Below are positions 1 to 64,000 of a DNA stretch of 64,000 nucleotides, one piece after another (positions within the stretch are counted from its first letter, which is position 1; each line of letters opens with the position of its first letter). The notes under the pieces were generated by a model. That model had not been told where the DNA came from, did no database searches, and worked only from the letters and a program-made list of their open reading frames with translations. A program made the translations under genes and the position numbers. This stretch comes from Bacteroidota bacterium (lineage in GTDB: Bacteria; Bacteroidota; Ignavibacteria; Kryptoniales; JAKASW01), in assembly GCA_021845665.1 (NCBI GenBank), contig JAJZVO010000003.1, positions 1 through 64,000 on the forward strand, read 5' to 3'.

Positions 1-13
1 GAGCGATTAAAGC

Positions 14-458
14 TTGAGCCGGCTTTTCTGCAACGAGTGCATCAATAAGCAAATTGAGATTGATCGTTTGAGAAAAGAGAACGAGAGTCTGCGCAATGAG
101 AACTACAAACTGAAGAAGAGACTGAAACAAGGATACTTCGGGTCTTCTACTCCTTTATCACTGGGCAGACGATCGAGCCGTCCCTGCTGACAATAACTTT
201 GCCGAGCGTACCTTGCGACCACTTGTCATCGCTCGCAAAATCAGTTTTGGTTCCCAGTCCCAAAATGGTGCCCTTACACGTTCCCGCATCATGTCCGTCC
301 TCTTGACTATCCACAACCGCTTCCCTAACCAAACCCTTCAACGACTTTCCTCCTTCTTGGACCTCTTCGCTGCTAACTCCTCCATCGATGTCTATATATC
401 TCTCTTCTCACATTCCCCCTCACATCCATCTCCTCTACCACCGTAACTGAGCGGTTAC
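14..458 (+). pseudogene. IS66-family transposase (TnpC) remnant, internally deleted, running to the right IS end
   Basis: Translation shows a coiled-coil N-terminus (CNECINKQIEIDRLRKENESLRNENYKLKKRLKQGYFGSSTPLS). After a frame change it continues as the IS66 C-terminal motif (WADDRAVPADNNFAERTLRPLVIARKISFGSQSQNGALTRSRIMSVLLTIHNR). The middle of the protein is missing. The end GGTTAC fits the 5'-GTAA terminus typical of IS66-family ends. Confidence 0.8.
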
Positions 459-528
459 GTCTCCTCCTTCCTCATGAGTTTGAAGTTCTAAATAAAGTTT
501 CTTAGCTTTTAGTAAGCAAGAAGCGAGC

Positions 529-554
529 ACCCATGTCCATCTGAGGACATGGGT
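529..554. repeat. Perfect 10-bp inverted repeat (hairpin)
   Basis: ACCCATGTCC-atctga-GGACATGGGT. Confidence 0.6.
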
Positions 555-584
555 AGACTAAGTGAGTTTTTGCCTTTTTTCTAA

Positions 585-612
585 GGGAGACGCTGCAACG
601 TCTCCCGATTTT
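585..612 (+). terminator. Putative Rho-independent terminator
   Basis: GGGAGACG-ctgcaa-CGTCTCCC followed by GATTTTT. Confidence 0.6.
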
Positions 613-648
613 TATGAGTATGCCATTATCATGCCTCCTCCTACTAAT

Positions 649-2748
649 CTATTTCAACAGCATTAATTTTTTGGAAATCGAATTCAACCCGACAACCAAG
701 CGGTAAAAATATACGCCACTTGCCAGATTTGATGCGTCGAATATGACGCTGTAATTCCCACGTCCCTGGTAAGTGTCCACCAGAGTCTTCACTTTTTGCC
801 CAATGATGTTGAAAACTATGAGCACCACATGCGATCTCTTGGGCACAGAATAGTCGATTGTAGTTGAGGGATTAAACGGATTGGGATAATTTTGACTCAG
901 TTTCAAAGAGGACGGGGTCAGAGAGCTTCCAGAAAAATTGACACCCGTTACCTCAGAGATGGGTGCCCGCCACAATCCTCCTTCCTGACCAATTCCCACA
1001 AAAACACTAGAGTTATTCAGATAGATTGATGAGATTCCCAAGGAAGGTAGGCCTTGGCCTGTATTTTTCCAGCTATCACGGTTGATTGTTGACGAATAGA
1101 ACATCGATGGATAGAAACCTATCGCCCCTTGGGTAGTTAGACCGGCAAATACATCCTGGCCCTGGATCGACACGGCTAATACTTGCGGCGACCCGAAGCC
1201 AGGGAGGCCGTTTGAATACGATGACCAAGTCTCACCGTAGTCCGTCGAAAGGAACAGCCCTCCGGGAGGAGGTGGAACGGTGTCAGAAACCGGTTGCGGC
1301 ATGACCCATCTTCCGGCAACTACGGTAGAGTCGCTCTCGGCGATAGACGAAACATCTGGTAGCTTTCCATTGACCTTTGTCCAGCTTTTGCCACTATCAC
1401 TAGATCTGTATATCCCGCTATCGCCTGCAGCGACAACGTTTGTGCCCGAGGCGGTGAGTGCCCCTATCCCCGCAGGACTTCCTTCAGCAAGCGACTATGT
1501 CCTCCCAAAGTCCGTGGAATAATACAATTGGGAGTTCGCTGCTACAAGGTTGGCTCCGCTTTGCACAAGGGCCAGAGCAGGTAGATTTAAAGTGTTCCAA
1601 GTCTTACCTGAATCTGAAGAAGCATATATCCCTCCACTAGTCACAACATAAACGGTTGGACCTATCACTGTTACCTCATTTATGACGCCAGGATCTTCTT
1701 TCAGGCTAGTATCAGCCAGCCAGGTATTTCCATTGTCAGTTGAGGAATAGAGGGAGTCACCATTGAATACTGCGAAAACATTTGCCCCATCTCCTGAGAC
1801 CGAAGTAACATGTGACCCGACGATTCCGTTAGCCGCATACCTCCAGTGCTTACCGTTGTCGGTTGAAGCATAGACACCGTTACTGAAGCTTGTAGCATAC
1901 AAGTCCGTGTCTGCTACGGCAAGTGACAAGACTTTGTTTACAGGCAAACCAATGCCAGGGTTGTACCACGTCGCACCCCCATCGCTGGATAGCATTACTC
2001 CATTTTCGGTTCCCATGTAGGAGTCATTGCTATCCATGACAATGCTGAAAACTGTTCCAGAATACATCGAGTCTTGAGCGCTTGGCCAGTTCCATGTATC
2101 GCCACCGTCAGTCGATCTGATTATTCCACCTACCCACCCCACAAGTATGGTAGAGTCGTAAGCGGAAACGCAATTTGTATAGTCGTTTACTGATCCTGTA
2201 CCTGTTGCGGTAGACCAGTTGTTACCTCCGTCCGTAGATTTCACCACACCAGCGCCAGTTGCAGCGAACAGATCGTTACCGACCAGCACAAGACCGTTTA
2301 TCGGGCCGGATTCTATTCCATTTTCAATGGTTGCCCAAGATCTCCCGTCATCTGTAGATCGGAAGAGACCACCCCCGCCTGCATAGATAACCGAGTCCTT
2401 TACCACGATGTGTTCTATATTTGAAGTTAAGGAAGTATCCGGATCGATCCATGTTATGCCGTCATCTGTGGATTTGAGTACACCGTTGACCCATCCGGCA
2501 AAAATATTCGGCCCCTTCTTTACGAAACAGTTGGTGAAATCGCCGCTTACATTCGTCCAGCTTTGCCCGCCATCGGTGGATCGGTAAGTACCGGCGAAAG
2601 TTCCAGCAAACTCAGTTGAGCCTATGACTGCAACGGACCAGACTTGCGACGGGCTACCGACATTTAGCTGCTTCCATTGGGCGTGAAGCGTAGAATATTG
2701 GAGGATTGAAAGAAAAAGAATTGCAAATACCTGTATCCGTTTAATCAT
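649..2748 (-). pseudogene. Secreted Asp-box/BNR (sortilin-like) beta-propeller protein with T9SS type A C-terminal sorting domain, interrupted by an in-frame amber codon
   Basis: ORFs 1495..2748 and 649..1302 are in the same frame (192 nt = 64 codons between 1494 and 1302). They are separated by a TAG at 1495..1497. There are repeated SxDxGxTW Asp-box motifs and a C-terminus LSQNYPNPFNPSTTIDYSVPKRSHVVLIVFNIIGQKVKTLV...YRLVVG...KKLMLLK. Confidence 0.85.
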
Positions 2749-3148
2749 GGGCGCTCTCTCTTCTCTTGGTACTTCAATTTCACTACCTTACGGGCTGTAA
2801 CAACTTACCACGGATTCGGTCCAACTTGAGTGAGACAGTCTGGGCTTCCGGACCTAGAACATTAACGTTCTAGCTCGCGCTTCATGTCGCGTCTTTGTCA
2901 ACTTATAATCATTCGAATCTCATACGCATCAGCATTCCGAATGAATCTTTCTCTGAAGATCAACCCTCGTCACTTCCAGCCCCTCGCTGGCAATGACGCC
3001 GTTAAGGTTGACTCTACTATTTACGTTTCGAATTAGTTGAATGATAATATTAACGAAGGTGAATCTCAAGCAAGAAATAACGCCTGAAATCCGATATAGG
3101 GGCATAGAAATTGAGGGTAAAAAAGGTGAGGCGATCCTGTCTGCTCTC

Positions 3149-3201
3149 TCTCACATTCCCCCTCACATCCATCTCCTCTAACACCGTAACTGAGCGGTTA
3201 C
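3149..3201 (+). repeat. Second copy of the IS66 right-end sequence (direct repeat of 406..458)
   Basis: 52/53 identity: TCTCACATTCCCCCTCACATCCATCTCCTCTAaCACCGTAACTGAGCGGTTAC. Confidence 0.85.
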
Positions 3202-3561
3202 CCGCGCGCATCGAGCTGAAGGAAGGTGATACCCCAGAACGGTAAAGACGACGATGGTCAACGACTAATTGCTAATCCCCTGTTCCACGCAAGATCGCCT
3301 AAGCAGAACGAGAGCACCGGCATTTCCGGACAGAAGGTTGTGTTAGCACTTCGCATTCCGTCCTTACGCAGTAGCCGCGTCGGAGCGTACACAGCATTCA
3401 ACGAGCCGATCCCGATCTCAGGATCTCTACGTTCCACCACCGGCCATCAGCCGGATCGAGGCATCGCCGTTTCCAAGCTTCCCTTTTAGCTTCGCTCCTA
3501 AAGGGCGGTGACTGAACCGGCCGATATCGACTCGCCCCACTTTCATTCTGGGAATCACTTT

Positions 3562-4695
3562 CTAATGTTCGACGGAGTTCAATTTCTTGATATAGATATT
3601 TCCGGAGGAAGTATGCAGATTGATTTCCGGACCGCCGCCGTTAATATTGAATTCAGCCCGCCTACTCCCGTAGCTGCCGGATGTGAAGGTCATCGGGAAA
3701 TCCGAGATGATTTTGTCGTCATTACCACCCGAGATGTCGGCCCTAATCGTCACCTTAGCATCTGACGGGAGGTATAAATAGACGTCGCCGCCGCTAGACT
3801 CGATCTTGCTGCTCCCATCACCCTGTGGGATAAGGCCAACCTTGACGGTTCCACCGGATGAGTAAACATTTGCGGAGCCCACCGCCTGCATGATGTTCAC
3901 ATCGCCGCCGGAGGTATTCGCACTGACTTTGCCGTCGCCGGACTTAAGGCTAATGTCACCGCCGGAGGTTGAAAGTGTCACGTTTCCTCCTACTTTGCCC
4001 ACCGAGACATTTCCGCTCGACGTGGAGGCTGAAAGGCTTCCACCCACGTTGCCGATGCTCATATCACCACCGGAAGTAGAAGCGCGAAGGCTCCCTCCCA
4101 CCGAGGTCACTTCGATGTCGCCCCCCGAGGTGGAGACATTCACATTCTTGCTCGCGTGGTCGACGTGGATGTCCCCGCCGGATGTGGAAAGATTAGCATC
4201 TCCATCCACATCGCGAAGCGTAATGTCTCCGCCGGATGTCTGTCCTTTCACTTCACCGCTTACGCCGTCAAGCGTAAGATCTCCGCCGGAAGTGTGCATC
4301 GCCGCCCCGCCTTTAAGGGGACCGGATATCCTGATATCGCCGCCGGACGTTGTGAGAGCAACATTGAAATCCTTCGGCACGTAAAAATCGAAACGCAGAT
4401 TCCGATCCGATGAGAACCATCCGTGATGCGGATGAAAATCGACCTGCACGGTGTTGTCATGAAGTTCGGCTTTGAGATTATCCGCTTCGTCACCCAAATT
4501 TTGAGCCGTCAATTGCACCTGCATTTTATTCCATACTTTGACCGAGATGTCGCCCCCGCTGACGGAAACAACAAGTTTTCCCGCGCTCGATACATCGAAG
4601 TTCTTCTGGACGTCTGCTGACGCACGCTCTGTCCCGAAAGCCATCACAGCCATAAACAGAACGAGAGTTACCGACAACGAAATATTCCTTTTCAT
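3562..4695 (-). CDS. DUF4097-like putative adhesin/beta-helix repeat protein
   Basis: Signal peptide and repeated TSGGDI motifs with an 18-residue period. Follows an ECF sigma/anti-sigma pair. Confidence 0.8.
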   Translation of the reverse strand: MKRNISLSVTLVLFMAVMAFGTERASADVQKNFDVSSAGKLVVSVSGGDISVKVWNKMQVQLTAQNLGDEADNLKAELHDNTVQVDFHPHHGWFSSDRNLRFDFYVPKDFNVALTTSGGDIRISGPLKGGAAMHTSGGDLTLDGVSGEVKGQTSGGDITLRDVDGDANLSTSGGDIHVDHASKNVNVSTSGGDIEVTSVGGSLRASTSGGDMSIGNVGGSLSASTSSGNVSVGKVGGNVTLSTSGGDISLKSGDGKVSANTSGGDVNIMQAVGSANVYSSGGTVKVGLIPQGDGSSKIESSGGDVYLYLPSDAKVTIRADISGGNDDKIISDFPMTFTSGSYGSRRAEFNINGGGPEINLHTSSGNIYIKKLNSVEH

Positions 4696-4697
4696 AA

Positions 4698-5681
4698 TTA
4701 GAGCTCCTTTAATTCTTTAAGTATATCTTTTGCTTTCAATCTCACATAGCGGTTGTGATCAGAGATTGATTTTTCTTTCAGCACGTCAAGCACTTGAGGA
4801 TCCACCCAATTGTCTGCTCCAAGCGAACTGCCTCTCAGTTCCTTTCCCGCAAGGAAATTGATAGCAGCTACCCGCATACCAGGGTTTTTATCATGCTGAA
4901 GGACAAAGAGCATCGCCTCCCTGATCCGGGTATCGAATGGGAGCTTGTCCAACGAAACGAGAGCTTCCCTGCGAACGCCCGCGTTATCATCCGTCTTGAC
5001 GGCCTCTATCAGGGCGTCTTCGATTTCCTTGTCGGGTTTGCCGTAAGCATCGATCATTCCAATCGTTCTCAGCCTGACTCCGGGATTATCGGAATTCACA
5101 AGCGCATACGCCAGTATCTTTTGAATGTCCCTGTTTTCTATTGGACCTCTCATCTCATACCGTCTCACCACATTGAATGAGAATTTCAAATTTCCTGTCC
5201 CGTCCCGGGAGTCGAGAAAGCGGATACCCGTGATCGCAGCGGTGCCCGCCCCTTTAGCGGAAATTTCTAAAACGATACTCCGAACTGAGTTCGCTCCCAT
5301 TTTTCCACCGAAGATTAAATATCCCGATATCACACCAGTCGCAAGAGCAAGCAACACGAACGCCGCGACCACATAAGCCGGAATCAGGTAATCTCCCCAA
5401 CGGCGCGTATTCCGGGTCCCCGAGTATTCTTTCCTCTCGGCTTTTTGAATTTTCTCATCCGACAATACGCCCCGCAGTTCGCTTCTCGCCTCGCGAACTA
5501 TTTGCCCGACTTCCTCTTCCTGTCGTACAGGCTCTTTCGGCATAACTCTGTTCAGTTTCCGGGAATATTCGGCGCACGCCCGACATCTTCCAAGATGATT
5601 TTCCAGTAACGCTATGTCGTCCCGGTTTATCTCGCCATAGTGGGACAGTACGATCAGTTTCTCGTATTTTTTGTGTCTCAT
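4698..5681 (-). CDS. Membrane anti-sigma-like protein: N-terminal zf-HC2-like motif, one TM helix, C-terminal HEAT repeats
   Basis: HLGRCRACAEY (Hx3Cx2C), a hydrophobic segment (LIPAYVVAAFVLLALATGVISGYLIFG) and repeated HEAT-like units (NPGVRLRTIGMIDAYG, NAGVRREALVSLDKL, NPGMRVAAINFLAG). Start chosen at MRHKKYEK. Confidence 0.75.
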   Translation of the reverse strand: MRHKKYEKLIVLSHYGEINRDDIALLENHLGRCRACAEYSRKLNRVMPKEPVRQEEEVGQIVREARSELRGVLSDEKIQKAERKEYSGTRNTRRWGDYLIPAYVVAAFVLLALATGVISGYLIFGGKMGANSVRSIVLEISAKGAGTAAITGIRFLDSRDGTGNLKFSFNVVRRYEMRGPIENRDIQKILAYALVNSDNPGVRLRTIGMIDAYGKPDKEIEDALIEAVKTDDNAGVRREALVSLDKLPFDTRIREAMLFVLQHDKNPGMRVAAINFLAGKELRGSSLGADNWVDPQVLDVLKEKSISDHNRYVRLKAKDILKELKEL

Positions 5682-5695
5682 AATCGGATCTCCTG

Positions 5696-6295
5696 CTACA
5701 AAGCTGTTTCGAGTTCTTTCTGCAGCCTGCGGACCGCCTCGTAGAGATGCTTCTTCACATTGCCCTCTGAACATTCAGCCATTGCGGCAATTTCTCTGAG
5801 CTTGTAGCCTTCATAATGTTTCATTGTGAATACGAACCTCTGCATCGGAGAAAGCCTGCAGAGCGCCCGTTCGATTTGCCTTCCGAGTTCGGCCCTGAAA
5901 AATTCTCCTTCTGTTGTGTGCGATGAAGAAAGATCAAGCGAATGCGCGCATCCCCCGTCGTCGTTGCACCCTCTTTCCCCTCCTCGAAACACATCCATGT
6001 ACCGCCTCTGAGTAGACTTAAAGCGAATACAAACATTCGTCGCGATCCTATAGAGCCATGTCGAGAATTCGCTCCGCAGCTCGAATTGCCTTATAGACCT
6101 GTACGCCCGTATGAGCGTTTCCTGGTAAATATCTTTGGCATCGTCGGAGTTTCTGGTATAAGAAAACGCAAGGGAAAGCACCCGGCGGTCGTATCTCTGG
6201 ACCAATTCTTCGAAAGCGTTCACGTCTCCATCCTGTGCGCAAAGGATAAGTTCCCTGTCAGTGGCGATATTCATTTGGGCGGATATTCCCGACAA
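5696..6295 (-). CDS. RNA polymerase sigma-70 factor, ECF subfamily
   Basis: Sigma region 2 (FEELVQRYDRRVLSLAFSYTRNSDDAKDIYQETLIRAYRSIRQFE..FSTWLYRIATNVC) and region 4 (LSPMQRFVFTMKHYEGYKLREIAAMAECSEGNVKKHLYEAVRRL). Confidence 0.93.
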   Translation of the reverse strand: MSGISAQMNIATDRELILCAQDGDVNAFEELVQRYDRRVLSLAFSYTRNSDDAKDIYQETLIRAYRSIRQFELRSEFSTWLYRIATNVCIRFKSTQRRYMDVFRGGERGCNDDGGCAHSLDLSSSHTTEGEFFRAELGRQIERALCRLSPMQRFVFTMKHYEGYKLREIAAMAECSEGNVKKHLYEAVRRLQKELETAL

Positions 6296-6474
6296 ATGTT
6301 CCTCTTATTCTTCGTCTCGTGGCATTTTCATTAGTTTGGACTCCTGATGCTTCGCAAAAGTTGGGGACAAAGGTCCGCGTGACACAGGCATTACGGATAT
6401 TTTACACGGACTACGCCGCGATGGATGTGGGGGTTACACGCCCGATAAGTTCACGACGGACGTGGAGAGCAGAT

Positions 6475-7125
6475 TTACAGGTTTACGAGGACTCTTATTG
6501 AGGTGCCGAGGAAGTAGATAGAAAGGAGAATTAGCACGACTCCGAGCCCATAATTCACCTTCTTCATCATTTCATTAGAAATGAATCTTTTTGCCCAATG
6601 AAGTGTGTTCGCCAGTGTCATGAGGTAGGATGCAAGACCGGCAGTTCCCGCAGCGAGGAACAACAGTGAAATATGTGTGTCGAAATCCGTGACAAGACCG
6701 AGGTCCTTGATTATTCTTACGCCGATAAGCCACCAAACAATCATCATTGGATTCGTCACGGCCAATGAAAAGCCTGTGACGTATGAAAGCCTTTTGCTTT
6801 TCAAGGTAGGATGAGTCAACTCGAGCATGTTCGCCTTCTTGCCGTCGCGGAATGTGAAGAACGCCAGGAGCCAGAGGATTACCGTAGCAACGATTCCGAA
6901 GATTGCGACTACAATCGGGCTCTTGAGAAACGGCGCGACACCGAAGAGCGCGATGCTGCCGTACATAAAATCCGAGCTCACAGAGCCGAGCGCGACCATG
7001 TAAGCGGCACGTAGATGGCTGTTCAGCGATCGTTTTGCTATTTCGATTTGTGTAGCGCCGATGGGTATTGCCGTAAGAAAGCCCATGACATAAGTAATAA
7101 TCAGGAACAAAAATGTATCCATCAC
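6475..7125 (-). CDS. LysE family translocator
   Basis: MGFLTAIPIGATQIEIAKRSL...; multiple TM helices and LysE/RhtB-like spacing. Confidence 0.75.
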   Translation of the reverse strand: MMDTFLFLIITYVMGFLTAIPIGATQIEIAKRSLNSHLRAAYMVALGSVSSDFMYGSIALFGVAPFLKSPIVVAIFGIVATVILWLLAFFTFRDGKKANMLELTHPTLKSKRLSYVTGFSLAVTNPMMIVWWLIGVRIIKDLGLVTDFDTHISLLFLAAGTAGLASYLMTLANTLHWAKRFISNEMMKKVNYGLGVVLILLSIYFLGTSIRVLVNL

Positions 7126-7157
7126 ACCTTTTTGATTGTTTAGATCAATATAGGGCT

Positions 7158-8546
7158 TTACTTAACAAGAATCCGCATCCGCTCCTTGTTAATTATCTTG
7201 GCTGAAGCTTCCAAATGCCTGGAGGCTTCGAAAGCGACATCCGAGGGATCTAGCTTGCGGAAGCAGCGAACCTCCTTGCATGTCTTGGCCATCTTGTTGA
7301 TACACGTTATGTTCCTGCAATTGCTTTCCGCGACGAAGCACTTCGACGGCGCGTCTTGATTCGCCGCGATGAAGCCGGGGGCCTTGGAATCATAACCGTA
7401 GATGTGAGACGGTGTCCCGCCGAACACCGACAGCACAGCCGTCTTGTTCCTGAGACTCTCTCCGGTTCTTCTCGAATACTTGCGAGCCGCAGCTAAATGG
7501 AGCGGGCCGGTGTCACCACTTATGAAGACGCCCGACAAATCTATGAGAGCCGTGTAGACATCAAGCTTGGTCGAAGGGGGAATTATGGTAATATTCTTTC
7601 TGTGTTCCGGAGAAAGTGAGAAGAGGAGCTCATGCTCTATGAGTTTCTCGACGTGCCCGGCACCCAACATTATGGAGCAGTGCATCCCGGAAAGCTTTCG
7701 CAATACACTGAGCTGAAAATCGAAAGGCATCCTCGTGAATTTCGCCGACGCATCCGGATTGAAGAGCACGATCGGGTCATCCGTCGTGATGCCGTTGCTC
7801 GCAAGAAAATTCCTCGCCGCCACAAGTGCTTCGTCCGAAAGGAACACTTCGGCTCCTTTAAAGTCTTCACCCGGACCTGCTGTTACATAATCGCGGAATA
7901 TATCCTTGACAAAATCGTAAGACCTGTAAACGACGTTGTTGATTACCTCTCCCTTCTTTCCCTCGTTCCTGACAAGCTCCGCCGCCATCATCGAATAATT
8001 CACGACGCTCTTCTTTCCAAAGATCTTGTCGTCAACCATCGGACTGAAATTGATTACGAGATCGTAGTCATACGACTCGGCAATTTCAGTGAGTCTGTCG
8101 ATGTCGCTCTTCTTAGGATATGGTGCGCCTTCATAAACGGGGTAAAGGTTCGAAATCTTCGGATTGCCCTCGATGAGATCTTGGGCCGATTTTTTTACTA
8201 CACAGTCCAACCGTACGTCAGGGAGTATCTCTCTCAGCGCCGAGATGGCGCCTTGGGCTATGATGGCATCTCCGATATTCAGGTCAGCCGCAACGAGTAC
8301 TGACTTGATTCTTTTCGCTTTTGCGAATTGCTTCCTGGCTTGCCTTTCTACGGCTTTATAGACAAGTATGTTTCCAAGAAGATTCCTGAGGGTAATGTCG
8401 AGAACTCGTGCACCATGTTGTGGGAAGACATCGGTTACAAGACTCGTGAATTGGAAAAACCTCTTAAACTGCGTCTCCTTGTCCATCTGGATCAGTTCCT
8501 TCTGCTGCCCCCCGGACAAGTATGCGGAACCCGCGATGTTGTTCAA
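7158..8546 (-). CDS. Glycosyltransferase family 9 (heptosyltransferase-like) protein
   Basis: VLVAADLNIGDAIIAQGAISALREILPDVRLDCVV and a C-terminal FISGDTGPLHLAAA motif. Confidence 0.8.
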   Translation of the reverse strand: MNNIAGSAYLSGGQQKELIQMDKETQFKRFFQFTSLVTDVFPQHGARVLDITLRNLLGNILVYKAVERQARKQFAKAKRIKSVLVAADLNIGDAIIAQGAISALREILPDVRLDCVVKKSAQDLIEGNPKISNLYPVYEGAPYPKKSDIDRLTEIAESYDYDLVINFSPMVDDKIFGKKSVVNYSMMAAELVRNEGKKGEVINNVVYRSYDFVKDIFRDYVTAGPGEDFKGAEVFLSDEALVAARNFLASNGITTDDPIVLFNPDASAKFTRMPFDFQLSVLRKLSGMHCSIMLGAGHVEKLIEHELLFSLSPEHRKNITIIPPSTKLDVYTALIDLSGVFISGDTGPLHLAAARKYSRRTGESLRNKTAVLSVFGGTPSHIYGYDSKAPGFIAANQDAPSKCFVAESNCRNITCINKMAKTCKEVRCFRKLDPSDVAFEASRHLEASAKIINKERMRILVK

Positions 8547-8689
8547 TTAAGTCACCTCTCTTTTCCTGAAGATTGCCCGGTAATTCAATTACTGCCTCAA
8601 CAAGAATGCTAACAGAGAAGTCAGAAACTCTCGCCATTTTAAATATAATTGTTCAAAATGAAATTTGAATGACTATTTATTTGGAAATG

Positions 8690-10438
8690 CTATTTATCGT
8701 GGAATTTTGCACATAGTTGCGTTATGTCGTCACTCTGCGGCGCTTGGCCGACAAACGATGAGACTTCAATCCTTATGGTTTCGAGGATTTCATCCGGATC
8801 GAGTCCTGCATTCAGCCTCAACAGGTCCCCGATCCGCTCCTCTGAAAATTGTTCACCTTTCTCGTTCAGGGCCTCGTTCACGCCATCGGTGAACATATAT
8901 AAAAGGTCTCCAGGTGCAATCTCCTCACCCCCGACCTCGTACCTGATGTTCGGTACAACTCCAAGCATCAAACCACCGCTTTCAAGCCTTACCACCGGGC
9001 CGTTCCGCTTGAGCAGAAACGGATAATTGTGCCCGGCGTTTATGTAAACGAGATGCCTCTCAGCGGAATCATACAGCGCCACGAAAAACGTAATGAACCT
9101 GTCAAAGTCAGTGTTCTCGTAGACTATATTGTTTAAACGTTCCAATATCTGATTGAGTTTCAGCTCCGTCGCCATCAATGCCCTGAAAGCCGACTGAAGA
9201 TTCGCCATCAGAAGGGCGGCGGGGAATCCTTTGCCTGAAACGTCGGCGATCGCGACACAGATTCGCGTCTCAGACATTTTAATCACGTCGAAGTAATCGC
9301 CGCCCACCTGTTTTGTCGGAATATGGAACGTTTCGACGGTACAACCGGTAAACTTGGGATTCTCTCTCGGAAGAAGTTTCTCCTGAATAGTATGAGCCAG
9401 GTTGAGTTCCTCTTCCAAGCGTTGCTTCGCAAGAGATTCTTCGAAAAGTCTGGCGTTGTCTATCGCCATTGCGGCAAGATTGCAGAGCGAGGAGATGAAG
9501 CTCATCTCGGAGTCGGTGTATTTAGCATGCGACAACCTCTCTCCCAAAACCAGAAGCCCGTCCGTCTTCCCCTGAAGCTGGAACGGGATGACAACCTCGG
9601 CGCCGAGGCCAATGAGTCTGACTGCAGATTCATTTTCTCCGGTCAACTCGGATAGTCTCATCGGTGCCTCGTAAGAACACAATGTGTGAAGGTCCGCTTC
9701 TTCGAGCCCCGGCATTCTATTGACGACGATCTTTCCTTTCGAATTGTGCACCAGGCATACAGCGTACTTCCTTGCCCCGGTCTGCCCCATGACGGCGAAC
9801 TCGAGGGTTCTTACCGCCCTTGCCTCATCTGTCAGGAGACTGAATTCCTTGCTTAGTTCAAACAGAGTCTGAAGTTCCTGGACACGCTGCTGAAGCTCAG
9901 AGTTGGATTCCTTGTACTGTTGAAACACAAAGGCATTCTCTATGGAGGCCGCCGCAATGTTGCAGAGAGTTGAGACGAAGTCCACCTCGCTCGGGAGCAA
10001 TTCGTGCCCCACGAGTTTCTTCCCGATGAAGAGATAGCCGAGGAGCCGGTGAGATGTACGGATTGCGAAGAGCCTGCCGGCGCCGGTGGCTGCGAGGTTG
10101 GCGCCGACGCCGTTACGGATTTCAGATATAGATAGGGACCCTTCCATGTCGAGAGTGAACAATTTCGAGATCACTTCTTCCTCCAGTGTGATCCCTTTCC
10201 CTATTTTGAGAAACTCTTCCTTCCCCGAAGGAGCGACGGGGAGACGCACCACCGCCGCAGTCTTCGATACCGCCAGCTTGCCCATCGAGGCCAGCATGAT
10301 ATGGTTGAGGATGAACTTATAATCGAGAGACGAGTTGAGGATTTTTGCGGTTTCGATAAGCGACGTGAGCTCGACGATCCTGTCGCTCCCGCTTCTCCTC
10401 GAAAACCTTTGGGAATTCGATTTAGGACTTTTGCTCAT
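8690..10438 (-). CDS. GAF-domain PP2C/SpoIIE-type serine phosphatase
   Basis: VGGDYFDVIKMSETRICVAIADVSGKGFPAALLMANLQSAFRAL and GDLLYMFTDGVNEALNEKGEQF; GAF-like N-terminal half. Confidence 0.9.
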   Translation of the reverse strand: MSKSPKSNSQRFSRRSGSDRIVELTSLIETAKILNSSLDYKFILNHIMLASMGKLAVSKTAAVVRLPVAPSGKEEFLKIGKGITLEEEVISKLFTLDMEGSLSISEIRNGVGANLAATGAGRLFAIRTSHRLLGYLFIGKKLVGHELLPSEVDFVSTLCNIAAASIENAFVFQQYKESNSELQQRVQELQTLFELSKEFSLLTDEARAVRTLEFAVMGQTGARKYAVCLVHNSKGKIVVNRMPGLEEADLHTLCSYEAPMRLSELTGENESAVRLIGLGAEVVIPFQLQGKTDGLLVLGERLSHAKYTDSEMSFISSLCNLAAMAIDNARLFEESLAKQRLEEELNLAHTIQEKLLPRENPKFTGCTVETFHIPTKQVGGDYFDVIKMSETRICVAIADVSGKGFPAALLMANLQSAFRALMATELKLNQILERLNNIVYENTDFDRFITFFVALYDSAERHLVYINAGHNYPFLLKRNGPVVRLESGGLMLGVVPNIRYEVGGEEIAPGDLLYMFTDGVNEALNEKGEQFSEERIGDLLRLNAGLDPDEILETIRIEVSSFVGQAPQSDDITQLCAKFHDK

Positions 10439-10895
10439 TTTTCAGGTACCGAACAAGCCTCACTTCGTTCGAGGCATCCCTGCCCTTGTATTCGACAGTG
10501 TCCATAAGTTTCTTCATCAGGAAGATGCCTAATCCGCCGGCCTTATGTTTTCTGTATTTGTCCCTGATATTGGGTAGGGGGACCTCCTCCGGCCTGAAAC
10601 TTGCGCCCCAGTCACGGACGACTATCTGAAACGCCGTTCCGGTGGCAAGTATTTTGACTTCGAACTCCGCATCGGGTCTTCCTTTATAAGCATGCTTGAT
10701 CACGTTCGTGCAGGCCTCGTCGACCGCGAGTGTTATCTCCGAGACCTCCTTATCTCCGAAACCGAACCGTAGTGCCAGTTCATTCACGAACTCCCGTACG
10801 TCGGCAAGAGCATCTGTGGTGCTCTTGAAAACTCTCTTGTCTTCTATTTTTTCAGATCTTTTCACGATTCGTTCGTTGCCCTTTAGATCAAACAA
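10422..10895 (-). CDS. Anti-sigma regulatory factor, RsbW-like HATPase
   Basis: EITLAVDEACTNVIKHAYKGRPDAEFEV (N-box) and GGLGIFLMKKLMDTVEY. Confidence 0.88.
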   Translation of the reverse strand: MFDLKGNERIVKRSEKIEDKRVFKSTTDALADVREFVNELALRFGFGDKEVSEITLAVDEACTNVIKHAYKGRPDAEFEVKILATGTAFQIVVRDWGASFRPEEVPLPNIRDKYRKHKAGGLGIFLMKKLMDTVEYKGRDASNEVRLVRYLKNEQKS

Positions 10896-10896
10896 G

Positions 10897-11289
10897 TTAC
10901 CGGCTGTTGAACTTCTTCAATGCTTCATCCTGATCTTTGTAAATCTCGTAGAGATAGGGAAACCCGAGGAGATCGAAGACATTGAAGACCTTCTGTTGCA
11001 TGCTGGCGAGCTTTATATCTCCGTTATTATTTCGCACCTCATCGATGTATGCCATAAAAACGCCGAGCCCCGCGCTCGATATATAGTTCAGGGCATTGAA
11101 GTTAACCACAATGTTGTATTTGCCTTTGGACATGAGTTCAGAAAATGTCTTTTCAAGATCCGGCGCAGTGTGGGCGTCAAGGAAGCCTTGAAGCTCCATG
11201 ACCACCGCATTGCCCGATTCTCGAGTCAGCACCTTAAACTCATTCATCACTTCCTCCACCTTTGCTAGAATTTTCCCGTCCGTCGGCAA
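10897..11289 (-). CDS. Anti-sigma factor antagonist, STAS domain (RsbV-like)
   Basis: VVMELQGFLDAHTAPDLEKTF..IVVNFNALNYISSAGLGVFMAYIDEVRNNNGDIKL, with the conserved Ser region. Confidence 0.9.
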   Translation of the reverse strand: MPTDGKILAKVEEVMNEFKVLTRESGNAVVMELQGFLDAHTAPDLEKTFSELMSKGKYNIVVNFNALNYISSAGLGVFMAYIDEVRNNNGDIKLASMQQKVFNVFDLLGFPYLYEIYKDQDEALKKFNSR

Positions 11290-11328
11290 CCCGGCTGAAA
11301 AAAAGGTCCAATCGAACGCAGCTCAAAA

Positions 11329-13440
11329 TCATCTCCATTTCAATACCAACACGGTCGTATCGTCGACCGCGTCCGTCCCTTGTGAAAACTCAGCCAGGGC
11401 CCGGATAACGCCTCCTTTAATTTCCGTCGCCGATCCTCCGCTCAGCTCCTTCAGAAGTGCGTAGAACCGCTCTTCTCCAAACTCCTCGCCGGCGGGATCA
11501 CGTTGATCCGTAATTCCGTCGGTGTACAGCACCAATGTGTCGCCAGCTTTTAATTCAAATCTTTCCTCGCCAAGATGCCTTCCGAAATCCGCCGAAGGCT
11601 CGAGACCGAGTCCAACTCCGGTCGGTCTGATCATCCTGCAGACTTTCTCCCCCGATTTATCGTCAAGGCTTATTAAAACACCCGGCGTATGTCCGGCCCT
11701 TACCACCGAGATCTCTCCGGTATCGGCGTTCAGCATCGTGTAAATCAATGTAATAAAAAAATTCTTCTGCAACGTGTTCCCGACGGCTTCGTTTGCCGCC
11801 ATCAGGAACTCCGTAGGAGACTTCGCGGAAGCCGACAGCGATTGGAACACTCCCTTCATATATGCCATGTAGAAAGCTGCAGACGTTCCTTTTCCGGAAA
11901 CGTCTCCGACTACGAAGGCATATCGCTTCGGGTCGATCTGTGAGCAGTCAATATAGTCACCGCCGACCTCGAATGCAGGGAACGAGAGGAAATCAGTCTC
12001 GAACTTATCCGAGCTCGGCAGGCTCACCGGGAGAAGCTTCAGCTGCATTTCATGCGCAATCCGCAATTCGTGCTGGAGCCGTTCGTTCTCCAGCGATTTC
12101 GAGAAAAGGAGTGAATTCTGGATCGCGACGGCGGCAGTATCCGCAAAAGCGCTTACCGTGGAAATCTCCTCCTCATCGAACGCGTACGGCATCTCGTGCG
12201 CCGCGTAAAGCATCCCGATGAATTCTTCATGCGCAGTAAGAGGGACTGCCAGGAGAGACTTCGACGGGAAATTCCTCAGCCCGAATTTGCCGAACTCTTC
12301 CGCGTCGTGGATGATCACGCGGCTGTTCGTCCTGACTTCTTTGCGCATCGGGTCGAAGTCAAACGCCGAAAGCTCATACTGGCTCGTCCTGTGCGTGGCC
12401 GAAATCCTGTACTCGTCGGCAGAATCTCCATCCCCATCATACCGGAGCTCGATCCAGACTTTGTTTGCCTGTGTGACGGCACCTACGACGGCGACCGTGT
12501 TATTGAGGACCTCCGTGGTATCCATGACGTTCGTGATGACTTTACTGAGGTTCTGATATGAATCGAGCTCCCTCTTCTTTTTTTCAAATACCCCGCTCGT
12601 CGGTATGTGAAATATCGTGATTATGAAAGCGAAAGAGAAGTAAATAGTCAGGAAGAGGAACACTATTTTCGCGAATTCGCTCATTGGCGGACTGTAGAAA
12701 CCGAGCACCCCTCCCGCGAGATTTGCCGGGCCGATCGACGCGTATGAATAACCGAAAAGGACAATCAGCACAAGTGAATGAACAAGAGACTTATATTTCT
12801 CCTTCCTTGTCAGAAAGACAATCCAGTTCATGCTGACGATGTGCAGTACCGCTATGAAGACGGCGATCACGAACGCGATTTCCCTCACTGCGGAAAGAAA
12901 CGGCGAGCCGACGAAAATGCTGAGTAACGATGCCGCAATTGTGAAACACAGGAAGAGCTCGAATCGCTTCCTCACTTTTCTTTCGGGCTTGATGTAAATG
13001 ATATCGCTTACCGTCATCAAAAGAATAAAAACGAAAGCTGCAATGCCATAAGCGAAAGCCGTGGTTGCAATCAGCTGCATCATGTTGGATGGAACGAATC
13101 CTCCCGACGAATTGCCTTTGCCCTCGAGAAGTATCCCCCAGGTGGATATTATGGCCGCAGAGAAGAATCCGTACCCTACAAGCCTGCGAAGAATCTCAAG
13201 AGGTTTCGAAGACTTCTTTGTCCTGAATATTCTAATCGCGGCATAAAGGAAGAAGAACGAAGCAACGGTGAACAGACTTCTGAAACCGTTCAGAACAGGG
13301 TCTTCAAGACCGATCGATATCCTGATCCAATCAAATGCGAGTAAGAGTGCCGCGATCGATCCTGCCGCGACAAAGAAGAGGCTATTTCGGAAGTTTATTT
13401 GCATGTGCTTTAATCTAATTCTACTATTCGCATTCTGCAA
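11329..13440 (-). CDS. Membrane-anchored GAF plus PP2C/SpoIIE-type serine phosphatase
   Basis: Multiple TM helices, a GAF-like region (AVPLTAHEEFIGMLYAAHE) and PP2C motifs (EVGGDYIDCSQIDPKRYAFVVGDVSGKGTSAAFYMAY; LVLYTDGITDQRD). Confidence 0.9.
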   Translation of the reverse strand: MQNANSRIRLKHMQINFRNSLFFVAAGSIAALLLAFDWIRISIGLEDPVLNGFRSLFTVASFFFLYAAIRIFRTKKSSKPLEILRRLVGYGFFSAAIISTWGILLEGKGNSSGGFVPSNMMQLIATTAFAYGIAAFVFILLMTVSDIIYIKPERKVRKRFELFLCFTIAASLLSIFVGSPFLSAVREIAFVIAVFIAVLHIVSMNWIVFLTRKEKYKSLVHSLVLIVLFGYSYASIGPANLAGGVLGFYSPPMSEFAKIVFLFLTIYFSFAFIITIFHIPTSGVFEKKKRELDSYQNLSKVITNVMDTTEVLNNTVAVVGAVTQANKVWIELRYDGDGDSADEYRISATHRTSQYELSAFDFDPMRKEVRTNSRVIIHDAEEFGKFGLRNFPSKSLLAVPLTAHEEFIGMLYAAHEMPYAFDEEEISTVSAFADTAAVAIQNSLLFSKSLENERLQHELRIAHEMQLKLLPVSLPSSDKFETDFLSFPAFEVGGDYIDCSQIDPKRYAFVVGDVSGKGTSAAFYMAYMKGVFQSLSASAKSPTEFLMAANEAVGNTLQKNFFITLIYTMLNADTGEISVVRAGHTPGVLISLDDKSGEKVCRMIRPTGVGLGLEPSADFGRHLGEERFELKAGDTLVLYTDGITDQRDPAGEEFGEERFYALLKELSGGSATEIKGGVIRALAEFSQGTDAVDDTTVLVLKWR

Positions 13441-13609
13441 TCTTTTGTTACAAAGGCGTCCATAATAGAGTCATACCGCGATCATGCTACGCGTACCACG
13501 ACGAAATTAAGAAGGACCTCGTCGATCAGTTGCCGAGCCTTGGCATCCCCCAAACGTTTATCTTGATCTCGATTCGAATTTCGCCAGATCCCTGATGCCT
13601 CGCACAAAA

Positions 13610-14287
13610 CTAATACTTCATTTCACCCGCATCAATCTTCACATCAAGGTAATTATCCGCCGGAACTATGGGACAACTGAAGTCGTGATTGTAAGCACAG
13701 TAAGGATTGTAGGCGTAGTTGAAGTCAAGTGTATACTCACCGGTATCATTTTCCCGCAGATCGATATACCGTCCCCCGGCGTAGGAAGTGCTTCCGCAAG
13801 TCTTGTCGATGAACGGCAGAAAAAGTTCGTTCTCCCGATCCCCGATCATCTTATAGACATAAAGCGTAAGTTTCTTCCCGTCTATCTCGAAATCAAATTT
13901 CCCGTACTTGATTGCCGGCCGCGTTTCACCCCCCGTTGCCTGGATGCCGACCTGCTCCGGTTTACTCTCCCTGATCAATTTCACCCGGAAGATCAGGTTG
14001 AAATTAGGAGGATAATAATTCAGATGGTAAAATTGGCCTCTCTGTTGATTTGTCAAAGGCGAAGAGGGATTTGATTTGAAAAAGAAGTCCTTATTTTCCC
14101 TGAAAGAATCGAGCCGTATGATGTAGTTGCGCTGCTGGCCAGGGTTTAAGGTGAGCTTCTTGTAGTTCGCGGTGCACGATGCTAGCGCCAGGCAGGCCAG
14201 CGCCAGCAGGGATGCAGCAGGTCTACTTGCTGTTATCGAGGACAAGTTCCAGGGAAATCCTGTGAGTGTCGCCAAGAGCTCCCGCAT
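13610..14287 (-). CDS. Hypothetical lipoprotein
   Basis: Lipobox-like LALASC near the N-terminus. Overlaps the 3' end of the upstream gene; start uncertain. Confidence 0.55.
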   Translation of the reverse strand: MRELLATLTGFPWNLSSITASRPAASLLALACLALASCTANYKKLTLNPGQQRNYIIRLDSFRENKDFFFKSNPSSPLTNQQRGQFYHLNYYPPNFNLIFRVKLIRESKPEQVGIQATGGETRPAIKYGKFDFEIDGKKLTLYVYKMIGDRENELFLPFIDKTCGSTSYAGGRYIDLRENDTGEYTLDFNYAYNPYCAYNHDFSCPIVPADNYLDVKIDAGEMKY

Positions 14288-15281
14288 ACGCGAATCGAGC
14301 GAAGGAGTAGTCTATTTCGAGTTTCGGGAGGTGGATGCCCGCACCCACGGTGAACTGTCTTACTTCATTAAATCCGGCCCTGATTGCAATGACATTCTTG
14401 TAGCTGATCTCCGCTCCCATACGGACGTCCGCGCTGAAGGGCCCGAGGTGGACGGTTGACGACGCGCCGAGGTTATCGGCATTGAATATCAGATCCAGAG
14501 CCGGCATTACCTGGACCGGACCGATGTCCAGGCCGTAACTCACCCCTGTGGCGAGGGTCGGTGGAGCAACTTCTGTAGTGCCGTCGGTCCAGGCTACTAT
14601 CGTGGTCGTGGCGTTTTGAAGGTCCGCCCCGAGATTGAACCGGGTGAAAGGACTATAGAGCGCTCCGATATCGAAGCCGATCCCGGTCCCGTAAGTCGAG
14701 CCGATGTTTCTTCTGATGAACTTGACGTTCGCCCCATAGGAGAAATTGTCCGTCACGCGCCGGGCGAAGCTTCCAATGAAGGCAACGTCGGTAGCGCTGA
14801 AGAAGGTTATCTTTGAATAGTCGAGCCGGCTTAGATTGCTCGGATAGTCGGAGCCGGGTGGAATGGGATTCCCGTTCGCGTCTATGCCTGCCAGTTGCGT
14901 GTTCGGAATACCGCTGACATTCAGGATGATGAGGCTCAGCCCGACGGTTTCATTCTTGGAAAGCGATATCGCTCCGGCGCCGTAGTTGAAACTGACCGCG
15001 TTTGCATAGCGTTGGTCATGCATAAGCATAATTTCCGGGTATTTTATTCTGGCGAGGCCAGCTGGGTTCCAATAACCGGCAGTAACATCGTTTGCGACGG
15101 AAGTATAGGCGCTACCCATCCCGAGCGCCCTTCCCCCGACGCCAATCGAGAGAAAATCGTTCGCGTATTTTGCCAGTGTAAGGCCCTGGGCGTGCGCGCC
15201 CGGTGCGTATCCAAAAGCGATAAGCACTATCGGCAGAGCCGCCAGCAATAGACGATTTCTTCTACTCGAGCGGCTCAGCAC
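14223..15281 (-). CDS. PorV/PorQ-family outer-membrane protein (T9SS associated)
   Basis: FLSIGVGGRALGMGSAYTSVANDVTAGYWNPAGLA and a beta-barrel-like C-terminus. Confidence 0.85.
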   Translation of the reverse strand: MLSRSSRRNRLLLAALPIVLIAFGYAPGAHAQGLTLAKYANDFLSIGVGGRALGMGSAYTSVANDVTAGYWNPAGLARIKYPEIMLMHDQRYANAVSFNYGAGAISLSKNETVGLSLIILNVSGIPNTQLAGIDANGNPIPPGSDYPSNLSRLDYSKITFFSATDVAFIGSFARRVTDNFSYGANVKFIRRNIGSTYGTGIGFDIGALYSPFTRFNLGADLQNATTTIVAWTDGTTEVAPPTLATGVSYGLDIGPVQVMPALDLIFNADNLGASSTVHLGPFSADVRMGAEISYKNVIAIRAGFNEVRQFTVGAGIHLPKLEIDYSFARFAYAGALGDTHRISLELVLDNSK

Positions 15282-16917
15282 CGAATTCGTCTTTCAAATA
15301 TTTCACCAGCGGATCGTTAGCATCGGTATCGACGGCCTGTCCGCCGTCGACAATCGTGAAATCGATAGCTACACGGGCTCCAAGGGTTCTCTGTATTGCC
15401 TCTTGAATATATGTCTTATAAGGTTTAGTCATTCCTATCACTATCTCATTCGGCGCACCGAGCATCAGCCAACCATTCTGTACCCCGATAGGCTTGAGGT
15501 TTATGAGCTGAGACCACACGCCGATCCTCTCTTTTCTGATCGCAAGAAGGAGCTCATCCCAGCGCACGTTTATTTCCTGAAGCGAGGTTTCTGTGACGGA
15601 ATTGGCGGGTCTTTCCTCCTGTACCTTCGGTGCAGGCCGCTGGGCCGGCAGTGAAAGAGGAGAAGTTTTTCTTTCCGCGTAAGCCGGGCGTGTCTCCTTC
15701 AAGGGCGGTGCCGGGGGGGGCTGATACTGCGCCGGTCGCGCCGTCCGTGTCGTCGTCATTTCACTCACGCGGTTAGCTGAGTTTTTTTTTAACTCTTCGA
15801 CTTTCCTCAAAAGATCGCGGAGATCCACCGCCCGCTCCATGTTCACAAGCTGCAGAAGCGTCATCTCAAGCTTGATTCTCGGCTGGGACACATATTTGAT
15901 TTGCTGGACCGCTTCGCTTGTCAGTTTAAGCATCCTGAGAAGATCGAGCTTGCCGAAACCTGCGGCGGTATCGAGATACCTCTTCCTGTAATCCTGCGAC
16001 GCTTCAATTAGGTCCGCCTTGCCGGTTGTCGATGCGACGAGGAGGTTTCTGAAATGTTCGGAGAGTCCCTGAAGAAAGTCCACCGGGTCATACCCGCGGG
16101 TGACTATTCTGGAGACAAGCTCTATCGCACCTTTAGAATCATTCTCCCCGATAAGTCCGGTGGTTTCGAAAAACAGCTCACTGTCGACGAGGCTGAGCGC
16201 ATTCACGACCACTTCATGTTTGATTTCGCTTCCGCAGAAGGCGGCGACCTGGTCGAAAATGCTCAACGCGTCGCGCATCGAGCCGTCCCCTTTCTTGGCA
16301 ATCGTTACGAACGATTCCTCGTCCACCGTTATCTTTTCTTCCCTGGCGATGAATCGCAGCCTGTCTATGATCTGCTCGATCTCAATCCTCTTGAAATCGA
16401 ATCTCTGGCAGCGTGTGAGGATGGTCGGCAGCACTTTGTGCGGTTCCGTGGTCGCGAGGACGAATACGGCATAGGCCGGAGGCTCTTCAAGGGTTTTGAG
16501 GAGCGCGTTGAAAGCTTCCTTCGTAAGCATGTGCACTTCGTCGATGATGTACACCTTGTATTTCAGGCGTGAAGGCGCGTATCGTACCGATTCCCTAAGA
16601 TCCCTTATCTCATCAATACCCCGGTTTGAGGCACCGTCTATCTCTATGACGTCGAGGCTTCTCCCTTCGGTAACCTCTTTGCAGATGTCGCATTCGTTAC
16701 ACGGCTCGCCGTCCTTGACCTTTGGACAGTTTATCGCCTTCGCGAAAATGCGGGCGGTCGTAGTCTTTCCTACTCCGCTTGGTCCGCTGAAGAGATAAGC
16801 GTGAGCGATCCGATTCCTGATAATCGCGTTTTTCATCGTGACGGTGACGTGCTCCTGGGCGGTCACTTCGTCGAATCGCATTGGGCGCCACTTACGGGCC
16901 GTCACCAGATAGGACAT
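15262..16917 (-). CDS. dnaX: DNA polymerase III subunit gamma/tau
   Basis: MSYLVTARKWRPMRFDEVTAQEHVTVTMKNAIIRNRIAHAYLFSGPSGVGKTTTARIFAKAINC; zinc-binding CPKVKDGEPCNECDIC; DEVHML. Confidence 0.97.
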   Translation of the reverse strand: MSYLVTARKWRPMRFDEVTAQEHVTVTMKNAIIRNRIAHAYLFSGPSGVGKTTTARIFAKAINCPKVKDGEPCNECDICKEVTEGRSLDVIEIDGASNRGIDEIRDLRESVRYAPSRLKYKVYIIDEVHMLTKEAFNALLKTLEEPPAYAVFVLATTEPHKVLPTILTRCQRFDFKRIEIEQIIDRLRFIAREEKITVDEESFVTIAKKGDGSMRDALSIFDQVAAFCGSEIKHEVVVNALSLVDSELFFETTGLIGENDSKGAIELVSRIVTRGYDPVDFLQGLSEHFRNLLVASTTGKADLIEASQDYRKRYLDTAAGFGKLDLLRMLKLTSEAVQQIKYVSQPRIKLEMTLLQLVNMERAVDLRDLLRKVEELKKNSANRVSEMTTTRTARPAQYQPPPAPPLKETRPAYAERKTSPLSLPAQRPAPKVQEERPANSVTETSLQEINVRWDELLLAIRKERIGVWSQLINLKPIGVQNGWLMLGAPNEIVIGMTKPYKTYIQEAIQRTLGARVAIDFTIVDGGQAVDTDANDPLVKYLKDEFGAEPLE

Positions 16918-16924
16918 ACTAAAC

Positions 16925-19333
16925 TCATTTCCTTTTGCGCGCCGATTTTACCTTCTTCGGCCCTATGTCGAAAACATGTTCCATGGCGTCTTCAATTTTC
17001 TCAAGGGGAATTACCTTTATACCTTCCTTGAGTTTCTCAGGAATTTCGGTCAAATCCTTCATGTTGTCTTTTGGAATGAGGACTTTCTTAATCCCGTACC
17101 TCCTTGCCGCGAGCATCTTTTCCATCAACCCACCGATAGGAAGGACTTCTCCGTTCAGATTGATCTCCCCCGTCATGGCGACATCCGCCCGGACAGGCTG
17201 CCTGCTCGCTGCGGAGATCAGCGCGACCGACATCGTGATTCCTGCCGACGGTCCGTCCTTCGGCGTAGCCCCTTCGGGCACGTGGATGTGAATCTCTTTC
17301 CCCTTATGAAAATTCTTCGGGATACCGAATCTTGATGCGTTCGCCCTGACATAGGTAAGCGCAGCGCGCGCAGATTCCTGCATTACATTTCCCAAGCGTC
17401 CCGTCAATTGCAACCTGTCCGGTCCTTCCATTAATATCGCTTCGACATTCAGAATATCGCCACCCCCACTTGTCCACGCAAGACCAAGAGCTACTCCCAC
17501 GCGATTTTTCTTCCCGAGCTGTTTCGAATGGAATACCGGTACCCCGAGAAATTCCTCGATCTTCTTCTCGTCGACGATAATTTGTTTGATCTTTTTATTA
17601 CCGCCATTTTTCTGGAGGACGACCTCTTTTGCGATCTTTCGGCAAACACCGGCAATAGCGCGCTCGAGGTTTCTGACTCCTGCCTCCCAGGTGTACTCCC
17701 GAATAATCTTCATGAGCGCGGCTTCTTCACACCTCGCAAACTCGAGGCTGATCCCGTGCTCCTTAAGTTGTTTCGGTATTATGTGCCGCTTGGCGATTTC
17801 TATTTTGTCGTAATCGAGATAGCCGGGCAGCTCTATGACTTCCATCCTGTCCTGAAGCGGTTCCAGGATATTATCACGCACGTTTGCGGTCGTTATGAAG
17901 AAAACCTTCGAAAGGTCGTACTCGACCTCGAGGTAATGATCCTGGAATGAATGGTTCTGTTCCGGGTCGAGGACTTCGAGAAGGGCGGCGGACGGATCGC
18001 CGTGAAAATCGTAGGCGAGCTTGTCGACTTCATCGAGGAGCATCACGGGATTGACGACGGCCGCCTTTTTCATCGCCTGAATGATCCGGCCCGGGAGCGA
18101 TCCGACGTAAGTGCGGCGATGTCCCCTGATCTCGGCTTCGTCCCTGATCCCGCCGAGAGACAGCCTCACGAAATTCCTCCCGACAGCGCGGGCGATCGAT
18201 TTGGCGAGCGATGTCTTGCCTACTCCCGGAGGGCCCACGAAGCAGATAATCTGCGATCGCATCTCCTTCACGAGATTGAGAACCGCGATCTGTTCCACGA
18301 TGCGATCCTTCGCCTTCTCCAGCCCATAATGATCCTGGTCGAGAACTTCCCGGACATGCTTGATATCAAGATTATCCCTCGTCTTCTTGTGCCAGGGAAC
18401 GTCGACGAGCCAGTCGAGGTAGTTCCGGATCACGGTCGCTTCAGGAGAGAAGGCCTGGGTCCGTTTAAGCTTGTCGAGCTCATCGAGAGCCTTGTTCTTT
18501 GCCTGCTCAGGCATCTGAGCCTTCTCGATCCTCTCTTTCAGCTGCGCGAACTCGCCGGTCGGGCTTTCATCACCGAGCTCATCCTGCATTATCCTCACCT
18601 GTTCCTGCAGGTAGTACTTCCGCTGGTTCTTCTGGATGCTGTCCTGTACCTTATTGTCTATCTCCTGCTCGATCTTCAGGATGTTTATCTCACCGAGGAG
18701 AATCTTAATCAAAGACTCGTATTGTTCCCGCAGGTTTCTCAGGCTGAAGATTTTGATCTTGTCCGGTACAGAAACGTCCATATTTGCCAGAATGTAATAG
18801 AACTTCCTGTCCGCCTGTTCCATATTCTCGTAGGACATGATCGTCTCAGGCGGTATGTCGCGGCTGTTCCGCACATAGTCGCGGAACAGCTGACCCGAAT
18901 GTTTCACGTACGCATCCAGGGAAGCGTCCTTCTTCGATGCCGTCAAATTCGGAGCGTACTCGGCGTGAACGATTCCCTTCTCTTCGTAGAACTTCCTGAC
19001 GAATGCCTGTGCAACGCCGTCTACCAGAACTTTCAACAGCCCGTTAGGTAACTTCAGGACCTGAAGTATGCGAGCGACCGTGCCTACTTTGTACAGCTCT
19101 TCTTTTCGTGGATCTTCGACGGAGCTGTCCTTCTGCGCGATCAGCAGGATAAACTTATCCGCCTTCGCAGCCTGTTCCACGGCTTCGACCGATTGTTCGC
19201 GCCCCACCAGTATCGGGAAAAGCATGTACGGAAGGATAAGGGAGTCCCGCAACGGAAGAACCGGGAGACGGGTCGGGATGTCTTCAACCTTCTTTATCTC
19301 GTCAACATCTTCAATTTCTTCAAAATCCTTCAA
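16925..19333 (-). CDS. lon: ATP-dependent Lon protease (copy 1)
   Basis: GPPGVGKTSLAKSIARA Walker A; catalytic GATPKDGPSAGITM; C-terminal Lon proteolytic domain. Confidence 0.97.
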   Translation of the reverse strand: MKDFEEIEDVDEIKKVEDIPTRLPVLPLRDSLILPYMLFPILVGREQSVEAVEQAAKADKFILLIAQKDSSVEDPRKEELYKVGTVARILQVLKLPNGLLKVLVDGVAQAFVRKFYEEKGIVHAEYAPNLTASKKDASLDAYVKHSGQLFRDYVRNSRDIPPETIMSYENMEQADRKFYYILANMDVSVPDKIKIFSLRNLREQYESLIKILLGEINILKIEQEIDNKVQDSIQKNQRKYYLQEQVRIMQDELGDESPTGEFAQLKERIEKAQMPEQAKNKALDELDKLKRTQAFSPEATVIRNYLDWLVDVPWHKKTRDNLDIKHVREVLDQDHYGLEKAKDRIVEQIAVLNLVKEMRSQIICFVGPPGVGKTSLAKSIARAVGRNFVRLSLGGIRDEAEIRGHRRTYVGSLPGRIIQAMKKAAVVNPVMLLDEVDKLAYDFHGDPSAALLEVLDPEQNHSFQDHYLEVEYDLSKVFFITTANVRDNILEPLQDRMEVIELPGYLDYDKIEIAKRHIIPKQLKEHGISLEFARCEEAALMKIIREYTWEAGVRNLERAIAGVCRKIAKEVVLQKNGGNKKIKQIIVDEKKIEEFLGVPVFHSKQLGKKNRVGVALGLAWTSGGGDILNVEAILMEGPDRLQLTGRLGNVMQESARAALTYVRANASRFGIPKNFHKGKEIHIHVPEGATPKDGPSAGITMSVALISAASRQPVRADVAMTGEINLNGEVLPIGGLMEKMLAARRYGIKKVLIPKDNMKDLTEIPEKLKEGIKVIPLEKIEDAMEHVFDIGPKKVKSARKRK

Positions 19334-19759
19334 AATTATCTCCGGTTGGTAAGAAACTTAAATGGGATTAGGTTTTGGAAAATATAGCAGAGTACGCAGG
19401 GCAAAACAAGGTTAGCCGGTAGCGACGCGGTCTAATCCCGAAAGGATGAAATTGTTATAAAACGGTCAAAGCCCGCGAAACGCGAACACGGTACGGGCGG
19501 CATCATACAAGGAATCTGTTCATCGACCGTAATAATGACGGCCCTTCGGGATTGGTTTCCAATGGCAAAACATTCCAGTCAATTCGACCCCGGCCAGAAC
19601 ATCGTATCATCCCGTCATTGCGTTGTACTTTCAGATTTCACTGACTAACTTTTTCGCAGGAAAAGGCTAATTACGAGCGTCCCGCCAAAAGCGCGACGTC
19701 CGGGCATGTCCCGATTGAAGTCGGGATCCTTTGGACGAGTCATAAATAAGGAGTATCAA

Positions 19760-22030
19760 ATGAAAATCAGAGTAGAAGATGTCCTTCAATACCACTCAAC
19801 GGGAAAAAGAGGTAAAGTCGAAGTAGTGCCCACAAAGCCGTGCATGACCCAGCGTGACCTTTCGCTGGCATACACGCCAGGGGTGGCCGAAGTCTGCAGG
19901 GTGATTGACAAGGAAGCCGATGCCGCATACGAGTACACGTCGAAAGGAAATCTCGTTGCGGTGTTGTCTAACGGGACTGCGGTCTTAGGGCTAGGCAACA
20001 TCGGCCCGCTTGCGGGTAAACCCGTTATGGAAGGAAAGGGGGTTCTGTTCAAGAGATTTGCGGATATCGATGTTTTCGATATTGAAATAAACGCGAAGAC
20101 GCCCGAAGAGATAATCGCGGTTGCTAAGGCTCTCGAGCCGACATTCGGAGGAATCAATCTCGAGGACATAAAAGCTCCCGACTGCTTTGTTGTCGAAGAG
20201 ACTCTCAAAGCCTCTATGAACATACCGGTGTTCCACGACGATCAGCACGGTACGGCGATCATCAGCTCGGCAGCGCTCCTCAACGCGCTCGAAATCGCCG
20301 GAAAAGATATTTCAAAGGTAAAGATAGTGGTGAACGGCGCGGGAGCAGCGGCTATCGCATGCACCAAGCTTTATATCAAACTCGGCGCCGGGATGGAAAA
20401 TATCACCATGTGCGACTCCAAAGGAGTCATCTACAAGGGAAGGACCGATTCTATGAATCGGTACAAAGAAGAGTTCGCCCGTGAGACGGAAGCTCGTACG
20501 CTCGGACAGGCGCTGGTCGGAGCGGACGTCTTCGTAGGGCTCTCCGTCGCCAATGTCGTAACCAAGGACATGGTTCGTTCAATGGCTCCCGTCCCTATCA
20601 TATTCGCGATGGCGAACCCGGATCCGGAAATCGCATACGAAGACGCCGTCGACGCACGAGCGGACGTGATAATGGCGACCGGCAGAAGCGATTACCCCAA
20701 CCAGGTCAACAATGTCCTTGGATTCCCCTTCATCTTCAGAGGCGCTCTGGACGTGCGGGCAAGAAACATAAACGACGAGATGAAGATAGCGGCGGTCAAT
20801 GCTCTTGCTACCCTGGCGAAGGAGCCTGTACCGGATTCAGTGAAGGTCGCCTACGGCGGCATCGATCTGCAATTCGGAAAGGAATACATCATACCGAAGC
20901 CTTTCGATCCGAGAGTGATAACCTGGGTGGCGCCCGCCGTCGCAAAAGCAGCGATAGAAACCGGCACCGCCCGCGTCAACATAGACGATTGGGACAAATA
21001 CACCTTCCAGCTGGAAGAGAGAATGGGAATCACGCGCAGCGTAGTGAGGACTGCGATCACTAAATCGCAGGGGAGCGGGATCAGAATCGTCTTCCCGGAG
21101 GGGGAAGAGGCAAAAATACTTCACGCCGCGCAGATCATCATCGACGAGGAAATCGCAAAGCCGGTACTACTGGGGAAGAGAGCCCAGATAGAGATGAAGG
21201 CTCACGAAATGAAGATCGACATGGAAGGAATAGAGGTGATCGAACCGTCCCGGTTTGAGAAATCCCAGGAATACGTGGATGAATTTTTCAAGATGCGCCA
21301 GCGCAAAGGGATCACACGCGCCGAGGCGGCACGCTACCTCGAAAGGCCGAACTACCTCGGGGCGATGATGGTACGTATGGGAGATGCGGACGGACTCGTT
21401 TCAGGCCTGACACAATCATATCCGAACACTATCAGGCCCGCCCTCCAGGTTATCGGCATGCAGGAAAAAAGAACGAGGGTCGCCGGCTTGTACATCGTCA
21501 TGACGAAACGAGATACATACTTCTTCGCCGATACCACGGTGAATGTAGATCCGACGGCAGAAGACCTTGCCGAGATAGCAATTATGACTGCCGAAGTAGT
21601 CAGGCGATTCAACATGGTTCCGAGAGTTGCCATGCTTTCGTTCAGCAACTTCGGGAACACCCGGCTTCCTCAATCTATCAAGGTTCAGCAGGCCGTTGCC
21701 CTCGCACAAAAGCTCGACCCGACTTTGAGCATCGACGGAGAGGTACAGGCAGACGTCGCGCTCTCGCCGGATATGCTCGAAGAGGTCTATCCTTTCTCGA
21801 GTCTCAAGAACGGCGCAAACACGCTCATCTTCCCCGACTTGAACGCGGGTAATATCGCTTACAAGCTGATGGGTAAGATTGGCGGTGCGGCGCTACTCGG
21901 GCCAATACTGATGGGAATGAAGAAACCGGTTCATGTCCTGCAACAGGGATGCGACGTGAACGCCATCGTTAACATTGCGGCAGTCTGCGCTGTCGAAGCG
22001 ATTGACAAGGTAAGGAACGGCAGTCACTGA
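19760..22030 (+). CDS. maeB: NADP-dependent malic enzyme with C-terminal phosphotransacetylase domain
   Basis: [14 protein letters not shown]..., [21 protein letters not shown], then a PTA-like domain ([29 protein letters not shown]). Start set at MKIRVEDV with AAGGAG upstream. Confidence 0.93.
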
Positions 22031-22051
22031 ACGGTTATGCAAGCATAGGGA

Positions 22052-22090
22052 TTCCGCGGCAGCTCTTTCGTTCCACAGGCTGCCGCGGAA
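22052..22090. terminator. Perfect 12-bp inverted repeat between convergent genes
   Basis: TTCCGCGGCAGC-N15-GCTGCCGCGGAA. No clear T-run, so terminator function is tentative. Confidence 0.45.
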
Positions 22091-22157
22091 CTTCTGACTT
22101 GTTAACCGGGTAAGGTTTGGAAATTAATGAAGCGGCAGTGAATGCGGGTTCAGGCGA

Positions 22158-22619
22158 TCAGTCGCCCTGTGAACGGAGGAGAATGGCTTTCAGGTCGGTT
22201 ATTTCTTTCTCCTGAGTCTCCAGCTTGCCGTAGAGATCGACGAGGTGTTCGTAGAGTTGATTCTCCAATATTCTCGATTGTGACACGTCTTCGAAGTGAA
22301 ATACAATCTCACCCCTCGCATCGTTCAGGTTGTAGGCTTTCACTTTGAAGTATTTCTCTGTACCCCTTTGCTTCAAGGTACGCGCGCTCTCTCCTCGCGA
22401 AAGACAGTCGGTGACGATCCGGTCAAACGCAACGGAGTCTTCCGACTGAAGGAACTCGTCCATCTCCAGCTTTTTCCCTCTCTCCAGTCTCAACGGCAAC
22501 ACCTCCCGGGCAAACTGGTTCGCATAGACGAGAACAAGATTGGTGTCGGTGAGCACAAACGGAATGCGTACGGTCTCGAAGACCCGATAGCAATCGGAAA
22601 AAATAGTTTGCTCTGCCAT
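22158..22619 (-). CDS. Single-PAS-domain protein with C-terminal coiled coil
   Basis: VFETVRIPFVLTDTNLVLVYANQFAREVL... and VEDLYGKLETQEKEITDLKAILL-like tail. Confidence 0.65.
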   Translation of the reverse strand: MAEQTIFSDCYRVFETVRIPFVLTDTNLVLVYANQFAREVLPLRLERGKKLEMDEFLQSEDSVAFDRIVTDCLSRGESARTLKQRGTEKYFKVKAYNLNDARGEIVFHFEDVSQSRILENQLYEHLVDLYGKLETQEKEITDLKAILLRSQGD

Positions 22620-22775
22620 ACACTGAATATTTCATTATTCGTGCCGATGAAATAGGCACAAAACAAAGTTCTTTGAGGTCATTCAACCAACTTGAAAGGA
22701 TTCTTGTTACAGTTTGGTAAGGTAAGGTTACGATATCTTCCCGCGGTTAACGGGAAGGACGGGACCGGAGACTTT

Positions 22776-23135
22776 TCAGCTTCCGAGGTAAACGACTTCT
22801 ACTTTCGACACCCCTCTGAAATCATTGGTGCTGAAATCACGCACCTGTCCTTGTCGCAAGTCGATAGTAGCCTTGGTGGAGTTGCCCTTCTTCATTTTGA
22901 TGAGAACATTCTGCGGACAACTGAACGAGAGGACGGGCTCGTCTTGTGTACCATGCCCCGACACCAATCGAAGTGACTGACTTTGCCTCGCGACCGGGGT
23001 TATCGTCAGGCCGGGGGCCGCAATTACAGTTAGTGTCACTGTTGCCGAGGCGCTCACCTGGGCCTGAGTCGCGGGCGCTAAGAAAACGATCACTCCTAAC
23101 GCAAGCATCGGCGATATGTACCACGGTTTCTTCAT
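22776..23135 (-). CDS. Small secreted protein, possible fimbrial/tip-position component of the chaperone-usher-like locus
   Basis: Signal peptide (MKKPWYISPMLALGVIVFLAPATQAQ). Mature N-terminus QVSASATVTLTVIAAPGLTI resembles the N-termini of the neighbouring DUF4402-like subunits. Confidence 0.5.
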   Translation of the reverse strand: MKKPWYISPMLALGVIVFLAPATQAQVSASATVTLTVIAAPGLTITPVARQSQSLRLVSGHGTQDEPVLSFSCPQNVLIKMKKGNSTKATIDLRQGQVRDFSTNDFRGVSKVEVVYLGS

Positions 23136-23388
23136 TGTCTTCGAGCAGTTTAAGTACGAAGACAATGCCAAAGTTAGATCCGGCCCCCTCCTTCCACCCC
23201 ATCGCCATAACTATCGGCGATTTAACATGTTACATGTCCAGCGTAATTCCGTCTTTGCGCGCACAGACATAACAACCTGTAAAATTTTCCGCATCTGAGG
23301 AAGAAACTACGTGGGGGAGAAGATTAAACATGACATCCTCCCTATCCATGGCCAGCCCCTTGTTGTCGAATGAATCCGGCTGCACCAC

Positions 23389-23552
23389 CTAGAGACGCGG
23401 CCGAAAAGTCCAACCACGAGAGCACGAAGATTTTTCACGAAGGACACGAAGGGATCTATTCATTTATCGCTCTTTCTTTGTGCTCTTTGCGCCCTTTCTT
23501 CGTGACCTCGCGGTTGAATAGTTTTGCAGCGGGTTTTCGGCCACGTCCCTAG
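23389..23552. mobile_element. MITE-like palindromic element with CTAG ends
   Basis: Terminal repeats CTAGAGACGCGGCCGAAAA / TTTTCGGCCACGTCCCTAG match 17/19 after reverse complementing. Nested inner arms AACCACGAGAGCACGAAGA / TCTTCGTGACCTCGCGGTT match 16/19. Confidence 0.7.
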
Positions 23553-26323
23553 AAGCCGGATTTTGGCGAGTGGCGCTCCACCAGGACTTGACCCGTTCCA
23601 ACTCTTCCATCCTTGGCAAACTTGACAGCACTTTCTTTCGAAGTAAACGCACCTACTTGTACAGAATATTTTGTAGGGGGTGTTAACATTCCCACTTCTG
23701 CAGAGGGATTACTCTTCATAGGTTTTGGCTTCGGACGAGATTTAAGAATAATCTTGAGACCATCGATAATGTCTCCGTCCTTGGTGGATTTGACGGTGAA
23801 CCGTAGAATCGCCGGGTTGGCATCGACCCCGAGTATCGACAATTGAGCCGAGTCGATGTGTGCTTCGTACCCGCCGGGAGGAAGGCCCATGTAATAGAAA
23901 CTCCCGTCGTTGAACACGGGGACTGTCTTCTTGAAGCTTCCGTTATCGGACGCAATATCGAGGCTCAATCCGGGGATAGCCGAGAGCACTCCTTTTTCAT
24001 CGCGCAGGACAGTTCCTTCGGCTATGCCTCCTGCATAAAAGGGTATATCGATCCTCTCATACATGTCGGGGTCGGTGATGAAAGAGAAGGACTTCCATTT
24101 CGGAATCAGCAGAGGATTTCTAATCGTACTCATATCGACATCGGCAGTATACTGGGTGTAAGGGAGCATGTTCCATTCCCTTGTGATGCCGTTGCTCGAT
24201 TGTTCCGTCGACACGGCCTGCCTGAGCGTGATGTCGCCGTGCCGGATAATCTCTTCACCCTTATCGTATCGGCCGTTGCCGTTGGCATCGACGAACATCC
24301 TCACCGAAGCCGCCGAACGCCCGACCCATCCGAGGTCGTTAAACATGAATTGGCCGTAATTGCCGTCGTACCCGACCGAGCCTGAGAAGTTCTGACTGTA
24401 GAATCCTGAGCTTCCCTGGAACTGGGCGCTCGTAGTCGATCTCATGAACGGTAGATCGGCAATAATCTGAAGGTTAAATGTCGTTGCATTGTTGATGTAA
24501 TTTCGATCCGCCGTGAAGCCAATCCTGATGTATCGCTGAACGTCCTTCGAGATTTGAATCGAGATGTCGTCAAGAGATTTTTTCAAGACGCCATATCGCG
24601 TGGATACATTGACCAGTGTTCCGTTCAAAAAGTCGAAAGAACCGTGCGGGAAGAAGAGCGAGTATAAGATGGACCCGGTCAGATCGTAAGTGCTGATTGC
24701 CGGCCCGACACCGTAATTGATGATCGATCTGGTATATCCGGCGCTGATATTCATTTGTGACAGGCTCGAGGAGAAATTCGCGGAATAACTATAAGCTTTC
24801 TGCCCGCCGTAGTAAGTCTGGTAACTTCCGGCGGCCCTGAAATTCAGGGAACTCCTCCCGATATAGAACGGCATGAAAGCATCGGCCTGCATTTCCTGCA
24901 ACCGGAGGCCGGGGTTGTAGAGCATGTTCTGACTATAGCGACCGTATTCAAGATCGAATGCAGCCTGCGAAGCATAGAGAGCGCTGAACGTCGATCTGTA
25001 AAATGCATCCGGGGCCGCATCGATGCTCATCGTGTATTCAGGACCGAACCGCAAATAGAGAGAGTTGTACAGCAATGGCTTCGAGAACAAAGGGTTGTCG
25101 ACGTAATCCATCCCGATTTTGTCAGTGGCCCAATCGGTGATACCGAACAACGCATTCGCCGAGAGAAATTCATAGTCGGTGTTGTTGACCAGTCCGGAGC
25201 TGACTGTGTAATTGATCTGACCGGCCGGCACGAAGGAGAAGGGGATTTGAAGCCGGCGGTCCTGTTCACGGAACTGTCCGTTTGGTCCGTAGTACTTGAT
25301 CTGAATGAATGTGGTACCATAGACGAGCGGAATGGAAAACTGCGCTCTTCCCTGGGCATCGGCGTGCTTGTAGCCGGCGAGCTGACCGTTCAGATAGAGC
25401 TCGACGTCCCAGTTCGGATTTGTCCGCGCATTGATGATGTATTGACCGAACAGCGTCCTGACGGTCAGCGGTGCATTCGACACCTGCACACCGCGGAACC
25501 CATAGCTCGTTAAACCGTTCGAGTAGAGATTGCCGAGCCCCGCATACGTTATATAAGCAGAAGAATCGAATGTGTATTTCCAGTTTAGTGTACTCGAATA
25601 GACAGTCGGGGTGCTTCCTGTAACGCCGCCGAGCACGCTCCCTTCAGTCTGTCCGCCGAGTACTTCCCCGCCTCCAGTTAAATTGTAACTATACGAAGTG
25701 GGCCCACCGGTATTGAATGCCGACAGCGAGTAATCGACGACTCCTCCGTTGAGCAGGTATTTCTTCCCCGGAAATTTCAGGGGAGCCTGTTCCAGATTCG
25801 TCAGCGGAGAGACGACCATATAATTACGCCGCATTTCCCGCTGATAATCCCGGACTATCGGAAGATCCTGATTGGTGCTAAGTATCAGCGAGAGCGAATT
25901 GAAATCTATGTTGAAATCGAGACCGAAGGCTTCCTTGAAGAAGGAAGGAAGGACGTAGTAATCAAGCTGTCCCTGAATGACTTTAGAGGTGTCGAACCGG
26001 AAGGTTCTGCTGCCGATTCTTCCCACGCCCGTTCCAAAATTTATATGGTAGAGATCTTTCTGATCGATGTAAAACCCCGTCAGTGTCTTGGCCCGCATAT
26101 CGACGTTCTCGGCAACCCTGAGTTGTCTCAGAACCGTTCCGATCGGAAGATAGACCGAGTCCTGATAGTAAAGCCCGGTTACTACGGAATTGACAATGCC
26201 GCTGAAGCTGAAAGAGAGGTATATATCCTGCGCTTCCTGATATGCAGAGACATTCTGTGCCCTTGCAGAATTAGCAAGGAGCGCGATGAGAATGGACGTC
26301 CAGATAAACCTTCGTGCGCAGAT
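23549..26323 (-). CDS. Outer-membrane usher-like protein with truncated C-terminal SPOR-like domain
   Basis: Usher-like features: NWDVELYLNGQLAGYKHADAQGRAQFSIPLVYGTTFIQIKYYGPNGQ and a long beta-strand-rich region. The tail YSVQVGAFTSKESAVKFAKDG is SPOR-like. Coding continues upstream of the first ATG (26098) through a signal peptide. The start shown is a candidate ATC codon. Confidence 0.65.
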   Translation of the reverse strand: MCARRFIWTSILIALLANSARAQNVSAYQEAQDIYLSFSFSGIVNSVVTGLYYQDSVYLPIGTVLRQLRVAENVDMRAKTLTGFYIDQKDLYHINFGTGVGRIGSRTFRFDTSKVIQGQLDYYVLPSFFKEAFGLDFNIDFNSLSLILSTNQDLPIVRDYQREMRRNYMVVSPLTNLEQAPLKFPGKKYLLNGGVVDYSLSAFNTGGPTSYSYNLTGGGEVLGGQTEGSVLGGVTGSTPTVYSSTLNWKYTFDSSAYITYAGLGNLYSNGLTSYGFRGVQVSNAPLTVRTLFGQYIINARTNPNWDVELYLNGQLAGYKHADAQGRAQFSIPLVYGTTFIQIKYYGPNGQFREQDRRLQIPFSFVPAGQINYTVSSGLVNNTDYEFLSANALFGITDWATDKIGMDYVDNPLFSKPLLYNSLYLRFGPEYTMSIDAAPDAFYRSTFSALYASQAAFDLEYGRYSQNMLYNPGLRLQEMQADAFMPFYIGRSSLNFRAAGSYQTYYGGQKAYSYSANFSSSLSQMNISAGYTRSIINYGVGPAISTYDLTGSILYSLFFPHGSFDFLNGTLVNVSTRYGVLKKSLDDISIQISKDVQRYIRIGFTADRNYINNATTFNLQIIADLPFMRSTTSAQFQGSSGFYSQNFSGSVGYDGNYGQFMFNDLGWVGRSAASVRMFVDANGNGRYDKGEEIIRHGDITLRQAVSTEQSSNGITREWNMLPYTQYTADVDMSTIRNPLLIPKWKSFSFITDPDMYERIDIPFYAGGIAEGTVLRDEKGVLSAIPGLSLDIASDNGSFKKTVPVFNDGSFYYMGLPPGGYEAHIDSAQLSILGVDANPAILRFTVKSTKDGDIIDGLKIILKSRPKPKPMKSNPSAEVGMLTPPTKYSVQVGAFTSKESAVKFAKDGRVGTGQVLVERHSPKSGF

Positions 26324-26404
26324 GTGTTACTCCCGCGTGTTTCTTTCCTTGTAGCCCAATGACAACTTCAGCCCGGCCCTGAGAAAGATCAGGCCGGTTG
26401 AAGG

Positions 26405-27226
26405 TCACTCCATTCTGAATACGAACGACTTTTCCACGGCAGGGACCTTGATTATGTCGTCACCGGGGATGTCGGTCCTTTCAGATTCCAATTTGAAGTC
26501 CGCAGTGTACACTCCGCTCCTTAGATCGGAGAGCGGGACAGGGAATTTTATCACCATCTTGTTCTGGTAAATGGCAAGCACCTGCTGGTTTGAGTACACT
26601 GTGTTTCCGGCATGATCCTTCACAACCACAGACATTCTTCCAAAGAAGGGGGAGTTTCCGCCGCGCGCGACATCGGCCAGGAGGTTCATCGACGTGCTGT
26701 CCTGATACGAAACCAAATTGGGGATCTGGACGCTCGTATTGACATACCCCTTTTTAAAAATCACTGTCGTGACTTGTTGCAGCACAAAAGTGATGTTCGC
26801 GGTAATCCCGTTCCTGACAGTGTCGATAGTCTTTGCCTGAGGAGTCGAGCTCGTGATCAGTCGTGTCCAGTACTCACCGTCAGTGATACCTGCGGGCGGA
26901 GACGCCAGTAGGCGAACCACCTGTTGCTGCCCCGGATTCACGATGAACTTCTGAGGAAATCCGTGGAGCCACGGTTCACAGGAATGCTCGCTGGCCATCA
27001 CGGAGTCGTTATAGTTCATGGTTATGTTCCCGAGTGAATCCGATTCGGGAAATCCGAACTTGAACGATATTGTGATTTCCTGGGGGGCGTTCGACCTGTT
27101 CATCACCACAAAAGTGCCGAAGCGGGACTGGTCGCCCATGAATAGTATTGTCGGAGCGACGATCACCTGTGCCCTCGCGGCTGCGAAGGACAAGAGGATC
27201 AACAACGCGGATAGTGTTTTTTTCAT
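26405..27226 (-). CDS. PapD-like periplasmic fimbrial chaperone
   Basis: Signal peptide; VIVAPTILFMGDQSRFGTFVVMNRSNAPQEITISFKFG...FIVNPGQQQVVRLLASPPAGITDGEYWTRL (chaperone beta-sandwich pattern). Sits next to the usher. Confidence 0.75.
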   Translation of the reverse strand: MKKTLSALLILLSFAAARAQVIVAPTILFMGDQSRFGTFVVMNRSNAPQEITISFKFGFPESDSLGNITMNYNDSVMASEHSCEPWLHGFPQKFIVNPGQQQVVRLLASPPAGITDGEYWTRLITSSTPQAKTIDTVRNGITANITFVLQQVTTVIFKKGYVNTSVQIPNLVSYQDSTSMNLLADVARGGNSPFFGRMSVVVKDHAGNTVYSNQQVLAIYQNKMVIKFPVPLSDLRSGVYTADFKLESERTDIPGDDIIKVPAVEKSFVFRME

Positions 27227-27265
27227 GCCCGTAATTTAATTGTTTAACAATTATGTCCCAACGTT

Positions 27266-28219
27266 TCAGTAGCTTACAGTCAACGTGAAGGTTCCACTGT
27301 ATGCTCCCGGAAGCTGGCTCGGGGGTACCGCAGCGATCGATCCGCCGAGCCAGAAATAATAGAAACCTGTCTGACCCGCGCTTCCGCTCAGGACCACCGT
27401 CGATTGCGAAGCCACAGAGGCGGCACCAGACTGGCCGGTTGAGCTGCTCGATCCGCACAGGCTCGGAATGAATGTTATCGTGTTGCCGTACATATCGCTG
27501 ATCGGGACGGAAGATGAGTAGGATACGGTTATGGTTTTCCCTCCGGTACCGGCGGCGGTTATCTCAGGTGCGGAGCCGCTTTGCGCAGAGATTGCGGGAG
27601 GGGTCGTGCCGGCTATGATCTGACCGAAATTGAGCGATCCCGTCTCAGTCATTGAAAGTCCCTGGATGACAGACGCGCTTACAGGGATTGTCTGGCTTAC
27701 CGTATATCTGGCTTTAGGTTTTGTGACCGAAATATTGACCGTAACACTTATTGTCCCAGTGTAATCTCCCGAAGGAAGCCAGCTCCCGCCCGGGGCAGCG
27801 GTTCCACCGATCCATATGTATAAATCGAGAGGTGTGTTTGCATACAGCTGCTGATAGATCCCCGAGCTTGGACCGAAGTAAGTAATCCCGGAGAAGCTGT
27901 TGGTCGTGTTCCAGCCCGCCGAGTTGGACGTGTAGGAAACGTTCATCGTATGGCTGCCGCCCGCCGTCAAACTATAGGGTACGGTGATCGAGACCTGTAT
28001 GCTGGCATAAGCATACTTTGACATCGTATACCCCGGCACCTGTATCAGGAACGAAGCTGCTGTCGGGTCAGTCGGAGCAACCGTGTTAGTGGTGTTCCCG
28101 AGAGACATGCCGAAAGTGAGATCGTTGAAAACGGTAATTGTGGGTGACTGAGCTTTCAAAATGGGAACATCAATCGTTAACATGACAAGCAACACTGATA
28201 TGTTTAATAGCTTCTTCAT
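27266..28219 (-). CDS. Secreted two-domain DUF4402-like subunit/adhesin
   Basis: Signal peptide and two repeats of the (D/S)L(T/N)FG...GxYxGTxxxxV pattern, ending PGAYSGTFTLTVSY. Confidence 0.65.
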   Translation of the reverse strand: MKKLLNISVLLVMLTIDVPILKAQSPTITVFNDLTFGMSLGNTTNTVAPTDPTAASFLIQVPGYTMSKYAYASIQVSITVPYSLTAGGSHTMNVSYTSNSAGWNTTNSFSGITYFGPSSGIYQQLYANTPLDLYIWIGGTAAPGGSWLPSGDYTGTISVTVNISVTKPKARYTVSQTIPVSASVIQGLSMTETGSLNFGQIIAGTTPPAISAQSGSAPEITAAGTGGKTITVSYSSSVPISDMYGNTITFIPSLCGSSSSTGQSGAASVASQSTVVLSGSAGQTGFYYFWLGGSIAAVPPSQLPGAYSGTFTLTVSY

Positions 28220-28337
28220 GCTGTCCTTCGGTAATGTAGCTCAAACACGTAGATATGGCAAAACCTCGAGAGACAGTTGCGCCAAGAATATCTGGAGCTT
28301 CCGCCGGCCGCAAACACACGGAAAGTGCGGCACATTT

Positions 28338-28601
28338 TCACAATATAACCATCTTTCTATGATATGTAACCAAGGTAGACGGGTCTCCTGAAGTTACCGA
28401 ACCGCTTTGCTCTTTAGGCCTGGCATGGTACACGGCTGCGGTGGCGTTATTGTAAGCCAGCGTGGTCGTTCTAGTGATACTGCGGAACGAAAGGTTCCTG
28501 GTAACCACAATGGTGCCGCTCCGGGCCATGGACTCGCCAGCCGCTGCCAGCAGCAGGAAAATCATGACAGATATCTGACGCAATCGCTTCATAGATTTCA
28601 T
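28338..28601 (-). pseudogene. Truncated DUF4402-like subunit
   Basis: Signal peptide then NLSFRSITRTTTLAYNNATAAVY. The C-terminal GxYxGT half is absent. Confidence 0.5.
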
Positions 28602-28655
28602 CTCAAACCCGACCCGAAAGAGACTGCCACATCGCTCCGATCCATTGATACATGA

Positions 28656-29400
28656 TTAATATGAAACGCTCACGAGGTATGTCCCGGTGTAAATTCCGGG
28701 AGGCACCGTCCCGACATTCACGGAGCCGAAAATATATACAAAAGCGCCCGCCGTCTGGCCCGAGCGGTTCGCACGCAGCCTTATCCCGGTCTGTGTCCCT
28801 GACGGCGTTGTCCAGATCGTAGCGGATGCAGGCGCATCGGCGGTATTGTTATGGCCCGCTCCCGGAGTATATGGTATAGAGTTGCTCCCGTTGATGAGCG
28901 AGACCGGCAGAGTGAGCGTAACGTAGACTGTCTTATTGAACTGTCCCGATATGGTGACCTTTCCCGCTGCCGCATCGGTTATCGTCACCGAGTCAATGCT
29001 CGTTCCCGCTACTGCATTTCCAAAATTCAATCCTTTATCAGCATAAACAGAAAGTCCCACCGCAACGCCGATCGAAACCGACCTCGTCTGTGCGCTCGAG
29101 GATTGAGCCTTGAGATCCGACAAATGAGAAGGCGATGAGAATGCCGATCGCAAACAGGCTTGCCAATGAACTCGTGTTCGGGTTAATCGACGCAGTGGTG
29201 TTTACAATAGTGAGTCCGAAGTTGAGGTCGCCGGCGCCGTCGTTGTCGGAAGAGGATGTGATGGAAACGATAGGGAGAATTGAGAGCGATATGACAGCTT
29301 GTAAGCAGGCGGAAACCTGAGCTTTGGCCGAATCGGCCAAAAAGGCTAAGAGAAGACCAAGTGCGGCCGATTTCCTTCCTTTGAGAATTCCAGAGTTCAT
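28656..29400 (-). pseudogene. DUF4402-like subunit gene(s), apparently fused and frameshifted
   Basis: The N-terminal part is in the frame of ORF 29038..29484 (MNSGILKGRKSAALGLLLAFLADSAKAQ...LNFGLTIVNTTASINPNTSSLASLFAIGILIAF). The mature part is in the other frame, ORF 28656..29153 (SDLKAQSSSAQTRSVSIG...PPGIYTGTYLVSVSY). Confidence 0.6.
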
Positions 29401-29634
29401 GACACTGCGCGCAGAAAGGACTTTGTTGCGAACGCAATAAGACCCGGCACGCAATAGTTCATGCTCATCGAAAATTGGAGGCACTGTCTTTCAACGCTCC
29501 ACGATATCATTTCAGCTTTCACGATAATAAGGACAATCAAAAGGAAAGGCTCAGCTAGCCCACTGAGCCTTGGTTCTAAACATATCATCGATCTTGCTCC
29601 CAGGCAGAAAGCCATGGTTGAAAAACGAATCGAC

Positions 29635-30138
29635 TTAGTTGTAGGTTGCTGTGAGCGTGTACGTACCCTTATAAACACCCGCCGTGGTCGAAGTTGTCAC
29701 GTTTACAGAACCTCCCAGCAGAAAATAATAATGGCCTGGGTGCGCAGAGCTAGGGGCTCCTAACGGGTACTGCGTATTGTCGGCAGCATCACTACCAACG
29801 GTGGTTCCGTCTACGGAGCATTTCAGATCAGGTGTGAAGACGATCGTCGAAGCGTCGCTAATATTGGTAAGTACAGGAGAACTCGGCAGGGTAATTTCGA
29901 AACTTGCACTGTCTGTCCCTGAGACAATGAACGTCGCGCCACTTCCAACGGCAATTGTCGGTGTGGCAGCAACCCCTTGCGGCACCATGCCGAAATCAAG
30001 TGACCCGCTAACGCTCATTTGCATGGCCGCAAGGACCTGTAGTTGCAGATTTGCAGAGTTGGTGGCGGTGTTGTACTGCGCCAACGACATTCCGGACATG
30101 CCGAGGACCATCGTCGCTACTAACAATAATTTCTTCAT
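29635..30138 (-). CDS. DUF4402-like secreted subunit (intact)
   Basis: Signal peptide MKKLLLVATMVLGMSGMSLAQ; SGSLDFGMVPQG...AGVYKGTYTLTATYN. Confidence 0.7.
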   Translation of the reverse strand: MKKLLLVATMVLGMSGMSLAQYNTATNSANLQLQVLAAMQMSVSGSLDFGMVPQGVAATPTIAVGSGATFIVSGTDSASFEITLPSSPVLTNISDASTIVFTPDLKCSVDGTTVGSDAADNTQYPLGAPSSAHPGHYYFLLGGSVNVTTSTTAGVYKGTYTLTATYN

Positions 30139-30512
30139 TTAAAGCCTCCTGTTAAGGATTTTGGCTCCGCCGCTCTTCCCCTCCGGGAGGAACAACCGAC
30201 GAAGGCCGGTTTGTGAAATTGTTTTGCTCCATAGCCAGAGCTTATAGGACAAAGCGCGTGCCGGAAAGTAAGTGTGTTCCAGCATGGATTCGAGTTCCCC
30301 CGCGGCAGGATTTCTTATGGAGTTACCGGATCGTAATGGAGGAGGCCGTTAATGTAACAGAAACATCTCATGCCGATTACCTGCCATACGGCAGTGGTAC
30401 ACTCACGATACGCCGGAGCAATTCGATCTCATTATCTACACCTTAAGCTGGAGCTTTCGATTTTCACAGAACTTCAGCTCATTTCCCACTCGCCTCGGAA
30501 CAAGTACCTCAA

Positions 30513-30574
30513 TTCGTAATGACCGCTCACCGTCGCCTAATGCAAAATTAGGATTTCGTAAATGCCGCTCACCG
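30513..30574. repeat. Two ~20-bp direct repeats (42-bp period) flanking a hairpin
   Basis: TTCGTAATGACCGCTCACCG (30513) and TTCGTAAATGCCGCTCACCG (30555), with CCTAAT-gcaaa-ATTAGG between. Confidence 0.6.
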
Positions 30575-30650
30575 GTTTGCTAAGAGGGATGAACGCTTTG
30601 CAACAAGCAGCCGCTGCTTGGCTTTGGGCATCTCACAGCAGCATGAGGTG

Positions 30651-30755
30651 TTCCAAAAGCGGCATCGATTGAAATCGACGCCTCGCAAAACATGAAACCC
30701 GGAGGGTTTTACGCTGCTGGTAGCCGTCCGATTCATCGGATGGCTCCTTTTGGGA
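30651..30755. ncRNA. Candidate structured RNA or structured intergenic repeat (multibranched)
   Basis: Outer stem TTCCAAAAG/CTTTTGGGA encloses three hairpins: GGCATCGAT-tgaa-ATCGACGCC, AAACCC-gga-GGGTTT and AGCCGTCCGA-ttca-TCGGATGGCT. No family identified; strand unresolved. Confidence 0.35.
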
Positions 30756-30803
30756 CACACCTTCCTTGCTCAATCAGGTAACGATGCTTCTTGCGGGCTA
30801 GGC

Positions 30804-30832
30804 ACAAAAAAAGGGAGCCGGACCGGGCTCCC
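30804..30832 (-). terminator. Rho-independent terminator downstream of GH31 gene
   Basis: Minus strand GGGAGCC-(loop)-GGCTCCC followed by a T-run (plus strand AAAAAAA at 30806..30812). Confidence 0.8.
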
Positions 30833-30868
30833 TCACTACGCAAATGTCTCTTTTGTAATCCGGGACGC

Positions 30869-33268
30869 TTACTCTACGTGGATCGAGCGTACCCCGACAT
30901 CGAACGGCAGCGATACCTGTACCACCCCGCCTGAAAGATTTTCTATGGTGCACTTGACAGTTCCGCCGCCGCTCAACTTCGCGACCGCTTCGCGCGCCGG
31001 CGCGGGCATCCGGAGCCGGACTGTGAGTTCTTTATATGCCGGCTTGAATTCCCCTTCGGGCTTGAACTCGACATCGGCACTTCGTCCCGTCCGCTTCACC
31101 GCTACATCCATATTCAGGTAGTCGCCGTGCCGGAACGCGTACGTTTCACCGTCGTCGAAGTATGCGCCCCCCTCAGCATCACCATTGCCGTAAGCGCGGA
31201 CGCAAAGTGTGTCTGCCTGCTCGCTCGTCGACTGGATCAGGCTCTGCGTGAAGAGCACGGTACCCTCTTTCACGAACACAGGCGTGAACCCGAGCGGCGC
31301 GTTCACTTCGTGCCATCCGCCGGAAATTTCCGACCCGTCGTACATGCTCGCCCATTGGCCGGGCGGCAGGTAGACATCCCTTTTCACCGCGCCGGAGTCG
31401 AGGACGGGAGCGACGAGGAGTTTGCTTCCGAACGAGAATTCGTTGTAGATCTTATAGGCTTCCGGATCGTTCGGGAAATTAATATACAACGGCCTGATTA
31501 TGGGAAGCCCGGTCTCGTGCGCTTCCCTGAATGCCGAGTAGACTTCCGGCATGAGCTCATATCTCCTGTCGATTATCTCACGGTTCAGCTTCGTATACGG
31601 CTGTCCGAACGACCACGGCTGGCGCTGTTTTGAATCCTTCACGCTGTGGGTCCTGAAGAAAGGCGTGAATGCGCCGAGCTCCAGCCATCGGGTGTAGAGT
31701 TCAGGCGAGGGGTTGCCGACGAAGCCGCCGACGTCGCTGCCGACGAACGGCTGGCCGCTGACGCCGATGTTCAGGAACATCGCGAGCGCGAGCTTCAGAT
31801 GGGCGAAGCTGGCGAAGTTGTCGCCGGTCCACATCGCCGCGTAACGCTGGCCGCCGGCATAATTGGACCGCGTCAGGACGAATGGGCGCTTGCCCGGCTC
31901 GAGCTTTTCGAGCCCATCCCTGGTGCCGCGCGCCATCTGCATGCCGTACGCGTTGTGAACCTCGTAGTGTTCCACCATATCGCCGTCGATGTCCTGCAGG
32001 ACGTCGGGCGGGAAAGTCTTGTTGGGCGTGTTGAACACGCTCGGCTCGTTCATGTCGTTCCAGAACCCGTCAACGCCGTAATCGAGCAGGTACTTATATT
32101 GCTCACCCCACCACTCTCTCGCCTTCCTGTCGAAGAAATCGGGGAACACGCAGTTGCCGGGCCATACCCGGCCGACGAAGTACTTTCCGTCAGGGAGTTT
32201 CACGAAGGCATCTTTCTTGATGCCGCTGTCGTAGACGCGGTACCCTTTCTCGTCCTTGATGCCGGGATCGATGATGGTCACCACCTTAAAGCCGAGCGAA
32301 TGGAGCGTGTCGAGCATCTTGCGCGGAGTCGGAAAGTTCTTCGGGCTCCAGGTGAAGCACCTGTACCCGTCCATGTAGTCGATGTCGAGGAAGATGACGT
32401 CGCATGGTATCTGCTCTTTCCGGAATTTGTGGGCAAGATCGAGCACCCTCGATTCGGGATAATAGCTCCACCTCGACTGCTGGTAGCCGAGCGACCAGAT
32501 CGGCGGCATGTGCATCCTGCCGGTCAGATCCGAAAATTTCCTTACGACCTCCGCTGCGTTCTTCCCCGTGATTATGTAGAGTTGAAACGCGCCGGCCCTG
32601 GCGGTATATACGAACCTGTCGCTGTCCGTCTTGCCGATATCAAAGGTAGTGCGCGAAGGATTATCGAGGAAGATTCCGTAGGCGCCGCCCGGATCCGCCT
32701 TGAGCAGAAATGGAACGGTCTCATATAACGGATCGAACTTGACGGCGTACGCCGGGTGGTCGGTATTCCACATCGTCCAGCGGCTGTCGTACTTGTTATA
32801 CGGAAGTGTCTTCTCGCCGAGCCCGTAGAAATCACGCGCGCCGTGGATATTGAAATCGGCAACGAGACCCGAGTCGCCGAACTCGACCTTATCGAGGTCG
32901 ACGATGTCTTTCCCATTGTCAGAGACAAATCTGAGTTTCATTGTCTCCGGAGAAAACTCGATAGAGCCCTCAGGCAATTTCACCCTGATCGTCTCTTTTC
33001 CGACTTCCATTTTGTAACCGGACAGCTCTTCCGGAGATTCGATGACTGCAAAAGACTTGAGTGCCTTGCCGCCCCGTTCCAGCGTCAGGTGGAAAATCCC
33101 CGGTTTGAAGAGTTGTACTTTCGCCTTACCGGACTCGTAGTCCGCTACAACTTCGTGCGTGGACTTCTCCACGCTTTTAAGTCTGCCAAGTGCACCCATT
33201 TCGTCAGCTTTGTTGTGATTGGTTCCCAGAAAGGTCCCGAGACTAAGTATCAAGGCATAGATGAACAT
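30869..33268 (-). CDS. Glycoside hydrolase family 31 (alpha-glucosidase/alpha-xylosidase-like)
   Basis: PIWSLGYQQSRWSYYPESRVLDLAHKFRKEQIPCDVIFLDIDYMDGYRCFTW; DGFWNDMNEPSVF; RSNYAGGQRYAAMWTGDN. Confidence 0.95.
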   Translation of the reverse strand: MFIYALILSLGTFLGTNHNKADEMGALGRLKSVEKSTHEVVADYESGKAKVQLFKPGIFHLTLERGGKALKSFAVIESPEELSGYKMEVGKETIRVKLPEGSIEFSPETMKLRFVSDNGKDIVDLDKVEFGDSGLVADFNIHGARDFYGLGEKTLPYNKYDSRWTMWNTDHPAYAVKFDPLYETVPFLLKADPGGAYGIFLDNPSRTTFDIGKTDSDRFVYTARAGAFQLYIITGKNAAEVVRKFSDLTGRMHMPPIWSLGYQQSRWSYYPESRVLDLAHKFRKEQIPCDVIFLDIDYMDGYRCFTWSPKNFPTPRKMLDTLHSLGFKVVTIIDPGIKDEKGYRVYDSGIKKDAFVKLPDGKYFVGRVWPGNCVFPDFFDRKAREWWGEQYKYLLDYGVDGFWNDMNEPSVFNTPNKTFPPDVLQDIDGDMVEHYEVHNAYGMQMARGTRDGLEKLEPGKRPFVLTRSNYAGGQRYAAMWTGDNFASFAHLKLALAMFLNIGVSGQPFVGSDVGGFVGNPSPELYTRWLELGAFTPFFRTHSVKDSKQRQPWSFGQPYTKLNREIIDRRYELMPEVYSAFREAHETGLPIIRPLYINFPNDPEAYKIYNEFSFGSKLLVAPVLDSGAVKRDVYLPPGQWASMYDGSEISGGWHEVNAPLGFTPVFVKEGTVLFTQSLIQSTSEQADTLCVRAYGNGDAEGGAYFDDGETYAFRHGDYLNMDVAVKRTGRSADVEFKPEGEFKPAYKELTVRLRMPAPAREAVAKLSGGGTVKCTIENLSGGVVQVSLPFDVGVRSIHVE

Positions 33269-33269
33269 T

Positions 33270-35096
33270 TCAGATCACCTTCAGGTGTAGTTCCATAAGT
33301 TGTTCTCTGCTCACTTCACTCGGCGCGTCGTCCATCAGCGACATGGCACTGCTCGTCTTCGGGAAAGCGATTACGTCGCGTATCGATTTGCTCCCGGTGA
33401 AAAGCATGATCAGCCTGTCGAAGCCGAATGCTATGCCGCCGTGAGGGGGAGCCCCGTACTTGAAGGCATCGAGGAGAAAGCCGAATTTTGTATTCGCCTC
33501 GTGCTCGGATATGCCGAGGCATGAAAACATTTTCTGCTGAAGCTCCGGCTGGAATATCCTGATGCTCCCTCCCGCGATCTCGTTACCGTTCATCACGAGG
33601 TCATAAGCTCTGGCGCGAACCTTCCCTATCGGGTTTTCAATAGTCCATCTTTTCTTCTTCTTGTGCTCCTCGATTCCCTGGTCGAGTATCGCCACATCTT
33701 CCTCCTTCGGGGAAGTGAAGGGATGATGCATCGCCGCGAACCTCTTCTCATCATCGGACCACTCGAAAAGAGGGAACTCCGTAACCCAGAGGAGCGCGAT
33801 CTTGTTCTGGTCGATGAGATCGAATTTCTTCGCGACCTCGAGACGGAACTGCCCGAGAGTTAGGTAAACCTGTCGGCGAGGCTGCGTGACGATAAGGATA
33901 AGGTCGCCGTCTTCGGCCGCGAAGCTCTCGCGAAGGCCTTTGAGCTGATCGGCCGAGAAGAATTTCGCGGTTGGCGACTCCAGAGCGTCTGCAGTGACTT
34001 TGAAATAAACGAGTCCGGCAGCACCGCATGACTTGGCGAGATCGGTCAGATCATCGATCTGTTTCCTGCTAATCCCGGCCTGCTTCGGGAGATTGATTCC
34101 ACAGATGAGGTTCCCCGCCTGCAATCCTGTCTCGAACACCTTAAACTGCGACCCCTTCAGTATGCCGGTGACGTCCTGGATTTCGAGACCGAAGCGCAGG
34201 TCCGGCTTGTCGCTGCCGTATTTTGTCATGGCCTCGTCGTACTTCAGACGCGGAAGAGGAGTCTTTATATCCATTCCCTTCGCTTCCTTGAAGAGAGCCC
34301 TTATGAGTCCTTCGGCCATTTCATATATATCCTCTTCGAGGACGAACGACATCTCGATATCTATCTGCGTAAATTCCGGCTGGCGGTCGGCGCGCAGGTC
34401 CTCGTCGCGGAAACATTTCACGATTTGGAAATACCTGTCGAAGCCGGAAACCATGAGTATCTGCTTATATGTTTGTGGAGATTGGGGAAGTGCGTAAAAT
34501 TTCCCGTGGTGAATCCTGCTCGGGACGAGATAATCGCGGGCACCTTCGGGAGTGCTCTTCATGAGGAACGGCGTCTCTATCTCCATGAAATTCAGGGAAT
34601 CGAGATACTTCCGCACAGCCTGTGCCATCTTGTGTCTCGTCAGCAGGTTGCTTTGCATCTGATGACGCCTCAGATCAAGGAAGCGGTATTTCAGCCTGAG
34701 GTCTTCGCTCGTCTCGATTTCATCCTCTATCGGGAACGGAGGAGTCTCCGCCTCGTTGAGGATGACGAGATCGTCTCCCAGAATCTCGATCTCGCCCGTC
34801 GGAAGGGACTTGTTTTCAGTGCCGTCGGGTCTTCTTTCGGCCTTTCCGACTACGGCAATTACATCTTCGCTTCTTAACTGCTTCGCAATTTGATAAACGT
34901 TCTGGTTGTGCTGCGGAGCAAAGACAACCTGTGTCTTGCCATACCGGTCGCGGAGATCAATGAAGATCACTCCACCGAGATCGCGCCTCCCGTCGACCCA
35001 GCCATTTAACGTCACGACTTCATTAACATTCTTCGCCCTGAGCTCACCGCACGTATGCGTTCTTTTCTTGCCACGCAATGATGTTGTTTCAGACAT
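33270..35096 (-). CDS. aspS: Aspartyl-tRNA synthetase
   Basis: THTCGELRAKNVNEVVTLNGWVDGRRDLGGVIFIDLRDRYGKTQVVF; FRDEDLRADRQPEFTQIDIEMSF; GIAFGFDRLIMLFTG. Confidence 0.97.
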   Translation of the reverse strand: MSETTSLRGKKRTHTCGELRAKNVNEVVTLNGWVDGRRDLGGVIFIDLRDRYGKTQVVFAPQHNQNVYQIAKQLRSEDVIAVVGKAERRPDGTENKSLPTGEIEILGDDLVILNEAETPPFPIEDEIETSEDLRLKYRFLDLRRHQMQSNLLTRHKMAQAVRKYLDSLNFMEIETPFLMKSTPEGARDYLVPSRIHHGKFYALPQSPQTYKQILMVSGFDRYFQIVKCFRDEDLRADRQPEFTQIDIEMSFVLEEDIYEMAEGLIRALFKEAKGMDIKTPLPRLKYDEAMTKYGSDKPDLRFGLEIQDVTGILKGSQFKVFETGLQAGNLICGINLPKQAGISRKQIDDLTDLAKSCGAAGLVYFKVTADALESPTAKFFSADQLKGLRESFAAEDGDLILIVTQPRRQVYLTLGQFRLEVAKKFDLIDQNKIALLWVTEFPLFEWSDDEKRFAAMHHPFTSPKEEDVAILDQGIEEHKKKKRWTIENPIGKVRARAYDLVMNGNEIAGGSIRIFQPELQQKMFSCLGISEHEANTKFGFLLDAFKYGAPPHGGIAFGFDRLIMLFTGSKSIRDVIAFPKTSSAMSLMDDAPSEVSREQLMELHLKVI

Positions 35097-35240
35097 TTTT
35101 ACTTCAGTTAGTTAGTTCACAATTGGAAAATTCAATATAAGAAAGGGGGGAACCAGTTTCAAAATGACGGTTTTCTGGGGTGGTGCCGTGATTTGATTTC
35201 CTTCGAGACTGGACCGGACGAGACAGAGCCGGTGCTTAAA

Positions 35241-37046
35241 TCAGAGTCTGCCGAACTTCTTGTCCAGCTCGAGCAGCGGAATCTTGACGAGTACCGGTCT
35301 GCCGTGAGGACAAACGTACGGCACTTCCGCCTGGAAGAGCTGATCGATGAGAGATTCCATCTCCTCCATCGTAAGATAGTCGCCCGCCTTCACGGCCGCT
35401 TTGCAGGCATACGTCTTGCAGAGCTTCTCGCGCGGAGTGAGGCGCAGATCGTTGTCGCGCTTGTAGTCCTCGAGGATCTCGGTGAGTATCGTGCTCTCCC
35501 TGCCGGGCTTCAGATCGACCGGGACCCCATCGAGAACGACGGTCGATCCGCTGAAAGTCTTCAAGCTGAACCCCATCAGGTTGAGGTCGGGGAGGATTTC
35601 TTCGATGATAGTGAAATCGGCGGGACCGAGGTTGAGGCTGATCGGAAAGAGAAGCTGCTGAGTGTTCTGACCATGTTCGCTGAATCTCCTGAGGGTTCTC
35701 TCATAGATTACGCGTTCGTGTGCGGCATGCTGATCCACAACGAGGAGCCCCGTAGAGATCTGGGATATGATGTACTTGTTGTGGAGCTGGTAGATGATGC
35801 CCGCACCGCTATCGATAGGTGCGCTTTCATCTTCAGCGGTATCGGTAGAAGTGCCGCGATTTTGCGGAACGCGGAGCGAGAAAAGGGGATCCACAGCGTC
35901 GGCAATTCTCTCGTCATCGAGGAATCTGCCTCTCGAACCCGACTGCTGGGCGGCAGCTGAACTGAACGTTACGGGGACGATCCCTCCCCGGGACGACTCA
36001 GTAGTCGGACGGCTGAAGAAGCGCCCCGATTCGGAGGAAATCCCCATCTCGGGCACCAGATCGCTCTTGACGAGCGCGCTTCGAGTAGCTGAACGGATCG
36101 CGCCGTAGATGCTTCTCTCGTCCCTGAATTTCACCTCCATCTTGGACGGATGGACGTTCACGTCGACCTCGTCGGGAGGCATCTCGATGAAAATCGCAAA
36201 GAACGGGAAGTCGCCTTTATCGATCAGATTCTCGTAAGCGGAGAAGGCGGCGTGATTGACGGCCTTGCTGAGTACATATCTCCTGTTGAGAAAGAGGAAC
36301 TGCTCGCCGCGGGTCCGCTTCGTATATTCAGGCTTTCCGAGGAATCCGCTGATCTTGAGACGATCATATTCTTCTTCGAATGCGACCAGTGAATCGGTGA
36401 ACCGGTCTCCGAAAACTTCGTCCAGCCTGCCGCGAACGGTGTCCGACTTCGCGCGGAGCACCAAGTCCTCGCCCGACTGCAGTGTGAATTTTATATTCGG
36501 GAAAGCTATGGCATACCGAGAAACGGTCTGGTACACATGCCTGAACTCGGTAGGATTTGCCTTCATGAAGTTTCTTCTTCCGGGCGTATTGAAAAAGAGA
36601 TTCCTGACTATGATGGTCGTTCCGGTGGCATGGGCGGCTCTGGAAAGCTCTTCCCTTTTTCCTCCATCTATTCGGATGTAAACGGCCGCGTCCTCTTCGT
36701 CGGTCTTCGTTTTCAGTTCGACCTGAGACACAGCCGCTATCGAGTAGAGCGCTTCGCCGCGGAAGCCAAGAGTAGATACATTCTCGAGGTCCTGGTACGT
36801 TTCGATTTTGCTTGTAGCGTGCCGCTCGAAAGCGAGGAGGGCGTCTTCCTCGTTCATACCCGTGCCGTCGTCGGTAACCCTGATGAAGCTTTTGCCTGCA
36901 TCTTTGACCTCGACGTCGATCGATCTCGCCCCGGCATCGATTGAATTTTCGATAAGCTCTTTGACGACCGACTCCGGGCGCTGGACCACCTCGCCTGCGG
37001 CTATCTTGCTCGCTATCTCTTCGGAAAGGACTTTAATATTTGCCAT
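35241..37046 (-). CDS. mutL: DNA mismatch repair protein MutL
   Basis: [56 protein letters not shown]-terminal [17 protein letters not shown]...[11 protein letters not shown]. Confidence 0.97.
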
Positions 37047-38014
37047 TACGTTCCTTCTGCCACGGATCCTGCGGCGGAGTTTTCATCCTGTGTGTCGGAA
37101 AACAGCGCTTCGACGAATGTGTCCCTGTCGAATGGCTGCAAATCGTCTATCCCTTCGCCGACTCCAATATATTTAACCGGCAATTTAAGTTCCTGGCTGA
37201 TAGCAATCACGATCCCCCCTTTTGCGGTTCCGTCGAGCTTGGTGAGGACAATGCCGGTGACGCCCGCAGCATCGAGAAACTGCCGCGCCTGGACGAGCCC
37301 GTTCTGACCGGTGACGGCATCGAGGACAAGGTAGACTTCATGCGGCGCTTCGGGGATCACCTTCTTCACGACCCTGACAATCTTTTTGAGCTCTTCCATC
37401 AGGTTTGTTTTTGTATGGAGCCTTCCTGCGGTGTCCACCAGGACCACATCGATTCCGCGGGCCTTTGCGGCATTGACCGCGTCGTAAGCCACGGCACCGG
37501 GATCGGTACCCGGGGTCTGCTGAATCATCTCCACGCCTGCCCGTTTCGCCCAGATCTGAAGCTGTTCGTTGGCTGCCGCGCGGAAGGTATCTGCAGCGGC
37601 GATGAGCACTCTCTTTCCGTCGTTCCTGAAATTATAGGAAAGCTTCCCGACGGTCGTGGTCTTCCCTACTCCGTTTACGCCGACGATCATTATAACTTGC
37701 GGCCCGCCGTCGTGACGGGAGGTGCCATCGGGCACGATCAGGTATTTCGCGATCTCCTCTCTCAAAAGCCGCTTGAGTACCGCCGCGTCTTCATAGCCCT
37801 CAGACTTGACGCGTGCCCGGATGTCCCCGATGATTTTCTCGGTGGCATCGAATCCTACGTCGCTCGAAAGGAGTGTCTCCTCTATTTCGCCGATCAACTC
37901 GTCGTCGATCTTCGTCTTCTTAGCAATCACCTTCGTGATTCTTTCGACGAAAGTCGAACGAGTTCGCGACAGCCCGTCTTTTACTTTCTTGAATCGATCA
38001 AGCAAACCCATCAA
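37046..38014 (-). CDS. ftsY: Signal recognition particle receptor FtsY
   Basis: [49 protein letters not shown]. Stop overlaps mutL start (TAATG). Confidence 0.97.
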
Positions 38015-38059
38015 TAGTAAATTCCTTTAAGTAATGAAACGGCAGGCCGCAACCCGTGA

Positions 38060-38683
38060 TCAGGCTGCCCGATTCTCCGCCATATGCTTCCGATAAATAG
38101 CGACGTATACTCCAAGTGAAATGAAAAGTCCCGCCGTGCTCAGATAAAGGAGGACGGTCTTCAGCGTCGCGAGCGATTCCTCCCTCAGAGTCGCAACAAG
38201 AAGAAAAGCCGCGATGAACGCCACGGTCCACTTACCCGCCCATACGGACTGAACGACCACCTTACGCCTGTTGATGATCAACACACTCCCTGCGACGATG
38301 AGAATATCGCGGAGTGCGACCAGGCCTGCGTACCAGAGAGGCGCATCACCGACAACGACAAGCGCGGCGGAAATTGCAATAATACATATCTTATCCGCGA
38401 TTGGATCGAGGAGCCGGCCGAAGTCGGTTACCTGGTTCAATGCTCTCGCCAGGAGTCCGTCAAAAAAATCCGTTGCCGCCGATAGGACCATCAGCACGAT
38501 AACCCATAAACGGTATTGATTTCCTGGCTGGAGGATCAGCAGCACGATCGGAACCATCAAGATCACACGGCTCAGGCTGAGAACGTTTGAGACGGTCCAC
38601 TGCCTCTCAACCTTCAATTCCATACTTCCGCGAGATGCTTGGGTCAACCGAGGTTTACTCCCAGTTTCCGGATCAAAAAGCAC
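38060..38683 (-). CDS. pgsA: CDP-alcohol phosphatidyltransferase (PgsA-like)
   Basis: AATDFFDGLLARALNQVTDFGRLLDPIADK (DGxxARx8Gx3Dx3D). Confidence 0.88.
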   Translation of the reverse strand: MLFDPETGSKPRLTQASRGSMELKVERQWTVSNVLSLSRVILMVPIVLLILQPGNQYRLWVIVLMVLSAATDFFDGLLARALNQVTDFGRLLDPIADKICIIAISAALVVVGDAPLWYAGLVALRDILIVAGSVLIINRRKVVVQSVWAGKWTVAFIAAFLLVATLREESLATLKTVLLYLSTAGLFISLGVYVAIYRKHMAENRAA

Positions 38684-38742
38684 TTATTCCAAATGGTCCA
38701 GCCGCTGCCCGCGGCGACCGACGGAAGACCGAAGCGAAACAG

Positions 38743-40248
38743 TCAATACCTTGCCTCATTTATATTCGCTTCAAACTCTTCCTTGCGGTTTATCTCGACC
38801 TCGGTCGGGTATTGCCCGCTGAAACAGGCAGTACAGTAGTTCTTGTGCTCTCCTCCTGGCACCGAGTCGAGAAGCTTTTCCAGCGAAAGATAGGAAAGAG
38901 AATCTACGTTCAATTCCTTCCGCATGGCTTCAAGATCGCCGTCCTGCTGGTTGGCAAACAGCTCTCCTTCCGATGGGAAGTCCATACCGTAATAACATGG
39001 ATGCATGATCGGAGGCGAGCTCACACGGAAATGCACTTCCGCAGGCTCGGCCTCCCTGATAAGCTTCACCAGCTGCTTGCTCGTGGTTCCGCGGACGATG
39101 GAATCGTCCACTATCACGACTTTCCTTCCCTTCAGCACTCCCTTCACTGTATTGAACTTAATCTTCACCTTGAGGTCGCGGGAATACTGGTTCGGCTGTA
39201 TGAAAGTTCTCCCGATGTAATGACTTCTTATCAGGCCGATCTCGAATTTAGCCTTAATACCCATCTTGAGACTCTGCGATACGAAGCCAAGAGTGGCGGT
39301 GTTCGATGAGTCCGGTACGCTTATGACGACAAGTTTCTCGTCCTCATCGTTCTGTACAGGAGATTCTTCGGCAAGCCCCTTGCCGATTTTTCTCCTCACC
39401 TTATCTACACTCTCTCCAAAGATTTTGCTGTCGGGCCGTGAGAAGTAAATGTATTCGAAAATGCAATGCCTGGACTGTTTCGGAATGTCAGGCAGAAACA
39501 TGGAATGAACCTCACCGGCTGCCAATGCATCGTCATCTATGATGACCATCTCGCCCGGTTCGACGTCGCGTAAATACTCGGCGCCGAGGATGTCGAACGC
39601 GCATGTTTCGGAAGCGGCAATGAAGGCATTTCCTATCTTGCCGAGCGACAGAGGCCGAAAGCCGTAAGGGTCCCTCGCCACAATAAGTTGATTGTCCGTG
39701 AGTATGACAAGCGAGAAAGCGCCCTTTACGATCTGCAATGCTTCATAAACCTGCTCGATTATGGTCTCTTTCTGACTCTTTGCAATCAAATGCAGAATGA
39801 TCTCTGTGTCTGTTGTCGTCTGAAAGATTGTTCCGCTCTCAGTCAGCTCGTCACGCAGGCGGTGGGAGTTGGTCAGGTTGCCGTTATGAGCGATCGCGAG
39901 ATTTCCCTCTCGATAATTAACGATTATCGGCTGGACATTTTTCCTGCTCTCGGCCGCACCGGTTGTCGAGTACCTGTTATGACCAATTCCGGCATTGCCC
40001 CTGAGGACTTCGGTCAATATTCGCTCGTCCTTGAAGACATCTGAGATAAGGCCGGTACTCTTGTGGACATTGAAGGCCGTTTTCTCAGGGGTTTTTTCTC
40101 TGGTGACGATGCCGGCAGCTTCCTGGCCACGGTGCTGAAGGGCATTCAAACCGTAATAAATGAAATTCGACGCGTTTTCGGCCCCGTAAATACCGACTAT
40201 CCCGCAGAAGGTTTTCGGCTTGTTTATCTTCAGGTTTGCTTCGCGCAT
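38743..40248 (-). CDS. purF: Amidophosphoribosyltransferase
   Basis: CGIVGIYG (N-terminal nucleophile Cys after a short propeptide); GHNRYSTTG; VVIVDDSIVRGTTSKQLV. Confidence 0.97.
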   Translation of the reverse strand: MREANLKINKPKTFCGIVGIYGAENASNFIYYGLNALQHRGQEAAGIVTREKTPEKTAFNVHKSTGLISDVFKDERILTEVLRGNAGIGHNRYSTTGAAESRKNVQPIIVNYREGNLAIAHNGNLTNSHRLRDELTESGTIFQTTTDTEIILHLIAKSQKETIIEQVYEALQIVKGAFSLVILTDNQLIVARDPYGFRPLSLGKIGNAFIAASETCAFDILGAEYLRDVEPGEMVIIDDDALAAGEVHSMFLPDIPKQSRHCIFEYIYFSRPDSKIFGESVDKVRRKIGKGLAEESPVQNDEDEKLVVISVPDSSNTATLGFVSQSLKMGIKAKFEIGLIRSHYIGRTFIQPNQYSRDLKVKIKFNTVKGVLKGRKVVIVDDSIVRGTTSKQLVKLIREAEPAEVHFRVSSPPIMHPCYYGMDFPSEGELFANQQDGDLEAMRKELNVDSLSYLSLEKLLDSVPGGEHKNYCTACFSGQYPTEVEINRKEEFEANINEARY

Positions 40249-40578
40249 TTAGTGCTTCACTCCATCAATTCTCGGTAGGAAATCTAAGACGTTCACCAGC
40301 GACATAGATGAACTTATCCTGTGAAATCGGGATCGGTATAAAATTAACTAAGACTCAAAAGTAAAACAAACGTGTGCGAGTGCCTGAAAACCTTTGTGCC
40401 CTGAACGCTGCGCGTGTTCAATTTTCAACCGCAAGGATCGAGGAGAACGCGCACTAAACATCAAGGGTCAGGAACTCGCTTACCCGGCAACCTTTGGAGA
40501 TCAACTTTCGCTCCGGCCTCATATAGAACACACAGCGGCGTCTCGATGGGACGCCGCCGGATTACGAATCGTATCTTT

Positions 40579-42993
40579 TCAGTTTGCGATCGGCGTTTCG
40601 GCGCGTGCCGGCGGTTTATCTTCCTTCTTATTCGGACGAAGGGCAAAGCCGAGCACTTCCGGCATTTCGCTGACAAACTTAAACTTCAACTCGTCCCTGA
40701 CGTGCGGAGGGACTTCGTCGAGATCGTGCTCGTTCTTCTTCGGAAGGATGACTGTTTTTATGCCCGACCGCACGGCGGCGATGACCTTTTCTTTAACACC
40801 TCCGATTGGCAGTACCGCTCCTCTGAGCGTGATTTCTCCGGTCATCGCAAGGTCGTTGCGGACGAGCCTGCCGGTCAAAAGCGAAACGAGGGCCGTGAGC
40901 ATCGTTACGCCGGCCGAAGGGCCATCCTTGGGTATTGCACCTGCGGGGACGTGGACATGTATATCGTACTTCTCGCGGAAATCGGGTTCCACACCGAGGG
41001 CTTCGGCATTCGCCCCGATGAAGCTGAGCGCCGCCTGGGCCGATTCTTTCATGACGTCGCCAAGTTGGCCGGTAAGAATCAGGCTTCCCTTTCCCTTCAT
41101 CTTTGTCGCTTCGATGAAGAGTATGTCGCCGCCGACCGGAGTCCATGCAAGGCCGGTAGCGATGCCCGGCTTATTGATTCTCTCCGAGACTTCGAGGAAA
41201 AACTTCTGGTTGCCGAGATATTTTACGACGGCTTCGCGGTCGATGATGAACTGCTTCTTCTCTCCCCCAGCCACTTCCATGGCCACGCCTCTGCTGACGT
41301 CCGCTATCTTTCTCTCCAGACTCCGGACGCCGGCTTCCCTGGTGTAACCTGAAATGAGAAAATGTATCGCCTCGTCGGTGAAGTTAATTTGTTTCTCCTT
41401 GAGCCCATGCTCGCCGATCTGCTTCGGAACGAGGAAATTTCTGGCTATATGCAACTTCTCATCGTCGACGTAACTTGGGATCTCAATTATTTCCATCCTG
41501 TCTCTCAACGCGGGCGGAATGGGTTCCATCATGTTAGCCGTCGCGATAAACATCACCTTGGAAAGGTCGAACGGAATCTCGAGATAATGGTCGCTGAACG
41601 AAAAATTCTGCTCAGGATCGAGCACTTCGAGGAGCGCGCTTGAGGGATCGCCCCTGAAATCCATGCCGAGCTTATCGACTTCATCGAGCATGAAAACCGG
41701 GTTGTTGGAACCGGCCTTTTTAATGCCCTGTATGATTCTGCCGGGGAGCGCACCTATGTACGTACGCCTGTGCCCGCGAATTTCAGCCTCGTCATGCACT
41801 CCACCGAGGGACATCCGAACGAATTTCCTGCCGAGCGCTTTAGCTATCGATTTGCCGAGACTTGTTTTTCCGACGCCCGGAGGGCCGACAAAACAAAGTA
41901 TCGGACCGCGCATATCGTCCTTCAGCTTTCTAACGGCGAGGTACTCGAGGATTCTTTTCTTCACCTTCTCGAGTCCGTAATGATCTTTCGCGAGCGACTT
42001 CTCCGCAGCCTTTATATCGAGATTGTCCTCCGTCGAAGTGCTCCAGGGAAGGTCCAGAATCCAATCGAGATAGGTCCTCGAGACCGTATATTCGGCGCTC
42101 GAAGCATGCATTCTCTGGAGTCTGTCGAGCTCTTTCGAAGCTGTAGTCTTCACTTCCTCGGGAAAATTCCCTTCCTCTATTTTCTTCCTGAGCTCGTCGA
42201 CCTCGACATTCCCTTCGTCCTCACCGAGTTCATGCTTGATGGCTTTCATTTGTTCGCGCAGGAAATAGTCGCGCTGGCTCTTGTTAATCTCGTCCTGAAC
42301 TTCTGTCTGAATTTTGTTTCCGAGTTCGAGGCGCTGGACGAGCTTGCTCAGGTACAGGTTGGATTTCTTCAGTCTCTCCTGGACACCGAGCTCCTCCAGG
42401 ACTTCCTGCTTCTCTTTGACTGGGATATTTATCAGCCACATCGCCATGTCGGCCACATGACCTGGGTCCTCAGTATTCAAGATCAACCCCAGGTGCTCGG
42501 GGGTAAGGTCGGGCGCAAGGTCCACCGCTTTCCGGAATCCATTCTTTATTGTCGCAACCAGTGCTTCGGTCTCAATCCCCTCGGCTTTCTTGTCTTCAAT
42601 TCTCTGGACAAAGCCCTTAAGGTAGGGTTCCTGTTGTACGAGGTTGAATATCTCCGCCCTGTACAGCCCCTGGACAAAAACACTTTTCGACCCGTCGGGC
42701 AAATTGTAAACCTTCAGGATTCTCGCAACGGTACCGATCTTATAGATGTCCTCGGGATTCGGGCGCTCGGTATTGGCATCTCTCTGGGCGACGATCAGAA
42801 CGGGAAGGTCGTCCCTGAAGGCTTCATCGACCAGTTGTATCGTGCTTTTCCTGCCGACCGAAAGCGGCATCATCTGCCGCGGATAGAACACAGAATTTCT
42901 AAGCGGCATGATCGGGAGTATTTCCTGGTTGTAAAGCTTTCCGGGATCTTCCATGACTATTTGTTCGTCCTTGTCGAAATCTTTTTCACTCAT
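40579..42993 (-). CDS. lon: ATP-dependent Lon protease (copy 2)
   Basis: GPPGVGKTSLGKSIAKAL; GAIPKDGPSAGVTMLTAL; N-terminal LON domain ILPIMPLRNSVFYPRQMMPLSVGR. Confidence 0.97.
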   Translation of the reverse strand: MSEKDFDKDEQIVMEDPGKLYNQEILPIMPLRNSVFYPRQMMPLSVGRKSTIQLVDEAFRDDLPVLIVAQRDANTERPNPEDIYKIGTVARILKVYNLPDGSKSVFVQGLYRAEIFNLVQQEPYLKGFVQRIEDKKAEGIETEALVATIKNGFRKAVDLAPDLTPEHLGLILNTEDPGHVADMAMWLINIPVKEKQEVLEELGVQERLKKSNLYLSKLVQRLELGNKIQTEVQDEINKSQRDYFLREQMKAIKHELGEDEGNVEVDELRKKIEEGNFPEEVKTTASKELDRLQRMHASSAEYTVSRTYLDWILDLPWSTSTEDNLDIKAAEKSLAKDHYGLEKVKKRILEYLAVRKLKDDMRGPILCFVGPPGVGKTSLGKSIAKALGRKFVRMSLGGVHDEAEIRGHRRTYIGALPGRIIQGIKKAGSNNPVFMLDEVDKLGMDFRGDPSSALLEVLDPEQNFSFSDHYLEIPFDLSKVMFIATANMMEPIPPALRDRMEIIEIPSYVDDEKLHIARNFLVPKQIGEHGLKEKQINFTDEAIHFLISGYTREAGVRSLERKIADVSRGVAMEVAGGEKKQFIIDREAVVKYLGNQKFFLEVSERINKPGIATGLAWTPVGGDILFIEATKMKGKGSLILTGQLGDVMKESAQAALSFIGANAEALGVEPDFREKYDIHVHVPAGAIPKDGPSAGVTMLTALVSLLTGRLVRNDLAMTGEITLRGAVLPIGGVKEKVIAAVRSGIKTVILPKKNEHDLDEVPPHVRDELKFKFVSEMPEVLGFALRPNKKEDKPPARAETPIAN

Positions 42994-43027
42994 GATATAG
43001 TTTCTCCTGATGAGGAATCCTTCGCGT

Positions 43028-43522
43028 TCACGAGAGCCTCATCACAATGTCCAGTAATTCTTCTCTTTGATTTTGCATATCGGATGCAACCGAGCCTAAC
43101 AAGGCTGCGACGGCGGCGTCACGGATGCTGTTCTTCTGATGGACAAGAAGCTCGCTTCTCGATGCGTGTGCCTCCATATCGCCCACGAGGCGCTTGATAT
43201 TTTGCCTGAAGTCGACATCATCTCTTGTTTCGGAAGTGACCTGCGGAATTGGGCCGCCGAGACGCACGATCGCTCCTCTGATTAATTCAGCCTGTCCTCT
43301 TACTTCGTCGGCGATGTTCTTCAGCCGGTTGAGAAGAAAAGGATACGGGATCCATTTGGAATGGGAAGACAGATTGGCCGCCAATCTCATAAAGGCCGAG
43401 TAATCGTCGCTCAATATGTTCAGGATCTTCTCATGCTCTCTTTTGTCGGAGTGCGACACCGAAAGGCTTTCGAGGAAAGCCAACCGGTGATGACTCTTTT
43501 CCGCCACATTCTGCTGTAACAT
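43028..43522 (-). CDS. Hypothetical helical protein, possibly ferritin-like
   Basis: Predominantly helical ORF between lon and hsp20; no confident family. Confidence 0.5.
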   Translation of the reverse strand: MLQQNVAEKSHHRLAFLESLSVSHSDKREHEKILNILSDDYSAFMRLAANLSSHSKWIPYPFLLNRLKNIADEVRGQAELIRGAIVRLGGPIPQVTSETRDDVDFRQNIKRLVGDMEAHASRSELLVHQKNSIRDAAVAALLGSVASDMQNQREELLDIVMRLS

Positions 43523-43584
43523 TATTCCTCCGTTGTAAGAATAGAGTGAGGCCCCCGGTCTCGGGAGCCTCTTGTTGGAATCTC

Positions 43585-44055
43585 TTAAGAGACCTTTACT
43601 TCGATCTCTTTCGGTTTCGCTTCTTCGGCCTTGGGCAAGGTTATCGAAAGTACGCCGTCTTTGAAAGAAGCATCGATCTTGTCGCTCTTGACCGACAGCG
43701 GAAGGGAAAAAGCCCTCTCGAACACTCCGAAGGAGCGCTCGATGCGATGGACATTGACGTCCTTCTCCTCTTTCTCTTCCTTCTTCTCACCTTTGATGGT
43801 GAGGATATTGTCGTGGAGCGTGATCTTGACATCATTCCTGTTCACGCCGGGAAGTTCTGCTTTGATAAGGTAAGCGTCTTTGTTCTCACTAACATCGACG
43901 CGCGGAGCCCACTGAGCTATGACGGCATTCTCTGCGTCATACTCCGGAAACAGGCCGTCAAAGACGCGCCCGATTTCTCTCTGCATATTTACCAGGTCTC
44001 TGAACGGAGTCCAGCTTGAAAGTTCACGTTCGGGTTTCCATCTTGTAATCGCCAT
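43585..44055 (-). CDS. Hsp20/alpha-crystallin small heat-shock protein
   Basis: PRVDVSENKDAYLIKAELPGVNRNDVKITLHDNILTIKGEKKEE...FKDGVLSITLPKAEEAKPKEIEV. Confidence 0.95.
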   Translation of the reverse strand: MAITRWKPERELSSWTPFRDLVNMQREIGRVFDGLFPEYDAENAVIAQWAPRVDVSENKDAYLIKAELPGVNRNDVKITLHDNILTIKGEKKEEKEEKDVNVHRIERSFGVFERAFSLPLSVKSDKIDASFKDGVLSITLPKAEEAKPKEIEVKVS

Positions 44056-44245
44056 TTAATCATCCTCCTTTTTTGTTTTCACTTCTGCTATAGTTCAAGC
44101 ACCGTGCCAACAGAAAAGGGCTCCAAAAATGTTCGAAAGAAGACTTCTCCAGTGATCCTCAGACTCATCGGGACAAATTTATCAAAAGGAAAGACATAAG
44201 AAGAAAAAACCATGCCTCCGGTTCGCCAATTTGTCAAAGGAATGG

Positions 44246-45259
44246 TCAGCCGATAGTCTCTTTGTAGAGTCGTTCGATCGTTTGCATGTCTGCTTCATCG
44301 ATCCGGAAATCACCGCCGACATTTTCTTCTACCTGTCGGACCGCTCTGGCGCCCACGATAGAAGAAGTGATGGCAGGGTTCATATTGACCCAGGCAACGG
44401 CTAGATTCCCGACGGGCTTGTCATACTTTGCCGCGATGGGGCGGAGATTCTCAACGAGCGCGAGTTCTTTAGAGAGAAGCGGCTCCTGGAATTTCTTGTC
44501 CTTCCTTCTCCAATCATCCTCAGCCAATCGTTGCATGTTGAATTTTCCGGTAAGTAGGCCGGACATCATGGGGCTGTAGGCAACGACACCGATACCGTTT
44601 TGAAGGCAATAGGGAAGGATTTCCATAGCGACTTCCTGCATAACGAGACTGTACGGTGGCTGCAGGGATTGGACCGGCGCTACCGATGCACAGCGGCTAA
44701 GGAGAGGAACATTGAAGTTGCACACACCTATGTATTTCACCTTCCCTTCTTTTTTGAGTTCGGCCATTACCTGCCATGATTCCTCGACGGGAGTTTCCGG
44801 ATCGGGCCAATGGAACTGGTACAGGTCGATGTAATCCGTTCTCAGTCTTTTCAGGCTGTCTTCGACTTCTTTCCTTACGCTTTTCGGCCCGAGATGAATT
44901 TTGACATTGCGCCGGTCGTCCCAGATCATTCCACATTTGGTTGCGAGGAACACCTTGTCCCGCATTCCGGCAATGGTCTTGCCGACGACCTCTTCCGAAT
45001 GACCAAGTCCGTAAACCGCGGCGGTATCGATCCAATTGATTCCAAGGTCGAGCGCTTTTCTTATGGCTCCGGCCGATACTTCATCGTCAACCGCACCCCA
45101 GCCGTAAAGCCATGGGCCTCCGATTGCCCACGCGCCGAAACCGACTACTGTCAGTTCAGGACCTCCTCTTCCCAATTTTCTTTTTTCCATATTGACTCCT
45201 GCTCTCTTTTTGTCATCCTGTGTAAACATAACTGTGTTCGGATAAAATTCCGACTCCAA
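44246..45259 (-). CDS. Aldo/keto reductase
   Basis: KALDLGINWIDTAAVYGLGHSEEVVGKTI; DYIDLYQFHWPDPETPVEESW. An internal Met (MEKRKLGRGG) may be the true start. Confidence 0.93.
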   Translation of the reverse strand: MESEFYPNTVMFTQDDKKRAGVNMEKRKLGRGGPELTVVGFGAWAIGGPWLYGWGAVDDEVSAGAIRKALDLGINWIDTAAVYGLGHSEEVVGKTIAGMRDKVFLATKCGMIWDDRRNVKIHLGPKSVRKEVEDSLKRLRTDYIDLYQFHWPDPETPVEESWQVMAELKKEGKVKYIGVCNFNVPLLSRCASVAPVQSLQPPYSLVMQEVAMEILPYCLQNGIGVVAYSPMMSGLLTGKFNMQRLAEDDWRRKDKKFQEPLLSKELALVENLRPIAAKYDKPVGNLAVAWVNMNPAITSSIVGARAVRQVEENVGGDFRIDEADMQTIERLYKETIG

Positions 45260-45409
45260 GGAGACGCGGCCGAACTGTTAATCAGCCGAAGGACAGCTCA
45301 GCTCGCTCACGGTCGGCCACTTGGACCGCGTGAATAACGCCGTCACCGTCGTTCGCATCGTGAACGCATTTCACTTTAAGAGCAGTCGACAGCCGGGAGG
45401 TGGCTGACC

Positions 45410-45438
45410 TTGCCTTAGTTTAAAGCTTGTGTTATACT
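45410..45438 (+). promoter_or_regulatory. Putative sigma70-like promoter for the ECF operon
   Basis: TTGCCT-N17-TATACT, about 50 nt upstream of the sigma-factor ATG. Confidence 0.4.
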
Positions 45439-45487
45439 AAAAAAGTCCTAAAAAACAAGTACAGAGTCGCTTTCTTCCTTTTTATAT

Positions 45488-46078
45488 ATGAAAACTGAAC
45501 AAATTCCTGCGAAGCACAAAGATTTCGAGACTGAAATGCTGCCTCATATGGCGGCACTCTACAATTTCGCGCTGAGGATGACGGGGGATCCGGACGACGC
45601 AAAAGATCTGGTGCAGGAAACGTACATGAAAGCCTACCGCTTCTTCGACAAATACGCTCAGGGAACGAATGCAAAAGCGTGGTTGTTCCGAATAATGAAG
45701 AACTCATACATCAATCGTTACCGGAAGGAATCGAAAGAGCCGGACAAGATTGATTATGATGACATAAAGGATTTTTACGCCAGTGTCAAGGATTCGGCGG
45801 TCGATACGAATGATCTTCAGGAGAAGATCTTTGGAAATCTTTTTGAAGACGAAGTCGCAAAGGCTTTGCAGGAGTTGCCCGAGGATTTCAGAACAGTCGT
45901 CATTCTTTGCGATATAGAAGGATACACTTACGAAGAAATCGCAGACTTCATCGAGATCCCGATCGGAACGGTTAGATCGCGTCTCCATCGGGGAAGAAAA
46001 ATGTTGCGCTCCATGTTGAGAGACTACGCTTTCAAACGAGGATTCAAAGACGTCGACGTTGATACGGACGAAGATTGA
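45488..46078 (+). CDS. RNA polymerase sigma-70 factor, ECF subfamily
   Basis: DPDDAKDLVQETYMKAYRFFDKYAQGTNAKAWLFRIMKNSYINRYRK; LQELPEDFRTVVILCDIEGYTYEEIADFIEIPIGTVRSRLHRGRKML. Confidence 0.96.
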   Translation: MKTEQIPAKHKDFETEMLPHMAALYNFALRMTGDPDDAKDLVQETYMKAYRFFDKYAQGTNAKAWLFRIMKNSYINRYRKESKEPDKIDYDDIKDFYASVKDSAVDTNDLQEKIFGNLFEDEVAKALQELPEDFRTVVILCDIEGYTYEEIADFIEIPIGTVRSRLHRGRKMLRSMLRDYAFKRGFKDVDVDTDED

Positions 46079-46093
46079 ATACAGAAGGAACTG

Positions 46094-46960
46094 ATGGCGG
46101 TGGATTGCAGAGAGTCACGCGATTTGATGAGCGGTGCTGTTGATAATGAATTGAATCGACAGGAGTCGGAAGGGTTCAACGAGCACATTGAAATTTGCGG
46201 CAGCTGCCGCGATGAATACGAGCTTGAGAAGCTGACGAAGGCCTACCTTAAAAGAAAGATGACTTTCGTAGACGTCCCTTACGACCTCGAAGCGACGATA
46301 ATAGCCCGGATTTCCTCCGAGGGCACCATCAGCTTCCAGCCAGGGTTCTTCTCGAGGCTCCTCTCGAACACGATATTTCAGCCGGTAGCCACGGTCGGAA
46401 TCATGCTGGCTATAGCTGTGGTACTTTTCTTCGCCAACAGGTCGAACGTGATAGGGCCTTTTTCGCCGGCCGAATCGATAGAAGCGATCAACGCCTCGGG
46501 ACCGGACGTACTGACGATGGCAATGGACAATTTCCAGGATGTGATGAGCGGGAAGTTTGAGCCGCAGATTACTGCGACAAAAGTCGCAGATGTTTCCGCG
46601 TACCTCAAGCAAAACGCAGGCGTTGCTGTTCCGGTCCCGTCGATCCGCGATGCAGATTGGATCGAAGGAAGCGTGACCGACGCGGACGGCGCGAAGGTAA
46701 CTCACGTCGTTTTCAAGATCGGAGATGGGTATATCTACATTTACAGCTTCCCGAGAGAGGCGATGAACTCGAAGCGCGTCAGACTCCCTTCCGATTGCGC
46801 CAGCGCCATCGAGAAGAACAAATGGTACTGGGGGATGGACGAAAACGGTGACACGCAAGCAGTCTGGAGCGACGATAGCCGCGTCTGCGTCGCGACGGCG
46901 AACATTGGCAAAAGAGACCTGATCAATTACCTCCGAACTTCCGGAAGGACGGCACAATGA
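46094..46960 (+). CDS. Membrane anti-sigma factor with zf-HC2-like domain
   Basis: HIEICGSCRDEYELEKLTKAYLKRKM (Hx3Cx2C) and one TM segment. Directly follows the ECF sigma gene. Confidence 0.85.
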   Translation: MAVDCRESRDLMSGAVDNELNRQESEGFNEHIEICGSCRDEYELEKLTKAYLKRKMTFVDVPYDLEATIIARISSEGTISFQPGFFSRLLSNTIFQPVATVGIMLAIAVVLFFANRSNVIGPFSPAESIEAINASGPDVLTMAMDNFQDVMSGKFEPQITATKVADVSAYLKQNAGVAVPVPSIRDADWIEGSVTDADGAKVTHVVFKIGDGYIYIYSFPREAMNSKRVRLPSDCASAIEKNKWYWGMDENGDTQAVWSDDSRVCVATANIGKRDLINYLRTSGRTAQ

Positions 46961-47538
46961 TAAAGAGAATTTTCGTTCTGCTTATGGCTGTCTCGCTTGC
47001 TTCGTGCGCGGCCAAACCGGGCAAGAAAGCGAGCGCAGCTTCGACTGCGGCTCCGGCACCGTCGAAAGCAGTCTACCTGAATAATGTGTCCGCCACCGCC
47101 GGCGTCACCTCCGAAGCGGGAAAAACCGCCTCCAACTTTTCATGGTATAACAGCGAAGGGATGAAGGTCTCGCTCAGCTCGCTCAGAGGCAAGACGGTAC
47201 TGATAAACTTCTGGGCCACGTGGTGCGGTCCATGCAAAGAAGAGCTCCCTGACGTCGAAGCGATCAGCAAACAATACTCGTCAAAGGGATTGGTCGTCAT
47301 CGGGGTATCGGAAGACAACGGCGACAGCGTGCTGAACGACGTTTCACACTTCGCGGCAAAACATGGTCTGACTTACCAGATAGTCGTCGACAACAATGAC
47401 ATCGCAAACGCTTACGGCAACATAAACGCGATACCTACATCTTTCATAGTCAACAAGGCCGGCAAGATCGTGGATCAGTGGGTGGGACTCAGGAATAAGT
47501 CATTCTTCGAATCCACGATAAAGAAATATTTAGATTAA
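46957..47538 (+). CDS. TlpA-family thioredoxin-like lipoprotein
   Basis: Lipobox VSLASC; VLINFWATWCGPCKEELPDVEAISKQY. Overlaps the anti-sigma gene by 4 nt. Confidence 0.93.
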   Translation: MIKRIFVLLMAVSLASCAAKPGKKASAASTAAPAPSKAVYLNNVSATAGVTSEAGKTASNFSWYNSEGMKVSLSSLRGKTVLINFWATWCGPCKEELPDVEAISKQYSSKGLVVIGVSEDNGDSVLNDVSHFAAKHGLTYQIVVDNNDIANAYGNINAIPTSFIVNKAGKIVDQWVGLRNKSFFESTIKKYLD

Positions 47539-47685
47539 CTCATAAGCTCCTACCGACATCTTTCAGGAGATAGCAAACCTCCTATCAGGCGAGAGTACAA
47601 AAGAACGCTCCTCAAGATATATGTCTCGTGTGATTGGAACAGGTTTGAAGCTTCAAATTGCGGTAGGGAATTCCCCAGAGGGCTG

Positions 47686-47758
47686 TAGCGCTAACGGGAG
47701 TCGAACCCGTGTTTTCGCCTTGAGAGGGCGACGTCCTAGGCCACTAGACGATGGCGCC
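47686..47758 (-). tRNA. tRNA-Glu (anticodon CTC)
   Basis: Minus strand GGCGCCATCGTCTAGTGGCCTAGGACGTCGCCCTCTCAAGGCGAAAACACGGGTTCGACTCCCGTTAGCGCTA. Cloverleaf checked by eye. Confidence 0.9.
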
Positions 47759-47798
47759 ATGCGTAACGAGAATTTTGAATTCAACATTCAAAGAAGTG

Positions 47799-47871
47799 CT
47801 GCCCGGCAAGGGCTCGAACCTTGACTTTCCTGATCCAGAGTCAGGCGTGTTGCCAATTACACCACCGGGCA
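47799..47871 (-). tRNA. tRNA-Gln (anticodon CTG)
   Basis: Minus strand TGCCCGGTGGTGTAATTGGCAACACGCCTGACTCTGGATCAGGAAAGTCAAGGTTCGAGCCCTTGCCGGGCAG. Cloverleaf checked by eye. Confidence 0.92.
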
Positions 47872-48219
47872 ATCTGAAAACGATCTACAAGTGAAAACGC
47901 GAACTTTCTCGCCTCAAACGACCGCTTTCCAATGCGCGCCGCACGGCAAGCACAGGTGAAATTTAAGACCTGCCGGCCAAATTACAAAGTCATTTGCTGA
48001 TGGGCTATTCAAGAACCGGAATCGGAAAACCGATGATTCGGGAAACGGACGGGATGAGCACGGACAAGACTCTAATCAACCCTTGTCCGTAAGATTCGGT
48101 GCTCTTTCGACGTTCTTCGTGTGCATCGATTAGTGAATAGCCCTACCGGACATTTGGCGGTGGGTTGTTCCAAGCTATTCCACACAGAGTAGACTGTAGG
48201 CAACATATTCTCACTGTGA

Positions 48220-48747
48220 TCAGATATGCGCCGCGTCGTACGCCTTAACAGATTTCTTAATAGACTCTTTAGCAGCTTGGGCCCCTTCCCAACCGAAACT
48301 CTTGACGAACTTCCCTTCAAGCTCCTTGTAGGTCTCGAAGAAATGTTCGGCTTCACGGAGAAAGTGCCTTGCCACGTCGGTAATATCGAACACATGGTTA
48401 TAACGAGGATCGAGCGAAGGGACCGCCAATATCTTGCTGTCAGATCCCTTTTCATCGGTCATCACGAGCACCCCCACCGGCCGTGCGCGGAGCAAGAGTC
48501 CGGTCTGCAGCGGCTCCTCGTTTAGAACCAGGACGTCGAGCGGGTCGCCATCATCCCAGAGCGTGTGTGGAATGAACCCGTAGGCGGTGGGATAGTGAAC
48601 GGCTGAGTACAACACACGATCCAGCCTGAAGACTTCGAGTTTCGGATCGTATTCTATTTTAGTGTGAGTTCCTTTCGGTATCTCTATTATGACATTGATT
48701 TCATCCGGCGCGGTATCGCCGATCGGCAATTCCTTTAGATTCGGCAT
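48220..48747 (-). CDS. ppa: Inorganic pyrophosphatase
   Basis: NVIIEIPKGTHTKIEYDPKLEVFRLDRVLYSAVHYPTAYGFIPHTLWDDGDPLDVLVL. Confidence 0.97.
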   Translation of the reverse strand: MPNLKELPIGDTAPDEINVIIEIPKGTHTKIEYDPKLEVFRLDRVLYSAVHYPTAYGFIPHTLWDDGDPLDVLVLNEEPLQTGLLLRARPVGVLVMTDEKGSDSKILAVPSLDPRYNHVFDITDVARHFLREAEHFFETYKELEGKFVKSFGWEGAQAAKESIKKSVKAYDAAHI

Positions 48748-48931
48748 TTACTCTCTCAAACTTTGTTGTAGTTTTCTTTCCTTGAAATGGAGGCTCGGCG
48801 GAGTGTTGACATAAAACCCGGCGAACATGCATCTCACTAACTTCAGATTCTACAACAAAGGGAAAATAGAATTCGTTCTAAGGAACGAGGATCAAGTTAA
48901 GGACCGTGCAGAACCAGTAGGGCCGCTTCGA

Positions 48932-49447
48932 TCAGCGGCCAGTCTTCTCCCTTACGATCTCTATTATCTTCTCGATGCTGACCATTGTTCCGGGACAGCT
49001 CTTCAGGGAATAGATTTCCCGGTGTCCTATTATATGCTCCCTATCGATCGGAATGTTCCAACGCGCGCCTATGCCGGAGACAAGATCAGCGCTCGAATCA
49101 TACATTTCAGCTGTCCATTCGCTCTCTTTATAGCCTTCGTGTTCAATACCTATCGTATAGTAATTGGGGTTGATGAATTTATCGTCTGCGGCATCGCGCT
49201 TGATCAGTGACCACTGCGGGTCGTTCACCCGCCCCGCGTGCCAGGCGGTATCCGACTCCCGCACGTAGTGGTGGATCTCTCCATTGATACCGATGCCGTA
49301 ATGAGCCGACACCTTCGACTTTGGATTTTGGAACCAGCTGTCCGTGCCGGCCAGCATCCCTTCCATGATGTGTATTACGATCGCCTCCGGATAATAGCCT
49401 CTCCTTCCGGCAGAAAAATTCGGACTCGGTATTTCGATTATTTTCAT
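48932..49447 (-). CDS. N-acetylmuramoyl-L-alanine amidase (amidase_2/PGRP-like)
   Basis: AIVIHIMEGMLAGTDSWFQNPKSKVSAHYGIGINGEIHHYVRESDTAWHAGRVN; HREIYSLKSCPG. Confidence 0.9.
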   Translation of the reverse strand: MKIIEIPSPNFSAGRRGYYPEAIVIHIMEGMLAGTDSWFQNPKSKVSAHYGIGINGEIHHYVRESDTAWHAGRVNDPQWSLIKRDAADDKFINPNYYTIGIEHEGYKESEWTAEMYDSSADLVSGIGARWNIPIDREHIIGHREIYSLKSCPGTMVSIEKIIEIVREKTGR

Positions 49448-49714
49448 AGCATCACCATTGTACGGTCCATGTTGAGGTCTCGCTGTACTGCAGACACCCG
49501 GCACCTACGGTACGGCGATGTAGCCAGTTAAATCGAATCCACATAAAAGCAGGCATGGAATTGTTAGGCGGTGATGTGCACTTGGACGGTCCGAGGTTGT
49601 TACCAACTCCGCTGCCGCGAGCATGGCAGGAATCGCGCGGGTTTTCATCTTCCCCTCTTCAGGCCCGATCACATTGACGCTGTTCGGCCGATCTTCTCTC
49701 CAGGAACAAAAAGG

Positions 49715-52210
49715 CTACGCGTCCAGCACACGCCTTATCCCGTCCAGCACTTCCGCTTGCTTGTAAGGCTTCAGTATTATCGCCATAGCCCCCGCTTCCA
49801 GAAGCTCCTCTCTCTCCTCAGGTACAAGGAACCCGGTAGCGGCGACAAATCTAACATCCGGATTAATTGTCTTCATGCGTTTCATCACTTCCAATCCGGA
49901 TAATTTCGGGAGACCATAATCCGAGAAGACAATGTCGATCCCTTTCCACTGCCGCTCGTAAATTTCGACCGCCTGCTCGCCGTCATCGGCGGTAACCACC
50001 TTGTAGCCGCTGGAACTAAGTATAGATATGGCGAGCTCCTTCAACATCTCTTCATCCTCTACCACGAGGACGGTCTCGTCACCTGCGGCCGTTTCCGAAA
50101 CCGTCTCAGTTTTTGCGTGTCCCTCCCCATCTTTAGTATCCCCGGTTGGGATGTAAATAGTGAACGTTGTTCCGCGCTCCGGCTCGCTTGCCACATCGAT
50201 GAAGCCGCCGTGATTCTCAACTATTCCGAAAACAACCGACAATCCAAGACCGGTTCCTTTCCCCGGTCCCTTAGTAGTGAAAAAGGGCTCGAAGACATGC
50301 AGGCGTGTTTCTTCATCCATCCCTTCACCGTTGTCGCTGACCGACAACCGTACATAAGTTTCGGCCGCCGCCCCGTTGAACTTAGACCGGACTTCTTCAC
50401 CGCTTGCCGTGTCCGTCGATATGACCAGGACGCCTGAACCGCGCATGGCGTCGCGTGCGTTCACCGAAAGATTGAGGAGGACCTGATGTATCTGTGTCGA
50501 ATCGGCGGTGACGAGCGGTAGATTGTCATCAAGCTGGCACACCAGCGTCATCGTGCGCGGGAAAGTCTCGTAGAACAGCTTCTGGAGTTCCCGGACACAA
50601 TCGTTCAGGAACACCAGGGAAAAGGAAACCTCACTCTTCCGGGCAAAGGTAAGCATCTGCCTGACAAGGGATGCCCCGCGATCGGCCGCTTGCGTAATCG
50701 CATGCGCACTTTTGATAATTCTTTCGTCGGCACCGCGGGTGCGCTCGATCAGAGACGAGTTTCCAAGTATTATCCCGAGGACATTATTGAAATCGTGCGC
50801 TATCCCGGCGGCGAGAATCCCGATCGACTCCATTTTTTGGGACTGGATCAGTTGCTCCTGGAGCCTTTTGCGCTCGCTCACGTCTTCTTTGATTGCAATG
50901 TAGTGTGTAACATTCAACCCATCGTCCTTCACGGGTGTAATGGTCATCTCCTCGTCGTAGAGGGAGCCGTCTTTCCGGCTGTTTACCAGCTGGCCGTGCC
51001 ACGGTATTCCTGCCGAGATTGTCCCCCACAATTGCTTGTAAAACGACTCGGGCTGTCTTCCTGATTTGAGAATGCGTGGATTTCGTCCTATCACTTCGTC
51101 CACACCGTATCCTGTCAGAGTTGTAAAGGCTGCGTTTACGAACTGTATGTTCGCCTCGCGATCGGTAATGACGACGGCGTTTGCGGCAGACTGTATGGCG
51201 GCCACCCAAAGTCGCATTTCCTCTTCCGCCCTCTTGCGGGAAGTGATGTCGCGGTAGTTGATGACAATCCCCCTGACGGAATTGTTGTCGAGGAGATTGA
51301 CGGCTGTCGCTTCAATATTTCGCCAAGATCCGTCTTTATGCCTGAGACGAAGGTCAACGGTGGCCCTTGAACCCGGCGTCCGAATAAGCTCCTTCAGAGC
51401 GCTCTGTGCCGGGACTCTATCGTCCGGATGAACTGTATCGAATGGCCCGACAAGCTCGTCATTTTCGTAACCAAGTAAGCGCTTCCTCGATGGGCTTCTG
51501 TAGACATTCTCAAGGTCCTTTGTCAGGACGGCAATTGCGTCTGAAGCATTCTCGACCAGGGCACGAAGGTACTCTTCCTTTTCCATCAAGAGTTCTTCCG
51601 CGTGTTTGCGCTCAGTGATATCGCGGATCACCATGCTGGTCCGTTCATTGCCGGACCGGTCCTTTAGAACAGAGCTGGACAGTTCAGCCGGAAATCTCGT
51701 GCCATCTTTCCTGACCAGAGTGAGCTCGCCTCTGAACTTCCCTGTCCGCCGCCGCTCCTCGAGCGCAGCTTTATGTCGCAAGTCTTCGGGGTCAGCAACG
51801 CCTGCGCGGCCCATCGACTTCAGCTCCTCTTCAGTCCAGCCAAAAACCCGGCACGCCGCGGTATTTGCCGATAATATCTCCCCGTCGGGGCTGGTCAGCA
51901 AAATCGCATCGATGCTGTTCTCGAATAATGAGCGGTAATTCTCCTCGCTCGCAATGAGCGCCTCCTCCGCAAGTTGACGGTCCTTTGATTCGGACTCCCA
52001 GTGCCTGAGCTCCTTCTTCAGCAGGATATAGAGCAGAACTGCCGTCACCGTTACGAAAGCCCACCCCTTGTAGGTTTGAATCTCAGAAATGAGCCTGACA
52101 TTGTTTACCAGCATCGCCAAAATCCGATCCGATAGAAGTATCCAGACGACAGAAATGACCCAGTAGATGAGTGCGGTGCTAAGGGAAATCCGGACGGGCT
52201 TGTTCTTCAC
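49715..52210 (-). CDS. Hybrid sensor histidine kinase (multiple PAS, HisKA, HATPase, REC)
   Basis: PAS S-box repeats; AAGIAHDFNNVLGIILGNSSL H-box; GKGTGLGLSVVFGIVENHGG; C-terminal receiver VLVVEDEEMLKELA...VFSDYGLPKLSG...LKPY. Confidence 0.95.
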   Translation of the reverse strand: MKNKPVRISLSTALIYWVISVVWILLSDRILAMLVNNVRLISEIQTYKGWAFVTVTAVLLYILLKKELRHWESESKDRQLAEEALIASEENYRSLFENSIDAILLTSPDGEILSANTAACRVFGWTEEELKSMGRAGVADPEDLRHKAALEERRRTGKFRGELTLVRKDGTRFPAELSSSVLKDRSGNERTSMVIRDITERKHAEELLMEKEEYLRALVENASDAIAVLTKDLENVYRSPSRKRLLGYENDELVGPFDTVHPDDRVPAQSALKELIRTPGSRATVDLRLRHKDGSWRNIEATAVNLLDNNSVRGIVINYRDITSRKRAEEEMRLWVAAIQSAANAVVITDREANIQFVNAAFTTLTGYGVDEVIGRNPRILKSGRQPESFYKQLWGTISAGIPWHGQLVNSRKDGSLYDEEMTITPVKDDGLNVTHYIAIKEDVSERKRLQEQLIQSQKMESIGILAAGIAHDFNNVLGIILGNSSLIERTRGADERIIKSAHAITQAADRGASLVRQMLTFARKSEVSFSLVFLNDCVRELQKLFYETFPRTMTLVCQLDDNLPLVTADSTQIHQVLLNLSVNARDAMRGSGVLVISTDTASGEEVRSKFNGAAAETYVRLSVSDNGEGMDEETRLHVFEPFFTTKGPGKGTGLGLSVVFGIVENHGGFIDVASEPERGTTFTIYIPTGDTKDGEGHAKTETVSETAAGDETVLVVEDEEMLKELAISILSSSGYKVVTADDGEQAVEIYERQWKGIDIVFSDYGLPKLSGLEVMKRMKTINPDVRFVAATGFLVPEEREELLEAGAMAIILKPYKQAEVLDGIRRVLDA

Positions 52211-52454
52211 GCTGCGTCACCCTTTGTTTTTCTAATACAATGAAATACGCTAGTATGATCGCACTAAGATTGTCAGGCTTGTTGAAAATCTAAAGAAACG
52301 GAGAGCCAATTCCAAAAAGCGAATACCGCATGACATCCCACCCCCTGGTACAGGTTTTCCTTTGCGGCAAAGGCCTGGATGCCTGGTGTGTCTCCGGCAC
52401 GCCGTCTGCTGAAAGGCCGGTTCGCCGTTACTGGCCCCCGGACTAATCGACGGG

Positions 52455-54266
52455 TCAGCGCAGCTCGTTCAATATGGGATTTCGGATCGCCCCGATCTCA
52501 TCCTGTCCGGTCTTCAGTTCTTCGAATACCGTGATGGTGTTCTTCCCCTTCTTCAGCCACGGCGCCGGCACGTAAATGGTCTGCTGCGGCCCAATGTCCC
52601 AGTATCTTCCGAGGTTGTGCCCGTTTATCCAGACACATCCTTTTCCCCAGTCTCTCATGTCCAGGAAGGTGTCGCCGACCTTCTCGAGGGTGAAGCTTCC
52701 TTCTCTTATGACGGGATATTGGAAATCTCCTTTCAGCTCAGATCTTGTACGCGGTTGCGTCGTGAATGGAAAGCGGTACATTTCCCATCCATCTATCACA
52801 CTTCCTTCGAGTGTCACTTCCTTAGTAATTCCCTGGTGGTTGTCGTTGATGTACTTTCCGTAATTTATCCGCCCGAGATTCTCGACAAAAATGTCGAGCG
52901 TGTTCAGGCTCTCCGGTAGATCGACCTTGCAGGAATCCTGTGCCAGCATCCTGTTGAGGACAGCAACCCTTTTCCCGTTCACGAAGATGATCCCGTAATC
53001 TCTCAGACGGTCTATGTATAATTCCCCCGATACGGGCCCCTTCACGTGTGTGCGGTACATAACGTAACCGTATGCCTGGTGAAGAGCTTCGAAGGTAAGG
53101 GGATTTTCCGAGCGGACAGGTGAGGGAAGGTCATGGATTAGATCGGTCACATATTCGAGCTTGAACTCCGGAATGGTTATCACCCTTTCAACCGGGGGAA
53201 CTTTCGGGAGCTTAGTGCCGGGAGGGAGATACTTCTCGATCACCTTTCTCAGGGCGAAAAATTTCGGAGTCGGGTGTCCCGCTTCATCTATCGGGGCATC
53301 GTAGTCGTAGCTGCTTATCTGAGGCGAGTAAGTCATGGGACCGGAATAGTTGGCCCCGTTCATGAATCCCCTCGTAGTCCCGCCGTGGGCCATGTACATG
53401 TTGACGGAAAGTCCGTGGGAAAGTATGGTGTTAAGTTGTTCCACGCACGTCTTCGTCGAGACAGTGTTGAAGGGCTTCCCCCAGCTGTCGAACCACCCCG
53501 GATACCATTCGCCGATGAAGAACGGCCCATGGCCGTCGTGGTTTTCCCTGACGACTTTCTCGATATGCCTGATATCGATTGAACCGTCCACCGCGGGAAG
53601 TGCCCCCTTGACAGAGCCCTTGGAAACGTTGTCGATCCCATCGAGCGTATAAAATGGCACATTGAATCCGGCGTCCCTCATCATCTGCTCGTTTATGCTG
53701 AGATACTTCTTGTCGTCGCCGTATGAACCATACTCATTTTCGATCTGGACCATAAGTATCGGCCCGTCGTGAGTAATTTGTAGAGGTGCGAGTTGCTTAC
53801 CGAGCTGCTCGTAATATGCTTTCATCAATTTCAAGAACTTCGGGTCACGGCTCCGCACTTTCAGTCCATTTATGTTGAGAAGCCAATATGGGTAGCCACC
53901 AAACTCCCACTCTGCACATGCGTAAGCGCTAGGTCTTATCAGGACCCATAACCCTTCCTGCTGTGCCATCTTAACGAAGGCCGCAACGTCCGCGTTACCC
54001 TTGAAGTTGAATTTCCCCGGCTCCGGCTCTTCCTGGTTCCAGAAGACGTAAGTGCATATCGTGTTCAGCCCCATCGCTTTCGCCATTCGGAGCCTGGCAC
54101 GCCAGTAGGCTCTGGGTATTCGAGCGAAATGCATCTCGCCGCTTATGATCTGGAACGGCTTGCCGTCAAGGAGGAAATGATTTCCGGAAATCTTGAAAGT
54201 GTGCGCCTGTACACCCGGCACAGTAACGCACGCTGCGAACAGCAGGGCTGCAACTATGTTTCTCAT
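52455..54266 (-). CDS. Glycoside hydrolase family 35 beta-galactosidase
   Basis: GKPFQIISGEMHFARIPRAYWRARLRMAKAMGLNTICTYVFWNQEEPEPGKFNF; MVQIENEYGSYG; FIGEWYPGWFDSWG. Confidence 0.95.
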   Translation of the reverse strand: MRNIVAALLFAACVTVPGVQAHTFKISGNHFLLDGKPFQIISGEMHFARIPRAYWRARLRMAKAMGLNTICTYVFWNQEEPEPGKFNFKGNADVAAFVKMAQQEGLWVLIRPSAYACAEWEFGGYPYWLLNINGLKVRSRDPKFLKLMKAYYEQLGKQLAPLQITHDGPILMVQIENEYGSYGDDKKYLSINEQMMRDAGFNVPFYTLDGIDNVSKGSVKGALPAVDGSIDIRHIEKVVRENHDGHGPFFIGEWYPGWFDSWGKPFNTVSTKTCVEQLNTILSHGLSVNMYMAHGGTTRGFMNGANYSGPMTYSPQISSYDYDAPIDEAGHPTPKFFALRKVIEKYLPPGTKLPKVPPVERVITIPEFKLEYVTDLIHDLPSPVRSENPLTFEALHQAYGYVMYRTHVKGPVSGELYIDRLRDYGIIFVNGKRVAVLNRMLAQDSCKVDLPESLNTLDIFVENLGRINYGKYINDNHQGITKEVTLEGSVIDGWEMYRFPFTTQPRTRSELKGDFQYPVIREGSFTLEKVGDTFLDMRDWGKGCVWINGHNLGRYWDIGPQQTIYVPAPWLKKGKNTITVFEELKTGQDEIGAIRNPILNELR

Positions 54267-54440
54267 CTCGAAGTCCTCTTACTTCCGCCGTAGGTTTGCT
54301 GCCAATAAGAACTATCTCGGACTGCCTCACGCAGATAAATAGAGAAGCACGGAGAATAGCGGTTCTCCGTGCACTGAAGTCATCAGGCCGATTGCTGTGA
54401 ATCTCCATGAAACGCGTGTCGAGAGCGGTTGTGCACTCTA

Positions 54441-54558
54441 CTAGTGCCCATCCAACTATCATTTGCTAACTTGGTCCCGCCAAAAGCGAGCGGGATGCTC
54501 ATTCCAACAATAATTTTACCTGCACGTTGTTTGGTAAAATTAGTTGGAATGGCACTAG
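54441..54558. mobile_element. MITE-like inverted-repeat element with CTAG ends
   Basis: Ends CTAGTGCCCATCCAACT / AGTTGGAATGGCACTAG match 16/17 after reverse complementing. Internal hairpin CATTCCAAC-aa-TAATTTTACC / GGTAAAATTA-GTTGGAATG. Confidence 0.7.
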
Positions 54559-55685
54559 AACGCACCGCCGTAAGGGGTTTTTGTAATCCACGTCATCCCG
54601 TCCTGCCTGATATGGACAGTCTTCTTCCCGTCCTTGCTCTCTATTCTTCCTTCGAAGAGGTCGGGAGTGACATAAATCTTCGGTGGAAGAATATAGCCTT
54701 TGGCAGGGATGAATTTTATGTTGAGCTTCGAGAGATCGGGCGTAAATTTATGATGATTCATGAAATATTGCCGCTCGGCGTAGTAAACGAGACGCAGATC
54801 CCATTTTGCATCCTCGACGTTGTGCCACACGAACTTGTCGTGGCCTTCGCCGACCTTCTTGGTGGAGAATTGCACGAACCCCCACATCTCAGGGTAGTGC
54901 ATGTCGATGATTCCCTGCGGCGACCAGACCCAGTTGTAGAGCGGAAGGTACTGCCCGGTCTTCGGATCTCTTTCTTTGAAGTAAGCCCCGTTCTTAACGC
55001 CAAGATGCCATTCCACTCGCGAGAAATTGATGCGCCACTGCTGACCTTCCTTCGGCGGTGCACCTTTCAAGGCACACTGCCCAAGCACCGACCATGGGAA
55101 GGCTGCCTCGACCGTCCAGCCGGTATCTACATCCGCCGGGTTATTAATTGTACCATGAAGCCCGATGCCGACCTTCAGGCCGACATCATTCCAGGCGTTC
55201 ACCGCGGCATCCTGCACATCCCTGTAAGGCGCTCTCAGCAGAAGATCCCAGACGGTTCCAAACGCGTTTATCTCCGTCTCGTAATATGGCTGCGTGCTCC
55301 CGTTAGGATCTATGAACACTTCGAAGTCGTTGTTATCGAATATGACCGTGTCTCGTTCTCTCAATGTGGCCCACAAGTTCGGCTCCTGAAGCTTTGCACC
55401 GATATAGAGGTACTTGCTGTCCCAGAGCATCTTTACCCTGGTCTTGTAAATCGGAAGCGGCTGTGAGGGCCCTTGAATGTCCACAAAGTAAGATGTCCAC
55501 TTGGCTTTCTTCCATGACGGTTCGTTCAGATGACCGTCGATCTTGATCGGTCCGTCAGCGCGGTAGCAGACGTAATGTTTCGGGGCGAAAGGAATTATCG
55601 GAACGGGGAATATCTTCTTTCCGCCGGCTAATGCATACCCACTGCAACTGACAACTGCTGCCAAAACAAGAAGCATCTTCTTCAT
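54555..55685 (-). CDS. CBM9-like (carbohydrate-binding family 9-like) secreted protein
   Basis: CYRADGPIKIDGHLNEPSWKKAKWTSYFVDIQG...VKMLWDSKYLYIGAKLQEPNLWATLRERDTVIFDNNDFEVFIDPNG. Confidence 0.88.
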   Translation of the reverse strand: MKKMLLVLAAVVSCSGYALAGGKKIFPVPIIPFAPKHYVCYRADGPIKIDGHLNEPSWKKAKWTSYFVDIQGPSQPLPIYKTRVKMLWDSKYLYIGAKLQEPNLWATLRERDTVIFDNNDFEVFIDPNGSTQPYYETEINAFGTVWDLLLRAPYRDVQDAAVNAWNDVGLKVGIGLHGTINNPADVDTGWTVEAAFPWSVLGQCALKGAPPKEGQQWRINFSRVEWHLGVKNGAYFKERDPKTGQYLPLYNWVWSPQGIIDMHYPEMWGFVQFSTKKVGEGHDKFVWHNVEDAKWDLRLVYYAERQYFMNHHKFTPDLSKLNIKFIPAKGYILPPKIYVTPDLFEGRIESKDGKKTVHIRQDGMTWITKTPYGGAF

Positions 55686-56089
55686 TCTTTACTCCGGTTG
55701 AATTATTTGAATCACTTGATGGGATAATTTTGACGACCTCTTTATGAGAACCAAGAACGAGAGCAATTGATAGTTGTCCTCAAAGTGAATCGTTTGTTCC
55801 AATCCAGGGTGCCAAACACTCTCGGCTGGTATATTCACTGTCCGAATATACCTTACGACCTGCAAAGATGTCAAGTAATATATCGAGCTTTGCTCGCAAC
55901 AGAAATGGGCCGTATTCTAATGCCGCCGCTTCCCCTCGTCCGTCGACCTCGCCCGAAAACTTGCTCTCAGAAGATACCCTTTCGTGAAATCTGTGAATAC
56001 AATTTGGCGCGGCTCGTCATAGTTATCACGATCTGCCGCCCCTACGGAGTCAAACGGTCTGATTATAACACCGCCGGCGGCCACTACCG

Positions 56090-57592
56090 TTACCCCAGCC
56101 CCGAGCCAACGATATCAGTCACTTTTTCGCCGCCCGTATTGACTTCATCTCCCTCAATCGCCTCCCGTTCGTTCTTCATTGCCTCTGCTATTTCCTCAAA
56201 GCTGTGGCCGCTCGCCGGAGTCAGCAAGCTGATAATTACATGTACCACCGTACCTGCTGCGACCGCGGGCAAGATAGGGACGCTCAATAATCCCGCTTTC
56301 GAATGGAACACCATTAGCGAAAGCGCAACTGCAGGCGTCATGACAAGGGCCGCCAATGCTCCCTGCCAGTTGGAGCGTTTCCAGAAACGGCCGAGGAGTA
56401 TTATGACCGCGAGCCCGGCAGCCGTGAGCGGGAGGAAATTCAATACGAAGCCTACGATGTTGGTCGCCCGAAGTGCAACGGCCGTCGAAAGCACAAATGC
56501 TCCTATGAGACCCAACCTCGTCGCAGCTACCGGGTGCTTCGGGTAACGGCGTACCACTGAGTAGTAAATATGCCTGATGAAGAATGAACCGATTGCGCTG
56601 GCACTGCCGCTGGCTGAGGAAAAGATCGCCGAGCCGATGGCTACCGTCAAAAGGGCGGCAAGCCATGGTGGCAGTGCATTCAGTATGAGCCATGGGAGCG
56701 CCAGGTCGGGATGCGAGAGAGCCGGATTCAGCTTTAACACGTACATTCCGGCAATGCCGATGGAAGCTGAAAAGAAGACGACGACGGTACCCGCAATCAG
56801 CATGCTCCACCTGGCAACGAACTCGCTTCTTGCTCCGTACACGGAGAGCCTCCGGCCCGGCTCAGCAACGATGCCCAGGACCAGCACTACGATGAGTCCT
56901 GTCAGTCGAAGCCAGCCAAACGATTCAATGCCCAGAAAAGTAAAATACGCCCCGGGCACCGAAGCGTGCAGGCCCGAAAGGCCGCCCACATCTGTCAACG
57001 CAACCTTAGCCAGCGAACCGAACCCCACAAGGAGAAGAATACCCTGGAGGAAAGCGACGTAGACCACGGCTCGCAGTCCACCGGGAATGCACAGCACCGC
57101 AATGATTACTCCCGCCGCGACGATGCTGAGCCTCGGCCCCAGACCTAAGATTGCATTTAGAACGGCACCTCCCCCCATGATCTGCACCGTAAGCCAACCG
57201 AGTTGAGAAAGGAAAAGGCTTATGTTTGAAAATTCCATTACGGCCCGATTCTGTCCGTAGTAGCACGCGATTTCCTCGCCGAGCGTCATGAAGTTGTAGC
57301 GCCGCATAGAGGCGAATAGAAAACCTGTGACAAGCACCCCGAGCCCAAGCGACATAGGGTATGCGCTCCCCGCCCATCCGTGTTGAAACGCCAGACCTGA
57401 CGCCCCGATCGTGGCTCCGGTCCCGACGCATGTCCCGGCTATGCTTCCGGTCAGGATCCAAAACGGAATCCGCCGTCCGGCGATGAGATAGTCCTCGGCT
57501 TTCCTGACGCGGGCGGCGAAGAAGATTGACAAGATAGATATGAAAGAAGCGTAGATACCCAACCCGAAGAGTATGGTTGTCCGTGTCGTCAC
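56090..57592 (-). CDS. Sodium:solute symporter family protein
   Basis: Multiple TM helices; ARVRKAEDYLIAGRRIPFWILTGSIAGTCVGTGATIGASGLAFQHGWAG. Confidence 0.88.
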   Translation of the reverse strand: MTTRTTILFGLGIYASFISILSIFFAARVRKAEDYLIAGRRIPFWILTGSIAGTCVGTGATIGASGLAFQHGWAGSAYPMSLGLGVLVTGFLFASMRRYNFMTLGEEIACYYGQNRAVMEFSNISLFLSQLGWLTVQIMGGGAVLNAILGLGPRLSIVAAGVIIAVLCIPGGLRAVVYVAFLQGILLLVGFGSLAKVALTDVGGLSGLHASVPGAYFTFLGIESFGWLRLTGLIVVLVLGIVAEPGRRLSVYGARSEFVARWSMLIAGTVVVFFSASIGIAGMYVLKLNPALSHPDLALPWLILNALPPWLAALLTVAIGSAIFSSASGSASAIGSFFIRHIYYSVVRRYPKHPVAATRLGLIGAFVLSTAVALRATNIVGFVLNFLPLTAAGLAVIILLGRFWKRSNWQGALAALVMTPAVALSLMVFHSKAGLLSVPILPAVAAGTVVHVIISLLTPASGHSFEEIAEAMKNEREAIEGDEVNTGGEKVTDIVGSGLG

Positions 57593-57815
57593 TTGTACTT
57601 AGTCAATTTCCTTCCATCAGTTGTTGTTTAGTCTGCCAGTATCCGCCGAGTCGATGCGGTACGGGATAGACCCTGCCCGCCTCAAAGGCGTGAAGCAACG
57701 CGAGAGCCCTTACAGTCTAACCACCGTGAACGGATAAATCAATGAAATGCGCCTGTTGCCGACGTGCTCTCGACAGACATGCACCCCGGGGAACGCGAAG
57801 GAAACGGGTACAAGC

Positions 57816-59102
57816 TCACGCCAACGCAGCGCAAATCCGTCCTATTCTCTTGGCCATAGCCATGATAGTAAGAATAGGAGGATTACCGAGAGATTCAGGG
57901 AAGAGGGTCGCATCTGCCACGTAGAGATTCTGCGGGAGCCAGTCGTGATGAAAAGTCGTCGCTTCTTTCCCGGTGAGCGGAAGCATTCCGCCCGGATGGC
58001 CCGCGTTGATAGTGCCGAGGAACATATCACCCTCCTCCCTGCCGAGTCTTCTGAATATCTCCATACAGAGCGAGACACCTTCATTCATCCTACTCCTGTC
58101 GATCTCGTTCAGGCCTTTGGTGATTTTCTTCCCCGTCACGCTCCCCGAGCCCGTATCCGCGAGCTTGACCATCATGCTGTAGATGTCCGGGGAAGAATAT
58201 TTCCACTGTCTGTTGAAGAAAAAACTGAGATAGTCGAAATACGGAGAGACCATAAAGTGTTCTCTTTGCACGATGAAAGGCATCGGGATTTCCTGGTCCT
58301 GTCCAACCCCTTCCCATTTTGTCGCGACGCAAAGCATCGGATCGACGAAGAGGCGGTCCTCACATTCGAAACCCGATTCCCTCAGTATCACGGGCGTTCC
58401 AAGACCTCCCGCCGCGAGCACGACAAGATCCGCCGGGAGGAATCCGAATCGAACAGACCCAGCGACCTCAACACCATAGACTTCTCCGCCGTCCGCAAAG
58501 ACCCGCTTTACTCTGCACCCGGACAGAAGTTTGGCTCCCCTTTCCATTGCTACATTCAGAAATTCCCTGCTGTCCCACTTCGCGCCGCGCCTGCAGCCGA
58601 ATATGCACCTACCGCATGCCGCGCACCGGTTGCGATATGCCAACTTGGGAGAGGGCACAGGATCGAGGCCCATCTCACGACAGATTTCGAACACACGCTT
58701 TGTCCCGGCGTTCCAGTGTCTCCGGTGATCGTCCGAGAGCGGAACCTCCCGCTCAAGCTCCTCGAATTCTTTGTCGAGATTTATCCCTATTTCCTTCAGA
58801 CATTGATCGCGGCGTATTCCGTTTGCCGTGCATATGGTAGTCGTTCCGCCGGCACCACTCCCATTAACTATTATCAGCTCTCCGCTGCTCTTCCTCACCT
58901 TCATCGCGGGAAAAAGAAACCGGATCATCCTCTCGTCGAACAAAAGGCCGCTCTTTCTGAATTTCCCGACTAGCGAGAGGTCGGCCGTGAAGGGTCTGAA
59001 CTCTCTACCTGCTTCCAGAACCGTGACTTCAAATGCGCCCTGTAATTCTTTCGCCACTGTAGCACCGCCGGCACCGCTCCCGACAACAATCGCGCGTTTC
59101 AA
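57816..59102 (-). CDS. GMC-family oxidoreductase with Cx2Cx2Cx3C cluster
   Basis: KRAIVVGSGAGGATVAKEL FAD motif; NRCAACGRCIFGCRRGAKWDSREF; C-terminal LYVADATLFPESLGNPPILTIMAMAKRI. A TTG start at 59102 (TTGA overlap with upstream stop) fits better than the track's ATG. Confidence 0.88.
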   Translation of the reverse strand: MKRAIVVGSGAGGATVAKELQGAFEVTVLEAGREFRPFTADLSLVGKFRKSGLLFDERMIRFLFPAMKVRKSSGELIIVNGSGAGGTTTICTANGIRRDQCLKEIGINLDKEFEELEREVPLSDDHRRHWNAGTKRVFEICREMGLDPVPSPKLAYRNRCAACGRCIFGCRRGAKWDSREFLNVAMERGAKLLSGCRVKRVFADGGEVYGVEVAGSVRFGFLPADLVVLAAGGLGTPVILRESGFECEDRLFVDPMLCVATKWEGVGQDQEIPMPFIVQREHFMVSPYFDYLSFFFNRQWKYSSPDIYSMMVKLADTGSGSVTGKKITKGLNEIDRSRMNEGVSLCMEIFRRLGREEGDMFLGTINAGHPGGMLPLTGKEATTFHHDWLPQNLYVADATLFPESLGNPPILTIMAMAKRIGRICAALA

Positions 59103-59644
59103 GTAGATTTCACTCCATGCGAAATGCGCGCGAAGCAGCAATCGTTGCCCTCCGTCAGTCTCTGTGAAAACGTCAGTCTTCCACCTGCCGTGAGGCCGGA
59201 AATCAGTCCCGCATCGAGAGATGAGATCACGGAACAGACTTCCGAGGAATAGAAATCCGTGAAATAGCATCTGCTTATTACGACATCGCCCCGCGGACCA
59301 GCCATGAAATTTATCCCGACAACTTGGTAAACCGTATGTGCAAGCTTCATCGCTTGATTCATGTTTTTCACACCGAACTCTCCCCTTAACGCGCTCCCCA
59401 GCCTGTATGCATTCCGGTAAAGTCTCTGTTTTACTTTGCCTCCCGCACCATTGCAGATCGCCCTGGCGGCCTCATCCCTCGTGAAGCGGGCGTATTCCTT
59501 GAGACAATCTTCAATCCGTAATCCATTCATCGGAGGCATTGTCACTCCGAAAGCATCGGCGGTGGCGGAAAACAACTGCAGAAGCTTCCTCTTCTTGAGA
59601 AACACCGGGATGTATATGTCCAACAGCTCTATGAGGATTCCCAC
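59099..59644 (-). CDS. Uncharacterised protein, possibly L-2-amino-thiazoline-4-carboxylate hydrolase-like
   Basis: RCYFTDFYSSEVCSVISSLDAGLISGLTAGGRLTFSQRLTEGNDCCFARI. Family assignment is by impression only. Confidence 0.5.
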   Translation of the reverse strand: MGILIELLDIYIPVFLKKRKLLQLFSATADAFGVTMPPMNGLRIEDCLKEYARFTRDEAARAICNGAGGKVKQRLYRNAYRLGSALRGEFGVKNMNQAMKLAHTVYQVVGINFMAGPRGDVVISRCYFTDFYSSEVCSVISSLDAGLISGLTAGGRLTFSQRLTEGNDCCFARISHGVKST

Positions 59645-60045
59645 TTCCGGCTCCCGACAATTTTCAGATAGAGGACAAGTACGAGCACGCCGATGAGGCC
59701 ATCAACAATAAAGTTTGCCAGATAGACCAAATATCGGGAATGAAATAGGAAGAGGCCAAACGACATGATGGACGAAGCGAGTTTAGCATTTACCAATAGG
59801 ATCGGGAAAGATTTGCTCCCCGGAAAGCGATACATCATTACGGCAAGTACCGTCACGATATACATGTAAGCGACGGCAAGTATGAGATAGAAATTGAAGC
59901 CGGTCTCCGGACACGGAGGAAATGAAAGCGGTTTCGACAGGTTATTGAAGAAAGCGATAACCTCGTCAGGCATTGTACCGAAAATAATTCCGACTGCCGC
60001 GAATCCGATTGCGAGTGTAAGACAGAATACTCTGTACGGTTTCAA
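59629..60045 (-). CDS. Small integral membrane protein (about 4 TM)
   Basis: Hydrophobic ORF, tightly coupled to its neighbours (2 nt gap and 16 nt overlap). Confidence 0.65.
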   Translation of the reverse strand: MKPYRVFCLTLAIGFAAVGIIFGTMPDEVIAFFNNLSKPLSFPPCPETGFNFYLILAVAYMYIVTVLAVMMYRFPGSKSFPILLVNAKLASSIMSFGLFLFHSRYLVYLANFIVDGLIGVLVLVLYLKIVGSRKWESS

Positions 60046-60047
60046 TC

Positions 60048-61265
60048 TTAAGCCTCGCTTTTATATCTTCCCACCGGTCCGATTCCGTCTGAATCTTCCC
60101 GGTCATAGTACAATTTGAAAAACGCCGCTCTCTCTCCGAACTCGACTTCATCCATCAGCCTCAATGACTCTTCCGGGCCGAGTACCTTCTTCCCATTTGA
60201 ATGCCTACCGAAGAGCCTGTAATTCTTGTTGATGAAGCATTTCGAATCGGAAGGGAAACAGCTCTTCATCTTCGCGAACAACGCCGTGATATCCAGCTCG
60301 TGAACATTTCCGAAGCTCATCGGCGTAAATACGCACGGACTGACTTCCCCAAACGCGTCGACGTAGACCATCTTGTTCGCTGCATTGCAGCCGAAACATT
60401 CTTTCCCTTCGAAATGTCCCAGATAGTTGACGGTCATCTTGCCGGACGCGTTGTAACCATCCTGCAGCCTAACGAGCTTCAGACGATCTTCTTCAGTAAT
60501 CACGCATCTGTCATCGCGAACAATTCCGGCGGAAGGCTTGACCTCGCTCAACCAGGCTTCGCTTATCCCGAGGCCTTCGAGGAATTTAAGAAATTGTTCC
60601 GTCCCACCGCTTCTTATCATATCCCGGGAGAGGACCGCCGAGATGCCGACGTCGGTGTCGCCAAGTTCTTTGAATACTTCGATGGCCTTCAACGCTTCCC
60701 TGAATGCACCACGGTAGCCGCGTACCGAGTCGTGGACTTTTTCATCCCAGTGGTCGAGGCTCACCGAAACGGAGAACAAGCCCGCGTCCCTCAATCCGGC
60801 AGCGCGATCGCGCGTCAGAGCGCATCCCGTCGTGAACAGTTTCACGGCGCAATCTTCGGATACAGCTTCCACGATCTTTATTATGTTTCTATTGAGCAAC
60901 GGCTCGCCGCCGGTAATTCCAAACCAGACCATTCCCATCTCTTTCAGTTCAGTTGCAACGTGAATGATGGTGTCGGTGTCTATGACTTTTCCGTCCCTGC
61001 CCTTGTTATAACAGTACGAACAATTCTGCGGGCACAGATTTGTGACGGAGATTTGTGCGTGAGAAGGGCCTGCCGTCCGCGAGATCAGGTGAAGGTCTAC
61101 GAACCTCGAATATGCCTTGCTGTTCAGCGGGGGAAGATGTGAATGCAGGATCAGGTTGTGACCGGCCTTCCGCACCTTAAACTTGTTCATGTAGGAACAC
61201 ATGAATCTCGTCAGCGACGGCTTGACGTAAAGCATGTGAGGGTTGGATGCAAACACGCTCGCCAT
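60048..61265 (-). CDS. Radical SAM protein with SPASM/twitch-like C-terminal cysteines
   Basis: TNLCPQNCSYCYNKG (Cx3Cx2C); GITGGEPLLN; C-terminal ECFGCNAANKMVYVDAFGEVSPCVFTPMSFGNV. Start set at MASVFASN. Confidence 0.9.
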   Translation of the reverse strand: MASVFASNPHMLYVKPSLTRFMCSYMNKFKVRKAGHNLILHSHLPPLNSKAYSRFVDLHLISRTAGPSHAQISVTNLCPQNCSYCYNKGRDGKVIDTDTIIHVATELKEMGMVWFGITGGEPLLNRNIIKIVEAVSEDCAVKLFTTGCALTRDRAAGLRDAGLFSVSVSLDHWDEKVHDSVRGYRGAFREALKAIEVFKELGDTDVGISAVLSRDMIRSGGTEQFLKFLEGLGISEAWLSEVKPSAGIVRDDRCVITEEDRLKLVRLQDGYNASGKMTVNYLGHFEGKECFGCNAANKMVYVDAFGEVSPCVFTPMSFGNVHELDITALFAKMKSCFPSDSKCFINKNYRLFGRHSNGKKVLGPEESLRLMDEVEFGERAAFFKLYYDREDSDGIGPVGRYKSEA

Positions 61266-61297
61266 CGCCGGCAAATTCCTCACCGCGGGAATAGCTC

Positions 61298-63796
61298 TCA
61301 AAACTCCACCTCCATCCCGACAACCGGTAGCAGCGCGAACTGGTACACAGTCTCGACGGTCCCGTCCGAATTGTACTGATAATACGCGACGTTCCTGCGA
61401 TTGAGGAGGTTCTGGACCGAGAGATACATCACCAGTGTCCACGTCGTAAAATTAAATCTGCTCGAAAAGGCAACGTCGAGCCGCTGATAGTCCGGGTAAC
61501 GGACAGAGTTGATCCTGTCGGTCGCGACCCACCAGCCGCTGCTCCACTTAGCGTCGCCTACCCTGTGCTGTTCACTCGTCAGAAACACTTCCGGAGTGTA
61601 CGGCTTTCCCCTCGCGCACCTGTACCGGAGGCTGATCTCCATGTCATCGGAAAACGGGAGTATATAGCTTGGGTACTTGAGATAGAACGGCATCCGGTTG
61701 AGCCCGGACCGGAGGTTGGCGAATCTCTTTCCGGCAATGACGGTCGCAACATAGGGGAAATCGTAATCCGATGTAAAGCTCCTGCCTTCCATTCCCATTC
61801 TAGGATCGTAAAATTTGCTGAACATTCTCGAGATTGCGATTGTCCCGTATAAGTCCCGGACCAGCTTCTGTTGGACAAACACGTCAATACCGTAGACATC
61901 CTCCCTACCGACGTTGAGAATTTTCTCCGACCTGAAGGTCCGGTCGAAGAAATGCACGAACGCTTCGGAAACCGGAAGGCGCGAGTATCTCTTGTAGTAA
62001 CCTTCAACGTCGATCTTCATTCCCGTGGCAGGCAGGTACTCGACACCCGCCACATAATGATCCGCTTCGCTGCTTACAAGGTATCTGTTGATTTCGGACT
62101 GGTACCTATCCCCGAAGTACGGAAGCGACGGCGTCTGAAAATATTTTCCGTAAGAGAGGTTCACACCCATCTGCCCCGGAAGGGTGTAATATGTGGCCGA
62201 CAATCTCGGGCTGACGTCGCCGTTGCCGCTGTACGACATATAGTCGTATCTCAACCCCAGATTCAGAACCAGCCGCCCGTTGAGGGACCGGATTCTGTCG
62301 TTCATATAAGTGTAAGCCTTAAACTGTTCCGGGAACTGGAAATCATAATCCAGGCTCACGGGTGCGAGCGAAACGGTCGCGTCGAAGATGCCGTCTGAAT
62401 TCAAATCGTACCGTGCAACATCTGCGCCCGCAGACTCGACGGACTTGAAATGGATAAACTTCATCGCCCCCCCGAAGCTGACTTCGTTAACCCGGTTTGC
62501 GTTCCAGATGAACTCCGAGTTCACTGCAGTCTCTCCATTATCCGAGTCCTCACGGTAAACACCCCTGCGGTTTAGAAGGTTTGTGTTCGCGACCTTTCCG
62601 CCTGCGTTGTAGTTCCTTTCCGTGAAGTCGCCGGTCACGTAAGTCCCGCTGTTGTAATTATTATCCGATATCGTGACGAAGGAAACGAACTTTTCAGACC
62701 ATTTACTTTCCAGAGTCATGCCCGCAGCATATTGGTGCTGCCTGACGTCGACATTATAGACATCCACGGTATCTGTTCCTCCCGCAAGCAGCATGTTTAC
62801 AGTACCCGGATCTCCCTCGATGTAGATCAGATCATGGCCATAGATGCCGGAAAAAGAGAGCTTGTGGACCGGCGAAAGGTCGTAGACGACCTTCGACTGC
62901 AGATCGTAATATTTCGGTATGGCGGTAAGGCCGAAGGAGCCGGCAACCAGATCGACGTAGCTGTTCCTCGCAGAGATGAGCCACGATCCAGCGTCACCGT
63001 TTATTCTTCCTTCGAGTATCGCTCCGTATCCCGCCATAGAAAGGTTCAGGTTGCCTCGCAGGAGGCTCTCCCGGGATCCCTCTCGCGTAGTGATGGTCAT
63101 GACGGAGGAACACTTATCGCCGTATTTCGAGACAAATCCTCCGGTGGAAAACTGGACATCCTCGATGAGTTCGACATTGATCATGTTGATCGGCCCGCCG
63201 GAGTTATACTGATTGGGATAGTGGTTCGTGGAATGGATCTCCATGTGGTCCAGCACGGTGAGATTCTCGTCCGGTGCGCCGCCGCGGACAAGGAGCTCGT
63301 TAGTCTGGTCGGTCGTGAAAGAGACCCCTGCCATCGCCTGCAATATTCTCTGGAAATCCTGGGCCGAGCCGGGTGATCGCTTCACTTCTTCGGAACCCAG
63401 GACGACGGTGCCCAGGTTGTTCTCGACCGCAGCCTTTTCAAAATAATCCGGGGTGACCATCACCTGGCCAAGCTCGACTGGCGATTCGGAGAGCCTCACC
63501 ACGATGTGATTTTCTCCTCCCGCCGTCGCTATCACATCTGTCTTCACGACCGGCTGGTAGCCCATGAGGCTGGCCTTGATTGAATAGCTGCCGACCGGTG
63601 CCAGTATCTTGAATCGCCCCTTCAGATCCGTGGAAGCTCCCACCCCTTTCAATTCGTTGACGATCACATTGACACCGGCGAGAGGTTCGCCGGTTTTTGA
63701 ATCCGCGACATAGCCCGTGATGGTTCCGCTCTGTGAAAAAGCCTCGCAGAAGGACAAGAGCAAGAGAGCGGCGACAGACACATAGCCTCTAGACAT
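61298..63796 (-). CDS. TonB-dependent receptor with N-terminal carboxypeptidase-regulatory-like domain
   Basis: GTITGYVADSKTGEPLAGVNVIVNELKGVGASTDLKGRFKILAPVGSYSIKASLMGYQ; plug domain (QRILQAMAGVSFTTDQTNELLVRGGAPDENLTVLDHMEI). Confidence 0.93.
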   Translation of the reverse strand: MSRGYVSVAALLLLSFCEAFSQSGTITGYVADSKTGEPLAGVNVIVNELKGVGASTDLKGRFKILAPVGSYSIKASLMGYQPVVKTDVIATAGGENHIVVRLSESPVELGQVMVTPDYFEKAAVENNLGTVVLGSEEVKRSPGSAQDFQRILQAMAGVSFTTDQTNELLVRGGAPDENLTVLDHMEIHSTNHYPNQYNSGGPINMINVELIEDVQFSTGGFVSKYGDKCSSVMTITTREGSRESLLRGNLNLSMAGYGAILEGRINGDAGSWLISARNSYVDLVAGSFGLTAIPKYYDLQSKVVYDLSPVHKLSFSGIYGHDLIYIEGDPGTVNMLLAGGTDTVDVYNVDVRQHQYAAGMTLESKWSEKFVSFVTISDNNYNSGTYVTGDFTERNYNAGGKVANTNLLNRRGVYREDSDNGETAVNSEFIWNANRVNEVSFGGAMKFIHFKSVESAGADVARYDLNSDGIFDATVSLAPVSLDYDFQFPEQFKAYTYMNDRIRSLNGRLVLNLGLRYDYMSYSGNGDVSPRLSATYYTLPGQMGVNLSYGKYFQTPSLPYFGDRYQSEINRYLVSSEADHYVAGVEYLPATGMKIDVEGYYKRYSRLPVSEAFVHFFDRTFRSEKILNVGREDVYGIDVFVQQKLVRDLYGTIAISRMFSKFYDPRMGMEGRSFTSDYDFPYVATVIAGKRFANLRSGLNRMPFYLKYPSYILPFSDDMEISLRYRCARGKPYTPEVFLTSEQHRVGDAKWSSGWWVATDRINSVRYPDYQRLDVAFSSRFNFTTWTLVMYLSVQNLLNRRNVAYYQYNSDGTVETVYQFALLPVVGMEVEF

Positions 63797-64000
63797 GACG
63801 TTTCTATGAACCCGTAAAATGATGGAATATTGCGCGAATGCCTGACGTTGTTGACTACGGCCCGTCCGCTCCGCTTGTTACAGAGCGGTCGCACTGAAGT
63901 CCAGTAACTTCGGTCGGTGCAGGGCGCCCATCACAAAGGGTCGGTAATCTTATGTTGGAGCGTCCGCCGGTAGGGGATGCAAATGCAGTTGAAGTTACCT

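Follow-up and report, generated by a model that had tools for sequence, protein, structure and literature searches.

Does the minus-strand gene block that runs from position 30138 to position 22158 of the window (the whole 64,000-nucleotide stretch of DNA analysed here) encode a chaperone-usher pilus, and, if so, to which class of that pathway does it belong? The preliminary description of the locus proposed a divergent surface-appendage system of the chaperone-usher type, non-proteobacterial and csu-like in gene order. Comparison supports the first part of this proposal for the usher, the PapD-like chaperone, and the pilin-fold subunits alike, and the locus, known here from sequence and predicted structures, is very probably an operon for chaperone-usher pili that forms part of a separate branch, termed the DUF4402 branch. 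The other two attributes did not hold, as described below.

Organization of the Locus

The genes of the block encode, in this order, DUF4402 subunits, a chaperone, an usher-like protein, a 119-aa secreted protein, and a PAS protein. The succession from subunits to small secreted protein had been recognized beforehand, and all features reported for it are present. The predicted features are as follows, where L035 is an intact relative:

29635–30138, minus strand: single-domain DUF4402 pilin, 167 aa (PF14352, E 7e-9; AlphaFold; Foldseek)
29154–29400, minus strand: remnant of a second pilin with signal peptide, extension, first strand, and a 389-bp deletion joint (frame translation; comparison with L035)
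28656–29153, minus strand: third pilin, body intact, start and signal peptide in another frame, i.e., a broken 5′ end (PF14352, E 1.1e-5; comparison with L035)
28338–28601, minus strand: truncated 87-aa remnant of a two-domain subunit (the L035 counterpart is intact, a 317-aa frame)
27266–28219, minus strand: two-domain DUF4402 protein, 317 aa, without N-terminal extension, candidate tip adhesin (PF14352, E 1e-7)
26405–27226, minus strand: PapD-like periplasmic chaperone, 273 aa (profile against E. coli fimbrial chaperones; PapD_N)
23549–26323, minus strand: predicted usher with signal peptide, N-terminal domain, plugged barrel, C-terminal domains, and half a SPOR domain (hhalign)
25247–25438, minus strand: predicted usher plug (middle) domain, residues ~297–360 (collinear with the FimD plug; local model match)
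23561–23677, minus strand: first half of SPOR domain 1, the remainder lost here and present in relatives (SPOR, 13.7 bits)
23388–23550, no strand assigned: 163-bp interspersed repeat within the usher gene (at least 25 genome copies; its flanks are adjacent residues of SPOR domain 1 in relatives)
22776–23135, minus strand: 119-aa secreted protein with a donor-strand-like N-terminus and no DUF4402 body (subunit profile match, N-terminal part only)
22158–22619, minus strand: PAS-domain protein, 153 aa, last gene of the strand, candidate regulator (PF08448, E 5.4e-7)

The order subunits–chaperone–usher is kept in the loci of the genus that were examined, most of which then have a small secreted protein, usually with the PAS gene next to it. 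The same order was recovered in loci of many Bacteroidota families as well, and an arrangement repeated so widely, within the genus and beyond it, is not due to chance. The PAS gene adjoins the pilus locus in at least seven related genomes; this PAS-only protein is a conserved neighbour of the operon in the genus and a possible regulator. No inverted repeats of the kind that mark an invertible promoter were found upstream (positions 30100–30900), and a search for structured RNA found none.

DUF4402 Subunits as Pilins

The subunits are, as first described, DUF4402-like secreted proteins: the 167-aa, 165-aa, and 317-aa proteins match PF14352 (E-values of 7e-9, 1.1e-5, and 1e-7, respectively), and a full Pfam scan of the window subunits found no SCPU domain (PF05229). 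The 167-aa subunit consists of a signal peptide, an N-terminal extension of ~26 residues that would serve as its donor strand, a pilin body, and a C-terminal G-x11-Y motif. Its AlphaFold model has a pLDDT of ~90 over residues 40–167, residues 1–37 being of low confidence, and the top Foldseek matches of this model, CfaB, Caf1, Csu (CsuA/B), and PapE, are chaperone-usher pilins. The (D/S)LxFG start and GxYxGTxxxxxxY end noticed at the outset proved to be real, with a Gly at position −13/−14 and a Tyr at position −1/−2 in 75 of 111 family subunits versus 14 of 1726 other reading frames. The comparison thus shows that the DUF4402 subunits, as modelled, have the chaperone-usher pilin fold, an N-terminal extension of 20–30 residues, and the pilin C-terminal motif.

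Tip Candidate and the 119-aa Protein

In chaperone-usher pili, the tip subunit accepts a donor strand and gives none. Signal peptides and extensions were measured with a crude script. In the genus, the distance from the signal peptide to the first LxFG strand is mostly 25–31 residues in single-domain subunits versus 10–14 in the two-domain subunits that precede the chaperone; a crude test of extension length over all subunits gave p = 1.7e-5. In the window protein at 27266–28219, the first xFG strand begins 10 residues past the signal peptide, and this shortness is conserved across the genus, whose operons, as far as examined, mostly contain one or two subunits without an N-terminal extension. 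In other families, a single-domain subunit with 2–10 residues at this place is found instead. Since the two-domain protein has no donor strand, as a tip requires, it is a tip candidate, and these sequence features make it likely to be the tip adhesin.

The tip position had previously been assigned to the 119-aa protein behind the usher, and the mature N-terminus of this protein had been likened to the extensions of the subunits. The resemblance itself is borne out, since the N-terminus matches the subunit profile in five orthologues (E 1.4e-6 to 1e-4), mainly over the signal peptide and donor-strand region. Yet the protein has a donor strand and neither an acceptor groove nor a pilin body, the opposite of what a tip needs, and the assignment was therefore rejected. 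The protein is kept after the usher in the genus and has a conserved end of the ...VEIVYLGS type; judging from its sequence, it is more likely a pilus base or terminator than a tip, the terminator role being suggested by a short motif. At another locus (L105, 4815–5276), a divergent mini-DUF4402 protein of 111 aa (mature) lies beside the usher and recalls the 119-aa protein.

The tip candidate also bears on whether tipped pili are made at all. DUF4402 proteins might instead be exported as a surface coat or as short polyadhesins: the best structural matches include the capsular antigen Caf1, whose kind of amorphous fibre is built by the same machinery, and several different subunits per operon would permit a mixed coat. 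Caf1-type systems, however, usually have one subunit, and most operons of the genus retain the two-domain, extension-less subunit, which is the architecture of a tip adhesin. A coat is therefore considered unlikely, and the reading as tipped pili is followed below.

Chaperone

The protein at 26405–27226, described from the outset as a PapD-like chaperone, gives a weak PapD_N match (E 0.019) that is confirmed by profiles. Against the E. coli fimbrial (FimC family) chaperones, its profile scored 92.4% and then 95.1% (E 5e-7 to 3e-8), and a trimmed version scored 73.6%. The match covers domain 1 and strand G1, and over these parts the comparison shows the predicted chaperone to be PapD-like. PapD_N was also detected in 6 of 27 chaperone relatives, with a best E-value of 2.7e-8. 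In the PDB, the chaperone profile found the Enterococcus WxL-interacting protein WxLIP (E 8e-4) ahead of PapD (E 0.1), a hint that chaperone-like proteins with two Ig domains may form a wider family.

Usher

A profile built from 28 relatives of the predicted usher was aligned with six ushers of E. coli K-12 (FimD, EcpC, YraJ, HtrE, ElfC, and YehB) by hhalign at 98.3% (E 1.6e-14), and adding relatives raised this value to 98.9% and then 99.3% (E 9e-21). The alignment spans ~590 columns, from the start of the barrel through the plug to the C-terminal domain. The control barrels FhuA, BamA, LptD, and TamA reached 0.1–0.6%, and all controls stayed below 4%. With the parts taken separately, the barrel and plug scored 97.9% and the C-terminal part 57%. 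The N-terminal domain (~170 residues), which in known ushers is the docking site of the chaperone, matched that of FimD at 0.5%. The usher assignment thus stands for the barrel and plug (98–99%; structural match below), and its N-terminal domain finds no FimD counterpart.

Standard searches recover this family poorly. The Pfam Usher model gave no match to the window protein alone and found none of 61 relatives, though it found the E. coli ushers; among 24 wider relatives, PF00577 was detected in two at E ≤ 0.01, of which one (L101) reached 32.3 bits against a cut-off of 27.1. PDB searches with the single usher or chaperone sequence found nothing, and those with alignments of the two found no usher. 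The AlphaFold check, for which four sequences served as the alignment, gave a model that is poor overall (pLDDT 34.6); its global scores are not to be relied on, and it was used for the plug stretch only. Its best structural matches are nonetheless ushers: the four best PDB matches in Foldseek are FimD, and the middle stretch (local pLDDT ~65–79) matches the middle domain of Caf1A (3fcg) over 68 residues at 3.2 Å. Taken at the level of sequence, the comparison shows homology to known ushers over the barrel, plug, and C-terminal region.

The usher frame has an unusual beginning. It opens directly after a stop codon, its first codon (26323) is ATC, and no in-frame ATG, GTG, or TTG precedes the signal peptide, ahead of which this ATC, behind a GGGAG, is the sole start-like codon. 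ATC, then mostly TGC, occupies the same place in most relatives, and in one of them an ATG lies four codons upstream; the apparent ATC start is common to the window, L035, L036, L038, L040, and L041, with the GGGAG motif before it in several genomes. A start at AUC is therefore likely at 26323. ATC is a rare start codon and could keep usher levels low.

Distribution and Relatives

The usher was found in 12 of 13 genomes of the genus, the source genome counted. Among 393 Bacteroidota genomes, 87 have strong usher profile matches (E 1e-19 or better), and 86 of these 87 also have the chaperone. DUF4402 occurs in 63 of the 393 genomes, all 63 of them among the usher carriers (hypergeometric p = 2e-53, related genomes not being independent). 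Seven further relatives are borne on plasmids of Polaromonas, Novosphingobium, Sphingopyxis, and Pseudoalteromonas; since these are proteobacterial plasmids, the attribute "non-proteobacterial" is too narrow. In the six plasmid loci inspected, a chaperone or a hypothetical protein is followed by the usher, and annotated DUF4402 genes lie upstream in five. Public records name the ushers themselves "carboxypeptidase regulatory-like", SdrD B-like, or hypothetical proteins. One candidate for an archaic usher among the plasmid matches was inspected and belongs to a classical-type operon.

One alternative is that the locus is simply a diverged member of the archaic (sigma, Csu-type) class. The order subunits–chaperone–usher resembles csu, a Csu pilin is among the Foldseek matches of the subunit, and the archaic class is the most widely spread (PMC4654587, PMC9452303, PMC10104325). 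However, the subunits match DUF4402 only, with no SCPU in the full Pfam scan; the two-domain tip-like subunit lies upstream of the chaperone rather than after the usher as the last gene; and the Pfam Usher model that finds the E. coli proteins misses all 61 relatives. In a quick tree, moreover, a branch with an SH-aLRT of 95 parts the 50 DUF4402-type ushers from six classical ushers plus EcpC, although long branches meet there and archaic ushers are absent from the tree. A diverged archaic system thus appears decidedly improbable, and the label "csu-like", at odds with both the subunit family and the place of the tip-like gene, was dropped. That the large protein is another outer-membrane barrel or a carboxypeptidase-regulatory surface protein, accompanied by a WxLIP-like chaperone in no chaperone-usher system, would fit the public names of the relatives, the best PDB match of the chaperone profile, and the unmatched N-terminal domain, but is barely credible in view of the collinear usher homology over ~590 columns with clean controls, the above-cut-off Pfam Usher match of L101, the pilin fold of the subunits, and the near-perfect co-occurrence of usher, chaperone, and DUF4402.

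Cell-Wall Tails of the Ushers

The peptidoglycan-binding SPOR tail ascribed to the usher is real in the family, and half a domain is left in the window copy, which is cut by the 163-bp repeat. This half scores below the Pfam cut-off (13.7 versus 21 bits), while the intact orthologue in L035 reaches 59.4 bits. Where ushers of the genus are intact, they terminate in SPOR repeats, and related ushers reach a length of ~1,125 aa and contain several such units. SPOR was found in 17 of 28 close ushers and 6 of 24 wider ones, and a few family members carry LysM, OmpA, or TPR in place of SPOR or beside it. On the plasmids, the Pseudoalteromonas Bsw20308 usher has a fused SPOR domain, and in Pseudoalteromonas xiamenensis separate SPOR genes flank the operon on both sides. 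SPOR domains bind denuded peptidoglycan at septa; it is thus reasonable to suppose that SPOR-tailed ushers may place pili at septa or poles. Since SPOR is absent from many relatives, such septal anchoring cannot be general.

Decay of the Window Copy

Inside SPOR domain 1, the 163-bp repeat separates two codons that adjoin each other in relatives, and ~400 bp beyond it are missing by comparison with these. Sequencing error was rejected as the cause of the truncation, a full repeat element standing between adjacent codons of an intact gene. At least 25 copies of the element, 88–97% identical, are present in this genome and few or none in related genomes, which suggests a recent, mobile-like expansion. 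Furthermore, deletions or a frameshift have disrupted three of the subunit genes, all of them between 28338 and 29400: relative to L035, the pilin at 29154–29400 shows a clean 389-bp deletion joint, and in the region of 28338–28601, 56 bp stand in place of 772 bp. Misassembly in the metagenome bin is a possible source of the subunit deletions. One pilin, the tip candidate, the chaperone, and the usher core are still present. With its SPOR tail cut off and three subunit genes broken, the window copy is decaying, and without the tail and several pilins it is probably impaired.

The same genome has a second locus, on contig 133, in which four subunits and a chaperone accompany an usher reading frame of 1,142 aa; from its sequence, this locus appears to be intact. 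More DUF4402 genes, possibly orphan subunits, lie on contigs C92, C102, and C129, away from both usher loci.

Proposed Assembly and Its Implications

In the proposed mechanism, subunits would enter the periplasm by the Sec pathway, where each would receive a strand of the chaperone in its open groove. First to engage the usher, and hence to become the tip, would be the two-domain subunit that lacks an extension. Further pilins would be added by swapping their N-terminal strand for the chaperone strand and be pushed through the plug-gated barrel, until the small protein encoded after the usher, having a donor strand and no groove, would end growth or anchor the base. The SPOR, LysM, OmpA-like, or TPR tails found on many intact ushers probably tether the pore to the cell wall. 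With SPOR repeats, the division site would be preferred, and pili would then arise at septa and young poles.

We give even chances to a broader proposal, in which the DUF4402 branch would stand as a fourth major class beside the classical, alternative, and archaic ones. Such a class would extend across Bacteroidota and into parts of Proteobacteria, would have been overlooked because standard models fail to find its usher, and would have many ushers fused to wall-binding repeats that site assembly at the division septum. A phylum-wide branch, if true, would give DUF4402 a function, explain many "carboxypeptidase regulatory-like" proteins, and make a tie between pilus pore and cell wall testable.

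Comparison with Known Systems

To date, chaperone-usher (archaic) pili have been reported from Proteobacteria, Cyanobacteria, and Deinococcus-Thermus (PMC4654587, PMC10104325). In the open-access literature, no paper naming DUF4402 was found, and no such system is described for Bacteroidota in the titles and abstracts; since most subscription journals and preprints lay outside this search, novelty is provisional.

The classical pathway (FimC/FimD type 1 pili; PF00577, PF00345) shares with this locus a homologous usher barrel, plug, and C-terminal region, a PapD-like chaperone, the pilin fold with its C-terminal Gly/Tyr motif, and an extension-less tip-type subunit. The present system differs in that the usher of the genus is missed by Pfam and has an unmatched N-terminal domain, the pilins are DUF4402 proteins, many ushers have peptidoglycan-binding tails, and a two-domain subunit precedes the chaperone.

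The archaic Csu and CupE systems are alike in the order of subunits, chaperone, and usher, in having a two-domain tip subunit, and in their broad distribution. Here, however, the subunits are not SCPU proteins, and a 119-aa protein, not a two-domain adhesin, follows the usher.

Alternative (alpha) pili, such as CFA/I and ECP, provide the best structural matches of the subunit in CfaB, the major CFA/I pilin, but the locus has no sequence match to the alpha families, and these pili have been reported from beta- and gamma-proteobacteria only (PMC9452303).

Finally, the type V pili (Fim, Mfa), the best-known fimbriae of Bacteroidota, are surface fibres of the same phylum, for which strand exchange has been proposed too. 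They mature by protease cleavage and have no known chaperone or usher (PMC5789003), whereas both are encoded here, and a Pfam scan of the window found no match to their subunits. Overall, the system is apparently a separate and, provisionally, undescribed branch of the chaperone-usher pathway rather than a csu system.
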